From NCBI RefSeq assembly GCF_000702205.1, contig NZ_JNKW01000004.1, forward strand, positions 186,001 through 250,000: a stretch of 64,000 bases of DNA, given 5' to 3'. Numbering within the stretch: position 1 is the stretch's first letter; every line of letters begins with the position of its first letter. The notes below the pieces were generated by a model. It was not told the origin of the DNA. It did no database searches and was given only the letters and a program-made list of their open reading frames with translations. The position numbers were made by a program, and so were the translations under genes. The DNA is from Lachnospira multipara LB2003. Its GTDB lineage: Bacteria > Bacillota > Clostridia > Lachnospirales > Lachnospiraceae. This document shows, piece after piece, positions 1 through 64,000 of the stretch.

Positions 1-362
1 AAATGCCTATCAAAAACCTAGAAATACTAGAAAACTACAAAGACCCAGAGGATGCTAAGGCTAATTCTTCAAAATCATCCACTGGCACAAGTAGAATTAA
101 AGTTGGTAAAGCTGCTAATATTAAACCAGAAATTAATCTACTAGGCTACACTGTAGATGAGGCAATTTCCATCCTAGATAAATATCTTGATGATGCTTAT
201 ATTGCTAAGATTCCTCAGGTAAGAATTGTACATGGTAAAGGAACAGGTGCCCTAAGAAATGGTATCACATCATATCTTAGAGGTGTTTCTTATATTGCAA
301 GCTTCCGCTTAGGAAACATAGGAGAAGGCGACGCAGGCGTTACAATAGTAGATTTTAAATAA
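1..362 (+). CDS. mutS2: MutS2 C-terminal end (Smr domain), partial
   Basis: This is the 3' end of a gene that starts before the window. The last 75 or so residues form an Smr domain, with NLLGYTVDEAI, the VRIVHGKGTGALR core and a C-terminal RLGNIGEGDAGVTIV segment typical of MutS2. In Firmicutes MutS2 is an ATPase that acts on branched DNA or collided ribosomes, and the Smr domain is its nuclease-like end. The residues before it are low-complexity linker. The first ATG here is internal to the frame, so it is not the true start. The stop lies 15 bp before a response-regulator gene. The assignment rests on the Smr domain and its place at the end of the protein; a stand-alone Smr protein is less likely because the frame is open to the window edge. 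Confidence 0.8.
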   Translation, partial: MPIKNLEILENYKDPEDAKANSSKSSTGTSRIKVGKAANIKPEINLLGYTVDEAISILDKYLDDAYIAKIPQVRIVHGKGTGALRNGITSYLRGVSYIASFRLGNIGEGDAGVTIVDFK

Positions 363-377
363 ACGGAGGATACTAAA

Positions 378-1088
378 ATGGCAACTAAACAGAAGGTAAT
401 GATAGTTGATGACGACGAAAACATAGCAGAATTAATAGCTCTTTACTTAAACAAAGAGTGCTACGAAACTCTTATTGTTTATGATGGTGAAAGTGCAATA
501 TCACAATTTTCTACATTTAAGCCAAACCTTATATTACTAGACTTAATGTTACCAGGGATGGATGGATATCAGGTTTGCCAGGAAATTAGAAAAAAAAGCA
601 ACGTTCCAATTATTATGCTATCTGCTAAGGGCGAGACTTTTGATAAGGTTCTTGGCCTTGAACTTGGAGCAGATGACTATATGATAAAGCCATTTGAAAC
701 AAAAGAACTAGTAGCAAGAGTAAAAGCAGTCCTTAGACGTTTTCATTTACCACAGCTTTCATTAACAGAAAGCTCAATTTCAAAACGTGCAGAATTCAAG
801 GATTTACTTATTAATCTTGATAATTACACAGTAACCTATTTAGGAAAAACCATAGATATGCCACCTAAGGAAATCGAATTACTCTTTTTCCTTGCATCAG
901 CACCAAACCAGGTTTTTACAAGAGAACAGCTTCTTGATAATATCTGGGGTTATGAATATGCAGGAGATACAAGAACCGTAGATGTTCATATAAAAAGAAT
1001 TCGTGAAAAAATCAAAGATCACGCAAATTGGTCAATTGAAACAGTTTGGGGAATCGGATATAAATTTGTAGAGAAGAACGAAATTTAA
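378..1088 (+). CDS. OmpR/PhoB-family response regulator
   Basis: This is a 236-residue two-component response regulator. Residues 5-120 are a receiver domain with acidic pocket D11-D13, phospho-acceptor D55 in LLDLMLPGMDG, and the conserved lysine in DYMIKPF. Residues 135-232 are a winged-helix DNA-binding domain ending in TVDVHIKRIREKI and TVWGIGYKF, the OmpR/PhoB recognition-helix and wing pattern. An ACGGAGGA ribosome site lies just upstream. The partner histidine kinase begins 11 bp downstream, so the two are co-transcribed. The regulon and signal cannot be read from the sequence. Confidence 0.93.
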   Translation: MATKQKVMIVDDDENIAELIALYLNKECYETLIVYDGESAISQFSTFKPNLILLDLMLPGMDGYQVCQEIRKKSNVPIIMLSAKGETFDKVLGLELGADDYMIKPFETKELVARVKAVLRRFHLPQLSLTESSISKRAEFKDLLINLDNYTVTYLGKTIDMPPKEIELLFFLASAPNQVFTREQLLDNIWGYEYAGDTRTVDVHIKRIREKIKDHANWSIETVWGIGYKFVEKNEI

Positions 1089-1099
1089 GGAGGCATAAG

Positions 1100-2530
1100 A
1101 TGCGATACAAAATGCTTTATAAACACATAGTAATTTATGTGGTTATACTTGTTTTAAGTCTTGTGTTCGTAAATACTATTTGCTACAAATTACATTATCA
1201 AGAAGAATACAAAAGACACACAGCAGACATGTATTCTCTGGCAACTAATATATCCACTGAATACACCTTTGATTACTTTAGCGAATCCCATTTAAGAACA
1301 ATAGAGGTGGAATTAGACACTATTTCTAAGCTAAGCGATACACGAATAATATTTATTAATCCTGATGGAATGGTTCTTCTAGATACTAGATATGAAGGAT
1401 CATACAATGAATTTATAAATGGACTATATTACATAGAGGACTTTAATTATGGCAATCTAAATGGTAATTATACTGACCACAGCGATTTCTATGGAGTTTT
1501 TGATACCCCAGCTATTAATGTATACGCTCCAATTACATACACATATCAAGTTAAGGGATACGTAGTTGTAAGTATGTCTGATGATGCGCTAGCAAGAAAA
1601 GTTAATTCAACTTTTTATATAAATTATATTGCCTTAGGATTTGTATTAGTTCTTTCCCTTGCCTTTGTAATTGTCTACTTTTTTCAAATTTATAAGCCAG
1701 TTAAAAAGCTTATACGTGCAACAGAAGAATATGGTAAAGGAAACTTTAAATATAAAACCAATATTAAAAATGCAGATGAAATCGGACGCCTAAGCTCGTC
1801 CCTAGAATATATGGCAAGTCAAGTTGGAGATATGGATATGTTCCAGCAAAAATTTCTTTCAAATATCTCTCATGATTTTAGATCACCTCTAACATCAATT
1901 AAGGGATATCTTGAAGCAATTGAAGACGGAACTGTTCCACCAGAGATGATAAAAAAATATGTCCGAATTATTCTATTTGAAACAGATAGATTAACTAAAC
2001 TTACAAGTAATATCCTAACTCTAAACGAACTTGATCCAAAATCAGTTAGACTTGAAATAACTACCTTTGATTTAAATTCAATTATACGACACACAATTGA
2101 AACCTTCGAAGGTAAATGTAAAGATAGACATATTAATTTTTCTATTATTTATGCCAATTCTAAGGAACTAGTAAAGGGAGATAAAAGTAAGATAGGACAG
2201 GTTATTTATAACCTAATAGATAATGCAATTAAATTTAGCCCAGATCACTCAACCATTGCAATTACAGTTAAAGAGCGTGGTGAAAAAGCCTTTATATCCA
2301 TTAAGGATCACGGTTGTGGAATTCCTAAAGAAAACCTCAATAAGATATTCGATAGATTCTATAAATCAGATTCTTCAAGAGGCAGAGATAAGAAAGGATC
2401 TGGCCTTGGACTTTCAATAACTAAAGAAGTTATTAATGCCCATGATGAAACCATCGATGTAGTTAGTACAGTGGGCGGCGGTACAGAATTTACCTTTACA
2501 CTAGAATTAGCAAAATCAGGAAAACAATAA
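1100..2530 (+). CDS. membrane sensor histidine kinase
   Basis: A 476-residue kinase paired with the preceding response regulator. Transmembrane helices lie at about residues 8-28 and 173-195 and flank an extracytoplasmic sensor region of roughly 145 residues. A HAMP segment follows (KPVKKLIRATEEYGKGNF), then a HisKA domain with phospho-acceptor H258 in SNISHDFRSPLTSIKGYL. The ATPase domain has an N box (YNLIDNAIKFSP), G1 (DHGCGIP), F box (IFDRFYK) and G2 (GSGLGLSI). All catalytic boxes are intact. The sensor region matches no ligand domain I can name. A GGAGGC site precedes the ATG, and a strong hairpin terminator follows the stop. Confidence 0.93.
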   Translation: MRYKMLYKHIVIYVVILVLSLVFVNTICYKLHYQEEYKRHTADMYSLATNISTEYTFDYFSESHLRTIEVELDTISKLSDTRIIFINPDGMVLLDTRYEGSYNEFINGLYYIEDFNYGNLNGNYTDHSDFYGVFDTPAINVYAPITYTYQVKGYVVVSMSDDALARKVNSTFYINYIALGFVLVLSLAFVIVYFFQIYKPVKKLIRATEEYGKGNFKYKTNIKNADEIGRLSSSLEYMASQVGDMDMFQQKFLSNISHDFRSPLTSIKGYLEAIEDGTVPPEMIKKYVRIILFETDRLTKLTSNILTLNELDPKSVRLEITTFDLNSIIRHTIETFEGKCKDRHINFSIIYANSKELVKGDKSKIGQVIYNLIDNAIKFSPDHSTIAITVKERGEKAFISIKDHGCGIPKENLNKIFDRFYKSDSSRGRDKKGSGLGLSITKEVINAHDETIDVVSTVGGGTEFTFTLELAKSGKQ

Positions 2531-2532
2531 TT

Positions 2533-2582
2533 AAAAGCCTAAGTTTTGGGACTCTTAAAACTCCCAAACTTAGGCTTTTTTC
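2533..2582 (+). terminator. intrinsic terminator between convergent genes
   Basis: A stem of about 17 bp (AAGCCTAAGTTTTGGGA against TCCCAAACTTAGGCTT, one bulge) is followed by a T run on the plus strand. It ends the two-component operon and may also serve the exonuclease gene coming from the right. Confidence 0.85.
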
Positions 2583-3284
2583 TTATTTACCAAAAGTAGA
2601 TAAGATTCTATCTATTTCTTTTGATGCTTCGCTTTTTGTATATTCCTTTATGTCTTTATTTAATCTAACACCATGTTGCATGCATAAAGCATTTAAATAC
2701 CTTTCCTGGGCTGGTGTAATAGGTGATGTCTTTTTTATACTATAGCTTACCTCAGTAGGCTGATTAATAAGTTCCTCTTCTGGGGCAAGAATAGCTAACT
2801 TCTCATATAATCTGTATGCACTTATGGCATCATCATAAGCTCTATGGGAATTACCAGGATCAATATTAAAATGCTCACAAAGGTCTGTTAGTTTTCTACT
2901 AGGAAGACTTTTTAAAAGCTTTCTTGATATCTTAAGAGTATCAATTACCTTATTAGGTATTTTTAATTTGGATTGTGATGCAGCAACCTTTAAAAAGCTG
3001 TAGTCAAAAGCCACATTATGTCCAAGTATTATTCCATCGCCAATAAATTCAACAACTTCTTTAATAACTTTCTCAATACTTGGTTTACCAACTAAATCAA
3101 GATCTGTAATACCAGTAATCTCAGTAATTCTATAATTAAGCTCATGTCCCGGATTAATTAACTGATTATATCTATCTATAATTTCACCATTTACAATTTT
3201 TGCCATTCCTATTTCAATGATATGATCATTACTAGGACTAATACCTGATGTTTCAAGATCAAGCGCTATTATTTCATTTATCAT
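2583..3284 (-). CDS. DEDDh 3'-5' exonuclease (DnaQ/PolC-epsilon-like)
   Basis: A 233-residue exonuclease of the DnaQ-like superfamily. Motif I is ALDLETSG (D9, E11), motif II lies in ILGHNVAFDYSFL, and motif III is SHRAYDDAISAY, giving the DEDDh set of metal ligands. About 50 extra residues at the C-terminus resemble the short tail seen in stand-alone epsilon-type nucleases. It is probably a proofreading or repair exonuclease acting outside the replicative polymerase. It is the last gene of a trmD-nth-exonuclease run on the minus strand, starting 20 bp after the nth stop. Confidence 0.85.
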   Translation of the reverse strand: MINEIIALDLETSGISPSNDHIIEIGMAKIVNGEIIDRYNQLINPGHELNYRITEITGITDLDLVGKPSIEKVIKEVVEFIGDGIILGHNVAFDYSFLKVAASQSKLKIPNKVIDTLKISRKLLKSLPSRKLTDLCEHFNIDPGNSHRAYDDAISAYRLYEKLAILAPEEELINQPTEVSYSIKKTSPITPAQERYLNALCMQHGVRLNKDIKEYTKSEASKEIDRILSTFGK

Positions 3285-3304
3285 TTTATTAATCTATTCC
3301 TTTT

Positions 3305-3934
3305 CTAAAGATTTGAAGACTTGCATAATCCGTTAAGAAAACACTTATCACAAGCCGGTTTTCTTGCAATACAGATTTCCCTGCCAAAAGTAATTATCTG
3401 AATGTTATATAAAATCCAATGGTCCTTTGGCAACACCTTCATTAAATCCATTTCAATCTTTAATGGGTCTGACTCTTTAGTAAACCCTAACTTATTAGAA
3501 ATTCGCTTAACGTGCGTATCCACAACAATACTTGGATCATTAAAGATATTACCCCTAATTACATTAGCAGTCTTTCTTCCAACTCCAGCAAGACTTGTTA
3601 ACTCCTCTAAACTACTTGGTAGTTCGTCATTATATTTTTCATGAATAATCTTAGCAGTGGCAATAACATTCTTAGCCTTATTATGATAAAAACCAACAGA
3701 ATGAATATCCTGTTCTAATTCAGAAAGGTCTGCATTAGCAAAATCCTCTACACTTTTATATTTCTTAAAAAGCGTAGCAGTTACTTGATTAACTCTTTCA
3801 TCTGTGCACTGGGCTGAAAGCATGGTAGCAACTAATAATTCCCATGGATTATTATAATTTAAGCTGCATCTATATTCAGTTCCATAATGCTCATCTAAGA
3901 GTCTTAGAATTTCTTTGGTTCTTTTTGTAACCAT
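3305..3934 (-). CDS. nth: endonuclease III (DNA glycosylase/AP lyase)
   Basis: A 209-residue base-excision repair enzyme that removes oxidised pyrimidines and nicks abasic sites. The helix-hairpin-helix with catalytic lysine is LTSLAGVGRKTANVI and the catalytic aspartate is in VVDTHVKRISNKLG. The C-terminus has the complete 4Fe-4S cluster spacing C-x6-C-x2-C-x5-C (CIARKPACDKCFLNGLC). Length and motifs are standard for the family. It lies 15 bp downstream of trmD and 20 bp upstream of an exonuclease gene, so it is probably co-transcribed with both. Confidence 0.96.
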   Translation of the reverse strand: MVTKRTKEILRLLDEHYGTEYRCSLNYNNPWELLVATMLSAQCTDERVNQVTATLFKKYKSVEDFANADLSELEQDIHSVGFYHNKAKNVIATAKIIHEKYNDELPSSLEELTSLAGVGRKTANVIRGNIFNDPSIVVDTHVKRISNKLGFTKESDPLKIEMDLMKVLPKDHWILYNIQIITFGREICIARKPACDKCFLNGLCKSSNL

Positions 3935-3949
3935 ATTAATTCTCCGTTT

Positions 3950-4732
3950 CTAACTCTGCCTTTTTTTTTCTCTTTGTTCTCTTCTTTTAGCTCTTTCTAA
4001 CTTTCTTTGCTTCTTTAAAAGTCTTTTTTCCTCTTCTTGCCCATGTTCCTTCATATATTCCTCATAAAGGTCTGGTCTAAATTTAAGAGTTCTTTCTAAA
4101 GACCTCTCATGACGCCATTCATCGATTTTTGCATGATTACCTGATAACAATACATCTGGTACCCTTTTACCTCTAAATTCCACAGGACGAGTGTATTGTG
4201 GGTATTCAAGCAAGCCATCAGAAAAACTTTCTGTCTCAGCTGACACATCATTATTTAGTACACCTGGCACAAGTCTTGAAATTGAGTCAATAACAACCAT
4301 TGCCGCAAGTTCTCCACCTGTAAGCACATAATCGCCAATTGAAATATAATCTGTAACAATTTCTTCTAGAGCTCTCTCATCAATACCTTCATAGTGTCCA
4401 CAAAGAATAACTAATTCCTCTTCACTAGCAAGTTCCTTAGCCTTAGCTTGACTAAAAGTTTCACCTTGAGGAGTCATATAAACAACCCTAGGCTTAGTTC
4501 CCTTAGTTACTATATCTTCATAACACTCAACCACAGGACCTGGCTGCATAACCATACCTGCGCCACCGCCGTAAGGATAATCATCTACCTTTAAATGCTT
4601 ATCATGTGTATAGTCTCTTATATCTACTGCATTAACTGATAAAACTCCTGATTTAATTGCACGTCCTGTAATACTTGTATTTAACCCATCCATAATCATT
4701 TGTGGAAATAATGTTAATACATGAAACTTCAT
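3950..4732 (-). CDS. trmD: tRNA (guanine-N1-)-methyltransferase
   Basis: A 260-residue SPOUT methyltransferase that makes m1G37 in tRNAs and so protects the reading frame. Family blocks are present in order: [10 protein letters not shown], the [15 protein letters not shown] loop, [13 protein letters not shown], and [20 protein letters not shown], which form the knotted SAM site, followed by the [12 protein letters not shown] linker. The tail is very basic (lysine/arginine-rich from about residue 235). In many bacteria trmD sits in an rpsP-rimM-trmD-rplS operon; here it follows an SGNH gene and precedes nth. A CGGAGGA site precedes the ATG. A terminator-like hairpin lies only about 17 bp upstream of the start. 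Confidence 0.96.
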
Positions 4733-4748
4733 AATATCCTCCGTATAT

Positions 4749-4786
4749 AAAAAAAGCTAAAGCCCTTATTATTTAAGAGCTTTAGC
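4749..4786 (-). terminator. intrinsic terminator or attenuator after the SGNH gene
   Basis: On the minus strand an 8-bp perfect stem (GCTAAAGC/GCTTTAGC) extended by weaker inner pairs is followed by seven T residues. It lies just after the SGNH stop and directly before the trmD ribosome site. Confidence 0.75.
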
Positions 4787-4793
4787 ACAAAAT

Positions 4794-5675
4794 TTACTTT
4801 AATACTTCTGCAATCTTATTAAGTAAGAATGGGAAGTAACCAGCTTTTAATTCATAACCTGCATTAGTCATTGATGCAGATAAATGACCAGTTTCATCCT
4901 TAAATGAATCTGCCACATTAACATATGTGTATCCGCCTGTACTAGCACCTGTACTTAATAAATTGTTATATGTATCAATATCTGCCTGATTAGCTGCATG
5001 TGCTGCATTATCATCATACTCTGTACTAATAGGAGTAACTGAAAGAATTACAATCTTAGCACTTGGTAGCTTAGACTTAAGTGAATTTACTAACTCTACC
5101 ATATAGTTATATGCATCCTGTGCTGTTCTTGTACCATAGTTAAAGTCATTAAGACCAACCATTACATAAACTGTACTAGGATTAATTGCTGCAATACTAT
5201 CTACATATCCTGATGCTTTATCAGTTGTCATATTCGCATCTGAAACAACTCTATCTGAGCCTACTAATCCGTAATGTGCTAAACCACTCATTACTGAATC
5301 TCCAAGGAATGCAGCATTACTATAATAATCGCCTGCGCTAAATGTTTCTTCTGTTGCTTTAGCTGTTACTGTATAAGATTGACCAGTTGTATTGGCTGCT
5401 GTTGTTGTTTCTGGAGTTGTCTCCTTAACAGCGCTTTCTGTTTCTGCCTGTGTTTCTACTACACTCTGTGTCACATTTTCTGTTGCAACCTTTGCATTCT
5501 TAGTTGATGACTTAACAGGTTTCTTTGCAACCTTTGTTACGACAATCGCTGCAACAACAATAACGATTATCGCCAAACCCCCACCAATAATATACTTCTT
5601 AAACTTGTTCCAAGTTCTCATCTTACGGTTAATCTTAATCTTAGCTTTACCCCCGTTGTTGTTATCCGTAGCCAT
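4794..5675 (-). CDS. membrane-anchored SGNH/GDSL-hydrolase-like protein
   Basis: A 293-residue protein with a short basic cytoplasmic end, one transmembrane helix at about 29-48, a threonine/glutamate-rich linker to about 115, and an extracytoplasmic SGNH fold. Block I is AAFLGDSVMSG with nucleophile S127 and block III is VMVGLNDF with N176. The final block, where the family normally has D-x-x-H, reads TNAGYELKAGY, so the usual histidine is absent; D260 and H264 nearby (DETGHLS) might substitute. It may be a cell-surface esterase acting on glycans or peptidoglycan, or a non-catalytic relative. It is followed by a hairpin terminator. Confidence 0.78.
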   Translation of the reverse strand: MATDNNNGGKAKIKINRKMRTWNKFKKYIIGGGLAIIVIVVAAIVVTKVAKKPVKSSTKNAKVATENVTQSVVETQAETESAVKETTPETTTAANTTGQSYTVTAKATEETFSAGDYYSNAAFLGDSVMSGLAHYGLVGSDRVVSDANMTTDKASGYVDSIAAINPSTVYVMVGLNDFNYGTRTAQDAYNYMVELVNSLKSKLPSAKIVILSVTPISTEYDDNAAHAANQADIDTYNNLLSTGASTGGYTYVNVADSFKDETGHLSASMTNAGYELKAGYFPFLLNKIAEVLK

Positions 5676-5747
5676 TTAAAAAACCTCGCACTTCTTCTTA
5701 TTTCGGTTAGGTTAAGTTAATTTTTCTTAGGGCCTAACGATTTACCT

Positions 5748-5789
5748 AAAAAAAGGTAATGAACAGGGCTTTTGACCCTATTCATTACC
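5748..5789 (-). terminator. intrinsic terminator after the GH13 gene
   Basis: A 14-bp stem (GGTAATGAACAGGG with CCCTATTCATTACC, one G-U type pair) is followed on the minus strand by seven T residues. It begins 4 bp after the stop of the GH13 gene. Confidence 0.9.
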
Positions 5790-5792
5790 ATT

Positions 5793-7907
5793 TTACCACC
5801 TTAAGCGACGTAATACAACTGCCGATGTTTTTCTAATACCTATATCAAGCCAACCATTCTTTAAATGATATCCCAATTTATCTATGCTATATCCATTCTC
5901 AAAGGTTACCATTATCTGCTCAACATCGTCATCATATCCAAAGCCTGCTTCTATTAAAGAAACCCTTATTCTACGTTCATCATCATTATTATTTATAATA
6001 ACAACTGCCGCATCATCTCTTGTAAATCTTGAATATGCAATTAAATTATAATCTGAGTACAGAGCCTTATATGAACCAACTCTAAAAACCTTATTCTCAT
6101 TATGTAACTTAATAATATCCTTATGGAACTGAATCAATTCCTTATCTTCATTGCCCCAAGGATAGGTTCTTCTATTATCAGGATCAGTAAAACCACACAC
6201 ACCAGCCTCATCGCCATAATAAATTGTTGGTGCACCAGGCCAGGTAAACTGCATTACAACAGCTTCCTTAAAGACCGCTTTGTTTACATTCTCAGAAGCC
6301 TTCTCCGGTCCAAGAGTCTGGGTTCTACCAACCATCTTATTAGTTCTAGTAAGAAATCTAGAATGATCATGATTAGATAATTCATTCATAGAAATCATAT
6401 AGCTTTGCTGTCCCATTCTAGCCATATTATGTCTCATAGCCCCAAAGAAATAATCAGGATTACCTAGAGAATCATGTCTATATTCATCACTATGTTTTTC
6501 CATACCTGTTAAAAACCAAGTAATCGGCTCCATAAAAGCATCATAGTTCATAATAGTATCCCACTGATCACCTTGTAACCAATCATAAGAATCACCATAA
6601 TTCTCAGCTAAAATAATGGCATTAGGATTAGCATGCTTTACAACATCCCTAAATTTTCTCCAAAATTCATGGTTATATTCTGCGCTATGTCCTAAATCAG
6701 CAGCTACATCAAGTCTCCAACCATCCACATTAAATGGAGGTGAAACCCATTTTCTACCTATATTCAGAATGTAATCTTCAAGTTTTTTAGATTCTTCATA
6801 ATTAAGAGTTGGTAATGTATCATGTCCCCACCATCCGTCATAAGAATCATTATTTGGCCACTCATTACCATAAAACTTAAAGAAGGAATTATATGGACTT
6901 TCGGCCACTTCATAGGCACCAGGACTATACTCGGCATTTGATTTGCTATAGATATGTTCCCTATCTAACCACTTATTAAAAGAACCACAGTGATTAAAAA
7001 CCCCATCTATAATAACCTTCATGCCTCTCCTATGAATCTCAGCAACTAACTTTGCAAAAAACAAATCACTTGCATCAAGATTCTTAGGGTTAGTAACTCT
7101 ATCTATATATCTAGTTGCATGAGTATTGTCTTTATCATCCTGTGAAAGAACATCGCCTTCATCAGAAACAATCACTCCAAAATGTGGGTCCACATGATCA
7201 TAGTCCTGAATATCATATTTATGATTAGATGGAGATACAAAAATAGGGTTTAAATAAATAACTTCAATTCCTAAAGACTCTAAGTAATCAAGTTTATCAT
7301 ATACACCCTTTAAGTCTCCACCATAAAACTCTCTAACGCCCATTGCTGCAGGATATTTTCCCCAGTCCTTAACAGCATTAACGTGTTCGCCAATATATGT
7401 GTATTCGTCATCTAATACATCATTAGATTTATCTCCATTATAAAATCTATCAACATAAATTTGGTACATTACTGCACCCTTTGCCCAAGCAGGTGTTTTA
7501 AATCCAGGCATTATCTGGAAATTGTAGTAAGGATTAAGATCCTTAGTAGCGCCAATCTGGTTGTAATAACCAATTGCTTTTCCAATTTCAACCTTAAAAT
7601 AATAGAAAACCCTTTCATTAGTCACCTTAATTGTTGCCTCATAATAATCAAAAATTATGTCACTCTCCACTCTCTTCATGACATATTCCACATTATTAGC
7701 TACAAGAATTGCCTTATCTACGTTAAAACGACCAGTTCGAAGACGAATTGCAACTAAATCCCCAGGCATTGGTTCCTCAGGCTTTCTATAATCTATGGTT
7801 CCATCCGAAAATAGATGATTTGTATTTAGTGTAGGCTTTACACCACACATAAATACCGCTTTCTTCTCCCACTCTGCTAGGTTCTCAAATGCTCTCATTA
7901 TTTTCAT
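5793..7907 (-). CDS. glycoside hydrolase family 13 (neopullulanase/maltodextrin glucosidase-like)
   Basis: A 704-residue alpha-amylase-family enzyme without a signal peptide, so probably cytoplasmic and acting on maltodextrins or glycogen fragments. Residues 1-125 form a beta-rich N-terminal domain like those of neopullulanases and cyclomaltodextrinases. The barrel has DGVFNHCG (region I), nucleophile D400 in DGWRLDVAADLGH, acid/base E435 in IILAENYGD, and D514 in ELSNHDHSRF. The C-terminal 90 residues are a beta domain. All three catalytic acids are intact. Exact substrate preference is not decidable here. It fits with the glgC/glgD pair further along as part of glycogen turnover. The start is supported by a GGGGAGAAG site. 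Confidence 0.88.
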   Translation of the reverse strand: MKIMRAFENLAEWEKKAVFMCGVKPTLNTNHLFSDGTIDYRKPEEPMPGDLVAIRLRTGRFNVDKAILVANNVEYVMKRVESDIIFDYYEATIKVTNERVFYYFKVEIGKAIGYYNQIGATKDLNPYYNFQIMPGFKTPAWAKGAVMYQIYVDRFYNGDKSNDVLDDEYTYIGEHVNAVKDWGKYPAAMGVREFYGGDLKGVYDKLDYLESLGIEVIYLNPIFVSPSNHKYDIQDYDHVDPHFGVIVSDEGDVLSQDDKDNTHATRYIDRVTNPKNLDASDLFFAKLVAEIHRRGMKVIIDGVFNHCGSFNKWLDREHIYSKSNAEYSPGAYEVAESPYNSFFKFYGNEWPNNDSYDGWWGHDTLPTLNYEESKKLEDYILNIGRKWVSPPFNVDGWRLDVAADLGHSAEYNHEFWRKFRDVVKHANPNAIILAENYGDSYDWLQGDQWDTIMNYDAFMEPITWFLTGMEKHSDEYRHDSLGNPDYFFGAMRHNMARMGQQSYMISMNELSNHDHSRFLTRTNKMVGRTQTLGPEKASENVNKAVFKEAVVMQFTWPGAPTIYYGDEAGVCGFTDPDNRRTYPWGNEDKELIQFHKDIIKLHNENKVFRVGSYKALYSDYNLIAYSRFTRDDAAVVIINNNDDERRIRVSLIEAGFGYDDDVEQIMVTFENGYSIDKLGYHLKNGWLDIGIRKTSAVVLRRLRW

Positions 7908-8048
7908 AAGACACTTCTCCCCTAAGCTATATCTTTAAAATAATTTTAAGACAATTACGAACTTTTTTCAAGATAAAATCTCTTATAATATTAAAAATTA
8001 TACAAGAAAACCTTCAAAATCAATCATGTAAAAATTTTTTATGTAACG

Positions 8049-8073
8049 AAAAAAGACGTGCCTTAAGCACGTC
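8049..8073 (-). terminator. intrinsic terminator of the putative small RNA
   Basis: A perfect GACGTGC/GCACGTC stem with a 5-nt loop is followed by six T residues on the minus strand. Confidence 0.8.
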
Positions 8074-8190
8074 TCCTTACGTTCCCATTTCCTCTTAACA
8101 TACCGTCTGGGGGGACTGTATATTATCGAGAAGGTATTTCACTTATTATGGGGTGTAGCAAAAAATATATAATGTATTGGGGGTTTTTAC
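8049..8190 (-). ncRNA. putative small RNA, class not identified
   Basis: About 140 nt on the minus strand lie between a TATAAT box (8200-8195) and a perfect 7-bp hairpin (GACGTGC/GCACGTC) followed by six T residues. The expected RNA can fold into a long imperfect rod: CCCAU (about 8138) pairs with AUGGG, and AUACC pairs with GGUAU, with a purine-rich internal loop between (AAUAAGUGAA opposite GUUAAGAGGAA). Unlike its surroundings it has runs of C. The upstream ftsH gene has its own terminator and the downstream GH13 gene seems to have its own promoter, so this looks like an independent transcript. A 6S-like RNA is one possibility because of the rod shape, but I cannot confirm that. Confidence 0.45.
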
Positions 8191-8359
8191 AGTTATTATA
8201 ATATCAAATCCGCAACCGAAAGTGTTCACAAACATAACAATAATTCTCAGATTTTTTTGTTTATTTTGCTAAATTGTATTCTGTATACAAAATACAATTT
8301 ATGCTTTTTTTAGAATTTCGAGCAAAAATCCGAGCTTGTAAACTCAATCTAATCAAATC

Positions 8360-8391
8360 AAAAAAGCTCCTAGCCATTTAGGCTAGAAGCT
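8360..8391 (-). terminator. intrinsic terminator after ftsH
   Basis: An 11-bp stem (AGCTTCTAGCC with GGCTAGGAGCT on the minus strand, one mismatch) is followed by six T residues, just after the ftsH stop. Confidence 0.9.
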
Positions 8392-8398
8392 TTAATTT

Positions 8399-10249
8399 TT
8401 ACTCTGTTACAGTATTATCTGAATCATTAAATAAGCTTTCAAATTCTTCTCTTGTAATCTTTTCTTTTTCAAGAAGAAGGTTTGCTGATTTTTCTAAGAC
8501 ATCTCTATTCTCAGTAATAATCTTCTTAGCTTTATCATAACATTCAGAAACAATTCTCTTAACTTCTTCATCAATTGTTGATGCTATAAGTTCTCCGTAT
8601 GGTCTTGTATGAGCTAAGTCTCTACCAATAAATACTTCATCTTGTTCTGTATCATAATTAATAGTTCCTAATTTTTCTGAAAAACCATACTTAGTTACCA
8701 TTGCTCTTGCTGTCTGAGTTGCCTGCTTAATATCCTGTGAAGCACCTGTTGTAATATCATCAAATATAAGTTCTTCTGCTACTCTACCACCAAGGCTTAC
8801 TATAATGTCTTGTAACATCTTACCCTTTGTATAAAACATTTCATCCTTTTCAGGAAGTGGCATTGTATAACCTGCAGCACCCATACCTGTAGGAATAATT
8901 GAAACTGAATGAACAGGTCCAACATCTGGTAATAAGTGGAAGAGAATTGCATGTCCTGATTCATGATATGCTGTAATCTTCTTTTCCTTTTCAGAAATAA
9001 TCTTACTCTTCTTCTCTACACCAATTCCAACCTTAACAAAAGCAAGCTTAACGTCTTCATTGCTAATGTATCTTCTCTTATTCTTAGCTGCATTAATAGC
9101 TGCTTCGTTTAAGAGATTCTCTAAATCAGCACCTGTAAATCCTGCTGTTGTTCTTGATAAACTATCTAAATCCACATCATCTCCAAGTGGCTTCTTACTT
9201 GCATGCACATTAAGAATTTCAAGTCTACCTTTAACATCAGGTCTACCTACTACAACTTTTCTATCAAAACGGCCTGGTCTTAAAATAGCAGGATCAAGAA
9301 TATCTACTCTGTTCGTAGCAGCTATTACAATAATTCCTTCATTTACACCAAAACCATCCATTTCAACAAGTAACTGGTTTAATGTCTGTTCACGTTCATC
9401 GTGTCCACCACCCATACCAGTACCTCTGCGTCTTGCTACTGCATCAATTTCATCAATAAATACAATACAAGGTGCGTTTTTCTTAGCTTCTTCAAAAAGA
9501 TCACGTACTCTAGATGCACCTACACCTACGAACATTTCAACGAAATCTGAACCTGAAATACTAAAAAATGGAACTCCTGCCTCACCTGCAACTGCCTTTG
9601 CAAGTAAAGTCTTACCTGTTCCCGGAGGGCCTGTTAAAATAACACCCTTTGGTATTCTTGCTCCAAGATTGGTATATTTATCTGGATCCTTTAGGAAGTC
9701 TACAATTTCTTCTAGCTCTTCCTTTTCTTCATGTAGTCCAGCAACGTCATCAAACTTAACTTTATTCTCCCCATCTGAAATAAGTCTAGCTCTACTCTTA
9801 CCAAAGTTCATCATCTTAGAACCACCGCCGCTTGCTGCTCCGGCTTGTCTAGACATAAATAGTAAGAATAAGACAATTGCTAAAATACTAATGCCAAAAG
9901 GTATAATAATTGATACCCATACACTAACTCTAGTCACGTCTCTTAAGACGTAATCCACATTCTCATCCTTTAGTAAATCCTGTACAGATACAACATCTGA
10001 TACATTAAGCTTTACTATCTGAGAATCCTTAAGAGTAATTGTAAGCACACCAGTCGGCACTTCTGCATTTTGTTTGATGTCAACAGATTCGATTTTCTCA
10101 TTTTTTACATCGTCAACAAATTGTTTATAGGAATAATTACCAGCCTGCTTAGACATATAGGTAATTCCAAACCAGATCAAACCAATTACAACGATGATAA
10201 ATAAGTACACTCCAATTCCACCAAACTTGTTGTCCTTCTTTGTCTCCAT
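8399..10249 (-). CDS. ftsH: ATP-dependent zinc metalloprotease FtsH
   Basis: A 616-residue membrane AAA+ protease that degrades misfolded and regulatory membrane proteins. Helices at about residues 12-30 and 112-132 flank a short extracytoplasmic region. The AAA+ module has Walker A GPPGTGKT near 208, Walker [17 protein letters not shown] and the second region of homology [19 protein letters not shown]. The zinc site is HESGH near 428. An AGGAGGAC site lies just before the start. It is the last gene of the conserved rqcP-divIC-tilS-hpt-ftsH group and ends at a strong terminator. Confidence 0.97.
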
Positions 10250-10303
10250 TAAAGTCCTCCTTGTGAAATTTCTCCTCCCCTAATATAAATGGGATAGCTT
10301 AAT

Positions 10304-10837
10304 TTAGTTCTCCTCCAAATGTAAAACTCCAATAAATGGAAGATTTCTATACTTCTGATCGTAATCAAGACCATAGCCGACTACGAATTCATCTGGAATA
10401 TTAAAGCCATTGTATTTAACATCCACTTCAACTTCTCTTCTTTCAGGCTTATCAAGTAATGTACATACTTCTAAGCTTTCAGGATTTCTTTCCTTTAATA
10501 AAGGTAATAATCTAGATAATGTATTACCTGAATCAATAATATCCTCAATAATAATTACGTTCTTTCCTTCAATGCTTTCATCAAGATCTTTCTTAATCTT
10601 AACTACACCACTTGATGATGTACCACTACCGTAGCTTGATGCCTGAATAAAATCTATTGTAACAGGTACACTTATTCTCTTAGCTAATTCACAAGTAAAG
10701 AAAATGCTACCTTTAAGAATACAAATAAGTGTAACCTCCTTACCTTCATAATCTGCGTTAATCTGCTCTCCTAATTCTGCAATTCTTTTTGAGAGCTCAT
10801 CTTCTGAAATTAATACGCTAATTGAATGGTTATCCAT
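10304..10837 (-). CDS. hpt: hypoxanthine phosphoribosyltransferase
   Basis: A purine-salvage enzyme that makes IMP and GMP from hypoxanthine or guanine and PRPP. The PRPP-binding loop is NVIIIEDIIDSGNTL and the base-binding end is FVVGYGLDYDQKYRNLPFIGVL. The frame is open 15 codons further upstream, but a CGGAGG site sits 8 nt before the internal ATG at 10837. That start gives 177 residues, the usual family length, so it is chosen here. The gene lies between tilS and ftsH, the same order as in other Firmicutes. Confidence 0.95.
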   Translation of the reverse strand: MDNHSISVLISEDELSKRIAELGEQINADYEGKEVTLICILKGSIFFTCELAKRISVPVTIDFIQASSYGSGTSSSGVVKIKKDLDESIEGKNVIIIEDIIDSGNTLSRLLPLLKERNPESLEVCTLLDKPERREVEVDVKYNGFNIPDEFVVGYGLDYDQKYRNLPFIGVLHLEEN

Positions 10838-10932
10838 ATCTAATACCTCCGAAAATTTTTTAATGTACGATATAAAATTCAATTATAATGCCGTCTTTTC
10901 ATTCGTCAAGTGTAATCCAAACATAATAGAAA

Positions 10933-12363
10933 TTAATCAAACATTAATTGTATCATTAAAATCTTTTTTGTATTATTGTCCACCAATGCATCATATGACC
11001 TTCTAACTCCTACAGCCCATAAACACTCGTCACCTTGACATATTAGAATACATTCATCTCTATATCTACTAGGAATTTTACGATTAATAAATTCGGACTT
11101 TATTCTATGTGAATGGCCTAACCCATCGATTACAATTACATCATTTGTTTGTCTATATCTTATATCTAAACACTCTTTGATTTTATCATAATCAAAACAC
11201 TTTAAAAAGTCGCTATCCTTATCTTTTATCGAAAAATTATTATCAACTATACTGCACTTAATCGCCTTTAATCTACGAGTTTCATCCTTATAATAAATGT
11301 CCTCATCTACATTTACTATAAGTTCATTCTTTATGTCTGATTTATTCACAGTAATTGTTGGTCTATTTTTTTCAGTTCTTTTTTTATCACCATCAACATA
11401 ATCTATAATTATTTTACCATATTCTTTCTTGGCATATAATCCATAAGGTAAAGAAATTTGCTTGTTAGTGTCTTTATTTATCAATTCTTGTACTTTTTTT
11501 ACATGAACTTCATAGATGTCTTTTTTCTTCTTAGCCATTCCTACAATTGCTTCATATATTACTCGGCTTTGGATAACAGCATGATACTTGTCTAATTTTT
11601 TCACATCAAGACTGACATTATCTTTATGTAATAAGACATCCCTAATCGCCTTTGTAGTTTCTATATTTAGATAGTCCTCAATTTGTGATAAATTCTCTGC
11701 AAGCATGGCAATATTATTAACTGCTCTTGCATTAACATTATCTGTTAATGTGGGTATAACTATATTTCTTATGGAATTTCTAGTGTACTCATTGTTAAAA
11801 TTAGTTTCATCTGTTACAAATTTAAGTCCATTTTCTTCAATATAGTTCTCAATTTCCATTCTCGTTACACATAAAAGCGGACGAATAATTTCATCTCTAA
11901 CTGGCTTTATTCCACGCATTCCAGATAAATTAGTTCCTCGTGCCATATTCATAAGGACTGTTTCTGCCTGGTCGTTCATATGGTGTGCAACTGCTATTCT
12001 TGCATTGTCCTTATCCTTTGCTAGCTCTCTAAAAATCCTATATCTTTCAAGTCTTCCTGCTTCTTCCACCGTTTGATTGTTCTTTTTTGCAAGTCCTATA
12101 CAATCAATTCTTACAACTTTAAGATTTATATTACGTTTTTTACAAAAATCCACTACAAATTCTTCATCATCAATTGCAGCCTTTCGTATACCATGATTAA
12201 CATGCACTGCATATAAGTTAATATCAAGCTTATTATCCCTTATATAATCCTGCAAAATAGAAATTAGGCAAATAGAATCAGCGCCTCCTGATAGTCCTAC
12301 TATCAAGTTGGCGCAGTCTAACATCTTGTTTAATTCAATATAATTGTAAACTTTATTTTTCAT
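10933..12363 (-). CDS. tilS: tRNA(Ile)-lysidine synthetase
   Basis: A 476-residue enzyme that converts C34 of the AUA-reading isoleucine tRNA to lysidine, using ATP and lysine. The N-terminal PP-loop is SGGADS (residues 25-30), followed by VHVNHGIR and AVAHHMNDQAETVLMN, the standard TilS blocks. The C-terminal third carries the substrate-binding extension (RIKSEFINRKIPSRYRD). The start overlaps the end of divIC by 11 bp, so translation of the two is probably coupled. Confidence 0.94.
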   Translation of the reverse strand: MKNKVYNYIELNKMLDCANLIVGLSGGADSICLISILQDYIRDNKLDINLYAVHVNHGIRKAAIDDEEFVVDFCKKRNINLKVVRIDCIGLAKKNNQTVEEAGRLERYRIFRELAKDKDNARIAVAHHMNDQAETVLMNMARGTNLSGMRGIKPVRDEIIRPLLCVTRMEIENYIEENGLKFVTDETNFNNEYTRNSIRNIVIPTLTDNVNARAVNNIAMLAENLSQIEDYLNIETTKAIRDVLLHKDNVSLDVKKLDKYHAVIQSRVIYEAIVGMAKKKKDIYEVHVKKVQELINKDTNKQISLPYGLYAKKEYGKIIIDYVDGDKKRTEKNRPTITVNKSDIKNELIVNVDEDIYYKDETRRLKAIKCSIVDNNFSIKDKDSDFLKCFDYDKIKECLDIRYRQTNDVIVIDGLGHSHRIKSEFINRKIPSRYRDECILICQGDECLWAVGVRRSYDALVDNNTKKILMIQLMFD

Positions 12364-12682
12364 GAGCTTTAAAAACTAATTCATCAGGATAAATTAAACC
12401 AAATTTATCCTTTGCAATCTCCTCAACAAACTTTTTACTTTTAACATAGTCAGATCTTGCATTAAGCTCATCTGCTCTGTTGTTTTCATCATCTATTAAA
12501 GATTCCATTTCACTAATCTGGGATTCTATTTCCTTATTCTTAGCTGAAAGAGTCTTTTTATTATTAATAAGAACTATTGATAATAAAATAAGCACCATAG
12601 CTGCTGCCACAATACCTATTAGAGCAGATCTTCGCTGTAGTTTTCTTCTTCTTTCTTTCTCTCTTCTAGATTCCCTAACCAT
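12353..12682 (-). CDS. divIC: DivIC/FtsL-type cell-division protein
   Basis: A 109-residue bitopic membrane protein. It has a highly basic cytoplasmic end (residues 3-18), one transmembrane helix at about 20-40, a coiled-coil segment (about 45-75, KNKEIESQISEMESLID) and a conserved C-terminal patch (VEEIAKDKFGLIYPDELVF). This is the DivIC/FtsB layout; the protein works with FtsL and DivIB at the division septum. Its position between rqcP and tilS matches the Firmicute order and supports DivIC over FtsL. Confidence 0.85.
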   Translation of the reverse strand: MVRESRREKERRRKLQRRSALIGIVAAAMVLILLSIVLINNKKTLSAKNKEIESQISEMESLIDDENNRADELNARSDYVKSKKFVEEIAKDKFGLIYPDELVFKAHEK

Positions 12683-12703
12683 ATACTTCTCCCAAAACTT
12701 CCT

Positions 12704-12943
12704 TTAAAGGTAAGTAAACATTTCCTTAGCTTCTTCCTTCTTAACTACATCTTTAACGTCAGTTACCTTTACTTTAACGTTTCTGTTACCAAACTGTATC
12801 TCAATAACATCTCCAACCTTAACATCATAAGATGCTTTTGCTACAGTCTCATTTACTAAAACTCTGCCAGCATCACAAGCATCATTAGCAACTGTTCTAC
12901 GTTTAATAAGTCGCGATACCTTTAAATACTTATCTAATCTCAT
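12704..12943 (-). CDS. rqcP: S4-domain protein RqcP
   Basis: A 79-residue protein made almost wholly of an S4 RNA-binding domain (MRLDKYLKVSRLIKRRTVANDACDAGRVLVN...). RqcP (formerly YabO) binds obstructed 50S subunits and helps RqcH add alanine tails to stalled chains. Size, start motif and position directly upstream of divIC agree with this. The generic Hsp15-like label is the alternative. Confidence 0.87.
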   Translation of the reverse strand: MRLDKYLKVSRLIKRRTVANDACDAGRVLVNETVAKASYDVKVGDVIEIQFGNRNVKVKVTDVKDVVKKEEAKEMFTYL

Positions 12944-13032
12944 ATTATTCCTCTTTTTCTTTCCTACTTTTGATTAGATTCTATTATATTAGTTATATCT
13001 TATTTAGTAAAGTAACTAATGAATTAAAAAGG

Positions 13033-13623
13033 CTAATTTTTTTCATTTCTTTTTCTTATGTAGCCCTCTATTAAATCAACTGTTCCATCAATACCAAGTT
13101 TTGAGCTATTAATACATAAATCATAGCGCTTAGCATTACCCCAACTATTTCTTAGCTGACTATTATGGAAACGCTTTCTATTGGCATCATGTCTTTTTAT
13201 TTTTTCCTTAGCTGCTTCGAAATCTATGTCGTATTTATTCATAACTCTAGATACCCTTGCTCGATTATCTGCAGTTATAAAAATAGTTATTAGATTATCT
13301 CTTCCCTTTAAAACTTGATCTGCTAATCTTCCCACAATTACAAAGCTAGTTCCTGAATCAGCGACTTCATTAAGATAGTCAAATTGTAACTCATTAACCA
13401 TAGCTCCAATTGAATCCACAACCACATCTGACTCTCTTGAAAAATAAGACTTTCTTTTATATTTATCTGCCACACTTTTCTCTATCTTCACGCTTGTAAC
13501 TAGTTTATCTAACATCTTTCTATCTATAAAAGAGAATCCAAGTCTTCTAGATAGTTTTTCTCCAATTTCATGGCCTCCAGAGCCAAATTGTCTTCCTATA
13601 CAAATTATTACTTGTTTATTCAC
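13033..13623 (-). CDS. cytidylate kinase-like family protein
   Basis: A 196-residue P-loop kinase-like protein. The N-terminus CIGRQFGSGGHEIGEKLSRRLGFSFIDR is the form seen in the cytidylate-kinase-2 family, and IVGRLADQVLKGR and the arginine-rich KRHDANRKRFHNSQL stretch are also typical. It is probably a nucleoside-monophosphate kinase, but this branch lacks an assigned substrate. The start codon is GTG, with GGAGA 7 nt upstream. It lies upstream of rqcP in the same direction with a roughly 90-bp gap. Confidence 0.8.
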   Translation of the reverse strand: MNKQVIICIGRQFGSGGHEIGEKLSRRLGFSFIDRKMLDKLVTSVKIEKSVADKYKRKSYFSRESDVVVDSIGAMVNELQFDYLNEVADSGTSFVIVGRLADQVLKGRDNLITIFITADNRARVSRVMNKYDIDFEAAKEKIKRHDANRKRFHNSQLRNSWGNAKRYDLCINSSKLGIDGTVDLIEGYIRKRNEKN

Positions 13624-13825
13624 AATAACATCTCCAAACTATTTATTTTTTCACTGTATTTTCACTGTATTTTTATAGTTTAATTTTACAACTTTTTCTA
13701 TAAAATTCCAAGAAAAGTTTGTTAATTATTTAATTTATTGTATTTCTCTTTTCTAATTAGATAAAAAATGATAGAATGCTTTACATAAAGAATGAGCACT
13801 TAAAAGTGCTAGAAAGAGGGAAAAA

Positions 13826-15061
13826 ATGGCATTACACGTAATGGATGAAGCTAACCGTTGTCTACAGTGTAAAGTACCACAATGTCAGAAGGGATGTCCG
13901 ATTCATACAAATATCCCAACTGCCATACGTTTACTAAAAGAAAATAAACTTGATGAAGCTGGAAAAATGCTTTTTGAAAACAATCCTTTAACTACAGTTT
14001 GTAGCTTGGTTTGTAATCATGAAAAGCAATGTGAAGGGCACTGTGTTTTAGGCAGAAAAGGAGCACCTGTTCATTTTTCTACAATTGAAAATTATATTTC
14101 TACTACATACGCTAACAAAATGGTAGCTGGACCTAAGCCATCTAATGGCATGAGAGTTGCAATTATTGGATCTGGTCCTGCTGGTATTACAATTGCTATT
14201 ATTCTTGCAAGATATGGCTATAAGGTTACCATTTTTGAGGGAAAGGATAAAATTGGTGGAGTACTTCGTTATGGTATTCCAGAATTTAGATTACCAAAGT
14301 CAGTTCTTGATGATATTGAATATCGTCACCTTGAATTAAAGGGTATTCAGGTTCGTCCTAATACAAGAATTGGCGGTGCTATTGGTATTGATGACTTATT
14401 CCGTGATGGTTATAAGGCTATCTTTATTGGTACTGGTGTATGGCAGCCTAATGCTCTTCATATTAAAGGTGAAACATTTGGCAATGTACACTTTGGAATT
14501 AACTACCTTAACAACCCTGACAGTTATAAGCTTGGTAAGAAAGTAATTGTTATTGGTGCTGGTAATGCAGCTATGGACGTTGCAAGAACAGCAATCCGTA
14601 AAGGTGTAGAAGACCTTACTTGTGTATCAATCACTAAGGAAGTTGCAGCTAGCCAGTATGAATTCTCATATGCGCAGCTTGAAGGTGTTAAATTCCTTTA
14701 CAATCTAAAACCTGTTGAGATTTTAGATGAAGGTATAATTCTAAGAGAAGTGGAAGAAGCTGAGGATGGAACCCTTACAGATATTCCAGGAACAGATAAG
14801 CTTTATGAAGCTGATAGTATTATTGTATCTATTAGCCAAGGTCCACAAAATACAATAGTAAATACAACTAATGGACTTAAGGCTACAAGTAGAGGATTGC
14901 TTGATGCTGATGAAACAGGACACACATCAAGACCTGGTATTTTTGCTTCAGGTGATGTTGTTAATGGTGCAAGAACTGTTGTTGAAGCGGTAGCTCATTC
15001 AAAAGTAGTTGCTGAATCAATGCATGAATATATGCAATCTCTTGCAAAGGACGAGCAATAA
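13826..15061 (+). CDS. NAD(P)-dependent oxidoreductase, glutamate synthase small-subunit (GltD) type
   Basis: A 411-residue flavoprotein. The N-terminal 80 residues carry two cysteine sets for 4Fe-4S clusters (CLQCKVPQCQKGCP and CSLVCNHEKQCEGHC). Then come an FAD-binding GSGPAGITIAIILARYG motif and, about 125 residues later, a second GAGNAAMDVAR motif for NAD(P)H, and the family end motif FASGDVVNGARTVVEAVAHSK. No large glutamate-synthase subunit lies nearby, so it could be a stand-alone GltD-like protein or an NfnB-like transhydrogenase subunit rather than a true GltD. A short hairpin (13796-13809) and a GAAAGAGGG site precede the ATG. Confidence 0.85.
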   Translation: MALHVMDEANRCLQCKVPQCQKGCPIHTNIPTAIRLLKENKLDEAGKMLFENNPLTTVCSLVCNHEKQCEGHCVLGRKGAPVHFSTIENYISTTYANKMVAGPKPSNGMRVAIIGSGPAGITIAIILARYGYKVTIFEGKDKIGGVLRYGIPEFRLPKSVLDDIEYRHLELKGIQVRPNTRIGGAIGIDDLFRDGYKAIFIGTGVWQPNALHIKGETFGNVHFGINYLNNPDSYKLGKKVIVIGAGNAAMDVARTAIRKGVEDLTCVSITKEVAASQYEFSYAQLEGVKFLYNLKPVEILDEGIILREVEEAEDGTLTDIPGTDKLYEADSIIVSISQGPQNTIVNTTNGLKATSRGLLDADETGHTSRPGIFASGDVVNGARTVVEAVAHSKVVAESMHEYMQSLAKDEQ

Positions 15062-15100
15062 TTTAGGCAGATAATATTTTTTTCATAAAAAATTTAAATG

Positions 15101-15147
15101 TAAAAAACACTGTGAATTAGAAACAAATCTAGTTCACAGTGTTTTAT
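15101..15147. terminator. bidirectional terminator between convergent genes
   Basis: A stem pairs AAAACACTGTGAA with TTCACAGTGTTTT and continues through TTAG/CTAG. A-rich and T-rich flanks make it usable from both strands, for the oxidoreductase gene and the membrane-protein gene. Confidence 0.85.
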
Positions 15148-15165
15148 TTATGCTTTATTTATGTC

Positions 15166-16263
15166 TTATTTGTTCAATAGTTTAAAATCAACTACATACC
15201 AAACATCATTTTTCTTAATCCATATTAATTTCATATGTGTTGGATATTCTCTAACATCTCCACTATTAGTTGTACACTTAGGCGTAACACTTACCTCAAC
15301 ACTGAAGCAATCGCTTGTATACTGCTGATAATTGCTAATTGTTGCCTCTCCATAATCTAAACTCTTAGGTGTTCCATTCCATGAAATGGCAGCTGCAGCA
15401 TTAGCATAAAGTTTTCTTGCATTACTTCCTGAAAGAACATAACTTGTTATGGTATCCACCTTCTGAGTTCGTAACACATAATCAATATATTCATGAATAT
15501 ATGATTTTACCCTTTCTTCTACAGAAGTTATAAACTCCTTACTGCAATCAAAGGAATATTCATACATTACCGTTTTATCATTCTCTGTTACTACATTCTC
15601 AGCCTTTAATTCCTCTTTTGTTACACCAGCAACAACCTTAACATTTAAGTTTCCATATATACCATTTAAGGTATAGGTCTTATATGTTGGCATTTCCACA
15701 TAATCTTCTACATATTCAAGATCAACAACTGCCTCATCATTGGAGGTTACATATGTATTCCCAAGTTCTATATTATTCACACTTACAGTTGCATTTCCTG
15801 GTGCTTTTATAGTTACTGTTCTTGCTTCATCAACTATGCCCTCAATTGATGCCACTTCATAAATTGGCATATTAAAGGCTGCCTTTTTATCTTTCTTGCT
15901 TAGTCTAATTACACCCTTTTTCTTGCCGTCTTTTAATAGGTAATAAGCGGGTTCATCAGCAGAACCATCCCCAATTTTTTTGTTGTAAGACCATTCACCA
16001 ACCAACTCATTTTTAAAAACCGTCTCAAAATTCTGCTCTGTCTCAAATTCCGTTAAATCCACCGAAATATATTTCTTTATATTTTTTATGTCCGATTTAT
16101 TCAACTCATCCACATACTCTTGTACTAAACTTTCTGGTCTGGATTTTTCATATACTGTTAAGTACTCCCATAAAACTCCCCAAACTGCAATAATACACAT
16201 AATTACAATTATGACTATTGCTAAATATATCTTCCAGAAAACTCCTTTCCCTTTCTTCTCCAT
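15166..16263 (-). CDS. membrane-anchored extracytoplasmic protein of unknown function
   Basis: A 365-residue protein I do not recognise. A basic start (MEKKGKG) and one transmembrane helix at about 11-33 are followed by an extracytoplasmic part of about 330 residues. Two stretches (about 44-130 and 245-365) look like NTF2/TcaA-type alpha+beta folds; the last begins with SFDCSKEFITSVEERVKSYIHEYIDYVL and ends in a beta-rich MKLIWIKKNDVWYVVDFKL. A middle beta section (about 135-210) resembles an Ig-like spacer. It starts 22 bp after the phosphodiester-glycosidase gene, so the two are almost certainly co-expressed and may work together on a wall or surface glycan. Confidence 0.65.
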   Translation of the reverse strand: MEKKGKGVFWKIYLAIVIIVIMCIIAVWGVLWEYLTVYEKSRPESLVQEYVDELNKSDIKNIKKYISVDLTEFETEQNFETVFKNELVGEWSYNKKIGDGSADEPAYYLLKDGKKKGVIRLSKKDKKAAFNMPIYEVASIEGIVDEARTVTIKAPGNATVSVNNIELGNTYVTSNDEAVVDLEYVEDYVEMPTYKTYTLNGIYGNLNVKVVAGVTKEELKAENVVTENDKTVMYEYSFDCSKEFITSVEERVKSYIHEYIDYVLRTQKVDTITSYVLSGSNARKLYANAAAAISWNGTPKSLDYGEATISNYQQYTSDCFSVEVSVTPKCTTNSGDVREYPTHMKLIWIKKNDVWYVVDFKLLNK

Positions 16264-16285
16264 TTTTACTCTCCCCTTTATTAAC

Positions 16286-17755
16286 TTACTTTACAATAAA
16301 TGCTGTTGGAATTAGTCTTGAACCTGTTAATGGAGAAGCGCTATTTACATACTCTCCATTATAATAAAGAACTGTTGAGCTTCCTCCATCAAGGTTATAT
16401 GCATTTACTGCACCATATTCAAGCATTACCTCTATAACATCTGCAAAAGTTGCACCAATACTATTTATCTGTCTTCCATCTATTACAAGTAACAATACGC
16501 TTCCATCAGCACACTGTCCTATTGCTGTCCTTGGATTAATACCACTACCTGAGCCATTAACAAGTGTTGGTTCACCATTTACAATTAATGTAGGACCATA
16601 AAAGCAACAATCTCTTATCCCTCTATCAATTGCTTGTTGGCCTGTCATTGTTCCTACAACTAATATGTTATTCTTATCAAAACCTGCTATATCATAGGCC
16701 TTGTTCTTATCGCCATATTTAAATACACCATTAGAAATTACAAAACCTATAGGAGTTCCACCTGCTCCCATTCCGTTATCATCTTGAAAACCACCGCCAT
16801 TTATTCCAGCGACTGCCCCATAATTTTCAACAATTTCTCCAACATGAAGCCCATATCCACCGAAATTATTTACAGTTCCAACTTGAACTCTTGATGGATC
16901 TTTAACCTTTAAAATGTATCCGTTATAAGAGCCTCCATTAATTTCTATTAACTCAATATCATCACTTGTATCACTTGCAACACCAGTATCTGCTGTATCA
17001 GCTTTATATGCATTGGTGATAAGAGAAGTATCTGTTATTTCATCTGTTAGCTCTACAGAATTTTTTTGCTTAATCTTTGCAATTTCACTAGCTGGTAAAA
17101 AACTTGTTGCAAGAAATTTACCTGCACTTGTTTCAAGCACTGTATTAACAAAAAGATTCTTAGCTGACTCAGATGGTCCATGCTCTATTATTAATACAAT
17201 TCCTAGTATCCCCACCACAAATAAAACTATAGCTGTAAAAACACTAAGTAAAATTCTTACAATCACTTTTTTAGCTGTTAATCTATTAGTTTTTTCTGAT
17301 TTTTTATCCCTTTTAGATGCCTTTGTCTTATCTTCACTCTCATCTTCAAGACTAATAAGTTCATCATCATTTATATCCTCATCTAGCAAATCATCATCTA
17401 ATAGATCATCAGAATTATCATCTAACAGATCATAATCTTTCTTGATAAAAACGTCCTTAGGCTCTAAGCTGTCTAAATTATTTAGATTCTTTATGTCTTC
17501 TTTTTCTTTAACACTATCAAGATCTAACACATTGACATCACTTGTCTTTAAGTCTTTTATCTGATTCTCAGATTCAATATCCTTTTTATTCAATGCGTTT
17601 TTTTCTTCTTTTTTTAAATAGTCCTCACTAGCCGTTTCTGTTCTCTGACGCCAATTTGGATTATAACCCCAGATTTTTTTGTCATTCTCACAAATCTCGT
17701 CTTTTGATAATTCTATCAAATCGACTTCAATGTCCTTTTCTTTTTTTCTCAACAT
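16286..17755 (-). CDS. membrane-anchored phosphodiester glycosidase (NAGPA-type) domain protein
   Basis: A 489-residue protein with three parts. Residues 1-160 are a strongly acidic, low-complexity cytoplasmic region with a run rich in D, L and E. One transmembrane helix lies at about 167-190. The C-terminal 240 residues form a phosphodiester-glycosidase domain of the NAGPA family, with AGINGGGFQDDNG, NPRTAIGQCADGSVLLLVIDGR and AYNLDGGSSTVLYYNG. Relatives remove sugar-phosphodiester caps or act on exopolysaccharide and wall polymers. The acidic cytoplasmic arm is unusual for the domain and may bind a partner. It is the first gene of a two-gene unit with the unknown membrane protein. Confidence 0.83.
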   Translation of the reverse strand: MLRKKEKDIEVDLIELSKDEICENDKKIWGYNPNWRQRTETASEDYLKKEEKNALNKKDIESENQIKDLKTSDVNVLDLDSVKEKEDIKNLNNLDSLEPKDVFIKKDYDLLDDNSDDLLDDDLLDEDINDDELISLEDESEDKTKASKRDKKSEKTNRLTAKKVIVRILLSVFTAIVLFVVGILGIVLIIEHGPSESAKNLFVNTVLETSAGKFLATSFLPASEIAKIKQKNSVELTDEITDTSLITNAYKADTADTGVASDTSDDIELIEINGGSYNGYILKVKDPSRVQVGTVNNFGGYGLHVGEIVENYGAVAGINGGGFQDDNGMGAGGTPIGFVISNGVFKYGDKNKAYDIAGFDKNNILVVGTMTGQQAIDRGIRDCCFYGPTLIVNGEPTLVNGSGSGINPRTAIGQCADGSVLLLVIDGRQINSIGATFADVIEVMLEYGAVNAYNLDGGSSTVLYYNGEYVNSASPLTGSRLIPTAFIVK

Positions 17756-17854
17756 TTCCCTCTACCTCTAAATTTAAAAATCCCCTATGTCCATTTTAGA
17801 CAATTTATATCTATCTAATAAAAATATTACTCTATTATATGTTAAGATTCAAGT

Positions 17855-17897
17855 AAAAAGGATTATATCGATATAAAAAATATCAATATAATCCTAT
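17855..17897 (-). terminator. intrinsic terminator after the small 17967 gene
   Basis: A long A/T-rich stem (AGGATTATATTGATA with TATCGATATAATCCT) is followed by a T run on the minus strand. Confidence 0.7.
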
Positions 17898-17966
17898 AAT
17901 TTTTAGAATTTCATGTCTTATTTATCCATGTCAAATTCTATTAAATATTAATTTGTACTAAAGCGA

Positions 17967-18191
17967 TTACTCTCCCAAAATTGCTTTCGCTTTATCGTAT
18001 GAATCTACATGAATGTAGATATCACATTTACTACTTTTGCCGAAATTCATAAATTTAAGAAGACCTGTATGTAAATTCCATTTCTCAAAATATGAAATGT
18101 TATTACGTCTAAGAACTCTTTCGATCTTCCTGCTCTCTTCCATAGTAACATCGGCTTTAAGTAGACGTTCTGTTGTCATAATCTCTGCCAC
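17967..18191 (-). CDS. small protein, DUF2007-like
   Basis: A 74-residue cytoplasmic protein. The layout, an early helix (SRKIERVLRRNNISYFEKW), a central glycine-poor strand and a closing IYIHVDSYDKAKAILGE, resembles the DUF2007 'signal transducing' fold, but this is a weak match by eye. The start is GTG with GAGG 8 nt upstream; the ATG four codons later would have a spacing near 20 and is less likely. It stands alone, with a terminator downstream. Function unknown. Confidence 0.6.
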   Translation of the reverse strand: MAEIMTTERLLKADVTMEESRKIERVLRRNNISYFEKWNLHTGLLKFMNFGKSSKCDIYIHVDSYDKAKAILGE

Positions 18192-18361
18192 TTAAAACAC
18201 CTCAATTCTAGTTTACCCCAAATTTTATCCACTTCGGACGTTTATATACTAAACTTAGTTTAGCTACAAATCCCTTCTATCTTCATTTATTATAGCACAT
18301 TTGTTTTTTTAAAATCTACTATTTAATTTAACGTTTTAGGACAAAAATTAAAAAGAAAATT

Positions 18362-18395
18362 AACTTGTATGACAAGTTATGGTAGTTGTATGACA
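18362..18395 (+). promoter_or_regulatory. repeat elements upstream of the ilvE promoter
   Basis: A perfect 7-bp inverted repeat (AACTTGT-ATG-ACAAGTT, 18362-18378) overlaps the first of two identical TTGTATGACA copies (18365-18374 and 18386-18395), which are 21 bp apart, about two helical turns. They lie just upstream of the -35 box and look like activator or repressor sites. Confidence 0.4.
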
Positions 18396-18401
18396 TTAGT
18401 A

Positions 18402-18431
18402 TTGACATATATTAGTTTAAAGCGTTAAAAT
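18402..18431 (+). promoter_or_regulatory. sigma-A-type promoter of ilvE
   Basis: TTGACA at 18402-18407 and TAAAAT at 18426-18431 with an 18-bp spacer. The -10 box overlaps TTTAAAGCGTTA, which also forms half of the palindrome in the aldolase promoter near 22100. Confidence 0.75.
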
Positions 18432-18483
18432 ATCTTAAAACACTTAGATCTCATCTAAGCTTATATTGGAAGGGAGACTTTTT

Positions 18484-19512
18484 ATGGTAGAGAAGAAAAA
18501 CATTGATTGGGCCAATATTGGCTTTGGTTACATGAAGACAGATGCAAGATATGTAACAAATTTCAAGGATGGAGCATGGGATGAAGGATATATAACAGAT
18601 GACGATAAAGTCGTTTTGAACGAATGTGCAGGGGTTTTACAGTACGCTCAGACTTGTTTTGAAGGTCTTAAGGCATATACAACTAAGGATGGTCACATTG
18701 TAACATTTAGACCTGAACTTAACGCTAGCAGATTAGATGATTCATGTAGAAGACTTGAAATGCCTGTTTTACCTGAAGGAAGATTCCTTGAGGCAATAGA
18801 TGAAGTAGTTAAGGCTAATGCAGCTTGGGTACCTCCTTTTGGTTCAGGTGCATCACTTTATATTAGACCTTATATGTTTGGTACTAATCCAGTTATTGGT
18901 GTTAAGCCAGCTGACGAATACCAATTTAGAATTTTAACTACACCTGTAGGACCTTACTTTAAGGGTGGCGCTAAGCCTATCGTTATTAAGGTTTCAGATT
19001 ATGATAGAGCAGCACCTCATGGTACAGGTAATATTAAGGCTGGTCTTAACTATGCTATGAGTCTTTATCCAATCGTTAAAGCTCATGAAGAAGGCTTTGC
19101 TGAGAATATGTATCTTGATGCTGCAACACGTACTAACGTTGAAGAAACTGGTGGTGCTAACTTTATCTTTATTACTAAGGATGGTAAGCTTGTAACACCA
19201 AAATCAGACAGTATCCTACCTTCAATTACAAGACGTTCTATCGTTCATGTTGCTAAGGAATACTTAGGACTTGAGGTTGAAGAAAGAGTTGTTCCTTTTG
19301 AAGAAGTTAAGGATTTTGCTGAATGTGGTCTTTGCGGTACAGCTGCTGTTATCTCACCAGTAGGTAAGATTAATGATCACGGTAAGGAAATCTGCTTCCC
19401 AAGTGGCATGGATGAAATGGGTCCTGTAACTAAGAAGCTTTATGAAACACTTACAGGAATCCAGAAAGGTGAAATCGAAGCACCTGAAGGTTGGATTCAC
19501 AGAATTATGTAA
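18484..19512 (+). CDS. ilvE: branched-chain amino acid aminotransferase
   Basis: A 342-residue class IV PLP aminotransferase that interconverts leucine, isoleucine and valine with their 2-oxo acids. The PLP lysine is K185 in GTGNIKAGLNYAMSLYP, and the glutamate-containing block is NVEETGGANFIFI. VLQYAQTCFEGLKAY and SILPSITRRSI are standard family signatures. The frame extends to a TTG at 18466, but the GGAAGGGAG ribosome site lies inside that extension, so the ATG at 18484 is the start. A strong promoter precedes it and a hairpin terminator follows, so it is monocistronic. Confidence 0.95.
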   Translation: MVEKKNIDWANIGFGYMKTDARYVTNFKDGAWDEGYITDDDKVVLNECAGVLQYAQTCFEGLKAYTTKDGHIVTFRPELNASRLDDSCRRLEMPVLPEGRFLEAIDEVVKANAAWVPPFGSGASLYIRPYMFGTNPVIGVKPADEYQFRILTTPVGPYFKGGAKPIVIKVSDYDRAAPHGTGNIKAGLNYAMSLYPIVKAHEEGFAENMYLDAATRTNVEETGGANFIFITKDGKLVTPKSDSILPSITRRSIVHVAKEYLGLEVEERVVPFEEVKDFAECGLCGTAAVISPVGKINDHGKEICFPSGMDEMGPVTKKLYETLTGIQKGEIEAPEGWIHRIM

Positions 19513-19551
19513 TTATCTAACAAACCTTTATAAACTTTTTTATTTTTTTGC

Positions 19552-19586
19552 AAAAAGTGTTAGCTGTTTTGGCTAACACTTTTTTC
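19552..19586 (+). terminator. intrinsic terminator after ilvE
   Basis: An AAAAAGTGTTAGC stem pairs with GCTAACACTTTTT and is followed by T residues. Confidence 0.88.
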
Positions 19587-19657
19587 TTATTGCAAAAGCC
19601 ATATTTAGGCTTTACAATAAACAAGGTTTTACACAATTTAATTTTATAGGAGTTATT

Positions 19658-20992
19658 ATGATATTTTCTAATAAGGATCTTAAAAAACTTATTATTCCCT
19701 TGATGGGAGAACAGCTTTTATCATTAACTGTTGGTTTTGTTGACCAGTTAATGGTGTCTCAAACCGGCGAAGCTGCTGTTGCCGGTGTAGCCCTAGTAGA
19801 CAATATTAACAGATTAATTATTCAAATCATGGCTGCCCTTGCAACAGGTGGTGCTGTTGTATGTAGCCAATACATTGGTGCTGGTAGGGATAAACAGACT
19901 AAAAAGGCTGCAGGACAACTCGAATTAGTTTTATTTACCTTTGCCTTTATTATGATGGGAATTTCTGTACTTTTTGCAAGACCGTTACTTTCCGGAATTT
20001 TTGGTAATACTCAAAAGGCCATTATGGATTTTGCAGTTCTTTACTTTACAGTAACTGCCATATCCTATCCATTCCTTGGTATTTATAATTCCGGTGCTGC
20101 TATCTTTAGAAGTGTTGGTAATTCCAAAATCAGCTTATATATTAGTTTACTGATGAACGTTGTTAACATCCTTGGAAATGCTATTTTCGTTCTTTGCTTT
20201 AAATGGGGAGTTTTTGGTGTGGCACTATCAACTCTCATAAGTAGAGTTATTGGTAGTGGTGTAATGAGCTACTTTATAATGAGAAAGCAAAGTCCAATAA
20301 GGCTTAACCAAATTGCTGACTACATACCTGATTTTTCACTTATTAAGAAAATTCTCTTTATTGGTATACCATCCGGTGTGGAAAATGGAATGTTCCAGAT
20401 TGGTAAACTTATGGTTGTTCGTATGGTTACTAGCCTAGGTCAGGCTTCCATTGCTGCTAACTCTGTAAGCTACACAATTATAGATTTTGCTAATATTCCA
20501 GCAAGTTCTATGGGGCTTGCCCTTATTACAGTTGTTGGACAGTGTATTGGTGCTGGTAAAAAAGATGAGGCTAAACACTATGTTAAGAAAATTCTTCTAT
20601 GGTCATACATTGGAGACTGGATTTGTAATATAACACTATTCTTTATAGGTCATTACATTCCTACATGGTTTAACTTATCTCCTGAAGCTGTGGATATTGC
20701 CACTGTGGTACTTAGAGCCTTTAACATTACATCTTTATTTATCTGGCCATTATCCTTTACTATGCCAAATGCCCTTAGAGCCGCAGGGGATGTTCATTAC
20801 ACCATGATAGTAAGTATTCTATCTATGTGGATATTTAGAGTAGGTAGTAGCTATGTCTTTGGTATTATACTAGGCTTTGGAGTTCTTGGTGTTTGGATTG
20901 GAATGTTTGTTGACTGGGCATGTAGATCTGCATTTTTTACAATTAGATTTCTTAATGGAAAATGGATTCAGAAAAAATCCCTTGTTAACTAA
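19658..20992 (+). CDS. MATE-family multidrug/drug-sodium antiporter
   Basis: A 444-residue polytopic membrane protein with about 12 hydrophobic segments in two similar halves. LIIPLMGEQLLSLTVGFVDQLMVSQTGEAAVAGVAL near the start and GVENGMFQIGKLMVVRMVTSLGQASIAANSV at the start of the second half are typical MATE signatures. Such proteins export cationic drugs or metabolites in exchange for Na+ or H+. The substrate is not predictable. It stands alone between two terminators. Confidence 0.9.
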   Translation: MIFSNKDLKKLIIPLMGEQLLSLTVGFVDQLMVSQTGEAAVAGVALVDNINRLIIQIMAALATGGAVVCSQYIGAGRDKQTKKAAGQLELVLFTFAFIMMGISVLFARPLLSGIFGNTQKAIMDFAVLYFTVTAISYPFLGIYNSGAAIFRSVGNSKISLYISLLMNVVNILGNAIFVLCFKWGVFGVALSTLISRVIGSGVMSYFIMRKQSPIRLNQIADYIPDFSLIKKILFIGIPSGVENGMFQIGKLMVVRMVTSLGQASIAANSVSYTIIDFANIPASSMGLALITVVGQCIGAGKKDEAKHYVKKILLWSYIGDWICNITLFFIGHYIPTWFNLSPEAVDIATVVLRAFNITSLFIWPLSFTMPNALRAAGDVHYTMIVSILSMWIFRVGSSYVFGIILGFGVLGVWIGMFVDWACRSAFFTIRFLNGKWIQKKSLVN

Positions 20993-20995
20993 AAT

Positions 20996-21030
20996 AAAAT
21001 GTGCGACTGCAATTTGCAGTCGCACATTTT
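20996..21030. terminator. bidirectional terminator
   Basis: A perfect 12-bp stem (GTGCGACTGCAA/TTGCAGTCGCAC) with a one-base loop is flanked by A and T runs between convergent genes. Confidence 0.92.
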
Positions 21031-21085
21031 AGTATAAAGAAAACCGTTGAACACTTTTTACCTTCGGCTAAAGGCATCTATCTAT

Positions 21086-22060
21086 TTATTCGTAAGCTAC
21101 AACTTCTGTATGAAACTTAGAATAATCCTCTCTATTCTCCTTAGTAAAGGCAATTGCAGCTCTTGGATGCTGATTTGCCTGACCTGTTATAATATATGGA
21201 ATATCTGAACCCCATGTAATTCCCGCTTTTTTTAATGGAAGCATATGCTTCTCGATAAATTTAAATACAGATGCTATCTTATACTTAGGATTTCTTAAAA
21301 ATCCTAATAATAGTTCTGTAGAACAGTTACCTGCTCCTCTACCCATTCCATTCATTGTTGCATCTAAATAACTAATTCCAATTGATGCTGTCTGAATTGT
21401 ATTGGCAAAAGCTAACTGTTGATTGTTGTGAGCATGAATACCAATTGACTTATTGTACTTCTCGCCTATTGCTAAGTATTTCTCAGCTAAGCGACACATC
21501 TGCTCTGGGAATAGTGAGCCATAGCTATCAACTAAATAGATTACATTGGCTGAGCTCTTACCAAGCAATTCTAGAGCTAAGTCAAGTTCTGTTTCTGATG
21601 CTGTTGAAATAGCCATAATGTTAACTGTAACCTCATATCCCTTCTTAGCAAAATCTTCTATCATCTCTATCGCTGCAGGAATCTGATAAATGTAAGTAGC
21701 AACTCTAATAAGATCTACCACACTCTCCGACTTTGGTGGTATATCATTTAAATCAGTTCTTCCTACATCTGCCATTACAGCAATCTTAAGATCTGTATTA
21801 TTATCTCCTACCACTGCTCTAATGTCTTCCTCATTACAGAATTTCCATTTACCAAAATCCTTAGGATCAAAAACTTCCTTAGAAGCCTTGTAACCAAATT
21901 CCATATAATCAATTCCAGCAGCTACATTAGCTTTATATAAATCACGGACGAAATCATCAGAGAACTCAAAATTATTAACAAGCCCTCCATCACGTAATGT
22001 ACAATCAACTACTTTAATATCTGGCCTAAATGAGGTTAAATCACCTTTTTGTTCTAACAC
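21086..22060 (-). CDS. HMGL-like aldolase-domain protein
   Basis: A 324-residue TIM-barrel enzyme of the HMG-CoA lyase / isopropylmalate synthase / 4-hydroxy-2-oxovalerate aldolase group. The metal-binding start is VVDCTLRDGGLVNNFEF, the barrel includes IYLVDSYGSLFP, and the second metal site is IGIHAHNNQQLAFAN followed by MGRGAGNCSTELLL. It is shorter than isopropylmalate synthase and lacks its regulatory domain. Relatives occur in polysaccharide or oxo-acid pathways; the substrate is unknown. GTG start with AGGAGG 8 nt upstream. A near-perfect promoter with a palindrome at the start site shows tight control. Confidence 0.8.
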   Translation of the reverse strand: MLEQKGDLTSFRPDIKVVDCTLRDGGLVNNFEFSDDFVRDLYKANVAAGIDYMEFGYKASKEVFDPKDFGKWKFCNEEDIRAVVGDNNTDLKIAVMADVGRTDLNDIPPKSESVVDLIRVATYIYQIPAAIEMIEDFAKKGYEVTVNIMAISTASETELDLALELLGKSSANVIYLVDSYGSLFPEQMCRLAEKYLAIGEKYNKSIGIHAHNNQQLAFANTIQTASIGISYLDATMNGMGRGAGNCSTELLLGFLRNPKYKIASVFKFIEKHMLPLKKAGITWGSDIPYIITGQANQHPRAAIAFTKENREDYSKFHTEVVAYE

Positions 22061-22090
22061 AATACTTTCCTCCTGTTATTTTTTAATCTT

Positions 22091-22117
22091 TACTTTAAAG
22101 CGTTACGCTTTAAAGTA
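22091..22117 (-). promoter_or_regulatory. 27-bp perfect palindrome at the transcription start (operator)
   Basis: Two 13-bp arms (TACTTTAAAGCGT and ACGCTTTAAAGTA) around one base, placed just downstream of the -10 box at about +3 to +30. This is the classic position for a repressor operator. No T run follows, so it is not a terminator. Confidence 0.7.
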
Positions 22118-22126
22118 CTAAAATGT

Positions 22127-22155
22127 ATTATAAGTACTTTTTCTTTTTATGTCAA
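22127..22155 (-). promoter_or_regulatory. consensus sigma-A promoter of the aldolase gene
   Basis: On the minus strand TTGACA (22155-22150) and TATAAT (22132-22127) are separated by exactly 17 bp. Confidence 0.9.
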
Positions 22156-22166
22156 CAAAAAGCTAT

Positions 22167-22237
22167 AAAAAAAAACAAATGCCAATCCTTATTATTGATT
22201 TTATCACAAAACCTTAATAAGTATTAGCATTTGCTTA
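22167..22237 (-). terminator. intrinsic terminator after the PTS IIC-like gene
   Basis: GCAAATGC/GCATTTG arms with inner AATAAG/CTTATT pairing enclose a loop; a nine-base T run follows on the minus strand. Confidence 0.75.
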
Positions 22238-22253
22238 AAAATTTATATCATTT

Positions 22254-23348
22254 TTACATTTCTAATTTCATATCTCCTGGTTTAACAAAACCAATTTTCT
22301 TTAGTATCATATTAAAAATCACTGATAGAACTGCTGGTAACACAATACAAATTAATAGTAAACCAATCCAGTCAAAGGCAGTAATTCCTGCCTTAATTCC
22401 CTTTTGTATATCCCCTAGCCAACCTGTATAAACTCCAAGAGGTCCTACCATTCCGCAAGTTCCCATACCTGATGAAACTGCTGCACCATTCATCTGTAGC
22501 TTAAATACACATGTAGCTATTGGGCCTGTTATTGCTGATGCAAGTATTGGCGCTATCCAGATTTTCGGATTTTTTACTATATTACCCATCTGTAACATTG
22601 ATGTTCCAATACCTTGGGAAATAAGGCCTCCCCAACCATTTTCTGAAAATGATATTACTGCAAAACCTATCATTTGAGCACAACAGCCTGCAACTGCTGC
22701 TCCACCTGCAAGGCCAACAAGACCAAGGGCTGCACAAATTGCTGCTGATGAAATTGGTAGTGTTAAGAAAATTCCCATCATCACTGAAACAATAATTCCC
22801 ATTAAAAATGGCTGTAAATCTGTTGCCCACATAATAATGTTTCCAAGCCATAGTGCTGCCTTTCCAATTGGTGGCGCTATAAGACTAGAAACTAATATTC
22901 CCACAACTATTGTTACAAGTGGTGTAATTATAATATCTATCTTTGTTTCCTTAGATACTGCTTTTCCACACTCTGCTGCAATAATTGAGATAAAGTAAAC
23001 TGCTAATGGTCCACCAGCTCCACCAAGTGCATTAGCTGCAAATCCCACTGATACCATTGAAAATAATACTAGAGGGGGACACTTTAGAGCATAAGCTATA
23101 GCAAGCGCCATTGCAGGACCGCTCATAGCTGATGCAAGTCCTCCTACTGTATAACCTGTGTTATTTATTGTTGCTACTGTTTTTGTAAATACATCTATAG
23201 AAAACTGTGTTCCTATAGCATTAAGTATTGTTCCAATAAGTAATGAACAAAATAGACCTTGTGCCATAGCGCCTAATGCGTCTACACCATATCTTTTTAA
23301 GGATATTTCTATATCCTTTCTTTTAAGGAAACCTTTTATTTTTTCCAT
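22254..23348 (-). CDS. PTS EIIC-like integral membrane protein
   Basis: A 364-residue very hydrophobic protein with about nine membrane segments and glycine-rich motifs (GFAANALGGAGGPLAVYF, LTLPISSAAICAALGLVGLAGGAAVAGC, GMGTCGMVGPLGVYTGW). It matches the family annotated as PTS sugar transporter subunit IIC (PTS_EIIC_2). No EIIA or EIIB gene is nearby, so it may not be a sugar PTS. The first ATG of the frame (23360) overlaps the GGGAGG ribosome site; the ATG at 23348 is preferred although its 4-nt spacing is short. It starts 20 bp after mfd and is probably co-transcribed. Confidence 0.8.
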   Translation of the reverse strand: MEKIKGFLKRKDIEISLKRYGVDALGAMAQGLFCSLLIGTILNAIGTQFSIDVFTKTVATINNTGYTVGGLASAMSGPAMALAIAYALKCPPLVLFSMVSVGFAANALGGAGGPLAVYFISIIAAECGKAVSKETKIDIIITPLVTIVVGILVSSLIAPPIGKAALWLGNIIMWATDLQPFLMGIIVSVMMGIFLTLPISSAAICAALGLVGLAGGAAVAGCCAQMIGFAVISFSENGWGGLISQGIGTSMLQMGNIVKNPKIWIAPILASAITGPIATCVFKLQMNGAAVSSGMGTCGMVGPLGVYTGWLGDIQKGIKAGITAFDWIGLLLICIVLPAVLSVIFNMILKKIGFVKPGDMKLEM

Positions 23349-23368
23349 AAAACCTCCCATTAATATTT

Positions 23369-26300
23369 TTACTTTTTCACTACATTTTCAAGGAAATCAT
23401 CCATTAAACTATTAAGTCCTAATAGATATTCCTTGGCATTACCAAACTTGCGTTTAGTTACCTTCCATCTAAAGCTTGCATCCTTTATGTTAAATTGCAA
23501 TGCTCCCCCAAATCTTACTAAGAATGCATCTAATGCGTCAACATCTATTTCTGATTTTGGTGAAATTGACATATTAGTAAACCACTGTGAATTACCAGTT
23601 CCGCCTATGGCATTATTTAATCCGCCCTTAATTTCTATAAAGCCGATTTTATGTGCCTTTGCCTTTATTAGAGCTATCATTGTTAGATTATGAGCTGATG
23701 CTGGCATTTCTCCATATCTGTCCGTCAACTCATCTTCCATATCATTTAATTCATCTAATGTTTCAATAGCTGCAATTCTTTTATAAACATCTAACTTTTG
23801 GAACTCGCTTTTTATATAGCTTGATGGAATAAAAGCGTCCACATCTAAGTCTATGGTTGTTTCAAAATCATATTCATTTTTTATGCCCTTTAGATTGTTA
23901 ACTGCCTGATTTAACATCTTACAATAAAGGTCATAACCTACTGCTGCCATATGTCCATGCTGACTTCTACCAAGAACTGAACCTGCGCCTCTAATTTCTA
24001 GATCCTTCATAGCTATCTTAAATCCACTACCAAATCCAGCAAATTCCTTTATTGCACCTAATCTTTTCTCTGCTATTTCACTTATCATTCTGTCTCTTTT
24101 ATACAAGAGGAAGGCATAAGCTGTTCTATTACTTCTACCTACTCTACCTCTTAACTGATAAAGTGTTGAAAGCCCGAAATTATCAGCATCTTCAATTATC
24201 ATGGTATTACAATTAGAAATATCCATACCGGTTTCAATTATGGTTGTACATACTAATACATCTATTTCATGATTGATAAAATCGGACATTATTTTTTCTA
24301 ATTGTCTTTTGTCCATCTGCCCATGGGCTACTGCAACCACTGCTTCATCCCCCACAAGACTTTGCACATGAGCTGCCATATCTTCTATGCCCCTTACCTT
24401 ATTATAGACATAGAAAACCTGACCATCTCTTGCTAATTCACGATTTATAGCTTCCCTTATCATCTCATCATTATGTTCTGTAACAAAGGTCTGAATTGGT
24501 ATTCTATCAACCGGTGGTTCCTCTAATACGCTCATATCCCTAATTCCTACCAAACTCATATGTAGAGTTCTAGGAATTGGTGTTGCTGATAGGGTAAGAA
24601 CGTCTATATTTTCCTTAAGTTTTTTAATTTTTTCCTTATGAGTTACACCAAATCGCTGTTCCTCATCAATAATTAGAAGGCCTAAATCCTTAAATTCCAC
24701 GTCCTTTGAAAGGAGTCTGTGTGTTCCTATTACAATGTCAACCGTTCCCTTTTTAAGTTTTGCCACTGTCTCTTTATTTTGTGCAGAGGTCTTAAAGCTT
24801 GATAACTGCTCTACTGTAACCGGGAAATCCTTTAGTCTTTCCTTGAAATTGTTAAAATGCTGATTACATAGAACTGTTGTAGGAACAAGGTAAGCTACCT
24901 GCTTGCTATCCTGAACTGCCTTAAATGCTGCTCTAATAGCTACTTCAGTCTTACCATATCCCACATCTCCACATATAAGTCGATCCATAACTCTGCTTGA
25001 TTCCATATCTTTTTTGGTATCTTCTATGGCATTTAGCTGATCTAGTGTCTCCTCATATGGGAACATTTCCTCAAATTCCTGCTGCCAAACTGTATCTGGA
25101 GTAAATTCAAATCCCTTTATCTTAGAACGGGTAGCATATAATTCAACTAAATCCTTAGCCACCTCTTCAACTGCGGACTTTACCTTACTCTTAGTTTTTT
25201 TCCATTCCACAGAATTTAATTTATTTAGCTTTGGTTTTTTCTCAACGTCAGCTGCTGCATATTTTTGCAATCTATCTATCTGAGTTGCAAGTACAAATAG
25301 ATTACTGTTACCATCATAAGCGATTTTTACATAATCCTTCTCTACATCATTAACGACAATTTTTTCAATGCCCTTATAAATTCCTAAACCATGGCTTTCA
25401 TGCACTACATAATCCCCAACATTTAAGTCATTAAAGCTTGCAATTGTATTTCCATTTTTCTTAGCTTCTTTCTTTCGTTTAAGCCTTTTCTTCTCCCTAT
25501 CTGTAAAAATATCACTCTCTGATATTACTACAAAATTAATAAGGGGATATTCAAAGCCTGCATGCAAGCTTCCATAAGTAAACATAATAGTTCCTTTTTC
25601 ATATTCCTTAGAAAAATCTTCACTATAAAAGCTCTCAATTCCAAGCTTACTAAGGTCATCAACTATTCTTTTTGCTCTAGTTCTTGAGCTAGATACCAGT
25701 ACTATTTGATACTTATTTTTCTTATATTTTGCAAGGTCTGATACAAGGTACTCAAAACTATTATTATATGAACTTATACTTCTTGTCTCTAAATTAAGGC
25801 TGTAATCCACCTTATTATGCTTATAGGCAAAATCTAGGGTTTGTAGGGCTAGCTTTTTAAAATCCCTTAAATTGGCCATTATTTCATCTATGCTTCTAAT
25901 GAGACTAGTCTGTGCTGGAATTACCATACCACAGGATAATCGATTCTTCATGCTTTCCTCATATTCATAGGAAACTAAATCTGCCTTCTCCTTTAATCTA
26001 TGTAACTCATCAAGTACCACTAAACAATTATTCTTTGGCAAATAATCAAGGAATGACACGCATTTTCTTGAAAATACCTTTATAAACTTAGAAAAATCCC
26101 TAGTTCTTATGGCATCATCTACTAGCTTTCTTGTGGCATTTCCTGCATCAATATCTTCCTTACTACGTCTCTTTTTATCAATGTTAAAGCGCTTTAACTG
26201 TTCGTCTCTTTCCTTTTCTATTTCTTTTAAGCCATTTTGGATTTCTTCTTCATCAAAAATAAACTCTGTTGCGGGAAAAATCCTAATTTCCTTTAATTTT

Positions 26301-26941
26301 TCAATTGAACGCTGGCTCTCCACATCAAAATATCTAATGGAATCTATCTCATCATCCCAAAGCTCAATTCTTACAGGCACTTCCTGTGTATATGGGAAAA
26401 TATCAATTATTCCACCTCTAACACTAAATTGGCCTCTACCTTCAACTAATGGCATTCTCTCATATCCTATTGCCACTAATTTCTTCTTTAATTTATCTAA
26501 GTCAATTATGTCATCCGTCTTAAATTCTAATGTGTTATCTATGTATTTTTCAATTGGAATCAGAGTATCTGATAAGGCGTCTATTGTGGTAACTATCATT
26601 AACTTATCGCTATTAATTATCTTATCAATTACACTAATTCTTTCTCCTTGTATCTGATTACCTGAAATATCAGCATTGTAAAAAATCGCATCCTTGGCAG
26701 GATAATACACTACATTTTTATTAAAAAAGAGAGCGTCCTCCACTATCTTTCTAGCCTTTATTTCATCACTTGTAACCATTAATACAAAATTATAAGCACT
26801 TCCTATTGCACTTGCTATATGAACTTTTTGAGTATCTATACAGCCTGATATAGATACAAGTTTTCCGCCATCGCTATTTAACACATTATTAAGTTCTTTA
26901 ACACCACTTAAATTAAGTACCGGTTTAAAAAATGTATCCAT
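23369..26941 (-). CDS. mfd: transcription-repair coupling factor Mfd
   Basis: A 1190-residue DNA translocase that removes RNA polymerase stalled at lesions and recruits UvrA. The N-terminal UvrB-like part has the VEGRGQFSVRGGIIDIFPY block. The CarD-like polymerase-interacting domain begins NVGDYVVHESHGLGIYKGI. The helicase core has Walker A GDVGYGKT, DEEQRFG, LSATPIPRTLHMSL, and motifs V-VI ETGMDISNCN and QLRGRVGRS. A C-terminal TRCF domain completes it. Length and order are normal. It follows pth by 12 bp. Confidence 0.97.
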   Translation of the reverse strand: MDTFFKPVLNLSGVKELNNVLNSDGGKLVSISGCIDTQKVHIASAIGSAYNFVLMVTSDEIKARKIVEDALFFNKNVVYYPAKDAIFYNADISGNQIQGERISVIDKIINSDKLMIVTTIDALSDTLIPIEKYIDNTLEFKTDDIIDLDKLKKKLVAIGYERMPLVEGRGQFSVRGGIIDIFPYTQEVPVRIELWDDEIDSIRYFDVESQRSIEKLKEIRIFPATEFIFDEEEIQNGLKEIEKERDEQLKRFNIDKKRRSKEDIDAGNATRKLVDDAIRTRDFSKFIKVFSRKCVSFLDYLPKNNCLVVLDELHRLKEKADLVSYEYEESMKNRLSCGMVIPAQTSLIRSIDEIMANLRDFKKLALQTLDFAYKHNKVDYSLNLETRSISSYNNSFEYLVSDLAKYKKNKYQIVLVSSSRTRAKRIVDDLSKLGIESFYSEDFSKEYEKGTIMFTYGSLHAGFEYPLINFVVISESDIFTDREKKRLKRKKEAKKNGNTIASFNDLNVGDYVVHESHGLGIYKGIEKIVVNDVEKDYVKIAYDGNSNLFVLATQIDRLQKYAAADVEKKPKLNKLNSVEWKKTKSKVKSAVEEVAKDLVELYATRSKIKGFEFTPDTVWQQEFEEMFPYEETLDQLNAIEDTKKDMESSRVMDRLICGDVGYGKTEVAIRAAFKAVQDSKQVAYLVPTTVLCNQHFNNFKERLKDFPVTVEQLSSFKTSAQNKETVAKLKKGTVDIVIGTHRLLSKDVEFKDLGLLIIDEEQRFGVTHKEKIKKLKENIDVLTLSATPIPRTLHMSLVGIRDMSVLEEPPVDRIPIQTFVTEHNDEMIREAINRELARDGQVFYVYNKVRGIEDMAAHVQSLVGDEAVVAVAHGQMDKRQLEKIMSDFINHEIDVLVCTTIIETGMDISNCNTMIIEDADNFGLSTLYQLRGRVGRSNRTAYAFLLYKRDRMISEIAEKRLGAIKEFAGFGSGFKIAMKDLEIRGAGSVLGRSQHGHMAAVGYDLYCKMLNQAVNNLKGIKNEYDFETTIDLDVDAFIPSSYIKSEFQKLDVYKRIAAIETLDELNDMEDELTDRYGEMPASAHNLTMIALIKAKAHKIGFIEIKGGLNNAIGGTGNSQWFTNMSISPKSEIDVDALDAFLVRFGGALQFNIKDASFRWKVTKRKFGNAKEYLLGLNSLMDDFLENVVKK

Positions 26942-26953
26942 ATTTTCTCCTTT

Positions 26954-27511
26954 TTAATTAAACTTGTTCATGGCAAACTCTACTGATTCATCAAGCATTG
27001 TTTCCACTGCCTCACAAGCTCTAGTTCTTGCTTGCTTTAAAGTGGCTTCATCTTCCTGTTTAAATCTGCCTAATACCCAATCTGCAAGATCCCATCCTGA
27101 TGGCTTATTACCTACACCAAACTTAACTCTCTTAAATCCATCTGTACCTAAATGGGCAATTATACTTTTAATTCCGTTGTGTCCGCCAGCACTTCCCTTT
27201 GGACGAATTCTTAACTTGCCCACATCTAAACTTATATCATCAAAAACAACTATAAAGTCATCAATATCAGCCTTATAATAATCCATTACTGCTCTTATAC
27301 ATTCACCTGAATTATTCATATATGTAAGTGGCTTTACAAGTATTACCTTATTTCCATTAATTACACCCTTACCAATCATTCCGTTAAATTTTGATGTATC
27401 TAAACTAATATTGTGCTTATCTGCTAATTCATCTATTACCATAAAGCCTGCGTTATGTCTTGTATTTACATAATCCTTTCCTGGATTTCCTAATCCTGCA
27501 ATTATATACAT
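26954..27511 (-). CDS. pth: peptidyl-tRNA hydrolase
   Basis: A 185-residue enzyme that frees tRNA from prematurely released peptidyl-tRNA. The active-site block is GLGNPGKDYVNTRHNAGF with catalytic H19, and KPLTYMNNSGE and VFDDISLDVGKLRIRPKGSAGGHNGIKS follow as in all bacterial Pth proteins. pth-mfd is a conserved order in Firmicutes. Confidence 0.96.
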   Translation of the reverse strand: MYIIAGLGNPGKDYVNTRHNAGFMVIDELADKHNISLDTSKFNGMIGKGVINGNKVILVKPLTYMNNSGECIRAVMDYYKADIDDFIVVFDDISLDVGKLRIRPKGSAGGHNGIKSIIAHLGTDGFKRVKFGVGNKPSGWDLADWVLGRFKQEDEATLKQARTRACEAVETMLDESVEFAMNKFN

Positions 27512-27660
27512 AATTTTACCTCACTTTTTTACATGACTAAATACACACAAAAAATACATTTCACGCACTTTTCCTGTGTAAACTAATCTTATCACCAAAT
27601 TACTTGGTCAACAAGATTGTTAACGTGCTAAATAATCTACTATATTTTGACTAAATATTA

Positions 27661-27669
27661 TGATATAAT
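27661..27669 (+). promoter_or_regulatory. extended -10 promoter of the ABC operon
   Basis: TGATATAAT gives a TG-n-TATAAT extended -10 element; no good -35 box is seen 17 bp upstream. It lies about 50 bp before the start codon. Confidence 0.5.
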
Positions 27670-27722
27670 CTTTTTAAATTTGATTGTATATAAAAAATTT
27701 AACACAATCTAAAGGAGGAATT

Positions 27723-28409
27723 ATGTTACAACTACAAAATGTAAATAAGCGATACTCTCATACTGTCGCAGCTGACAACCTTAATCTAAGTCTTGAACCC
27801 GGTAATGTCTATGCACTACTTGGTCCTAACGGTAGTGGTAAATCTACTTTTATGAAATTAATCGCAGGACTTGTTAAAGCTGATTCAGGTTCTATTTATT
27901 ATAAAGGGAATCCACTTTCATCAAGCGATAAAGCTGATATTGCATATATGCCTACTGAAAGTTTCTTTTACTCATATATGACAGCTAGAGATATTAGCAA
28001 ATACTTTTGTGATTTTTTCCCAGATTTTAATCCTGATAAATTTGCTAAAATGCTAAGTGATATGGACTTACCTGATAACTTAAAGGCATATAAGATGTCT
28101 ACAGGTATGCTTGCTAAATTAAAAATTGCAGTTTCTCTTTCAAGAAGCTCTGGTGTAATGATGCTTGATGAACCTCTAAACGGTATTGATATCATTGCTC
28201 GTGAACGTATGGTAGCAACAATTGCAGCAAATTCAGGAGCTGGTCGTATTATGCTTGTTTCTTCTCACTTAGTTGATGAACTTGAGCAGGTTTCAACTCA
28301 TGCTATCTTCATTAAGCATGGTCAAATTATAAACGCAGGACCAATCGCTAGTCTTAGAGAACAAACTGGTCTTAGTCTTGTAGATCAATACAAGAGAATT
28401 TACGCTTAA
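27723..28409 (+). CDS. ABC transporter ATP-binding protein
   Basis: A 228-residue ATPase. Walker A is GPNGSGKST, Walker B is MMLDEPLNGID, and the H-loop is LVSSHLVDEL. The signature motif reads MSTGM instead of LSGGQ, as in a subgroup of YtrB/EcfA-like exporters of the ABC-2 type. The frame runs upstream to 27684, but an AAAGGAGGAATT site fixes the ATG at 27723. It pairs with the downstream permease, 11 bp away. Confidence 0.9.
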   Translation: MLQLQNVNKRYSHTVAADNLNLSLEPGNVYALLGPNGSGKSTFMKLIAGLVKADSGSIYYKGNPLSSSDKADIAYMPTESFFYSYMTARDISKYFCDFFPDFNPDKFAKMLSDMDLPDNLKAYKMSTGMLAKLKIAVSLSRSSGVMMLDEPLNGIDIIARERMVATIAANSGAGRIMLVSSHLVDELEQVSTHAIFIKHGQIINAGPIASLREQTGLSLVDQYKRIYA

Positions 28410-28420
28410 GGAGGATTATC

Positions 28421-29188
28421 ATGTTAAAACTTATTAAATACGAATTTAGAAAAAATATAACACCAGTACTTATATTCCTTGGTATTCTTGCTGTTTTTGA
28501 AATTTACTTTCTTGTAAGTTACAACAATAGAAACGATGAACATATTGCACTTGCTATCTTAGGACTTATACTTACAGCATCTATAGCATATTTTGTTGTA
28601 CTTGCCCTTGGAATTAGTTCATATAGTAAGGAACTTAAAAACAAGACAATTTATCTTATTTTTATGACACCTAATTCAACTATTTCTATTATTCTTTCAA
28701 AATTAATACATGTTGCAATTACAGCTTTAATTGTTGCACTTATTTTTGTTGGCATTGGTGTTTGGGATATTCAATTATACGCTAATATGCTTACTGAGTC
28801 ATCTTTTAGCGCCTTTGATGTATTAGATATTGTATTACAGTCATATAACATGAGCCTTTCAAGCTTAATAGCTTCTCTTATCGGTTTGACTATTTGTTCA
28901 TTAATTGTATTCCTAACATATGTTGTAATGGGATACTTAAGCATAACTTTATCAGCTACTCTTCTTTCAAATAGCAAGGGAAAGGGCTTCTTATCTGTAG
29001 TATTTTATGTTGTATTATTTGTAATCAACATTTTTGTAATTGATGCTCTTCCAAAAATCGGAGAATATCCTGAAACAATAGCTGATTACGTATATCAGCG
29101 TTTACCTCAAACAATTTTTGAACTTATTTTTATGGTTATTATGGTTTGGGCAACTGCTTACCTTCTTGATAAAAAGATAAGCTTATAA
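28421..29188 (+). CDS. ABC-2-type transporter permease
   Basis: A 255-residue membrane protein with about six helices (about 17-33, 43-65, 95-115, 143-172, 190-212, 232-250). It begins LKLIKYEFRKNITPVLIF, typical of ABC-2 permeases. It forms an exporter with the ATPase encoded just before. The cargo is unknown; small drug or lipid exporters of this kind are common in Firmicutes. GGAGG lies before the ATG. Confidence 0.85.
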   Translation: MLKLIKYEFRKNITPVLIFLGILAVFEIYFLVSYNNRNDEHIALAILGLILTASIAYFVVLALGISSYSKELKNKTIYLIFMTPNSTISIILSKLIHVAITALIVALIFVGIGVWDIQLYANMLTESSFSAFDVLDIVLQSYNMSLSSLIASLIGLTICSLIVFLTYVVMGYLSITLSATLLSNSKGKGFLSVVFYVVLFVINIFVIDALPKIGEYPETIADYVYQRLPQTIFELIFMVIMVWATAYLLDKKISL

Positions 29189-29204
29189 TTAAACATTATT
29201 TTAA

Positions 29205-29240
29205 AGGGGCATGTAGTAAATACTTACTACATGCCCTCTT
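29205..29240. terminator. terminator between convergent ABC and pectinesterase genes
   Basis: A perfect 13-bp stem (GGGCATGTAGTAA/TTACTACATGCCC) with moderate T runs on both sides. Confidence 0.8.
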
Positions 29241-29267
29241 ATTATCTAATAAATTAATTATTTATTA

Positions 29268-32200
29268 TTATTCTTCTTCTTTCTTTCTAGAAGTTACTGT
29301 CATTGCTGCTAATGAAATTGTTGCTGCCATTGCACAAGCTCCAAGTACGAATCCCTTGTTATCTCCTGTGCTTGTTGTGTCAGCTGCAACTTCCTGTGTA
29401 GTTTTTTCTGCGCTTTCAACTGCCTTAGCTTCATTTGAAACCTTAGCTGTATCAGCTGCAACTTCACCTTCATCTGCTGCCTTTGCCTCTTCCTTTGCCT
29501 CTTCCTTTGGTTCTTCCTTTGGCTCTTCCTTTGCCTCTTCATTAGTATTAGGCTTTGTAGCTATCTCTTCCTCTGCAACAACTACATTAAATGTTGCCTT
29601 TCCATCACTAGAAAGAATTACTATTTCATGTTTACCACCTGCAAGTGTCTTAGTATAATCACCAGTTAATTCAACTACTGTTGAACCTTCATAAGCATTA
29701 TAATTAGCCTTATCAAGCTCTACTCCATCTACGTAAACACCTTCAAACTTACTAAAGTCTGCTGCTGATCTTAGTTTTATTACATCACCAGCCTTAACTG
29801 TAGCGCCATCACCTTCTAGGCTTTCATAAACAATGTCTTCTACTGCCTTTCCTGTTAGTTTACCTGCTGCCATTAATTCATTAATCCATTCACTACCAAC
29901 AAAGTTTTCCATTGTTATTTCTGTGCCATCACTTAACTTGTTGTCTGTAAGTAATACGCTCCAGTCTACTCTCTTGTCTGTATTTACTGCATTTCCATTA
30001 GGGTCTACTGAATTATATTCATAACTTAATTTTGACTTACCTCCAAGTGATGAGTTCCAACCTTCATCTGCAATGAGAAGTCTTTCTTCTCCATCATAGA
30101 AATTAGTTGTATCAATCTTAGTATTATAGAATACTACTTCAGCTGTATTAGCTTGCCATGGTCTACCAAAGTAACCTTGCTTTGATTCCTTAGCTGATGC
30201 TGTATCAACACCTGGCTTTGTAGATGTTACTCTACACTCATACATTAAGTATCCTCTGCCCTGTGTCTGCTGTGCAGCTGTAATATAGAATGTATCATTA
30301 GCATCTTCACTTGTATTAGCTACTAAATCACACTGATTAAACACAGCTTCCATACCACCAAAGATGTAATCTGTTCCACCATAGATTGAACACTTATCAA
30401 ATACTACTGTTGAATTAACTCCACCATATAAAGTATCCTGTCTACTTACAAACTTACAGTTACCAAAATATGAATGTGCTACATTACTTCCAATTGAAAG
30501 TGCTGCAGCTCTTTCAACATATGCCTTATTTTGAACTGCTGTTGATCCAGCCTCGTAGTCATTTCTTGCACCCTTATTCTCGCCCTTAGCGCCACTTAAA
30601 GCAACTATTGTATCCTTTGTTGCAAGTTCTGACTGATACTGGTTAAATGAGTTTTCAAAAATAATACCTTCAGCGCTAAATCCATTAGCATATACAACTA
30701 CTGTTGCATTCCAGTAACTACCATTTGTTGTACCAGAACCTGGGTTTTCAAATGAATAGTAACCATTGTATGTATTTACATCTAATAAATCTGCATTAAA
30801 CTTACAATCCTTGCCCATGCTGTAATATGCATAGCCATGACCATAGTATGATGTGATTCTTACTGCGTTATCATCTGCTGTAACACCGCTATCTTTAAGG
30901 TCAATACTTGCATTTTCCTTAGCTGCATTAGCAAGAGTTACATTATCCATATCAATAACTAGCATTTCTTCATATGTACCTGGATCAATTTCAATTGTTA
31001 CATTCTGCTCGCTAGTTCTTGACATTGTTCTTACTGCAGAAAGTGCATCATTAATTGTCTGATATTCTTTGTCCTTACCTACTGTAAGTGTATCCTTATA
31101 CTCTGTAGGTGTAACTACCTTAATATCTGTAAAATATGTCTGTCCACCGTTTGATGTAATATCTAATACACCATCTTCACTTGCTACTACGCTCTGTGTT
31201 TCAATTAAAGAAGTGCTTCCTGATTTTGCAGCTATATTTAAATCACCTGCTACAAAATATGAGCTATAGCAGTATGAAAGTGTTACTATATCGCCCTTCT
31301 TTACTGGAACCTTAATGCTACCTGCTAGTTTATTTCCCTGTGCATCTGTAGATTCGTTAAGAAGTAAATATGTCTTATTCTCAAGAGCATTTACTGTTTC
31401 AAGACCATAGTAATAATCCTTATCATTTACTTTTTCTATGCCATTTCCACTATATGCCTTATTATAAAGTCCAAAATTCCAATCCTTAACTTCATAGAAT
31501 TTTACTTCTACTTTGTTACCTGTCTTGTTATCTGTATTATCATATGAACCAAGCTTTAAATCATATGTTGGAGCCTGTTCATATGGAAGGTTTCCAAGAC
31601 CTGAAACCTTAATACTATACTGTCCTTCTCTTAAAGAAATCTTATCTGTATAGTTAAATGTGTATGTGTAGCTTGAGCCATCTTCGTAAGTTTCATTAAT
31701 ATTTGTTAATGTAAATACTGCATTCTTAGCATCTTCACTTGATACGCCTGAAAGTGTAATTTCTGCATCGTATGTTGCTTTCTTACTGAATGTTATATTT
31801 TTTGTAGCATCTCCATTTGTTGAGATTTCTGTTGTTACTAATGTATAGTCATTAGCATCTGATGCTACTACACTATATGTAACTCCTGCTTCAACCTTTA
31901 ATGTAAATGATAAATCATTATTTACAACTAATTCAGGTACATAAATCTTATCTGCAACAAATGATAACTTAAGTTTTGCAGCCGCATCTGCACTAATTCC
32001 TTCTAAGTTACCTGTAATTGTTACAAGCTCTACTGGGTTAACTACTACATTAAATGTCTTATCAACCTCTCCTCTAGCTACTGATATAGTATTTTCTGAT
32101 GCTACTACATATCCATTAGCATCTACAAGGGTTACATCGTAGTCGTAGTTTTCATATAAATATGTCTCATATGTTCCATCTGCTGCAACTGCAACTACTG

Positions 32201-33806
32201 TCTTTCCATGTGTCTGTCTATTAGTAAAGCAAAGGCTATATCCTGATGGAGCTTTTGTGCCAAGTCCATTAGGATCAGCATATGTGCTTTCACCAGTTAC
32301 CTTTACAGGTACAATATGCTCTCTTGTAGCTCGTGTAATTACTAACTTTTCGTTAGTACAATATAACTTATACTTACCAGATTCTGGAGCGTAGAATGTT
32401 GCTTCTTCTACCTGATTTTTTCCTGAATAATTAAATTCCTGAATTTCACCACTTGGTGAAACAAAGTAATAAAGTGCTGCATTAGAATTAGATCCTAACA
32501 TTAGCTTTAATACATCATTTTCAACTAAGTTAAAATTCATATAAACTGAATCTGTAGAAGAATTGTTAGAATAAACCATACCTGTGTATTTATTACCGTT
32601 GGCATCTGTCTTCTCCTTAGAATCATATCTAGATACAGCTTCGTTTGTTGTTCTTACTCTATTATTAGTCTTGCCACCTGCACAAAAATAAATAAATTCT
32701 TTGCCTTCTGCGTCATTAATTGTAAAATCGCCAATATTTACACCTGTTGTTCCAGCCTCAACGCCTGAACCATAGAATGAATTGTATAAATCAACTGTTA
32801 ATAAGTTATTGTAAATATTGCTATCTAGCATTTCGGCACCAAAATCAACCACATCGATTTTGCCATTACCTGCCTGTGTAGGAGCACTTGATCTAGCCTG
32901 TGTCAATGATATCTCCCTTATATATGTACTTGAAGTTACATTTAAATCAATTGACTCTGTTTCCATGTCTGTTGTTCCATTAATTGTATAAGTAACCCAG
33001 CCATTTGATCCTTCTACAGAAAGTGCGTTTCCATCAACTTCAAATGAACCTCCACCATATGCTAACACATCTAATGTGTAATTAGAATATGCATCTACAG
33101 GAATTGTTATCTTAGTTCTTGCATTAGCCTGTGCATCAGAAGCTCTAGCTGCTAACTTACCATTTGTAGCATCAATTGTTAAGCCTTCAAATGTACCTGT
33201 ACCATTATTAGCTCCCTGAAGTGCTAATGAATATGCACTAGTATAATTAGTGTTAGACTGATCAAAATTCCATGTTGTTGTTGTAGGAACATATGGATTA
33301 GGTGTTACTGTAATTTCGTGAATCCAAGTTCCACCTTCAGCCACACTAAATGTAACCTCTCCTGCTTCACCTGTATATTCATATGTAAGTAAATCACCTT
33401 CGTTAGCTAAACGTGCATTCTGTCCCTGTTCTCCATTCATGTAAAGTACTGGCTCTCCGCTATAATAAATACATGTCTGGACATTAATTGTACAAGGTCC
33501 TGCTACCTTTACAGTAATTTCTGCGCCCTTTCCCATAGTTAAACCATGTGCGCCATTATTAGCTGTATTTTTTACAAATGTTACTAAACCTAGACTTGTT
33601 CCTGGAGTATGTTTGTAATCGCTTCCATCTAATCCAGCAAAAGTCATTACATATGTCTCTCCCTTTACAGCTTTCGTTTCTGTAAGTCCATTAGTTAGCT
33701 CTGCTGCTTTTACTTCAACTAAGCTTCCTGTAAATGGAATTGAAGCGACAAATAAAATTAGTGCTAATACACTTGTAAGCACTCTTTTTAAATCCCTTAA
33801 CTTCAT
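29268..33806 (-). CDS. large secreted, surface-anchored pectin methylesterase (CE8)
   Basis: A 1512-residue modular enzyme that removes methyl esters from pectin. A signal peptide (about 1-35, ending VKAA) leads into beta-rich modules to about residue 930 (GEFTVT-like carbohydrate-binding and Ig-like parts). The CE8 domain spans about 935-1300 and keeps the whole active site: Q1123-D1124 in SRQDTLYGG, D1146 in GGTDYIFGG, and R1215 and W1217 in GRPW. Residues about 1323-1412 form a module shared with the neighbouring pectate lyase. Then come a Lys/Glu/Pro-rich stretch, STGDN, a hydrophobic helix and RKKEEE. There is no LPXTG. De-esterification would prepare substrate for the lyase. Confidence 0.9.
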   Translation of the reverse strand: MKLRDLKRVLTSVLALILFVASIPFTGSLVEVKAAELTNGLTETKAVKGETYVMTFAGLDGSDYKHTPGTSLGLVTFVKNTANNGAHGLTMGKGAEITVKVAGPCTINVQTCIYYSGEPVLYMNGEQGQNARLANEGDLLTYEYTGEAGEVTFSVAEGGTWIHEITVTPNPYVPTTTTWNFDQSNTNYTSAYSLALQGANNGTGTFEGLTIDATNGKLAARASDAQANARTKITIPVDAYSNYTLDVLAYGGGSFEVDGNALSVEGSNGWVTYTINGTTDMETESIDLNVTSSTYIREISLTQARSSAPTQAGNGKIDVVDFGAEMLDSNIYNNLLTVDLYNSFYGSGVEAGTTGVNIGDFTINDAEGKEFIYFCAGGKTNNRVRTTNEAVSRYDSKEKTDANGNKYTGMVYSNNSSTDSVYMNFNLVENDVLKLMLGSNSNAALYYFVSPSGEIQEFNYSGKNQVEEATFYAPESGKYKLYCTNEKLVITRATREHIVPVKVTGESTYADPNGLGTKAPSGYSLCFTNRQTHGKTVVAVAADGTYETYLYENYDYDVTLVDANGYVVASENTISVARGEVDKTFNVVVNPVELVTITGNLEGISADAAAKLKLSFVADKIYVPELVVNNDLSFTLKVEAGVTYSVVASDANDYTLVTTEISTNGDATKNITFSKKATYDAEITLSGVSSEDAKNAVFTLTNINETYEDGSSYTYTFNYTDKISLREGQYSIKVSGLGNLPYEQAPTYDLKLGSYDNTDNKTGNKVEVKFYEVKDWNFGLYNKAYSGNGIEKVNDKDYYYGLETVNALENKTYLLLNESTDAQGNKLAGSIKVPVKKGDIVTLSYCYSSYFVAGDLNIAAKSGSTSLIETQSVVASEDGVLDITSNGGQTYFTDIKVVTPTEYKDTLTVGKDKEYQTINDALSAVRTMSRTSEQNVTIEIDPGTYEEMLVIDMDNVTLANAAKENASIDLKDSGVTADDNAVRITSYYGHGYAYYSMGKDCKFNADLLDVNTYNGYYSFENPGSGTTNGSYWNATVVVYANGFSAEGIIFENSFNQYQSELATKDTIVALSGAKGENKGARNDYEAGSTAVQNKAYVERAAALSIGSNVAHSYFGNCKFVSRQDTLYGGVNSTVVFDKCSIYGGTDYIFGGMEAVFNQCDLVANTSEDANDTFYITAAQQTQGRGYLMYECRVTSTKPGVDTASAKESKQGYFGRPWQANTAEVVFYNTKIDTTNFYDGEERLLIADEGWNSSLGGKSKLSYEYNSVDPNGNAVNTDKRVDWSVLLTDNKLSDGTEITMENFVGSEWINELMAAGKLTGKAVEDIVYESLEGDGATVKAGDVIKLRSAADFSKFEGVYVDGVELDKANYNAYEGSTVVELTGDYTKTLAGGKHEIVILSSDGKATFNVVVAEEEIATKPNTNEEAKEEPKEEPKEEAKEEAKAADEGEVAADTAKVSNEAKAVESAEKTTQEVAADTTSTGDNKGFVLGACAMAATISLAAMTVTSRKKEEE

Positions 33807-33925
33807 ATAGTACCTCCCTTTACCTATTTTGCTTTTTGATATAAAAATGAATTTGCGGTTTCATTTTTATAATCTAAGGCTTTTCTTGCCACTACCCCTG
33901 TTGTCTTTTTTTAAGCCTTATTTAT
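33807..33925 (-). promoter_or_regulatory. structured leader of the pectinesterase gene
   Basis: On the minus strand two stems precede the start codon. AAGGCTT/AAGCCTT encloses a 30-nt loop containing an ACAGGGG and GGCAAG stretch (33876-33919), and a perfect 12-bp stem TATAAAAATGAA/TTCATTTTTATA (33840-33871) has an 8-nt loop. Neither is followed by a T run. A GGGAGG site precedes the ATG. No clear promoter was found, so the gene may be read from upstream or controlled in the leader. Confidence 0.4.
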
Positions 33926-33958
33926 AAAAAAGACCCCTTATCATATAATAAAGGGTCT
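33925..33958 (-). terminator. intrinsic terminator after the pectate lyase gene
   Basis: GACCCTTTAT pairs with ATAAGGGGTC on the minus strand and is followed by six T residues; it lies about 130 bp after the lyase stop. Confidence 0.82.
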
Positions 33959-34085
33959 TTTCTTTCAGTTTAGTAAAACGCGCCTACTTTATGTTTTACT
34001 TTTACTCGAACCTTATGCATTTAAGTGCGCTTCGCGCTAGCATGAGGCTACATTACAATTACTTTGTAATTGCAACATTTATCTA

Positions 34086-37000
34086 CTATGCATTTTTCTT
34101 TTTTCTTGTAAATAACACTGCAACACCTGCAACTAACATCATTGCAGCATATACAACTAACATCATATTGTCACCTGTCTTAGCATTGTCCTTTGCTTGT
34201 TCGAAAGTGCTTGTTGATGTATTTGTTGCTGTGTTTGCATTGGCTACATTAGCTACATCTGCAGCTACTTCTTCTTTATTATCTGCACTTGCTACTGTAA
34301 TTGTTGCCTTTGCTTCTCCATCAGTAGAAACTATTACAACTTCATGTGTACCATCTGCTAAAGTTGATGAATACTCTGGTGTAAATGTTACTACTGTTGA
34401 ACCTTCTGTTACTGTGTAGTTAGCTGGATCTACTTCGTTACCATCAACTAAAACCTTAACAAACTTATTAAAGTCTGCTGCTGATCTTACTACAAATGAA
34501 TTTCCCTTAACTACTGTCTGTCCATCTCCGTTAAGAACCTCGTAAACTATACCCTTATCTTCCTCTTTATTGTCCTTTGTAAGACCTGTTGTTACATCAC
34601 CTGTAACCTCAATTGTCTTTGAAGCAGTTAATGTGCTTGCATTTAATGTAGCACCTGTATTAGCTGCTGCCTTATCAGTTAATACTAATAAACCATTCAT
34701 GTTAATAGTACCATCAGCATTACGTGTCACTGGTAATTCCTTATATACATGTGTTTGATAGTTCATCTTAGTATCTACTGATTCAAACCAATCTGCACTA
34801 ACTTCCTTAGATGCATCCTTTGATTCACCATCTGTTGTTAACCAGAAGTAGTTAGTTGCCTGATAAACCTTTGATGTATCCTGTGTTCCCTTTAACTTGA
34901 AGTTTTCACCATTATCTGTATTTTCTGTTCTAAATGATAAAATACCAGTTGCACTAAAGTCTGTATTTGCAGCTGTATTAGTATAAAGAGCTACGTTATT
35001 AGCTTCATTGTTAAATGATGTTGAATCACTTATCTGAATATCTGGGCAAGAGTTAGAGTCAATACCCTTTGACTTATTATCAAATGCTACGCAGTTAATA
35101 AGTTTGTGATAACCTGTCATTGAGTCACCACCCATCTTAAATCCGTTACCATTACCAGCATTTGTTCCATCTGAAAGGTAACCATTTGCGTATGCTACTG
35201 AGTTTTTAATTGTTACAACACCAATTGCACCTGACTGAACCTTAGCAAATAAATCCCAACCATCATCGGCATTGTTATGTGCGATACAACCGTCAAATAC
35301 GTTTCCATCTCCACATGTTAACTTAGCTGCAAAACCATCTGCATCTTCATAACCATGATCTGCATTATCATATGATGTACAATTTAAAATATAGTTATAT
35401 GATGGCCATGTTGACTTATCTGCATCTGCTGCTGAAAGTCTTGAAATCTGAAGACCTGTATTACCGTTTTTATAGCATTCTACATTATCAACTGTATTGT
35501 GGCTACCACTTAAATGAATACCATCCTTACCATCTGCTGACTTTGTAACATCAATACCCTTGATATACCAGTAGTCACCTGCAATTTCCATAGCATGTCC
35601 ACTTGCATTCTCACCACTAATTACTGGTCTTGTTGTTGCATTTTCATCAGCTACTAATGTGATTTCCTTCTCACTTGTTCCATTAGTTCCTCTAGGAATT
35701 GTTAATGTATGGTTATAACTATATGTACCTTCTTTAACAACTATTGTCTGACCTGGCTGAGCAAACTTAATTGCTGTCTGTAAATCAGCTGGATCTTCGT
35801 TAGTACCTACGCCATTAGCATTAGGTGCTACATAAATAATATCTCCTGTATAAGCCTGATACTTAACTGTCTGGCTAAGAGTCTTTTCGTCATAAGAACT
35901 CATTACCTTAAACTCACCTGGCTTATAACCATCTGTTGGATCATACTTAACCTGGAATGTGTTATCTCCTAAGTTAAGAACTGTATTAACTACAACCTGC
36001 TTACCATCCTTAACATCTACATTTGCAATTTCTACACCGTTCTGGTAAACAACTGCCTTACCATCAGCGTTAGCATTAAACTTTAATTCGTAATTTGCTG
36101 CATTTGATGAATCTGCTGAATCAATTGTTGCTACTGTTTCAATTGTTTCAACAGGCTGCTCTTCTGCTGGTGCATCACTTGCCTTGTCAATTACATTAAG
36201 TGTTACATCTGAGAATGTTGCCTGAGCAAATCTTGATACGAAGAATCCTACATAAACTGAATCTGAATCAATCTGTGAAAGAGCTTCTGTATCATAGTAC
36301 TTCTTTGTTACTGAATATGAACCATCTACTGATTCGTAAGTTACAAAATAACCTGTGTTATTCTTCTGAATTGTTAAATACATTTCTGTAATATTCTGTT
36401 CAGAAGTTACACTATTAACATTATTTCCGATTACATTACCTGAGCTAGCATATCTTTGCTCTAATGGATATGAACTTGTCTTAAAATTAGCAATAATAAC
36501 AGCTGTATTGTTTGCTTCAAATTCACTTAAATTTTCCTTTGTTAAGCCTGTCTTTTCCTGTGAAGCAATACCAATTTTTTGTGTTACCTTTGTTGCTGTT
36601 GTATCTGTTGTTACTTTCCCTTCTGCATCTGCATAGTATTCTGACTTAGATACAACTGCCATATATGAATTGTTCCATCCAGAACCACCAAGCTGATCTG
36701 CTGCCATAAGGCCGAAACCTTCCTGTCCATTTGAAAGATACCACTGATCAACATTTACCTTAGCTCTTAATGTAAAGTTCTTATCTGTAGGTACTGATGT
36801 GTAATAGAATGAAAGTCCATCAAATGATGCAGGAACTAACTTACCGTTGTTACCTGAACCTGTAAGCTTTCCATTTGTTAACTTACCAGCTGTTAACTGT
36901 ACCTTACCATCTTTATTAATATCTCCAACCTTTGTAAAGTTGCTTTCGTTAGCACCATTACCATAAGTAATTGTACCCCAAACTGTCTGAGCTTCCTTAG

Positions 37001-38630
37001 TTGCCTCTAGCTCATCGCTTACTGTACCATTTGTTGTTGTGGCTGGTAAACGTCTTACTGCCTGCACCTTAAATTTATAAGTAGTGCCAACTGTTAAACC
37101 AGTTACTGTATATTCTGTATCAGTAATTGCATCTGCAGCAACAACATAATTTTCCCCATCTGTGCTATAAGAAACGATATAAGAATCAGCTTCCTTAACT
37201 TCTGTCCAGTCAATTAAAACTGTTCCATTACCTGTACTTGTTACTGAATTAATTGTTACATTTTCAAGTGGTAAAACAAAATCAACTTCTTTGCTTTCAC
37301 TAGTCTTATCTACTTCACCTTCACGATAAATGCTAACTGTTGCAGTATATGTTCCTGATGAACTAACTGTAAATGTCTTTGAACCTGTATTACCTTCCTT
37401 TAAATACTTACTTGTCTGAGATTCTCCAGTAGTATCTGTAAGTGTAACAACAGCTCCATCTGCTCCATTTGTTCCGATTAAAGCATCGAAATCAACTGTT
37501 ACTGTACCATCTCCATTATCTACTACATTTGTTACTGTAGGATTAGCAACTTCTGACCAATCTGCTCTTACTACTTCTGCTGCCTCACCTGAAGTTTCAG
37601 TAACTTCGATCTTAAAAATGTAATTATTGTTTTCTAAACCACCTAATGCATATGTTCCTGCTTCACTTAATGTTAGTGTTGAAACACATGCTGCATTCTT
37701 AGCTAATGTCTCTGATGTCTGTGCTGCAACTTTTCCACTTGATAGGTTGTAGATTGCCATGCTTCTATTATCATCTCCGCCTTCTGCCCACCAAATCTTT
37801 ACTGTTGCACTTGCACTTGTTTTAAAGCTTACATAATTCTTTCCTGCTTCTATATCTGCTTTTCCACCAAAGTTTAATCTCTGTCCTGATGTATATTCAT
37901 CATCAAATGTCTTTGAACTTGAATCAATCTTTGTCTTTGAACTTGCAACTATTGTGAAATAGTCATCATATGCAATTTCTTGTCCATCTGTATAAGTACC
38001 TGCAGCTGTTGCTTTAAGTGTTGATGTTTCAAATGTATTAACTGTTGATGTAACAGTTGGTGTTTCAGTAACCTCAATCTTAAAAATGTAATTGTTGTTT
38101 TCTAAACCACCTAATGCATATGTTCCTGCTTCACTTAATGTAAGTGTTGAAACACATGCTGCATTCTTAGCTAATGTCTCTGATGTCTGTGATGCAACTT
38201 CTCCATTTGATAGGTTGTAAATTGCCATGCTTCTATTGTCTTCTCCGCCTTCTGCCCACCAAATCTTTACTGTTGCACTTGCACTTGTTTTAAAGCTTAC
38301 ATAGTTCTTTGCTGCTTCTATATCTGCCTTTCCACCAAAGTTTAATCTCTGTCCTGATGTATATTCATCGTCAAATGTCTTTGAACTTGAATCAATCTTT
38401 GTCTTTGAACTTGCAACTATTGTGAAATAGTCATCATATGTAATTTCTTGTCCATCTGTATAAGTACCTGCAGCTGTTGCTGTAAGTGTTGATGTTTCAA
38501 ATACATGAGTATTTGAACTATCCTCAGTGGCTCTTACACTCACAACTGAAAAATCAGTTGGCATAAGACCAACAACCATGAGAATTGCCATTGCGATTGA
38601 CATAATTCTCGCTCTCATCTTAGTCTTCAT
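34086..38630 (-). CDS. large secreted, surface-anchored pectate lyase (PL9)
   Basis: A 1514-residue modular lyase that cleaves de-esterified pectin by beta-elimination. A signal peptide (about 1-35) leads to two nearly identical 156-residue modules (about 40-350), two fibronectin-III-like modules (about 355-545) and a jelly-roll-like section (about 548-790). The PL9 parallel beta-helix starts near 928. Its calcium ligands are D1098 (DADGFAAK) and D1122, D1123 and D1126 (DDGWD), with the candidate catalytic lysine K1165 in GNGFKMGGDS; their spacing closely follows Pel9A as I recall it. A module shared with the pectinesterase (about 1359-1447), KTGDN, a hydrophobic helix and RKKKNA finish the protein. 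Confidence 0.9.
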   Translation of the reverse strand: MKTKMRARIMSIAMAILMVVGLMPTDFSVVSVRATEDSSNTHVFETSTLTATAAGTYTDGQEITYDDYFTIVASSKTKIDSSSKTFDDEYTSGQRLNFGGKADIEAAKNYVSFKTSASATVKIWWAEGGEDNRSMAIYNLSNGEVASQTSETLAKNAACVSTLTLSEAGTYALGGLENNNYIFKIEVTETPTVTSTVNTFETSTLKATAAGTYTDGQEIAYDDYFTIVASSKTKIDSSSKTFDDEYTSGQRLNFGGKADIEAGKNYVSFKTSASATVKIWWAEGGDDNRSMAIYNLSSGKVAAQTSETLAKNAACVSTLTLSEAGTYALGGLENNNYIFKIEVTETSGEAAEVVRADWSEVANPTVTNVVDNGDGTVTVDFDALIGTNGADGAVVTLTDTTGESQTSKYLKEGNTGSKTFTVSSSGTYTATVSIYREGEVDKTSESKEVDFVLPLENVTINSVTSTGNGTVLIDWTEVKEADSYIVSYSTDGENYVVAADAITDTEYTVTGLTVGTTYKFKVQAVRRLPATTTNGTVSDELEATKEAQTVWGTITYGNGANESNFTKVGDINKDGKVQLTAGKLTNGKLTGSGNNGKLVPASFDGLSFYYTSVPTDKNFTLRAKVNVDQWYLSNGQEGFGLMAADQLGGSGWNNSYMAVVSKSEYYADAEGKVTTDTTATKVTQKIGIASQEKTGLTKENLSEFEANNTAVIIANFKTSSYPLEQRYASSGNVIGNNVNSVTSEQNITEMYLTIQKNNTGYFVTYESVDGSYSVTKKYYDTEALSQIDSDSVYVGFFVSRFAQATFSDVTLNVIDKASDAPAEEQPVETIETVATIDSADSSNAANYELKFNANADGKAVVYQNGVEIANVDVKDGKQVVVNTVLNLGDNTFQVKYDPTDGYKPGEFKVMSSYDEKTLSQTVKYQAYTGDIIYVAPNANGVGTNEDPADLQTAIKFAQPGQTIVVKEGTYSYNHTLTIPRGTNGTSEKEITLVADENATTRPVISGENASGHAMEIAGDYWYIKGIDVTKSADGKDGIHLSGSHNTVDNVECYKNGNTGLQISRLSAADADKSTWPSYNYILNCTSYDNADHGYEDADGFAAKLTCGDGNVFDGCIAHNNADDGWDLFAKVQSGAIGVVTIKNSVAYANGYLSDGTNAGNGNGFKMGGDSMTGYHKLINCVAFDNKSKGIDSNSCPDIQISDSTSFNNEANNVALYTNTAANTDFSATGILSFRTENTDNGENFKLKGTQDTSKVYQATNYFWLTTDGESKDASKEVSADWFESVDTKMNYQTHVYKELPVTRNADGTINMNGLLVLTDKAAANTGATLNASTLTASKTIEVTGDVTTGLTKDNKEEDKGIVYEVLNGDGQTVVKGNSFVVRSAADFNKFVKVLVDGNEVDPANYTVTEGSTVVTFTPEYSSTLADGTHEVVIVSTDGEAKATITVASADNKEEVAADVANVANANTATNTSTSTFEQAKDNAKTGDNMMLVVYAAMMLVAGVAVLFTRKKKNA
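37594..38036 (-). repeat. second copy of a 468-bp in-gene tandem repeat
   Basis: This copy matches 38062-38504 with only scattered changes. The offset is exactly 468 bp (156 codons), so the reading frame is kept. It encodes the second N-terminal module of the pectate lyase. Confidence 0.9.
38062..38504 (-). repeat. first copy of a 468-bp in-gene tandem repeat
   Basis: The first N-terminal module of the lyase gene, nearly identical at the DNA level, including synonymous positions, to 37594-38036. This points to a recent duplication or ongoing gene conversion. Confidence 0.9.
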
Positions 38631-38723
38631 AGACCATTCCTCCCATAAAATATATAATCACTAAACTCCTGTTTATCAGCAATTCATTACGTCCCACGAT
38701 TACTTCTCCTGCTGATACTTGTC

Positions 38724-38753
38724 ATTATAGCTAAAATATGATTTTTACGTCAA
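38724..38753 (-). promoter_or_regulatory. sigma-A-type promoter of the pectate lyase gene
   Basis: On the minus strand TTGACG (38753-38748) and TATAAT (38729-38724) are separated by 18 bp. The predicted start is about 85 nt before the start codon. Confidence 0.8.
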
Positions 38754-38826
38754 CACAAAGCATTGTGTAATTTTCACTAAAATCTTCGCCTTTATATTGT
38801 TTATTTTGACATTTGTTCCAAAGCAT

Positions 38827-38854
38827 AGTACTAGAGTACTAGTTTTATAGTACT
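38827..38854. repeat. AGTACT-type 28-bp element, copy 1
   Basis: AGTACT occurs at 38827, 38835 and 38849. The same three-part layout recurs exactly 88 bp away. It lies about 75 bp upstream of the lyase -35 box. Confidence 0.6.
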
Positions 38855-38914
38855 TAAATATGAATTTTCCATTATTTTTTTGTTACTAAATTGTAAACAA
38901 AAAATGCCATTTTT

Positions 38915-38942
38915 AGTACCCTAGTACTAGCTTTATAATACT
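38915..38942. repeat. AGTACT-type 28-bp element, copy 2
   Basis: AGTACC, AGTACT and AATACT at 38915, 38923 and 38937 keep the 8-bp and 14-bp steps of copy 1; 23 of 28 positions agree. Confidence 0.6.
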
Positions 38943-39195
38943 TTAGTATCTATTTATTTGCTTGGAAACTTGTTGGTGGGTTTTATTTTCCTTTTAAAAA
39001 TTATGCCGTTTATACATATCTAACAATGATATTTTATTTTTCTTGTTTATCTTATGCAAATTATACATACAAATTTTTTCATTAGTTTCCTGTTATTTTA
39101 TTTTATAGTCCTTTTTGACCATGTTTTATCTTAATAATTTTCCTATTTTTATAGTCCTTTTGCTCTATTTATTTCTAAAAAATTGGGTTTTTAAC

Positions 39196-39232
39196 TGAAA
39201 AAGGCTTTCCCAAAACAGGGAAAGCCTTTTAT
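39196..39232 (-). terminator. intrinsic terminator after spoVG
   Basis: A 12-bp perfect stem (AAAGGCTTTCCC/GGGAAAGCCTTT) has a T run on the minus strand; it lies about 110 bp after the spoVG stop. Confidence 0.82.
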
Positions 39233-39341
39233 TCTTGAATGTTTGTGTCTTACAGCGCAAGTTGCTGTCACACACTATTAAGTTTTTACATTATACGTAA
39301 TGTGTGCCATTGCGGTTTAGCTACATTAGAATAATTACTAA

Positions 39342-39614
39342 TTACTCTTCAGCTGGTGTGTCGTCAGCTTTTTCATAAGCTTCGAGCACTAACTTCTGAA
39401 GGTTGTCTCTTGTGGCTGTATTGATTGGATGAGCAATATCTCTATATTCGCCATCTGTAGACTTTCTACTTGGCATAGCAATAAATAAGCCCTTTTCGCC
39501 TTCAATAACCTTAATATCATGTACAACAAACTCATCGTCAATTGTTACTGATACTACAGCCTTCATTTTGCCTTCTTTAGTAATCTTACGTACTCTTACG
39601 TCTGTAATATTCAT
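39342..39614 (-). CDS. spoVG: septation regulator SpoVG
   Basis: A 90-residue DNA/RNA-binding regulator conserved in Firmicutes. It begins [11 protein letters not shown] and contains [45 protein letters not shown], the family core. The frame extends 13 codons upstream, but AAGGGGTG lies just before the ATG at 39614 and the shorter form is the normal length. It stands alone between the pectinase region and glgD. Its targets in this organism are unknown. Confidence 0.95.
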
Positions 39615-39863
39615 AAGCACCCCTTCTGCCGCAACTTTTTGTCGGCCTATCATATTAATATCCCTTCGTTACCTTTTCAAGGAACTTCTTATATATTGTT
39701 TATAACCTAATCTCTACTGCAATTAACTCCTCCCAAAATTAATTACAGATCAACTTGCTAGACCAGATTGTTAAACCACTAATAAGGTTTCTTGATTTAT
39801 TTACTAATCCGCGGGGTGCCTCTTTACGTTAGTCTAATCTTTCCACGAATTTTAGTAACCACA

Positions 39864-40979
39864 TTAATAATATAATGGACTATCCTCTATAACTATCTGA
39901 GGACCGTTCTCACCAACATACTTTGCGTTGGCCTTAATAGTACTGTTACTTTCTACGATACAATTTTCAATATAGGCATTATCACCAATATATGCATTAT
40001 TTAAGATAATAGAATTCTTTATTACTGCATTATTTCCTACATATATCTTCTTAAATAAGACAGAATTCTCTACTGTACCATTAACAATTGATCCACTAGA
40101 TACTAAGCTGTTCTTTACATTAGCACCAAAATTATACTTTGCTGGTGGTAAATCCTCAACCTTTGAGTAAACATCTGGATACTGTTTAAAGAAATAATCT
40201 CTAACATCCTTCTTTAAGAAATCCATATTTGTCTTATAATATGCATTTACTGTTGAAATGTTGCTCCAATATGTATCTAGTTTATATCCATATATTTTCT
40301 TTATGTTCTTATATCTAACTAGGATATCTCTTACAAATTCATGTCTGTCTTCTTCTGCTGCCTTTTCAAGCAATTCAATTAAAAGACGTCTTCTAATTAC
40401 ATAAATACCTGTCGAAACAGTTGATAGATTTGTCTCTAATGGCTTTTCTTCAATTTCAGTGATTCGTCCTTCATCTGTCATTGCAACAACGCCATAACGA
40501 CTAATTTCGCTTCTATCTTCAAGCTTCTTTACTACCATTGTAATATCAGCTTTTTTCTCGATATGGTATTCAAGTATCTTATTATAATCCATTTTGTAAA
40601 CTCCGTCACCTGACGCAATTACAACATATGGTTCATGGCTTGATTTAAGGAAATGTATATTCTGATAAATTGAATCAGCTGTTCCTCTATACCAATTACT
40701 GCTTTCTGCAGTTATTGTTGGTGTGAATACAAATAATCCACCCTGTTTTCTACCAAAATCCCACCACTTTGATGAACTCAAATGTGAATTAAGAGATCTT
40801 GCGTTGTACTGTGTAATAACAGCAACTTTTTGTATACGAGAATTAGACATATTGCTTAATGCAAAATCAATACCTCTATAACTACCGGCAATAGGCATTG
40901 CAGCAATCGCTCTTTTATTAGTTAATTCTCTCATCATTCTGTTGTTTCCGCCGGCTAAAATAATTCCTATCGCCTTCAT
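39864..40979 (-). CDS. glgD: GlgD, glucose-1-phosphate adenylyltransferase-related subunit
   Basis: A 371-residue paralogue of GlgC with a nucleotidyltransferase domain followed by left-handed beta-helix hexapeptides (IVNGTVENSVLFKKIYVGNNAVIKNS). The start LAGGNNRMMRELTNKRAIAAM has lost the G-x-G-x-R and KPA residues that GlgC uses for catalysis. It is therefore probably a regulatory partner forming a mixed enzyme with GlgC, as known for Firmicute GlgC/GlgD. Its ATG overlaps the glgC stop by one base (TAATG), indicating coupled translation. Confidence 0.92.
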   Translation of the reverse strand: MKAIGIILAGGNNRMMRELTNKRAIAAMPIAGSYRGIDFALSNMSNSRIQKVAVITQYNARSLNSHLSSSKWWDFGRKQGGLFVFTPTITAESSNWYRGTADSIYQNIHFLKSSHEPYVVIASGDGVYKMDYNKILEYHIEKKADITMVVKKLEDRSEISRYGVVAMTDEGRITEIEEKPLETNLSTVSTGIYVIRRRLLIELLEKAAEEDRHEFVRDILVRYKNIKKIYGYKLDTYWSNISTVNAYYKTNMDFLKKDVRDYFFKQYPDVYSKVEDLPPAKYNFGANVKNSLVSSGSIVNGTVENSVLFKKIYVGNNAVIKNSIILNNAYIGDNAYIENCIVESNSTIKANAKYVGENGPQIVIEDSPLYY

Positions 40980-42250
40980 TACTCTTCACCTGCCTTAACT
41001 AAATATCCACCACTTGCTAATTGATTATCTGTGTAATCAGAAGCAGTTGTTACACCTGAAATTGCACTGTTTTTACCAACCTTAATATTATCTGGTATTA
41101 CTGTGCATTCTCCTATAGTTACCAGGCCAGAGTTATAAATCTTTGGAAGCTTGATGTTCTCAGCTTCTTCCCCAACTCCAAGTTCTACGTTGTCTCCAAT
41201 GACTACGTCTTCTGCAATAATTGACTTGTTGATAATTGTATTCTTACCAATTTTAGTGTTGTTCATAATAATTGAATCATGTACTTCTGCACCTTCTTCT
41301 ATTATTACACCACTACCAATTACAGAATTAAATATTTTACCATATACTTCTGTACCATCGCCTATGATACTCTTCTCAATATAAGCATCTGATGCAATAT
41401 ACTGAGGTGGAATAGAATCATTACTTGTGTAAATCTTCCAAAATTCCTCGTATAGGTTAAATATAGGAATTATATCAATAAGTTCCATATTAGCTTCCCA
41501 ATATGAGCTTAAAGTTCCTACATCCTTCCAGTAGCCATTATATTCATACGCAAATATTCTCTTATTGCTATTAAAGCAATATGGAATAATGTGTTTACCA
41601 AAGTCACACTCTTGTTGATCTTTCAACTTAATAAGTGCATCCTTTAATACCTTCCAGCTAAAAATATAAATACCCATTGATGCTAAATTGCTCTTTGGAT
41701 TAGCTGGCTTTTCTTCAAATTCTGTTATCTTGTTATCACCGTCTGTTACAACGATACCGAATCTAGAAGCTTCCTCAATAGGAACCGGCATAGCTGCAAT
41801 TGTGACATCAGCATTATTTGCTTTATGATAATCAAGCATAATTTTATAATCCATCTTGTAAATATGGTCACCTGAAAGGATTAACACATATTCTGGATTA
41901 AATTGTTCCATATAATCTAAGTTCTGATAAATGGCATTGGCTGTACCTGTATACCATTCACTATTAGTACTCTTTTCATATGGTGGTAAAACCGTAACAC
42001 CTCCAACGTTACGATCCAAATCCCAAGGAATACCTATTCCTATATGGGTATTTAATCTTAGTGGTTGATACTGTGTCAACACACCTACTGTATCAATTCC
42101 CGAATTAATACAGTTACTTAGTGGAAAATCAATAATTCTATACTTTCCACCAAATGCTACTGCCGGCTTTGCGACCTTAGAAGTCAAAACACCCAGACGA
42201 CTTCCCTGGCCACCAGCAAGTAACATAGCTATCATCTCTTTCTTAATCAT
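40979..42250 (-). CDS. glgC: glucose-1-phosphate adenylyltransferase, catalytic subunit
   Basis: A 423-residue enzyme that makes ADP-glucose for glycogen synthesis. The catalytic start is [29 protein letters not shown], followed by [39 protein letters not shown] and [21 protein letters not shown]. The C-terminus is a left-handed beta-helix with [10 protein letters not shown]-type repeats. Intact active site, in contrast to GlgD encoded just after it. Other glycogen genes are not adjacent; the GH13 enzyme at 5793-7907 could act later in the same pathway. Confidence 0.96.
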
Positions 42251-42515
42251 GCTATCACCTCTGATGTAAATATTTCTACGGTTCTAGATAATAAAAGTAT
42301 AGCACAATATAATATTTAAGTAAAAACTTTTTCTCTATTATTTTCAGATAAATTTATTTTTTTTCGTAACATTTGTCTATATTTGCACAAATAAATTGTA
42401 ATTTGATATAAATAAGTATAATATAGAAAGAACTTGTCACTTTTTTGATAAGGAAAAATGATAATTTTTAATTTAACACTAGATTAAATAATATAGAAAG
42501 AAGGCACTTTTTATT

Positions 42516-43904
42516 ATGTACAAGATTGATTTTAAAAATCCAGTTTCTGTTCACTTTATTGGTATCGGCGGAATTAGCATGAGCGGACTTGCACAAATAT
42601 TGGTTAAGGAAGGCTTTAAAGTTTCTGGTTCTGATCAAGCATCATCTAATCTTACTAAGGATTTAGAGGCTGTAGGCTGTAGGATTTCTTATCCTCAGGC
42701 TAAGGAAAATATAACAGATGATATTGATGTTGTAGTTTATACTGCTGCCATTCATCCTGATAACCCTGAATTTATGGAAGCTAAGAACAAAAATATTCCT
42801 ATGTTAACAAGAGCTGAACTATTAGGTCAGATTATGCAAAACTACCCATCAGCAATTAATGTAGCTGGTACACATGGTAAGACAACAACAACATCTATGC
42901 TTACTGAAATTTTTATGGCTGCTAACACAGATCCAACAATTTCAGTTGGAGGTATTTTAAATAGTATCGGTGGTAATGTAAGAGTTGGTAGCTCAGACAT
43001 ATTTATTACAGAGGCCTGCGAATATACTAACAGTTTCTTATCATTTAACCCAACAACTAATATCATCTTAAATGTTAAAGCTGATCACCTTGATTTCTTC
43101 AAAGACTTAGATGATATTCGTCACTCATTTAAGCTTTTTGTTGAGAAATTACCTGACAATGTTGGTACATTAATTATTAACTCAGATATTGAAGATTACA
43201 CATATTTCTTTAAGGACAAGCATTGTCATGTTATTACATTTGGCTCTGATCCTTCTAAGTCAATGTATAGCGCTAAGGACATTACATATGATGAGTTTGG
43301 ATGCTGCACTTATACATTAATTAAAGATGGCGTTGATGTAGATAGTATTAAATTAAGCGTTCCTGGAATACACAATGTTTATAACTCTCTTGCTGCAATT
43401 GCTACAGCACAAAACGAAGGAATAGACTTAAGTTTCATTAAACAGGGCCTTTTAAACTTCACAGGAACTAACAGACGTTTCCAAAAGAAGGGCGAATTTA
43501 ACGGCGTAACTGTTATTGATGATTATGCACATCATCCAGATGAAATTGAGGCAACACTTGAATCAGCTAAGCATTATCCACATAAAACAACATGGTGCGT
43601 ATTCCAGCCACATACATATACAAGAACAAAATCCCTAATGGATGAATTCGCAACAGCACTTTCAAAGGCTGATAAAGTTGTTCTTGCTAAGATTTATGCA
43701 GCTAGAGAAACAGATGATTTAGGAATTAGCTCAGCAGATCTTGCCAATAAGATTAAAGCTTTAGGCAAAGAATGTTACTATATAGATACATTTGAAGGTA
43801 TTGAAGAATTTTTACAAAAAAATTGTATCAACGGTGACTTGTTGATAACTATGGGCGCCGGCGACATTGTAAAAGTTGGTGAAGACTTAGTAAATAACCA
43901 ATAA
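42516..43904 (+). CDS. murC: UDP-N-acetylmuramate--L-alanine ligase
   Basis: A 462-residue Mur ligase that adds L-alanine to UDP-MurNAc in peptidoglycan precursor synthesis. It begins with the UDP-binding HFIGIGGISMSGLAQIL. The ATP P-loop is GTHGKTTTTSML near residue 118. EACEY and NVKADHLDFF, then GTNRRFQKKG, and VIDDYAHHPDEI with FQPHTYTRTKSL complete the family pattern. An AGAAAGAAGG site precedes the ATG. It stands alone, divergent from glgC. Confidence 0.97.
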   Translation: MYKIDFKNPVSVHFIGIGGISMSGLAQILVKEGFKVSGSDQASSNLTKDLEAVGCRISYPQAKENITDDIDVVVYTAAIHPDNPEFMEAKNKNIPMLTRAELLGQIMQNYPSAINVAGTHGKTTTTSMLTEIFMAANTDPTISVGGILNSIGGNVRVGSSDIFITEACEYTNSFLSFNPTTNIILNVKADHLDFFKDLDDIRHSFKLFVEKLPDNVGTLIINSDIEDYTYFFKDKHCHVITFGSDPSKSMYSAKDITYDEFGCCTYTLIKDGVDVDSIKLSVPGIHNVYNSLAAIATAQNEGIDLSFIKQGLLNFTGTNRRFQKKGEFNGVTVIDDYAHHPDEIEATLESAKHYPHKTTWCVFQPHTYTRTKSLMDEFATALSKADKVVLAKIYAARETDDLGISSADLANKIKALGKECYYIDTFEGIEEFLQKNCINGDLLITMGAGDIVKVGEDLVNNQ

Positions 43905-43933
43905 ATTCACAATAGAACAAATTTTCAACAAAG

Positions 43934-44096
43934 TTATCCACATTATCCACAGAGCTTATGTTAATATCGAACTAAGTTTCTGTGGATTTTATTGTTTATA
44001 AACAGTTTTTTACAGGCCACTATCTACGGGCTTTACAGCCAATTGTGAAATAAATATCCACATTATCCACAATATCCACAATCAGAATGTGTATAG
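43934..44096. promoter_or_regulatory. DnaA-box cluster upstream of the dnaD-dnaI genes
   Basis: Three exact TTATCCACA boxes lie at 43934-43942, 43943-43951 and 44063-44071. ATATCCACA boxes at 44054-44062 and 44072-44080 differ by one base. TGTGGATTT (43981-43989) and TGTGTATAG (44088-44096) are reverse-strand near matches. Boxes are head-to-tail without gaps in one pair and one triplet. The surrounding DNA is AT-rich. The cluster ends about 10 bp before the -35 box of the dnaD promoter. Confidence 0.85.
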
Positions 44097-44107
44097 CTTG
44101 TCTACAT

Positions 44108-44135
44108 TTGCAAGTTAAAATTAGTGTGTTATAAT
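44108..44135 (+). promoter_or_regulatory. promoter of the dnaD gene
   Basis: TTGCAA at 44108-44113 and TATAAT at 44130-44135 with a 16-bp spacer, about 55 bp before the start codon. Confidence 0.75.
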
Positions 44136-44188
44136 CTGTGTGACTTAAAAGACAGTGGTCAAAACTTATAATAAAGAGGGAGTTTCAA

Positions 44189-45355
44189 ATGCATAATTTA
44201 ACTTTAACTACAGACTCTGACAACAACTATACTGCCGTTCCAGACATATTTATTGATAAATACATACCTAATGCTAATGGAGAATTCGTCAAGGTATATC
44301 TCTATCTTTTACGACTTCTTTCTAATAAGAACAATAACTTAAGCATCTCCTCTCTTGCAGATATATTTGAACAGACAGAATCAGACATAATAAGAGCTTT
44401 AAGATATTGGGATAAACAAGGTCTTCTTGATCTTGATTTTAATGGAAATGGTGTTATCTGCGGAATTACACTTAAAGATCTTAATAACAGATCTAATAAT
44501 ATTATTTCCCATGTATCTAGCGGTACTAACAACGGATATGATTTAAACATTTCCCTTAAGAAAAATACCGATAATATAACAGAAACTAAAGCTAAACCTG
44601 TGGCTGAATCTAATCCTATAGTTAAGAACAATGTAATCATTAGGCCATCTATGATTGCACCTACTAAAGAAAGACTTGCTCAACTAAATGATGAAGAGGA
44701 TTTTTCTCTCCTTATGTTTGGTATTCAGTCATACCTTGGTAGACCTCTTAAGCAGACAGAAAGTAATTTAGCTGCATACCTTTATGATGAATTTAAATTC
44801 TCATCATCACTTATAGATTATTTATTCTCTTATTGCATTCAGACAGGTCATACAGATATTAGATATATCGAAGCTACTGCCCTTGCGTGGAATGAGAAGA
44901 ATATTAAGACTATAGCAGAAGCTAAAGAAGAATCAACAAATCATAGCGATGTTACAGTAAGTGTTATAAAAGCTTTCGGATTACAGGGCAGAGACCTTGC
45001 TACATCTGAGAAAGAATATATCGAAAGATGGAACAACAATTATAATTTCTCACCAGAAATTATTTCTGAGGCATGTAATCGTACTATTATTAAGACTCAT
45101 GAAGCTAGCTTCCCTTATGCAGAGTCAATCTTAAAGGGCTGGTATGAGGCTGGCATTAAGTCATTAAATGATATTTCAAAACTAGATGCAGAATTTAATG
45201 CTAAGAAGGCTAGTAACTATAACAACGGAAGCTCGTCAAAGGTAACTAGTATGACTAATAAACAAGCTTCTAAGAACAAGACTAATAAATTCAACAATTT
45301 CCAACAAAGGGAATATTCTCAGGAATTCTACGATTCCTTATATGACAACATGTAA
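44189..45355 (+). CDS. dnaD: DnaD-domain primosome protein
   Basis: A 388-residue replication-initiation protein. Residues 1-110 resemble the winged-helix DnaD N-terminal domain (FVKVYLYLLRLLSNKNNNLSISSLADIFEQTESDIIRALRYWDKQGLLDL). Residues 175-250 and 255-345 are two DnaD/DnaB-C-type helical domains, each with a tyrosine-rich IRYIEATALAWNEKNI or YAESILKGWYEAGI signature. Longer than B. subtilis DnaD and with two C-domains, so it may combine DnaD and DnaB roles in loading the helicase. The next gene is a DnaI-like loader. Confidence 0.88.
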   Translation: MHNLTLTTDSDNNYTAVPDIFIDKYIPNANGEFVKVYLYLLRLLSNKNNNLSISSLADIFEQTESDIIRALRYWDKQGLLDLDFNGNGVICGITLKDLNNRSNNIISHVSSGTNNGYDLNISLKKNTDNITETKAKPVAESNPIVKNNVIIRPSMIAPTKERLAQLNDEEDFSLLMFGIQSYLGRPLKQTESNLAAYLYDEFKFSSSLIDYLFSYCIQTGHTDIRYIEATALAWNEKNIKTIAEAKEESTNHSDVTVSVIKAFGLQGRDLATSEKEYIERWNNNYNFSPEIISEACNRTIIKTHEASFPYAESILKGWYEAGIKSLNDISKLDAEFNAKKASNYNNGSSSKVTSMTNKQASKNKTNKFNNFQQREYSQEFYDSLYDNM

Positions 45356-45368
45356 TTATTGGTTATTT

Positions 45369-45417
45369 TCATAGTAGTTATTTTCCGCTATTTTGTGGTA
45401 ATATATAACTACTATGA
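45369..45417. promoter_or_regulatory. 13-bp perfect inverted repeat between dnaD and dnaI
   Basis: TCATAGTAGTTAT (45369-45381) and ATAACTACTATGA (45405-45417) are separated by 23 bp. Only a broken T-rich stretch follows (TAATTTTATTTTA). It could be a weak terminator, an attenuator or a protein site that sets the loader-to-DnaD ratio. Confidence 0.5.
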
Positions 45418-45449
45418 TAATTTTATTTTAGGTAAATAAGGAGCGAATT

Positions 45450-46445
45450 ATGGCTTTAACTAATACTCAATATGCTTCTGTTATGCGTACATTCGACGAT
45501 TTAAGAAGCCTAAACAACCGAATACTAGATAATAGATATGAAGAGATTAAAGCTTTATCTCCTAAACTAGAAGAAATCGACAATAAAGTTATTGAGATTT
45601 CACTTGAAGCTGCAAAGGCTAAGATTAATAAGAGTTCTAACGATTCATCTGATATTGACAACATCTTAGATTCTAAGCTTAAAAAGCTAGAGCAGGACAA
45701 GAGAGATTTACTTATTTCTCTTGGTAAGCCAGCCAACTATCTAGATGAAATTTATAACTGTCCAAAATGCCATGATACAGGCTTTATTGGACAACAGAAA
45801 TGCTCTTGTTTTAAAAAAATTGCCATTGATCTTGTATATAGAGATTCTAATCTTAAGAACATCATTAAAGATGAGAATTTCGATACATTCACATATAAAT
45901 GGTACGATGATACTGTTATAGACCCACGTTTTAAGACTACAGCACGAAAGAACATGGAGAAGGTCTATGGTATCGTTCGTAAATTTGTCAGTAATTTCGA
46001 CAAGGAATTTACCAACCTGCTAATAACTGGTAATACAGGTGTTGGTAAGACATTCCTTACAAACTGTATTGCTAAGGAATTACTAGACAGTTCACATAGT
46101 GTTATATATCTAACTGCTATCGAATTTTTTGAAAGCTTTGAAAGCAGGGATTTTAACAAAGATAGAGACAACGTAGTTGATACTCAGTATTTTTTAGATG
46201 CCGATCTTCTTATAATAGATGATTTAGGCACAGAGAACAGCAATTCTTATACTAATTCGAGATTGTTCTATATAATAAACGAACGTAGTATACGAAAAAA
46301 ACCTATGATTATTTCTGCCAATTTGGAAATTAATGAAATTGGTGATAGATACTCTGAAAGAGTTTTCTCTAGACTGCTTAGTTCCTACAAACTCTTAGGT
46401 TTGTTTGGACAGGATATTCGAATACTTAAGAGAAATAATCATTGA
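45450..46445 (+). CDS. DnaI/DnaC-like replicative helicase loader
   Basis: A 331-residue AAA+ loader. The first 100 residues form a helical region with coiled-coil character. A zinc-ribbon-like CPKCHDTGFIGQQKCSC follows at about 103-119, then the AAA+ module with Walker A TGNTGVGKTFL near 193, Walker B DLLIIDDLGTE, the sensor stretch IISANLEINEI and arginine finger region RYSERVFSRL. It matches the DnaI type that loads DnaC/DnaB helicase. AAGGAGCG lies before the ATG. It follows dnaD by 94 bp. Confidence 0.9.
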   Translation: MALTNTQYASVMRTFDDLRSLNNRILDNRYEEIKALSPKLEEIDNKVIEISLEAAKAKINKSSNDSSDIDNILDSKLKKLEQDKRDLLISLGKPANYLDEIYNCPKCHDTGFIGQQKCSCFKKIAIDLVYRDSNLKNIIKDENFDTFTYKWYDDTVIDPRFKTTARKNMEKVYGIVRKFVSNFDKEFTNLLITGNTGVGKTFLTNCIAKELLDSSHSVIYLTAIEFFESFESRDFNKDRDNVVDTQYFLDADLLIIDDLGTENSNSYTNSRLFYIINERSIRKKPMIISANLEINEIGDRYSERVFSRLLSSYKLLGLFGQDIRILKRNNH

Positions 46446-46534
46446 CTTTATCTTTCGACTTGATTATATTAGTATAGGTTTTGCAAAACAAACCAGTCAC
46501 TTTTTATTGTTATTTTTTATGGAGGAGTTATATT

Positions 46535-47713
46535 ATGCCACGAGACGAACGTCATATTGCAACTATTCCTTATGGTAAATTAGGAATTATTCCTTTAAAG
46601 AGCTGCACAGCTATGGGAGATAAGGTTGATAAGTACCTTGTAGATTGGAGAGAAAAGCGTGACAACGAAACTGTTCTTAGCGTAGCAGGTTACAAGAAGG
46701 ATTCTTATATCCTTAATGCTAAGACACCAAGATTTGGTTCAGGTGAAGGTAAGGGAACACTTAGCGATTCAGTTAGAGGTCATGACCTTTATATCATGGT
46801 TGACGTAGCTAATTACAGTCTCACATACTCGCTTAACGGCGTACCTAATAGAATGTCTCCTGATGATCACTATGCTGATCTTAAGAGAGTTATTATGGCT
46901 GCAGGTGGTAAGGCAAGACGTATTTCAGTAATTATGCCTTTCCTTTACGAGTCTAGACAGCATAAGAGAACAGGTAGAGAATCTCTTGACTGTGCTTTCA
47001 TGCTTCAAGAATTAACTAACATGGGTGTTGATAACATTATCACTTTTGATGCTCATGACCCAAGAGTACAGAACGCTATCCCTCTTAAGGGCTTCGAATC
47101 TGTATCTTGTACATATCAGTTTGTTAAATATCTTCTTCTTGGTGTTGATGATCTTCATATCGATTCAGATCATATGATGGTTATTTCTCCTGATGAAGGT
47201 GGTATGGGACGTGCTGTATATCTTGCTAACTTACTTGGTCTTGATATGGGTATGTTCTACAAGAGAAGAGATTATACAAAGATCGTTGACGGACGTAATC
47301 CTATCGTTGCTCATGAGTTCCTTGGAACTAATGTAGAAGGTAAGGATGTTATTATCATCGATGATATGATTTCATCTGGTGATTCAATGATTGATGTTGC
47401 TTCTGAACTTAAGAGACGTAAAGCAAGAAGAGTATTCTGTGCTACAACATTTGGTCTCTTTACTAACGGATTTAAGAAATTTGATGAAGCTTATGAGAAG
47501 GGCATCATCGATAAGATTCTTACAACTAACCTTATCTACCAGCCAGAAGAGCTTTTATCTAAGCCTTGGTATATCAACGTAGATATGAGTAAGTACATGG
47601 CTCTTATCATTGATACACTTAACCATGATTCATCAATTAGTAACCTCTTAAACCCTGTTGAAAGAATTCAGAATAGAGTAAGAGAATATAACGAATTACA
47701 CTACGGTAAGTAA
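46535..47713 (+). CDS. prs: ribose-phosphate pyrophosphokinase, long form
   Basis: A 392-residue PRPP synthetase relative that makes the precursor for nucleotides, histidine and tryptophan. The PRPP loop is DVIIIDDMISSGDSMIDVASEL, and MPFLYESRQHKRTGRESLDC and ISPDEGGMGRAVYLANLLG are typical. It is about 75 residues longer than the common bacterial Prs, with extra N-terminal and C-terminal segments, a form seen in Clostridia. TGGAGGAG supports the ATG at 46535; the frame extends upstream to 46481 without any ribosome site. Confidence 0.9.
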   Translation: MPRDERHIATIPYGKLGIIPLKSCTAMGDKVDKYLVDWREKRDNETVLSVAGYKKDSYILNAKTPRFGSGEGKGTLSDSVRGHDLYIMVDVANYSLTYSLNGVPNRMSPDDHYADLKRVIMAAGGKARRISVIMPFLYESRQHKRTGRESLDCAFMLQELTNMGVDNIITFDAHDPRVQNAIPLKGFESVSCTYQFVKYLLLGVDDLHIDSDHMMVISPDEGGMGRAVYLANLLGLDMGMFYKRRDYTKIVDGRNPIVAHEFLGTNVEGKDVIIIDDMISSGDSMIDVASELKRRKARRVFCATTFGLFTNGFKKFDEAYEKGIIDKILTTNLIYQPEELLSKPWYINVDMSKYMALIIDTLNHDSSISNLLNPVERIQNRVREYNELHYGK

Positions 47714-47734
47714 TTTTTTAGTTCATATGTTTAT

Positions 47735-47770
47735 AAAAGCCAATAGAAATTTTTCTATTGGCTTTTATTT
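47735..47770. terminator. bidirectional terminator between prs and the PBP gene
   Basis: A perfect 15-bp stem (AAAAGCCAATAGAAA/TTTCTATTGGCTTTT) with a two-base loop between convergent genes. Confidence 0.92.
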
Positions 47771-47782
47771 TTATATATTTTT

Positions 47783-49993
47783 TTAATCATTATTAGTCGG
47801 GGCGTCCTGATCTCCGTCGGAATTGGCTCCACCGCCCTCATCTTCTAGTTTTACATCCTTATCAATATCAGAATTTGCCCCACCATCTATAGTTTCACCA
47901 TTTTCATTAACTGCCTTTGTGCTTAAATCATTAACATCACTAGCTTTATTGTCATTGTTATTTAATGTCTCATTGATATTATCACTTATAGTTGACTTTT
48001 CTTTTTTATTAGGGCTTGATTCCTTTTCATTGCTTTTTTTACTTGTTGAATCATACTCTTCAAAAGGAGTCTTATCTAGTCCTGTATGAATCTGTTCCAT
48101 ATAGTCTTTAAAAATATCTTTAGTATTAATACTAGTTAAAGTCTCTGGATAGTCATATCCCATCCAGACAGATGTGGTGTAATACTTGCTATAACCTACA
48201 AACCAAGCATCTTTATTGGAATTAGTAGTACCTGTCTTGCCTGCAACAGTTGCATTAAAACAAGCTGCTCCAACACCAGTACCACTTTCAACTACGCTTT
48301 CAAGCATGCTAGTCATCATTTTACATGGATTAGTTTCATATATACGTTCACTGCTAATTTCAGATGATTCCCAGACTGTCTGACCATTTATATGAGAAAT
48401 CTTACTTATACATGTTGGATTTCTGTAATATCCATCATTAGCTATAGTTGCATAGGCTGCTGCCATTTCAACTGATGATACACCATAAGTAAATCCACCA
48501 AGGGCTGCCGCATTGTAGTTTTTATCCATCCATACCTTATGAAATCCCATATTTAAAAGGAAGGATATTCCTCCACTTGGTGTTATTTCCTGGAAAATAT
48601 TCCATGCCACTGTATTCTTAGAATACTTAACCGCATCCCTTAATGTCATTTCACCTGCATATGAATTATCTGCATTAGCAGGACCATTTGGCATATATTG
48701 ATCAACGACTATTGTGTCTGGAGTGTTTCCAAGCTGTAAATAAGGCAAATAAACGATTAAAGGCTTAATAGCACTACCTGCTTGTCGATAGCTCTGATAT
48801 GCCCTATTAAGAGTCAAGCCAACCAAATCCTGACTTCTTGCCCCAACAATGGCAACCACCTGACCTGTGCTATTATCTATACATGTTGCCGCAGCTTGAA
48901 GGGAATAAACTCCATCTTCATTAACCTCACTACTCCAGGAAAGATTATCATCTATAGATTCCTGTAAGGCCGCCTGAGCCTTCATATCTATACTTGTGTT
49001 AATTACATAGCCACCGCTTATTAAAAGCTGCTGACAGTAAGTATAAAAGCTCTCATATTCATCACAGTATTTATTGTAATCATCTTCACTTGTAAAATTG
49101 CTCCTAAAAGTAAATCCATAATCCCCCATTAACGTTTCAGTGGCACAGTGCCTTGCATAAGTAACAACTGAATTATTGTGATTCATTTCTTTCTTAGCAT
49201 TAAGTGTAACTGTTTCATTTTGTGCCACAAGATAATCTAATTCTGGGATAAAATTATATTCATAAAGTTCATGAAGTATAATATCTCTTCTATTAACCGT
49301 GTTATCATACTTAGTTAATGGATTATATTTTGTTGGATTATTAGGAATTGCTGCTATAAATGCCATTTCAGATAAATCAAGTTCATCTACTCCCTTTTGA
49401 AAATATCCAAGAGCTGCTGCCTGAACCCCATAATATCCATTACCAAAATAAATATTATTAAGATAAAATTCTAATATCTCCTTCTTAGAATATTTAGCTT
49501 CTAATTCCTGTGATAAAAAAATCTCTTCTACTTTTCTTTCCCATGTAACATCCTGACTTAGATATATGTTACGTGCTAACTGCTGTGTAATTGTGCTTGC
49601 GCCCTGTACTATTTCATTGGCCTTCTTATTAGCTATTACTGCTCTAACTATAGCCTTATAGTCCACACCTTGATGTTTATAATAATCCCTATCTTCCATT
49701 ACCACAAAAGCATTAACTAGTGTTTCTGGAATATCATCATATTTCACATAATACATATCCTTGGTATCCCTCATACTACCAAGTTCTTTGCCATCCTTAT
49801 CGTAAATAATGGTAGTCTGAGAGCCATTAAAATCACTTAGTTCACTTTTATTTGCTATGGCACAAGCATCATTATAAAGCTCTTTAATTCTTAAAACCCT
49901 TGGCCAGTAATAAATCAAAGCCACTAATACCATAAGAATTAGACTAAAAAGCAATAGCTTAAAAATAGACCCTTTCTTCTTTTTTGCCTTCAT
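47783..49993 (-). CDS. class A penicillin-binding protein (GT51 + transpeptidase)
   Basis: A 736-residue bifunctional peptidoglycan synthase. After a lysine-rich start and a membrane helix (about 10-30), the GT51 domain has VMEDRDYYKHQGVDYKAI and GASTITQQLARN. The transpeptidase has the serine motif SAIKP (YRQAGSAIKPLIVYLP), SKN (KYSKNTVAW) and KTGT (VAGKTGTTNSNKDAWFVGYS). A C-terminal tail of about 100 residues is disordered, rich in N, D, K and S. The frame extends 24 codons upstream, but AGAGGGAG lies before the ATG at 49993. Confidence 0.94.
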   Translation of the reverse strand: MKAKKKKGSIFKLLLFSLILMVLVALIYYWPRVLRIKELYNDACAIANKSELSDFNGSQTTIIYDKDGKELGSMRDTKDMYYVKYDDIPETLVNAFVVMEDRDYYKHQGVDYKAIVRAVIANKKANEIVQGASTITQQLARNIYLSQDVTWERKVEEIFLSQELEAKYSKKEILEFYLNNIYFGNGYYGVQAAALGYFQKGVDELDLSEMAFIAAIPNNPTKYNPLTKYDNTVNRRDIILHELYEYNFIPELDYLVAQNETVTLNAKKEMNHNNSVVTYARHCATETLMGDYGFTFRSNFTSEDDYNKYCDEYESFYTYCQQLLISGGYVINTSIDMKAQAALQESIDDNLSWSSEVNEDGVYSLQAAATCIDNSTGQVVAIVGARSQDLVGLTLNRAYQSYRQAGSAIKPLIVYLPYLQLGNTPDTIVVDQYMPNGPANADNSYAGEMTLRDAVKYSKNTVAWNIFQEITPSGGISFLLNMGFHKVWMDKNYNAAALGGFTYGVSSVEMAAAYATIANDGYYRNPTCISKISHINGQTVWESSEISSERIYETNPCKMMTSMLESVVESGTGVGAACFNATVAGKTGTTNSNKDAWFVGYSKYYTTSVWMGYDYPETLTSINTKDIFKDYMEQIHTGLDKTPFEEYDSTSKKSNEKESSPNKKEKSTISDNINETLNNNDNKASDVNDLSTKAVNENGETIDGGANSDIDKDVKLEDEGGGANSDGDQDAPTNND

Positions 49994-50050
49994 AATTATC
50001 TCCCTCTTTATTCCCTTATCTCCAAAACATCTACCTTGATTATATACTAA

Positions 50051-50121
50051 AAATAAAAAAGACACATGAAAAATTTAATATTTAACGATATTTTTATCAT
50101 TAAATCAGTTTTTCATGTGTC
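50051..50121 (-). terminator. intrinsic terminator after the 842-residue protein gene
   Basis: GACACATGAAAAA pairs with TTTTTCATGTGTC around an AT-rich loop; a T-rich run follows on the minus strand. Confidence 0.78.
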
Positions 50122-50155
50122 CTTATTTATTATATTTTTTATTGTATTTAAATTA

Positions 50156-52684
50156 TTATTTTACATATGTTATAAATACATCCCCAGCTGCGCTAAAGGT
50201 CTTACTTGCAGCTGAAATTGTAGTTGTTGTTGATGCTCCAGAATCAAGTGATACATAAACTATATTGTCTGAATCATATGCAGTAATTACACAGTATGAG
50301 CCATCTCCTAATTTTCCCACAATAATTGAACCACTGCCTACATAATTTAATAGCTTATCTATTGTAATTCCATTGGTATTAATAATACTTATTTCACCAC
50401 TTGTTTTTAATGCATCTATTGGGGACATTCCACTATCAACAAGGTTTTGTATATTTATATTAACACCTGCAAAACTAGCTATGGTTTGTAGACTAGCTAC
50501 AACTCCTCCTCCCGTAGATGCTACAGGAGCACTAATAGACGCCTTTGTAGCTTTGTATCTGTTATAGATTACATTGCCCTTATTATCAAGCACTCTACCA
50601 TAATTAGCATAAGCCGTATTAATCGCAGTATTAATATTACTTGTGCTTAATAAGTATTTGCCAAAACTATAAACATAATACTTACCTTCGCCATTTACTG
50701 AGACATCTAAGTCAAGCCACTTTTTCTCGTTATAGACAATTTTTTGCGAAGCTCTAAATGAAACACCATTTAGTGATGGAGCCTTACTAAATAATACAAT
50801 TCTTGTTTCTGTTAATCTTGCATCTGTTGCAGAAGTTATAACACTTAATTCCTTCTCAACCACATTCTCATCTTTATTTATAAGCTGATCAATCGGTGCA
50901 GTTGCAAAACCTGTATCAGTCTTAGTTGCTCTATCTAGAGTTACTCTCTTACCATCAATCTTAGCTCCTGTAATATAATAATTACCATCGCCATATTCCT
51001 TAATGATATTGTAATCCTTATCAATAACATTTACCTTTTTCATAGCAAATGTGACATTTCCTAACTCATCTCTAACAACATCAGATTTATTAGCGATTCC
51101 ATAAATACAATCGTTATCAATAAATCCTATAACCGATAGAACTTCACCTTCACCCGCTTTAATCTCATAGTCAGAGCTATTAGAGATATTGTAAATTCTA
51201 AGTGTATCTGTGTTATATAAATCTCCTGTTGTACTATAACAAATTGTTGAACCATCCGCAGAAACTGCATATGTTCCCTCTGTTAAGTTAGATACAATTT
51301 CCATAATTTCCAAACTTGTTATGTCAATTGAATATAAGGTATCGTCAATTAAGCAATAATACATATTTTCATTAAGATATGAAATACCTGCTGTGTTCTC
51401 TGACATAATTGTGTAGCTTGTATTAAGAGGTATAAAAAGCGCTTCTTTAACCTCATTATCAGAATAATCATAATGATACAATGAAATACCAACTCTTCCC
51501 TCATGTTCACCTCTATTCATATATCCACGAACAACAAATGTGGCATCTCCATTAGCATCTACCGTAATTATTCTAAAATCGTGAGCATTATAATCCTCTC
51601 TAACATTATCTGTATCTTCACTTGCAAAGCTGAAAACACTAGTAAATGTATTATCTACAGTGCTATAACACCATAAGGAGCCGTTATTTTCAAAATAATT
51701 ATATTTGCCTTCTTCATCAGCCTTCATATTAACATCAGTATTAGATGTAATACCTAGATTAATCTTAGTTGTGGTTACTAAATCGTTCTTAGCATCAAAA
51801 ATCTGATCAGCATCACGTTCATATCCTAACAAATAAAATCTTGAAGCTGTTTTTCTGATTCTGTAATACTCACAAACCTTATAAGTATCGTAGCTACCGT
51901 TAGTATTCTCAGCACCCATTCTATATTCAAGGGTTACTACGCCAATTTCTTGATTAACATCCTTAACGGATATATTAATATCACTTTCCACATATGGAGT
52001 TAAATCTCCCCATGTTACCATAGAACTACTTGAATTAATATTCACATGGCCAAAGTTATCATTTAAAGCATTGGTACTTGTTTCTAAATACAATGCAATT
52101 TCATTTACCCTAGTTGGATTAAATGTTACCTCATTGAAATTTAAGGCAAAATCTACATAATCCTTTATTTCGTAGCTATCACCTTTAATAATAGTTGAGT
52201 AATAGTGAACGTCCCTTTCGCCCTTTAAATTAAGGGTTATCTCTAATGAGTATTTTTTATCATCCTCAATTAGATTCTTTAGTGTAAACTCAAGATTAAT
52301 AGCATTATCTATAACACTATAATCTTCAACTTCCGTATTCTCATATAATTCATTAGTTTCTAAATCACGCACTTTAAAACTAATTTTATTAATTTCTGTC
52401 CCATATGTATTAACATAGGCTTTTACAACTCTATTAGTTCCAATTGGAGTTATAGACTCGTTCTCTAGAGTTAAGTCTATTTCATCTGTGTAACCATGCA
52501 TTAAATTGTATGTTCTGTTATCATTATCAAGAAATGCAACAGTTGGCAGAGTTGCCTCAGACATGGTTGTATATGATGCCTCTTCAGCTTCTAATTGCAT
52601 TGTTAAAAAAGTAAGTATTCCCGTTACTAAAAATATCGCACCTAATATCCAGTGCTTCATTTCTAGAATTTTTCTAGTCTCCAT
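50156..52684 (-). CDS. large membrane-anchored extracytoplasmic protein with a degenerate C39-like end
   Basis: An 842-residue protein without a recognised name. One transmembrane helix lies at about 11-27. The long extracytoplasmic middle (about 60-700) is beta-rich with propeller-like repeats (NTAGISYLNENMYYCLIDDTLYSID, GTYAVSADGSTICYSTTGDL). The last 125 residues, beginning VASTGGGVVASLQTIASFAG and ending in GDGSYCVITAYDSDNIVYVSLDSG, have the outline of a C39/papain-like peptidase. The usual catalytic Cys is a Gly, and the position before VITAYD where such enzymes have His is Tyr-Cys. It may bind rather than cut peptides. A terminator follows, and a methyltransferase gene lies directly upstream. 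Confidence 0.6.
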   Translation of the reverse strand: METRKILEMKHWILGAIFLVTGILTFLTMQLEAEEASYTTMSEATLPTVAFLDNDNRTYNLMHGYTDEIDLTLENESITPIGTNRVVKAYVNTYGTEINKISFKVRDLETNELYENTEVEDYSVIDNAINLEFTLKNLIEDDKKYSLEITLNLKGERDVHYYSTIIKGDSYEIKDYVDFALNFNEVTFNPTRVNEIALYLETSTNALNDNFGHVNINSSSSMVTWGDLTPYVESDINISVKDVNQEIGVVTLEYRMGAENTNGSYDTYKVCEYYRIRKTASRFYLLGYERDADQIFDAKNDLVTTTKINLGITSNTDVNMKADEEGKYNYFENNGSLWCYSTVDNTFTSVFSFASEDTDNVREDYNAHDFRIITVDANGDATFVVRGYMNRGEHEGRVGISLYHYDYSDNEVKEALFIPLNTSYTIMSENTAGISYLNENMYYCLIDDTLYSIDITSLEIMEIVSNLTEGTYAVSADGSTICYSTTGDLYNTDTLRIYNISNSSDYEIKAGEGEVLSVIGFIDNDCIYGIANKSDVVRDELGNVTFAMKKVNVIDKDYNIIKEYGDGNYYITGAKIDGKRVTLDRATKTDTGFATAPIDQLINKDENVVEKELSVITSATDARLTETRIVLFSKAPSLNGVSFRASQKIVYNEKKWLDLDVSVNGEGKYYVYSFGKYLLSTSNINTAINTAYANYGRVLDNKGNVIYNRYKATKASISAPVASTGGGVVASLQTIASFAGVNINIQNLVDSGMSPIDALKTSGEISIINTNGITIDKLLNYVGSGSIIVGKLGDGSYCVITAYDSDNIVYVSLDSGASTTTTISAASKTFSAAGDVFITYVK

Positions 52685-52702
52685 TATTGTCTCCCATCTT
52701 TG

Positions 52703-53857
52703 TTATATTAGCTTTGATAAAGTCAAATCCACATTTAAAGCCTTATTCATTGTGTCATTAAGAAGTCTAGCCTCTTTATTCTCCCCCTTTGACTTAACAG
52801 CTCGAATTAATAGATTCTTAGGTGTATGTTCCATATCTATAAATTCAAGAATCTGTGTGTCATAACCATTAGCTTCTAGCATCTTAGCTCTTGAAGCATC
52901 TGTTATAATTGCTGCTAATCTCTCCTTTAAAATTCCATAATCCATAACTGGCTTTAGAATTTCATTATCAATTGTTTTATTGGCTTCATGCTGGCAGCAT
53001 GGCACTGATAAAATAACCTTAGCGCCCCACTTAACTGCATTAGCCAAGGCATAATCAGTAGCTGTATCACAAGCGTGAAGTGTAACTACCATATCAACTG
53101 CATTAACATCTTTATAGGATGCAATATCACCTACATAAAAGTTTAATTTATCATAGCCATAGTCACGGGCTAAGACATTGCAGTTATTAATAACATCTTC
53201 CTTTAAATCAAGGCCAATAACTCTAATATCGTATCCCTTTAACACTTTTAAATAATAATACATTGCAAAAGTTAAATAGGACTTACCGCAACCAAAATCA
53301 ATAATTGTCTGTTCTCTATCCTTAGATAGAGATGGCAAAATATCTTCAATAAATTCCAAAAATCTATTTATCTGCTTGAATTTATCATATCTAGAATTTA
53401 CAATTTTTCCTTCCTTAGTCATTACACCTAAATCCACAAGGAATGGTACCACAATACCCTCTTCTAATATATATTTCTTTTTCTTGTTATGATTTAAATC
53501 CCTTGCTGTTTTAATTTCCTTAGCTTTCTTTAGTTTAATAGTGTAATGCTGTTCTTGTCCTTCTTTATATTTAGAGGCAAGAATTAACCCTGTTGCATCA
53601 GTTAAATTAAACTGTGCTTGACTAAATTCTTTAAGGTAATCCTTAATAGAATTCATTGCCTCTTCCTTTTCTAGATTCTTATGAAAAGCTTGTCTTCCCA
53701 CAAATTCTTCTATCTGAAATAATAATTTATCATTAATCTTAACAGGTCTTATTTTAACTCTGTAAGCCTTTTTCTCGTCTTTTTTTCTTCTTGCTGAAAT
53801 TGTACAATCTAATAACTTCTCGGTTAAATTTAATTCTAAAAAATCCTTTAATTCCAT
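52703..53857 (-). CDS. class I SAM-dependent methyltransferase
   Basis: A 384-residue protein. The N-terminal 150 residues are mixed alpha/beta without a named domain (YLKEFSQAQFNLTDATGLILASKYKEGQEQHYTIKLKK summarises a lysine-rich section). The methyltransferase core has motif I IIDFGCGKSYLTFAMYYYL, motif II VIGLDLKE, and motif IV VTLHACDTATDYALANAV, followed by SVPCCQHEANK. This fits Methyltransf_32-type enzymes, probably acting on RNA. The substrate is unknown. It precedes the 842-residue protein gene by 18 bp and may be co-transcribed. Confidence 0.8.
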   Translation of the reverse strand: MELKDFLELNLTEKLLDCTISARRKKDEKKAYRVKIRPVKINDKLLFQIEEFVGRQAFHKNLEKEEAMNSIKDYLKEFSQAQFNLTDATGLILASKYKEGQEQHYTIKLKKAKEIKTARDLNHNKKKKYILEEGIVVPFLVDLGVMTKEGKIVNSRYDKFKQINRFLEFIEDILPSLSKDREQTIIDFGCGKSYLTFAMYYYLKVLKGYDIRVIGLDLKEDVINNCNVLARDYGYDKLNFYVGDIASYKDVNAVDMVVTLHACDTATDYALANAVKWGAKVILSVPCCQHEANKTIDNEILKPVMDYGILKERLAAIITDASRAKMLEANGYDTQILEFIDMEHTPKNLLIRAVKSKGENKEARLLNDTMNKALNVDLTLSKLI

Positions 53858-53952
53858 AGCTATTCCAATCTTTACTTCTTATTATTTTATTAACCCCATA
53901 TTTTATAAAACTATCCTCTAAATTATACCTTTATTTCTCCTTCTTGTTAAGT

Positions 53953-53982
53953 AAAAAAATAGGACGCGGAAATCCGCGTCCC
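53953..53982 (-). terminator. intrinsic terminator after the atp operon
   Basis: A GC-rich stem (GGACGCGGATT/AATCCGCGTCC) with a very short loop is followed by seven T residues on the minus strand. Confidence 0.93.
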
Positions 53983-53990
53983 ACTAATTT

Positions 53991-54392
53991 TTATTTTGCT
54001 GCTCCAAGTCTTGCAAGTGATCTCTTTAATGCCATTTCTGCTCTTGCTACATCAAGGTTAGGATCTTTAGCTGCAAGTCTTCTTTCAGCTCTAACTCTAG
54101 CCTCGTTAGCTCTATTAACATCAATTTCATCAGGCCACTCTGCAACTTCTGCAAGGATTGTCACCTTATCCTTAAGGATTTCGATGATACCACCATGAAT
54201 AGCAGCTTTTTCCACATCATTACCATGATGAATCTTAAGTACACATGGTACAACTACTGATGTAAGAGGAATATGCTGTGGAAAAACACCTATTTCCCCT
54301 TCAGATGTAGCTAACTCAACCATAGTAACTGTATCGTCATTGTAAAAAACTCTATCTGGTGTATTAACCAGAAGCTTCATAGTCTCTGCCAT
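53991..54392 (-). CDS. atpC: F-type ATP synthase epsilon subunit
   Basis: A 133-residue central-stalk subunit. The N-terminal beta-sandwich has VTMVELATSEGEIGVFPQHIPL and HGGIIEILKDKVTILAEVAE, and the C-terminal helical hairpin has VNRANEARVRAERRLAAKD. It couples rotation to catalysis and can inhibit hydrolysis. It is the last gene of the atp operon, ending at a strong terminator. Confidence 0.96.
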   Translation of the reverse strand: MAETMKLLVNTPDRVFYNDDTVTMVELATSEGEIGVFPQHIPLTSVVVPCVLKIHHGNDVEKAAIHGGIIEILKDKVTILAEVAEWPDEIDVNRANEARVRAERRLAAKDPNLDVARAEMALKRSLARLGAAK

Positions 54393-54452
54393 GGTATCCT
54401 CCTTTACATGCTAAGCATCTATTATTAACTATCAGTTTAGAATAAAGATTTA

Positions 54453-55856
<1,404 letters not shown>

Positions 55857-55919
55857 TTATTAGTTAAATAAAAGATTTATATAAAATCTAACAGTATAAC
55901 TTAAATTAAGCACTCTTTT

Positions 55920-56786
55920 TTAGCCAGTAGCGTTGGCACCACCAATGATCTCTGTAATCTCCTGAGTAATAGCACTCTGACGAGCTCTGTTGTACTGAAG
56001 AGAAAGTGTTGAAATAAGATCTTCGGCATTACTTGTAGCGTTATCCATTGCCTGCATACGAGCACCATTTTCACTGGCAACAGATTCGATTAATGCACCA
56101 TAAATAAGTGAGCATACATACTTTGGTATGATCATATCAAGTGCTTCATCTTCCTCTGGCTCATAGCTCATTGGAGTTGTGTCTACTTCCTTTTTGTCCT
56201 CTTCGCCCTTTAAGTCATCAGTTGATACTGGTAATAACTTAATAAGCTTAGGAACATGTACTACTGTATTCTTAAATGATGTATATGCAAGATAAATCTC
56301 ACCTATTTCACCTGCTGCGAACCTTTCAAGAAGTTCTTCGCAAATTTCCTTAGCATCAGTATAAAGTGGCTCATTAATTACATCAGAATAATCCTTAGCA
56401 ATATTATAGCCTTTTCTTTTAAGAGCATCTCTACCCTTAGTACCGATTGCAATTATATCCACATCACTTTTATTAAAACCGCTATTAAAAATGAGTTTTT
56501 CAATATTTGAGTTGTAACCACCCGCTAATCCTCTGTTACCTGTTATTGTAATCACTGCTTTTTTAGTAGATTCACCAGCAACTAAATATTTATGATTAAT
56601 ATTTCCTGACTTAGCTAAAATACTACTAACAGTATCATACATAAGATCTGAGTATGGCTTTGTTGATTCTGCCTTACCCTTAGCTTTTTGTAACTTAACA
56701 GTGGAAACGAGCTTCATCGCTTTGGTAATCTGACCAGTGCTTTGTATACTGTCTCTACGTCTTTTTATGTCTCTCATTGAGGCCAT
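55920..56786 (-). CDS. atpG: F-type ATP synthase gamma subunit
   Basis: A 288-residue rotor shaft. The N-terminal coiled-coil helix begins MASMRDIKRRRDSIQSTGQITKAMKLVSTVKLQKAK, the fold includes ITGNRGLAGGYNSN, and the C-terminal helix has ENGARMQAMDNATSNAEDLISTLSLQYNRARQSAITQEITEI. All are family hallmarks, here condensed to their key stretches. Confidence 0.97.
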   Translation of the reverse strand: MASMRDIKRRRDSIQSTGQITKAMKLVSTVKLQKAKGKAESTKPYSDLMYDTVSSILAKSGNINHKYLVAGESTKKAVITITGNRGLAGGYNSNIEKLIFNSGFNKSDVDIIAIGTKGRDALKRKGYNIAKDYSDVINEPLYTDAKEICEELLERFAAGEIGEIYLAYTSFKNTVVHVPKLIKLLPVSTDDLKGEEDKKEVDTTPMSYEPEEDEALDMIIPKYVCSLIYGALIESVASENGARMQAMDNATSNAEDLISTLSLQYNRARQSAITQEITEIIGGANATG

Positions 56787-56857
56787 AAAATTTTACCTCC
56801 GTTTCCTAAAGCTAACAAACGTAACTGTTAAATCTTAACTCATTACATTTGCAAATA

Positions 56858-58366
<1,509 letters not shown>

Positions 58367-58398
58367 TTAGAAACCCTTTCTTAAAGTTTATTTTTAAA

Positions 58399-58947
58399 CT
58401 AAGCTAACTGAATACCACTAAGTTCATTAGCCATATTGGCAAGTTTAGTTTTTATGCTACTATCTACAACTCTATCTTTAATTCTAATAATCATACCAGC
58501 AATAAGACTTTCATCTATTGAGTAGTTTATCTTGAATTCCTTATAGTTTGTTGTAGCAAGAAGCTTATCTTCTACTGCTTTTTTCTGGGCATCTGTAAGC
58601 TCACTAGCAGTAGTTACATAAGCAATGCCGATCTTCTTATATTCAAGTACTTTTCCAACAAAGTACTCTAATGTATCAACAATGTTTCCTTGTCTGTCCT
58701 TAGAAACCATGAGTGTTAATAAACCTGTCATGTCCTTTGAGACAAATTTTTCAAAAACATTCTTAATAACTGTTTCTTTTTCTTCTTTTTCAACCTTTGG
58801 GTGTGCGAGAAGCTTTTCTAAATCTGGATTAGCTTTAAAGCTTTCAATTACGGCTAATGCCTCTTCATATAATGTATCCATACTAGATTCAGAAACAGCT
58901 AATTCAAACAAAGCATCACCGTAGGTTGTCTCTACTAGCTTAGCCAT
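58399..58947 (-). CDS. atpH: F-type ATP synthase delta subunit
   Basis: A 182-residue peripheral-stalk subunit. The N-terminal six-helix bundle (YGDALFELAVSESSMDTLYEEA) and the C-terminal GMIIRIKDRVVDSSIKTKLANM end are typical. It overlaps atpF by 13 bp, suggesting coupled translation, and precedes atpA by 35 bp. Confidence 0.95.
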   Translation of the reverse strand: MAKLVETTYGDALFELAVSESSMDTLYEEALAVIESFKANPDLEKLLAHPKVEKEEKETVIKNVFEKFVSKDMTGLLTLMVSKDRQGNIVDTLEYFVGKVLEYKKIGIAYVTTASELTDAQKKAVEDKLLATTNYKEFKINYSIDESLIAGMIIRIKDRVVDSSIKTKLANMANELSGIQLA

Positions 58948-59483
58948 GTTTTATCACCCATTTCGTTTAAAGTCTCTTCAATAAGAGCATTACTGTCGCT
59001 TTCATTAATTGACTTAGAAACTAACTTAGAAGCCATTGCTGCAGCAACAACAACGATCTGCTGTTTAACTTCATCAGCAACCTTCTGCTTTTCAAGCTCT
59101 GCTTCCTTATTAGCCTGTGCAATAATTCTAGCTGCTTCTTCCTTGCCTTCATCAATAAGCTTCTGCTTATTGTGCTCGCCAGTTCTTCTAGCATCGCTTA
59201 AAATACCTTCTGCTTCTTTATTAGCAGCCTTAAGCTTAGCCTCATATTCCTGCTTCATAGCAAGGGCATCTTCTCTATCCTTAGCAGCACCTTCAATATC
59301 GTTAGTTATCTTATCCTGACGCTTCTTTAACATGTTACGTACCGGATTAAAAAGGATATATGAAAGTAGAATAAATAGGATAAATACATTTATTAATGTT
59401 ATTGCAGCATCAAAAAGGAGCTGTGCATCCAAGCCAAATAATCGTCCTTCAAGGACAATTGCTGTACTTCCTAACAAATTCAC
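58935..59483 (-). CDS. atpF: F-type ATP synthase b subunit
   Basis: A 182-residue peripheral-stalk subunit. One membrane helix at about 24-44 (AITLINVFILFILLSYILF) is followed by a long charged helix rich in K, E and A through to the end. This is the standard AtpF layout. Confidence 0.95.
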   Translation of the reverse strand: MNLLGSTAIVLEGRLFGLDAQLLFDAAITLINVFILFILLSYILFNPVRNMLKKRQDKITNDIEGAAKDREDALAMKQEYEAKLKAANKEAEGILSDARRTGEHNKQKLIDEGKEEAARIIAQANKEAELEKQKVADEVKQQIVVVAAAMASKLVSKSINESDSNALIEETLNEMGDKTWLS

Positions 59484-59539
59484 TTGTAGGCCTCCTTTCT
59501 ATTATCTTACTTCGTATACAAGTTAAACTTGTTTAAATC

Positions 59540-60561
<1,022 letters not shown>

Positions 60562-60579
60562 CTTCTCACCTTCCTTTTC

Positions 60580-60966
60580 TTAAGATAATAATTTATGAGT
60601 AAACGGCTCAATATAAGCCGCTACTTTCATTGAAAACATGCCAACTATGGCACAAATCGGATGTCCTGCATGAAGCAAAAACAATACCAAAAAAACAGCT
60701 ATCATCGCCGTTAACCTAACAAGATAGCCTAAAACGTATGATTTTGATCCACGCTCATTACTATATATAACCTTACGAATCACAAGACTCATATGGAATG
60801 ATGAAAATAATGCATAAAGAACACCAAAAGAAAAACCAGAAATTAAATACAATTTATTTCCTGGAACTAAAAATAAGATAATGATAACCCCTACAAAAAA
60901 ATAAATTCCCTCTACTAAAAACATTCCTGGTAAGCTTTCGTTAACCTGCTTAATTCTTTCTAGCAT
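60580..60966 (-). CDS. ATP synthase subunit I (AtpI-like membrane protein)
   Basis: A 128-residue protein with four predicted membrane helices (about 16-34, 38-58, 80-98, 103-120). Size and position directly before atpB are those of AtpI, an assembly helper for the c ring and possibly a Mg2+ carrier. Sequence identity in this family is low, so the assignment leans on position and topology. Confidence 0.8.
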   Translation of the reverse strand: MLERIKQVNESLPGMFLVEGIYFFVGVIIILFLVPGNKLYLISGFSFGVLYALFSSFHMSLVIRKVIYSNERGSKSYVLGYLVRLTAMIAVFLVLFLLHAGHPICAIVGMFSMKVAAYIEPFTHKLLS

Positions 60967-61021
60967 AAAATACCATCCTTACTTTGAGTTATACTTAGAG
61001 CCCATATACATTATTTAATCT

Positions 61022-61339
61022 TTATCTTTTTATTTTTTCTTCACGTTCATTATTATTGTGTTCACGATTATAACGTTCCACCTTTTCCTTAATAAGCGCT
61101 TCTTCTTCTCTTTTCCGCTTAGCTTCATCTTGCACTATCGTGGCCTTCACGAGAGCATAAGCGTTCCTTCCTCCTGCCGCAATTCCTAGTATTGATAATA
61201 CTAGGGAAAAGAGATTTGTGTTTAATTTTCCATCTAGCCAAACACCCAGCGCAACGCACACAAAAAGTGGTACCATTACACAAATACTTATCTGGGATAC
61301 TAGCACTATATTCTTCAATGCTTTTCCTTTATTATCCAT
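61022..61339 (-). CDS. AtpZ/AtpI-type small membrane protein
   Basis: A 105-residue protein with two membrane helices (about 10-32 and 40-60) and a long charged tail with many Lys, Arg and Glu. The pattern VSQISICVMVPLFVCVALGVWLDGKL...LGIAAGGRNAYALVK matches the AtpZ/ATP synthase protein I family. The frame opens ten codons earlier, but GAAGGGA supports the ATG at 61339. It is the first gene of the atp operon. Confidence 0.83.
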   Translation of the reverse strand: MDNKGKALKNIVLVSQISICVMVPLFVCVALGVWLDGKLNTNLFSLVLSILGIAAGGRNAYALVKATIVQDEAKRKREEEALIKEKVERYNREHNNNEREEKIKR

Positions 61340-61369
61340 AGTTGATATCCCTTCAAAACAGATATACAT

Positions 61370-61398
61370 ATTTTAACATTAATTCTTGTAATTGTCCA
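61370..61398 (-). promoter_or_regulatory. promoter of the atp operon
   Basis: On the minus strand TGGACA (61398-61393) and TAAAAT (61375-61370) are separated by 17 bp, about 30 bp before the first start codon. Confidence 0.78.
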
Positions 61399-61439
61399 CA
61401 TTTTGTTAATTTTGTATCAAAATAAATTCATAAATCTAT

Positions 61440-61468
61440 TTGAATTTTATCTTTTTTATTGTTATAAT
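61440..61468 (+). promoter_or_regulatory. promoter of the DUF402 gene
   Basis: TTGAAT at 61440-61445 and TATAAT at 61463-61468 with a 17-bp spacer, divergent from the atp promoter. Confidence 0.8.
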
Positions 61469-61543
61469 TTTCTTAATATACGATTCTTTAGAAACTTATA
61501 AAAAGGAATTCGTTGTGACTTCAATATAAAGGGAGGGGTTTTC

Positions 61544-62053
61544 ATGGCAACATTATATAGAAAACGATTAATACCTTCAGAATGTGTAGAATTAAAAGAT
61601 GATATCATTGTTTATCAGGATTCAGATAGAATCGTTACTATTTGGAACACCCTTAAGCCTAAGAAGGAATTTTCCCACGGCATCTCTTATTATGTTATGA
61701 ATGAAGGCATAAAGGTAAGTAAATTCTATAGAGATGACAACTCTCTAACTTATATTTATGTTGATATTATAAATACAGAATATAATCAGAAAGAAGACAG
61801 CTATGTATTTACTGATTTGCTTGCTGATGTAATCGTTGATGAAGATGGAAAATATCGTGTTGTAGATTTAGATGAACTTGCAGATGCCATTAATAAAGGC
61901 ATTATCTCTAAAGAATATGTGTCAGAATCTCTTCAGAAACTAAACAATCTCCTTCTTTCTATATACAACGGAACTTTCAAGGAATATGTGAAATTCATAG
62001 AAAGGTTCGAACTTTCAGTATTCCACACAGACCTTGCTACAAATAGGACTTAA
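61544..62053 (+). CDS. DUF402-domain protein
   Basis: A 169-residue soluble protein of the DUF402 family. The pattern runs from YRKRLIPSECVELKDD through GISYYVMNEGIKVSKFYRDD, YIYVDIINTEY and DLLADVIVDEDGKYRVVDLDELADAI. Some relatives are nucleoside-diphosphate phosphatases or RNase-associated proteins; the role here is unknown. GGGAGGGG lies before the ATG. It has its own promoter and a terminator. Confidence 0.88.
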   Translation: MATLYRKRLIPSECVELKDDIIVYQDSDRIVTIWNTLKPKKEFSHGISYYVMNEGIKVSKFYRDDNSLTYIYVDIINTEYNQKEDSYVFTDLLADVIVDEDGKYRVVDLDELADAINKGIISKEYVSESLQKLNNLLLSIYNGTFKEYVKFIERFELSVFHTDLATNRT

Positions 62054-62083
62054 AAATAAAGCATAAAAATAAGACATAAAAAT

Positions 62084-62139
62084 AAAGCTTTAATCATAAT
62101 TATAGAATTAAATCTATGATTAAGATTAAAGCTTTTTTT
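62084..62139. terminator. terminator between convergent DUF402 and dCMP deaminase genes
   Basis: AAAGCTTTAATC and GATTAAAGCTTT pair perfectly, with partial pairing inside, followed by seven T residues on the plus strand. Confidence 0.85.
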
Positions 62140-62147
62140 GAACTTTA

Positions 62148-62633
62148 TTACAAATCTAATGAAACTTTTCTTCCTGAACTTTGATATTTAATAATCTCCA
62201 CGCCTGCAGACTTTAGCATTCTCTTTGATGCTATTACTGAAGCTGTATCAGCGTACTTATCACTATCATACACCACTGCTTTTATTCCGCACTGTATAAT
62301 TGCCTTGGCACATTCATTACAAGGAAAAAGTGTAACATATATTTTAGAATTTTCTAGACTACCTCCTCGGTAATTTAAAATTGCATTTAGCTCACTATGA
62401 GTAGTGTAAAAATACTTATTATCAAGTGGTTCTCCTTCTCTGCCCCATGGATATTCATCATCTGAACAACCAATTGGTAATCCGTTATAACCCATTGATA
62501 AAATTTTATTATTCATACTTACTATGCAAGCCCCTACTTGAGTGTTAGGGTCTTTAGATCTCATAGCTGAGAGCTTAGCAACTCCCATAAAATACTCATC
62601 CCAAGAAATATAATCTTTACGTTTTTCATTCAT
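62148..62633 (-). CDS. deoxycytidylate deaminase (ComEB-like)
   Basis: A 161-residue zinc deaminase that converts dCMP to dUMP for thymidylate synthesis. The zinc-site motifs are HSELNAI (His and catalytic Glu) and PCNECAKAI (two Cys). GACIVSMNNKILSMGYNGLPIGCSDD is the typical nucleotide-binding start. It is the last gene of the rpiB group, 31 bp after rpiB. Confidence 0.93.
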   Translation of the reverse strand: MNEKRKDYISWDEYFMGVAKLSAMRSKDPNTQVGACIVSMNNKILSMGYNGLPIGCSDDEYPWGREGEPLDNKYFYTTHSELNAILNYRGGSLENSKIYVTLFPCNECAKAIIQCGIKAVVYDSDKYADTASVIASKRMLKSAGVEIIKYQSSGRKVSLDL

Positions 62634-62664
62634 ATGTTACACCTCCTTTATGTTATTAATATTA

Positions 62665-63096
62665 TTAGTCTTCTAACATACTAATTCTTCTAATATGTCT
62701 TTCATCATTAGAAAATTTTGATTCTAAGAATGTATCTGCAATTCTAAATGCTAATTCTGGTCCAAGTACTCTAGCGCCCATACATAATACGTTAGCATTA
62801 TTATGTTCTCTTGTTGCCTGTGCTGAGAAGCAGTCGCTACATAATGCTGCTCTAATACCCTTAACCTTATTAGCTGCCATACTCATTCCAATACCTGTTC
62901 CACAAAGAAGAATTCCTAATTCTGCTTCCTTTGAAAGAACTGATTCGCATACTTTCTTAGCATATACTGGATAATCACAAGAATCCTTTGTATATGTTCC
63001 CTTATCTTCGATCTCATAACCTTTCTTTGTTAAATGATCAATTAACTGTTCCTTAAGTTCAATTGCGCCGTGATCGCATCCGATTGCTACCTTCAT
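62665..63096 (-). CDS. rpiB: ribose 5-phosphate isomerase B
   Basis: A 143-residue isomerase of the RpiB/LacA/LacB family that interconverts ribose 5-phosphate and ribulose 5-phosphate. GCDHGAIELKEQL at the start, the catalytic cysteine in GILLCGTGIGMSMAANKVKGIRAALC, and EHNNANVLCMGARV are family hallmarks. It lies 11 bp after the phosphatase-like gene. Confidence 0.95.
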   Translation of the reverse strand: MKVAIGCDHGAIELKEQLIDHLTKKGYEIEDKGTYTKDSCDYPVYAKKVCESVLSKEAELGILLCGTGIGMSMAANKVKGIRAALCSDCFSAQATREHNNANVLCMGARVLGPELAFRIADTFLESKFSNDERHIRRISMLED

Positions 63097-63107
63097 ACTA
63101 AACTCCT

Positions 63108-63680
63108 TTAATCTTTAATAATTTGTCCTTTTCCTTGTCTTTTGTTATTACCATTAATAACAGGTACAACAATGATGTCTTCTTTATTAGCATCTTCCTC
63201 TAATTCCTCTGAATCAGATTCCAAATCGCTATCATCTTGATCTTGTAATTCCACGGCTACCCTACTCACTAATTCATAAATCTGGTCAAAACACAGATTA
63301 TATTCTTCCATCCCTTTGCCATATGGGTTAATTATTTCTTTATCTACTTCACCAACATATTCTGATAAAGTATAAACATTTATTGCTTCATCAAAAGAAT
63401 CATAAATTTTTTGCTTCATCTTAGAATCCATAGTTAACACTAATGTATCATTTCCAAAATCGCTTGCATTAATTTCTTCTGATGAATTGTTCGGTATTAT
63501 AAATCCATGCTTTGCAGCTATTGCAACTGCCTTTGGATTATATGGTTCTGGAAACAAAACAACCATTCCACGAGATTCAACCTTTATATCCTGCTTTATA
63601 TTAGCAAGGATAGTTGCTGCCATAGGACTTCTGCTTGTATTCTCAGAACAAACAAAAATAACTCTATTAATTGTACTCAA
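63108..63680 (-). CDS. low-molecular-weight phosphatase-like protein (YwlE type) with Asn for catalytic Asp
   Basis: A 190-residue protein of the LMW protein phosphatase fold. The P-loop FVCSENTSRSPM has C11 and R17 in the C-x5-R pattern; in YwlE-type enzymes it acts on phospho-arginine or phospho-tyrosine. The general-acid motif, normally D-P, reads INPYGKG with N118. The last 50 residues are an acidic then basic tail not usual for the family. TTG start with GGGGTGA 7 nt upstream. The sua5-ywlE-rpiB order is conserved in Firmicutes, which supports the assignment. Confidence 0.83.
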   Translation of the reverse strand: MSTINRVIFVCSENTSRSPMAATILANIKQDIKVESRGMVVLFPEPYNPKAVAIAAKHGFIIPNNSSEEINASDFGNDTLVLTMDSKMKQKIYDSFDEAINVYTLSEYVGEVDKEIINPYGKGMEEYNLCFDQIYELVSRVAVELQDQDDSDLESDSEELEEDANKEDIIVVPVINGNNKRQGKGQIIKD

Positions 63681-63751
63681 TCGCAGGTCACCCCCCAGTC
63701 ACATACTTTTGCCTAATTAATACCATACAAATTCTATCAAAACATTTGATT

Positions 63752-64000
63752 CTAATCAACAGTAACAACTTTATGTCCTGCTGCCTTAATAAGTCTATTC
63801 ATAATAGCCTGTCCTGCGCTAACATTCTCAAAGCTTTCTGAATATACCACTTCAATACCATCCTTATCAAAATCTCTTAGGACTTTGTAAAGATTCTTAG
63901 CTATGCTTAATTCATCATTTCTGCTGCCAAGTATATATTTATGATAGTCATTATATAAATCCTTGGTTTCATCTGTTGTCATTATTGCTACTTTCTTGCC
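63752..64000 (-). CDS. threonylcarbamoyl-AMP synthase (Sua5-type), C-terminal end, partial
   Basis: The C-terminal part of a Sua5-type protein that runs off the window; the frame is open to base 64000 and an internal ATG at 63982 is not the start. The segment SIAKNLYKVLRDFDKDG and the final AIMNRLIKAAGHKVV are the typical end of the Sua5 domain that follows YrdC. The full enzyme makes the t6A intermediate for tRNAs that read ANN codons. Only the non-catalytic end is visible, so the call rests on that domain and the neighbouring ywlE and rpiB genes. Confidence 0.85.
   Translation of the reverse strand, partial: GKKVAIMTTDETKDLYNDYHKYILGSRNDELSIAKNLYKVLRDFDKDGIEVVYSESFENVSAGQAIMNRLIKAAGHKVVTVD

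Follow-up and report, generated by a model that had tools for sequence, protein, structure and literature searches.

Gapless DnaA-box arrays phased with a promoter match mark a probable site of DnaA control over the dnaD-dnaC helicase-loader genes in Lachnospirales

The region between murC and dnaD in the genome analyzed here (2.58 Mb in 21 contigs) probably binds DnaA and controls the dnaD-dnaC operon, with arrays of DnaA boxes that are phased to an extended -10 promoter and probably activate it. The window, that is the whole stretch of DNA that was analyzed, spans 64 kb (G000:C3:186001-250000), and all promoters discussed below are matches to the consensus. The region is bounded upstream by murC (42516..43904, + strand; TIGR01082, 478 bits). 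According to the motif scan, array 1 consists of two gapless exact DnaA boxes on the + strand (43934..43951; TTATCCACA at 43934-43942 and at 43943-43951), and array 2 of three gapless boxes on the same strand (44054..44080), namely ATATCCACA (44054-44062), TTATCCACA (44063-44071) and again ATATCCACA (44072-44080), the outer two with one mismatch each. The scan also returned a weak inverted DnaA-box-like site with two mismatches, AAATCCACA (43981..43989, - strand), located 38 bp from where the second box of array 1 begins; an inverted neighbour box at 38-39 bp occurs in 21 cases in the murC-dnaD intervals of the family. Two further weak and putative DnaA-box-like sites, with two mismatches each (44088-44096 on the - strand and 44098-44106 on the + strand), reach the -35 element of the promoter match (44107..44135, + strand), which is composed of the -35 hexamer TTTGCA (44107-44112), a 17-bp spacer and the extended -10 element TGTTATAAT (hexamer TATAAT at 44130-44135, with TG ahead of it).

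The first-pass annotation had counted seven exact or near-exact boxes in 163 bp. The cluster is real, but five sites lie within one mismatch of the consensus, and a total of seven is reached by admitting the two-mismatch sites at 43981-43989 and 44088-44096, both on the - strand. Its description of gapless head-to-tail runs that end just before the dnaD promoter holds, as the runs comprise two and three boxes, all on the + strand, and array 2 ends 26 bp ahead of the promoter match and 108 bp ahead of the dnaD ATG (44189), with its centre in the window at about -75 from the expected transcription start, as estimated from the -10 element. A likely ribosome-binding site, AAAGAGGGAG (44173..44182, + strand), was read off the sequence ahead of the gene for the dnaD-like helicase-loading protein (44189..45355, + strand), which carries two DnaB_2/DnaD-domain stretches (PF07261, 7e-37; TIGR01446, 1.7e-20). 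It is followed by the gene for a DnaC/DnaI-type AAA+ helicase loader (45450..46445, + strand; NF005304 PRK06835, 370 bits, while the DnaC and DnaI matches are weaker and do not reach the respective cut-offs) and by a conserved downstream neighbour, a prs-like ribose-phosphate pyrophosphokinase gene (46535..47713, + strand; NF005299, 595 bits). These matches agree with the earlier calls of a dnaD and a DnaI-type gene. The closest relative of the loader protein among the loci listed is from Lachnospira multipara (87% identity). Elsewhere in the window, positions 37594-38502 are occupied by a tandem repeat with a 468-bp unit, 1.9 copies and 96% matches.

Five sites within one mismatch is the highest number per 163 bp in the window, and none of 401 simulations of the window under a first-order Markov model exceeded three. 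One-mismatch boxes number 32 in the whole window against a mean of 22.9, a value reached in 8 of 100 shuffles and thus no clear excess, and exact boxes show no excess genome-wide (46 versus 54 for the reversed control). Since the box totals of window and genome show no clear excess, it is the clustering that constitutes the meaningful signal. The pattern TTATCCACAN{0,25}WTATCCACA has two matches in the 2.58-Mb genome, both at murC-dnaD, and its reversed control has one. The murC-dnaD boxes are a DnaA-box cluster outside oriC and beyond chance, with dnaA itself located on another contig. Another group of five boxes, three of them exact, was seen at positions 8678-8794 of locus L002 (G000:C4:44677-44793), within the gene for a NudC-like NUDIX protein, at a stretch where the protein has repeated VDN motifs.

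A DnaD protein search matched 149 of 150 same-family genomes (149 genera). The family set consists of 142 loci, own genome included, after omission of G025 (no match), G035, G050, G054, G059, G074, G100 and G149, and the neighbouring genes are matched in nearly all of them (murC in 139, dnaC in 141 and prs in 139). The interval between murC and dnaD, or 400 bp where murC does not form the boundary, contains 631 boxes that depart from the consensus at one position at most (318 of them exact) in these loci, against 18 expected from the flanks of the same loci. At least two boxes are present in 129 of the 142 loci and fewer than two in 13; seven loci have none, six of these with intervals of at most 76 bp. 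In L102, L116, L130, L131 and L138, where murC and dnaD are 22-64 bp apart, there is no box between the two genes, and these loci represent natural losses of the element. Similar figures were obtained from 80 named loci, partly from the same genomes as the family set: the 79 with DnaD contain 357 boxes against 10.9 expected, and 72 of them have at least two.

Beyond the family, 26 loci represent other families of the order, and 23 of them have at least two boxes, with murC upstream in 21 of those 23; this sample was composed of the best-scoring matches (30 loci from 56 genomes), so that the count leans to near relatives. In the class sample, 18 of 19 loci with dnaD-dnaC have no box within 400 bp upstream of dnaD and the remaining one has a single box, with 3.4 expected in total; the sample derives from 20 genomes of our own choice out of 147, 17 of the 19 loci lie outside the order, and a promoter located beyond the 400 bp would be missed. 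Two loci without DnaD, L270 and L315, were dropped. Conservation in relatives that keep dnaD-dnaI had been proposed as a check on the first reading, and the arrays are indeed kept in the family and beyond it within the order and are absent, at the 400-bp scale, from 18 of the 19 class loci. The element therefore seems to be a Lachnospirales feature that travels with the murC-dnaD-dnaC gene order. The sampled class loci carry dnaD-dnaC without nearby boxes; such control would therefore not be essential to helicase loading in general. In one distant member of the same class (L316, G185:C1:1079000-1087000; family f37), seven boxes, five of them exact, lie an estimated 1 kb or so upstream of dnaD (reversed positions about 2219-2774, beyond the 400 bp counted), and perhaps represent an independent case.

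The arrangement of the boxes is as characteristic as their number. In the family intervals, widened by 12 bp, 559 of 634 boxes are directed at dnaD, and same-strand neighbours are most often spaced 9 bp apart, i.e., with no gap (201 cases), or 12 bp apart (44 cases). Upstream of dnaA, as analyzed in 27 relatives (27 of the 30 dnaA loci were long enough), the two strands are evenly used (80 versus 78), and same-strand spacings are 11 bp (17 cases), 12 bp (5) and 9 bp (1). The array geometry, with its 9-bp spacing and mainly one orientation, is unlike that of the family oriC, where spacings are 11-12 bp and orientations mixed. Of 150 family genomes, 99 contain the gapless 18-mer TTATCCACAWTATCCACA and none contains its reversed control. 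Among 150 places listed for this 18-mer (more exist), 86 are upstream of dnaD (59 genomes), all 86 in the orientation of dnaD; 33 are upstream of hpf (27 genomes) and 31 elsewhere. A gapless pair is missing from 34 of the 142 family loci.

A role of the murC-dnaD region as a further origin of replication or site of helicase loading, as the adjacency of DnaA boxes and loader genes might suggest, has a next to negligible probability, given that dnaA and its own flanking box clusters (L003 and L005) are situated on another contig (C4:155881-157203). An assignment of oriC itself to murC-dnaD was rejected: the region is not beside dnaA/dnaN, and its boxes lie predominantly on one strand at 9-bp spacing. 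Runs of at least three TA[G/A] units follow none of the 631 boxes, but the same weak scan found just one such run after 256 boxes by dnaA; the longest run in the murC-dnaD region has two units, at 44169.

DnaA is the likeliest binder of the arrays, judging from the box sequences. It is very improbable that some other DNA-binding protein reads TTATCCACA as a direct repeat. Such a protein would accommodate a gapless 9-bp geometry that is not that of the family oriC, the preference of E. coli DnaA for 2-3-bp gaps as given in the available text of PMC11317965, and a mismatch spectrum unlike that of oriC at three positions (arrays versus oriC: 26 versus 8% at position 1, 14 versus 35% at position 5, and 16 versus 6% at position 9). 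On the other hand, the consensus of the single box equals the DnaA box, several variants are common to arrays and oriC (TTATCAACA, TTTTCCACA, TTATTCACA and TTATACACA), and position 8 is varied as rarely as at oriC and unlike the background (1% of one-mismatch boxes in arrays and 4% at oriC, versus 25%). Boxes within gapless pairs are mostly exact, and those 12 bp after another box are mostly weaker, e.g., TTATCAACA.

The boxes are positionally coupled to the dnaD promoter match. For the phasing analysis, 250 loci were reduced to 245 by removal of identical ends, with L299-L319 left out; L037 and L247, which share the same box pattern, are probably one genome. A gapless pair is present in 188 of the 245 loci, a promoter match at threshold in 153-154 of these, and in 115 the pair ends 40-95 bp from the -10 element, which in the other 38 of 153 loci is nearer or, mostly, farther. 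Within the wider set, TG accompanies the best promoter match in 148 of 154 loci (131 of 160 if TG is left unscored), and the -35 is poor, with 2-4 of six consensus matches in 146 of 154. The distances from pair end to -10 in the 115 loci form a comb with peaks at 49, 58-59, 66-70 and 78-79 bp, and the window, at 49 bp, falls on it. The mean resultant length R reaches 0.76 at periods of 10-10.25 bp (115 of 153 loci) versus 0.53 at the 9-bp box register, and 2000 re-pairing trials at 10.25 bp gave a mean of 0.12 and a maximum of 0.46. A 9-bp box register can in part look like a 10-bp comb; the two are close, with the better fit at 10-10.25 bp. Distances of 66-70 bp make up 34.6% of all 153, versus at most 11.8% after re-pairing, and the troughs of the comb hold 4 of 115 distances, versus 41% under a flat spread, with trough bounds that were set after the data had been viewed. 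The phase is kept when promoters are scored differently and when the modal distances are removed (R of 0.47-0.61 at 10.25 bp). The anchor was moved from the last box, which gave a less clean pattern, to the last gapless pair after a first look at the data.

There is likewise a phase between array 1 and array 2 (R of 0.58 at 11.2 bp, null maximum 0.30, 113 loci), and this result is softer because the commonest array-to-array distances, 156 and 165 bp, differ by 9 bp. Part of the phasing strength is inherited, since the re-pairing nulls break shared ancestry; yet the spacers are near-random in sequence. Thus, in 15 loci with 46 bp between pair and -35, pairwise comparison gives 92% identity for the boxes and 88% for the -10 element, but 34% for the spacer, i.e., the length of the spacer is kept and its letters have diverged. 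In several genera (L012, L015, L025, L027 and L071) the spacer between array 2 and the promoter is filled by the inverted repeat AACCCTTGATTTTACTGGGTT, whole or partial, which also occurs in L068 as the reverse complement and slightly altered.

The first-pass annotation had left two roles side by side, control of the helicase-loader genes by DnaA or titration of DnaA, and its general proposal is supported, control in particular by the phase of the last pair with the dnaD promoter match, the mutual phase of the arrays, and the absence of such a phase at hpf (TIGR00741). There, the 500 bp upstream of the gene in the best 30 loci from 143 genomes (L349-L378) contain 61 boxes against 6.9 expected, with none in 12 of the 30; in the genome analyzed here the hpf boxes lie at about 9165-9635 of locus L001 (G000:C3:24164-24634). 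Of 49 hpf loci, 33 have a gapless pair, which stands 128-322 bp away from the -10 match, and so far off the -10 is assigned with less certainty. The hpf promoters, examined as a possible replicate of the phasing, gave no clear phase (R of 0.19-0.35 over periods of 9-11.5 bp, calculated with no null), and the literature search returned no paper on DnaA boxes together with hibernation promoting factor. As to the listed gapless places at neither dnaD nor hpf (31 of 150), 18 loci were examined (L179, L182, L185-L187, L192-L195, L199, L200, L202, L207, L208, L214-L216 and L218); in 16 of these the boxes lie outside long ORFs, and several loci have the same neighbours. This hints at a third conserved gapless-box site, perhaps a titration site.

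It is improbable that the dnaD arrays are a DnaA sink and nothing more, of the kind of the B. subtilis clusters or E. coli datA, with no action on the dnaD promoter. Such a role would fit the strong consensus of the boxes, the other box clusters in the same genome, the unphased gapless arrays at hpf and the further gapless arrays at other loci, but titration does not require the fixed helical distance to the -10 seen here. Nor does it need a single orientation; however, the hpf arrays share this property (all 33 listed gapless places are in the orientation of hpf), so that orientation alone does not separate the two readings. Titration may be an added effect on top of promoter control.

As regards promoter control, the boxes, their conservation, geometry and phasing and the promoter-like sequence are features of the DNA itself, and we infer DnaA binding, contact with RNA polymerase, the loop and the sign of the effect. 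DnaA protomers would occupy the two gapless head-to-tail arrays, with their boxes directed at dnaD. Array 2, which keeps to one side of the helix with respect to an extended -10 with a poor -35, would allow DnaA to touch RNA polymerase or to shape the promoter, and array 1, phased too, would probably join through a small DNA loop. Transcription of dnaD-dnaC would then track the level or activity of DnaA, and loader supply would be tied to initiation capacity.

The sign of this control could also be the opposite, with DnaA oligomers starting on array 2, spreading over the weak boxes and shutting off dnaD-dnaC, a variant that we regard as somewhat unlikely. The five main boxes of the window are directed at the promoter and weak sites adjoin its -35, in keeping with such spreading, and DnaA represses its own promoter. 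In B. subtilis, DnaA is a transcription factor that activates sda and apparently represses several operons, as far as the available text of PMC4447404 goes. Against repression, 59 of 72 loci have their last pair 23-57 bp ahead of the -35 match and not over the promoter, and the intervening stretch, at 34% identity in the 15 loci mentioned above, is so diverged that weak boxes there are not kept as a rule. Activation is favoured because the array sits upstream of the -35 and not over the core promoter, and we consider it about twice as likely as repression.

In class I activator promoters of the CRP type, helical turns set the distance of an upstream site from the core promoter, and the dnaD element resembles them in its upstream site and its helical-turn spacing; it differs in that the putative activator is the replication initiator, present as a head-to-tail array. 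The element is also comparable to the DnaA-box clusters of B. subtilis (sda, ywlC, ywcI and others), which are located off oriC and in several cases upstream of DnaA-regulated genes (PMC4447404, as far as available), and the loss of six of which leads to early initiation (PMC5295017, available part). Unlike the dnaD arrays, these clusters are not described in the accessible portions of PMC4447404 and PMC5295017 as having a gapless single-orientation geometry or promoter phasing, and the top 20 in vitro DnaA regions of B. subtilis (of 269; Table 1 of PMC4447404) include none at dnaD or dnaB-dnaI. Double boxes with 2- or 3-bp gaps at replication and nucleotide-synthesis genes are described for E. 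coli DnaA in the accessible part of PMC11317965; there, too, the box pair is the unit, but the gap within the dnaD pair is 0 bp, with a further weaker box often at 3 bp. The Caulobacter DnaA regulon includes the dnaB helicase gene and dnaQ, with boxes predicted upstream of the helicase gene (PMC8203912, accessible part). Unlike here, the Caulobacter target is the helicase gene and not a loader operon, the phylum is different, and no phased array is described in the text available from that source. A literature search, mostly without subscription papers, found no report that places DnaA boxes at the promoter of dnaD or dnaI in Lachnospirales, and a gapless phased DnaA-box promoter element at the loader operon had no earlier description in the literature searched, as far as the sources were accessible.

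The coupling of loader supply to initiation in Gram-positive bacteria has, to our knowledge, been little studied outside B. subtilis. In its broadest form, which we advance tentatively and rate at a little below even chances, our reading is that the DnaA of Lachnospirales is a face-of-helix activator of its own loader operon, acting through a gapless double-box geometry unused by oriC and two phased arrays that loop, and that this would amount to a homeostatic coupling of initiator and loader that predates the family and may go back to the ancestor of the order. In B. subtilis, DnaD reportedly restricts the binding of DnaA (PMC4447404, in the part available), which is what would make the coupling homeostatic. 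The model predicts a 0-bp gap between boxes and tolerance of a 10-bp but not of a 5-bp insertion. Moreover, oriC-type and promoter-type DnaA-box geometries within the same genomes offer a natural contrast. With the murC-dnaD arrays, a major order of gut bacteria has a candidate control element that is conserved and defined by its sequence, and that predicts a direct link from DnaA to dnaD-dnaC.
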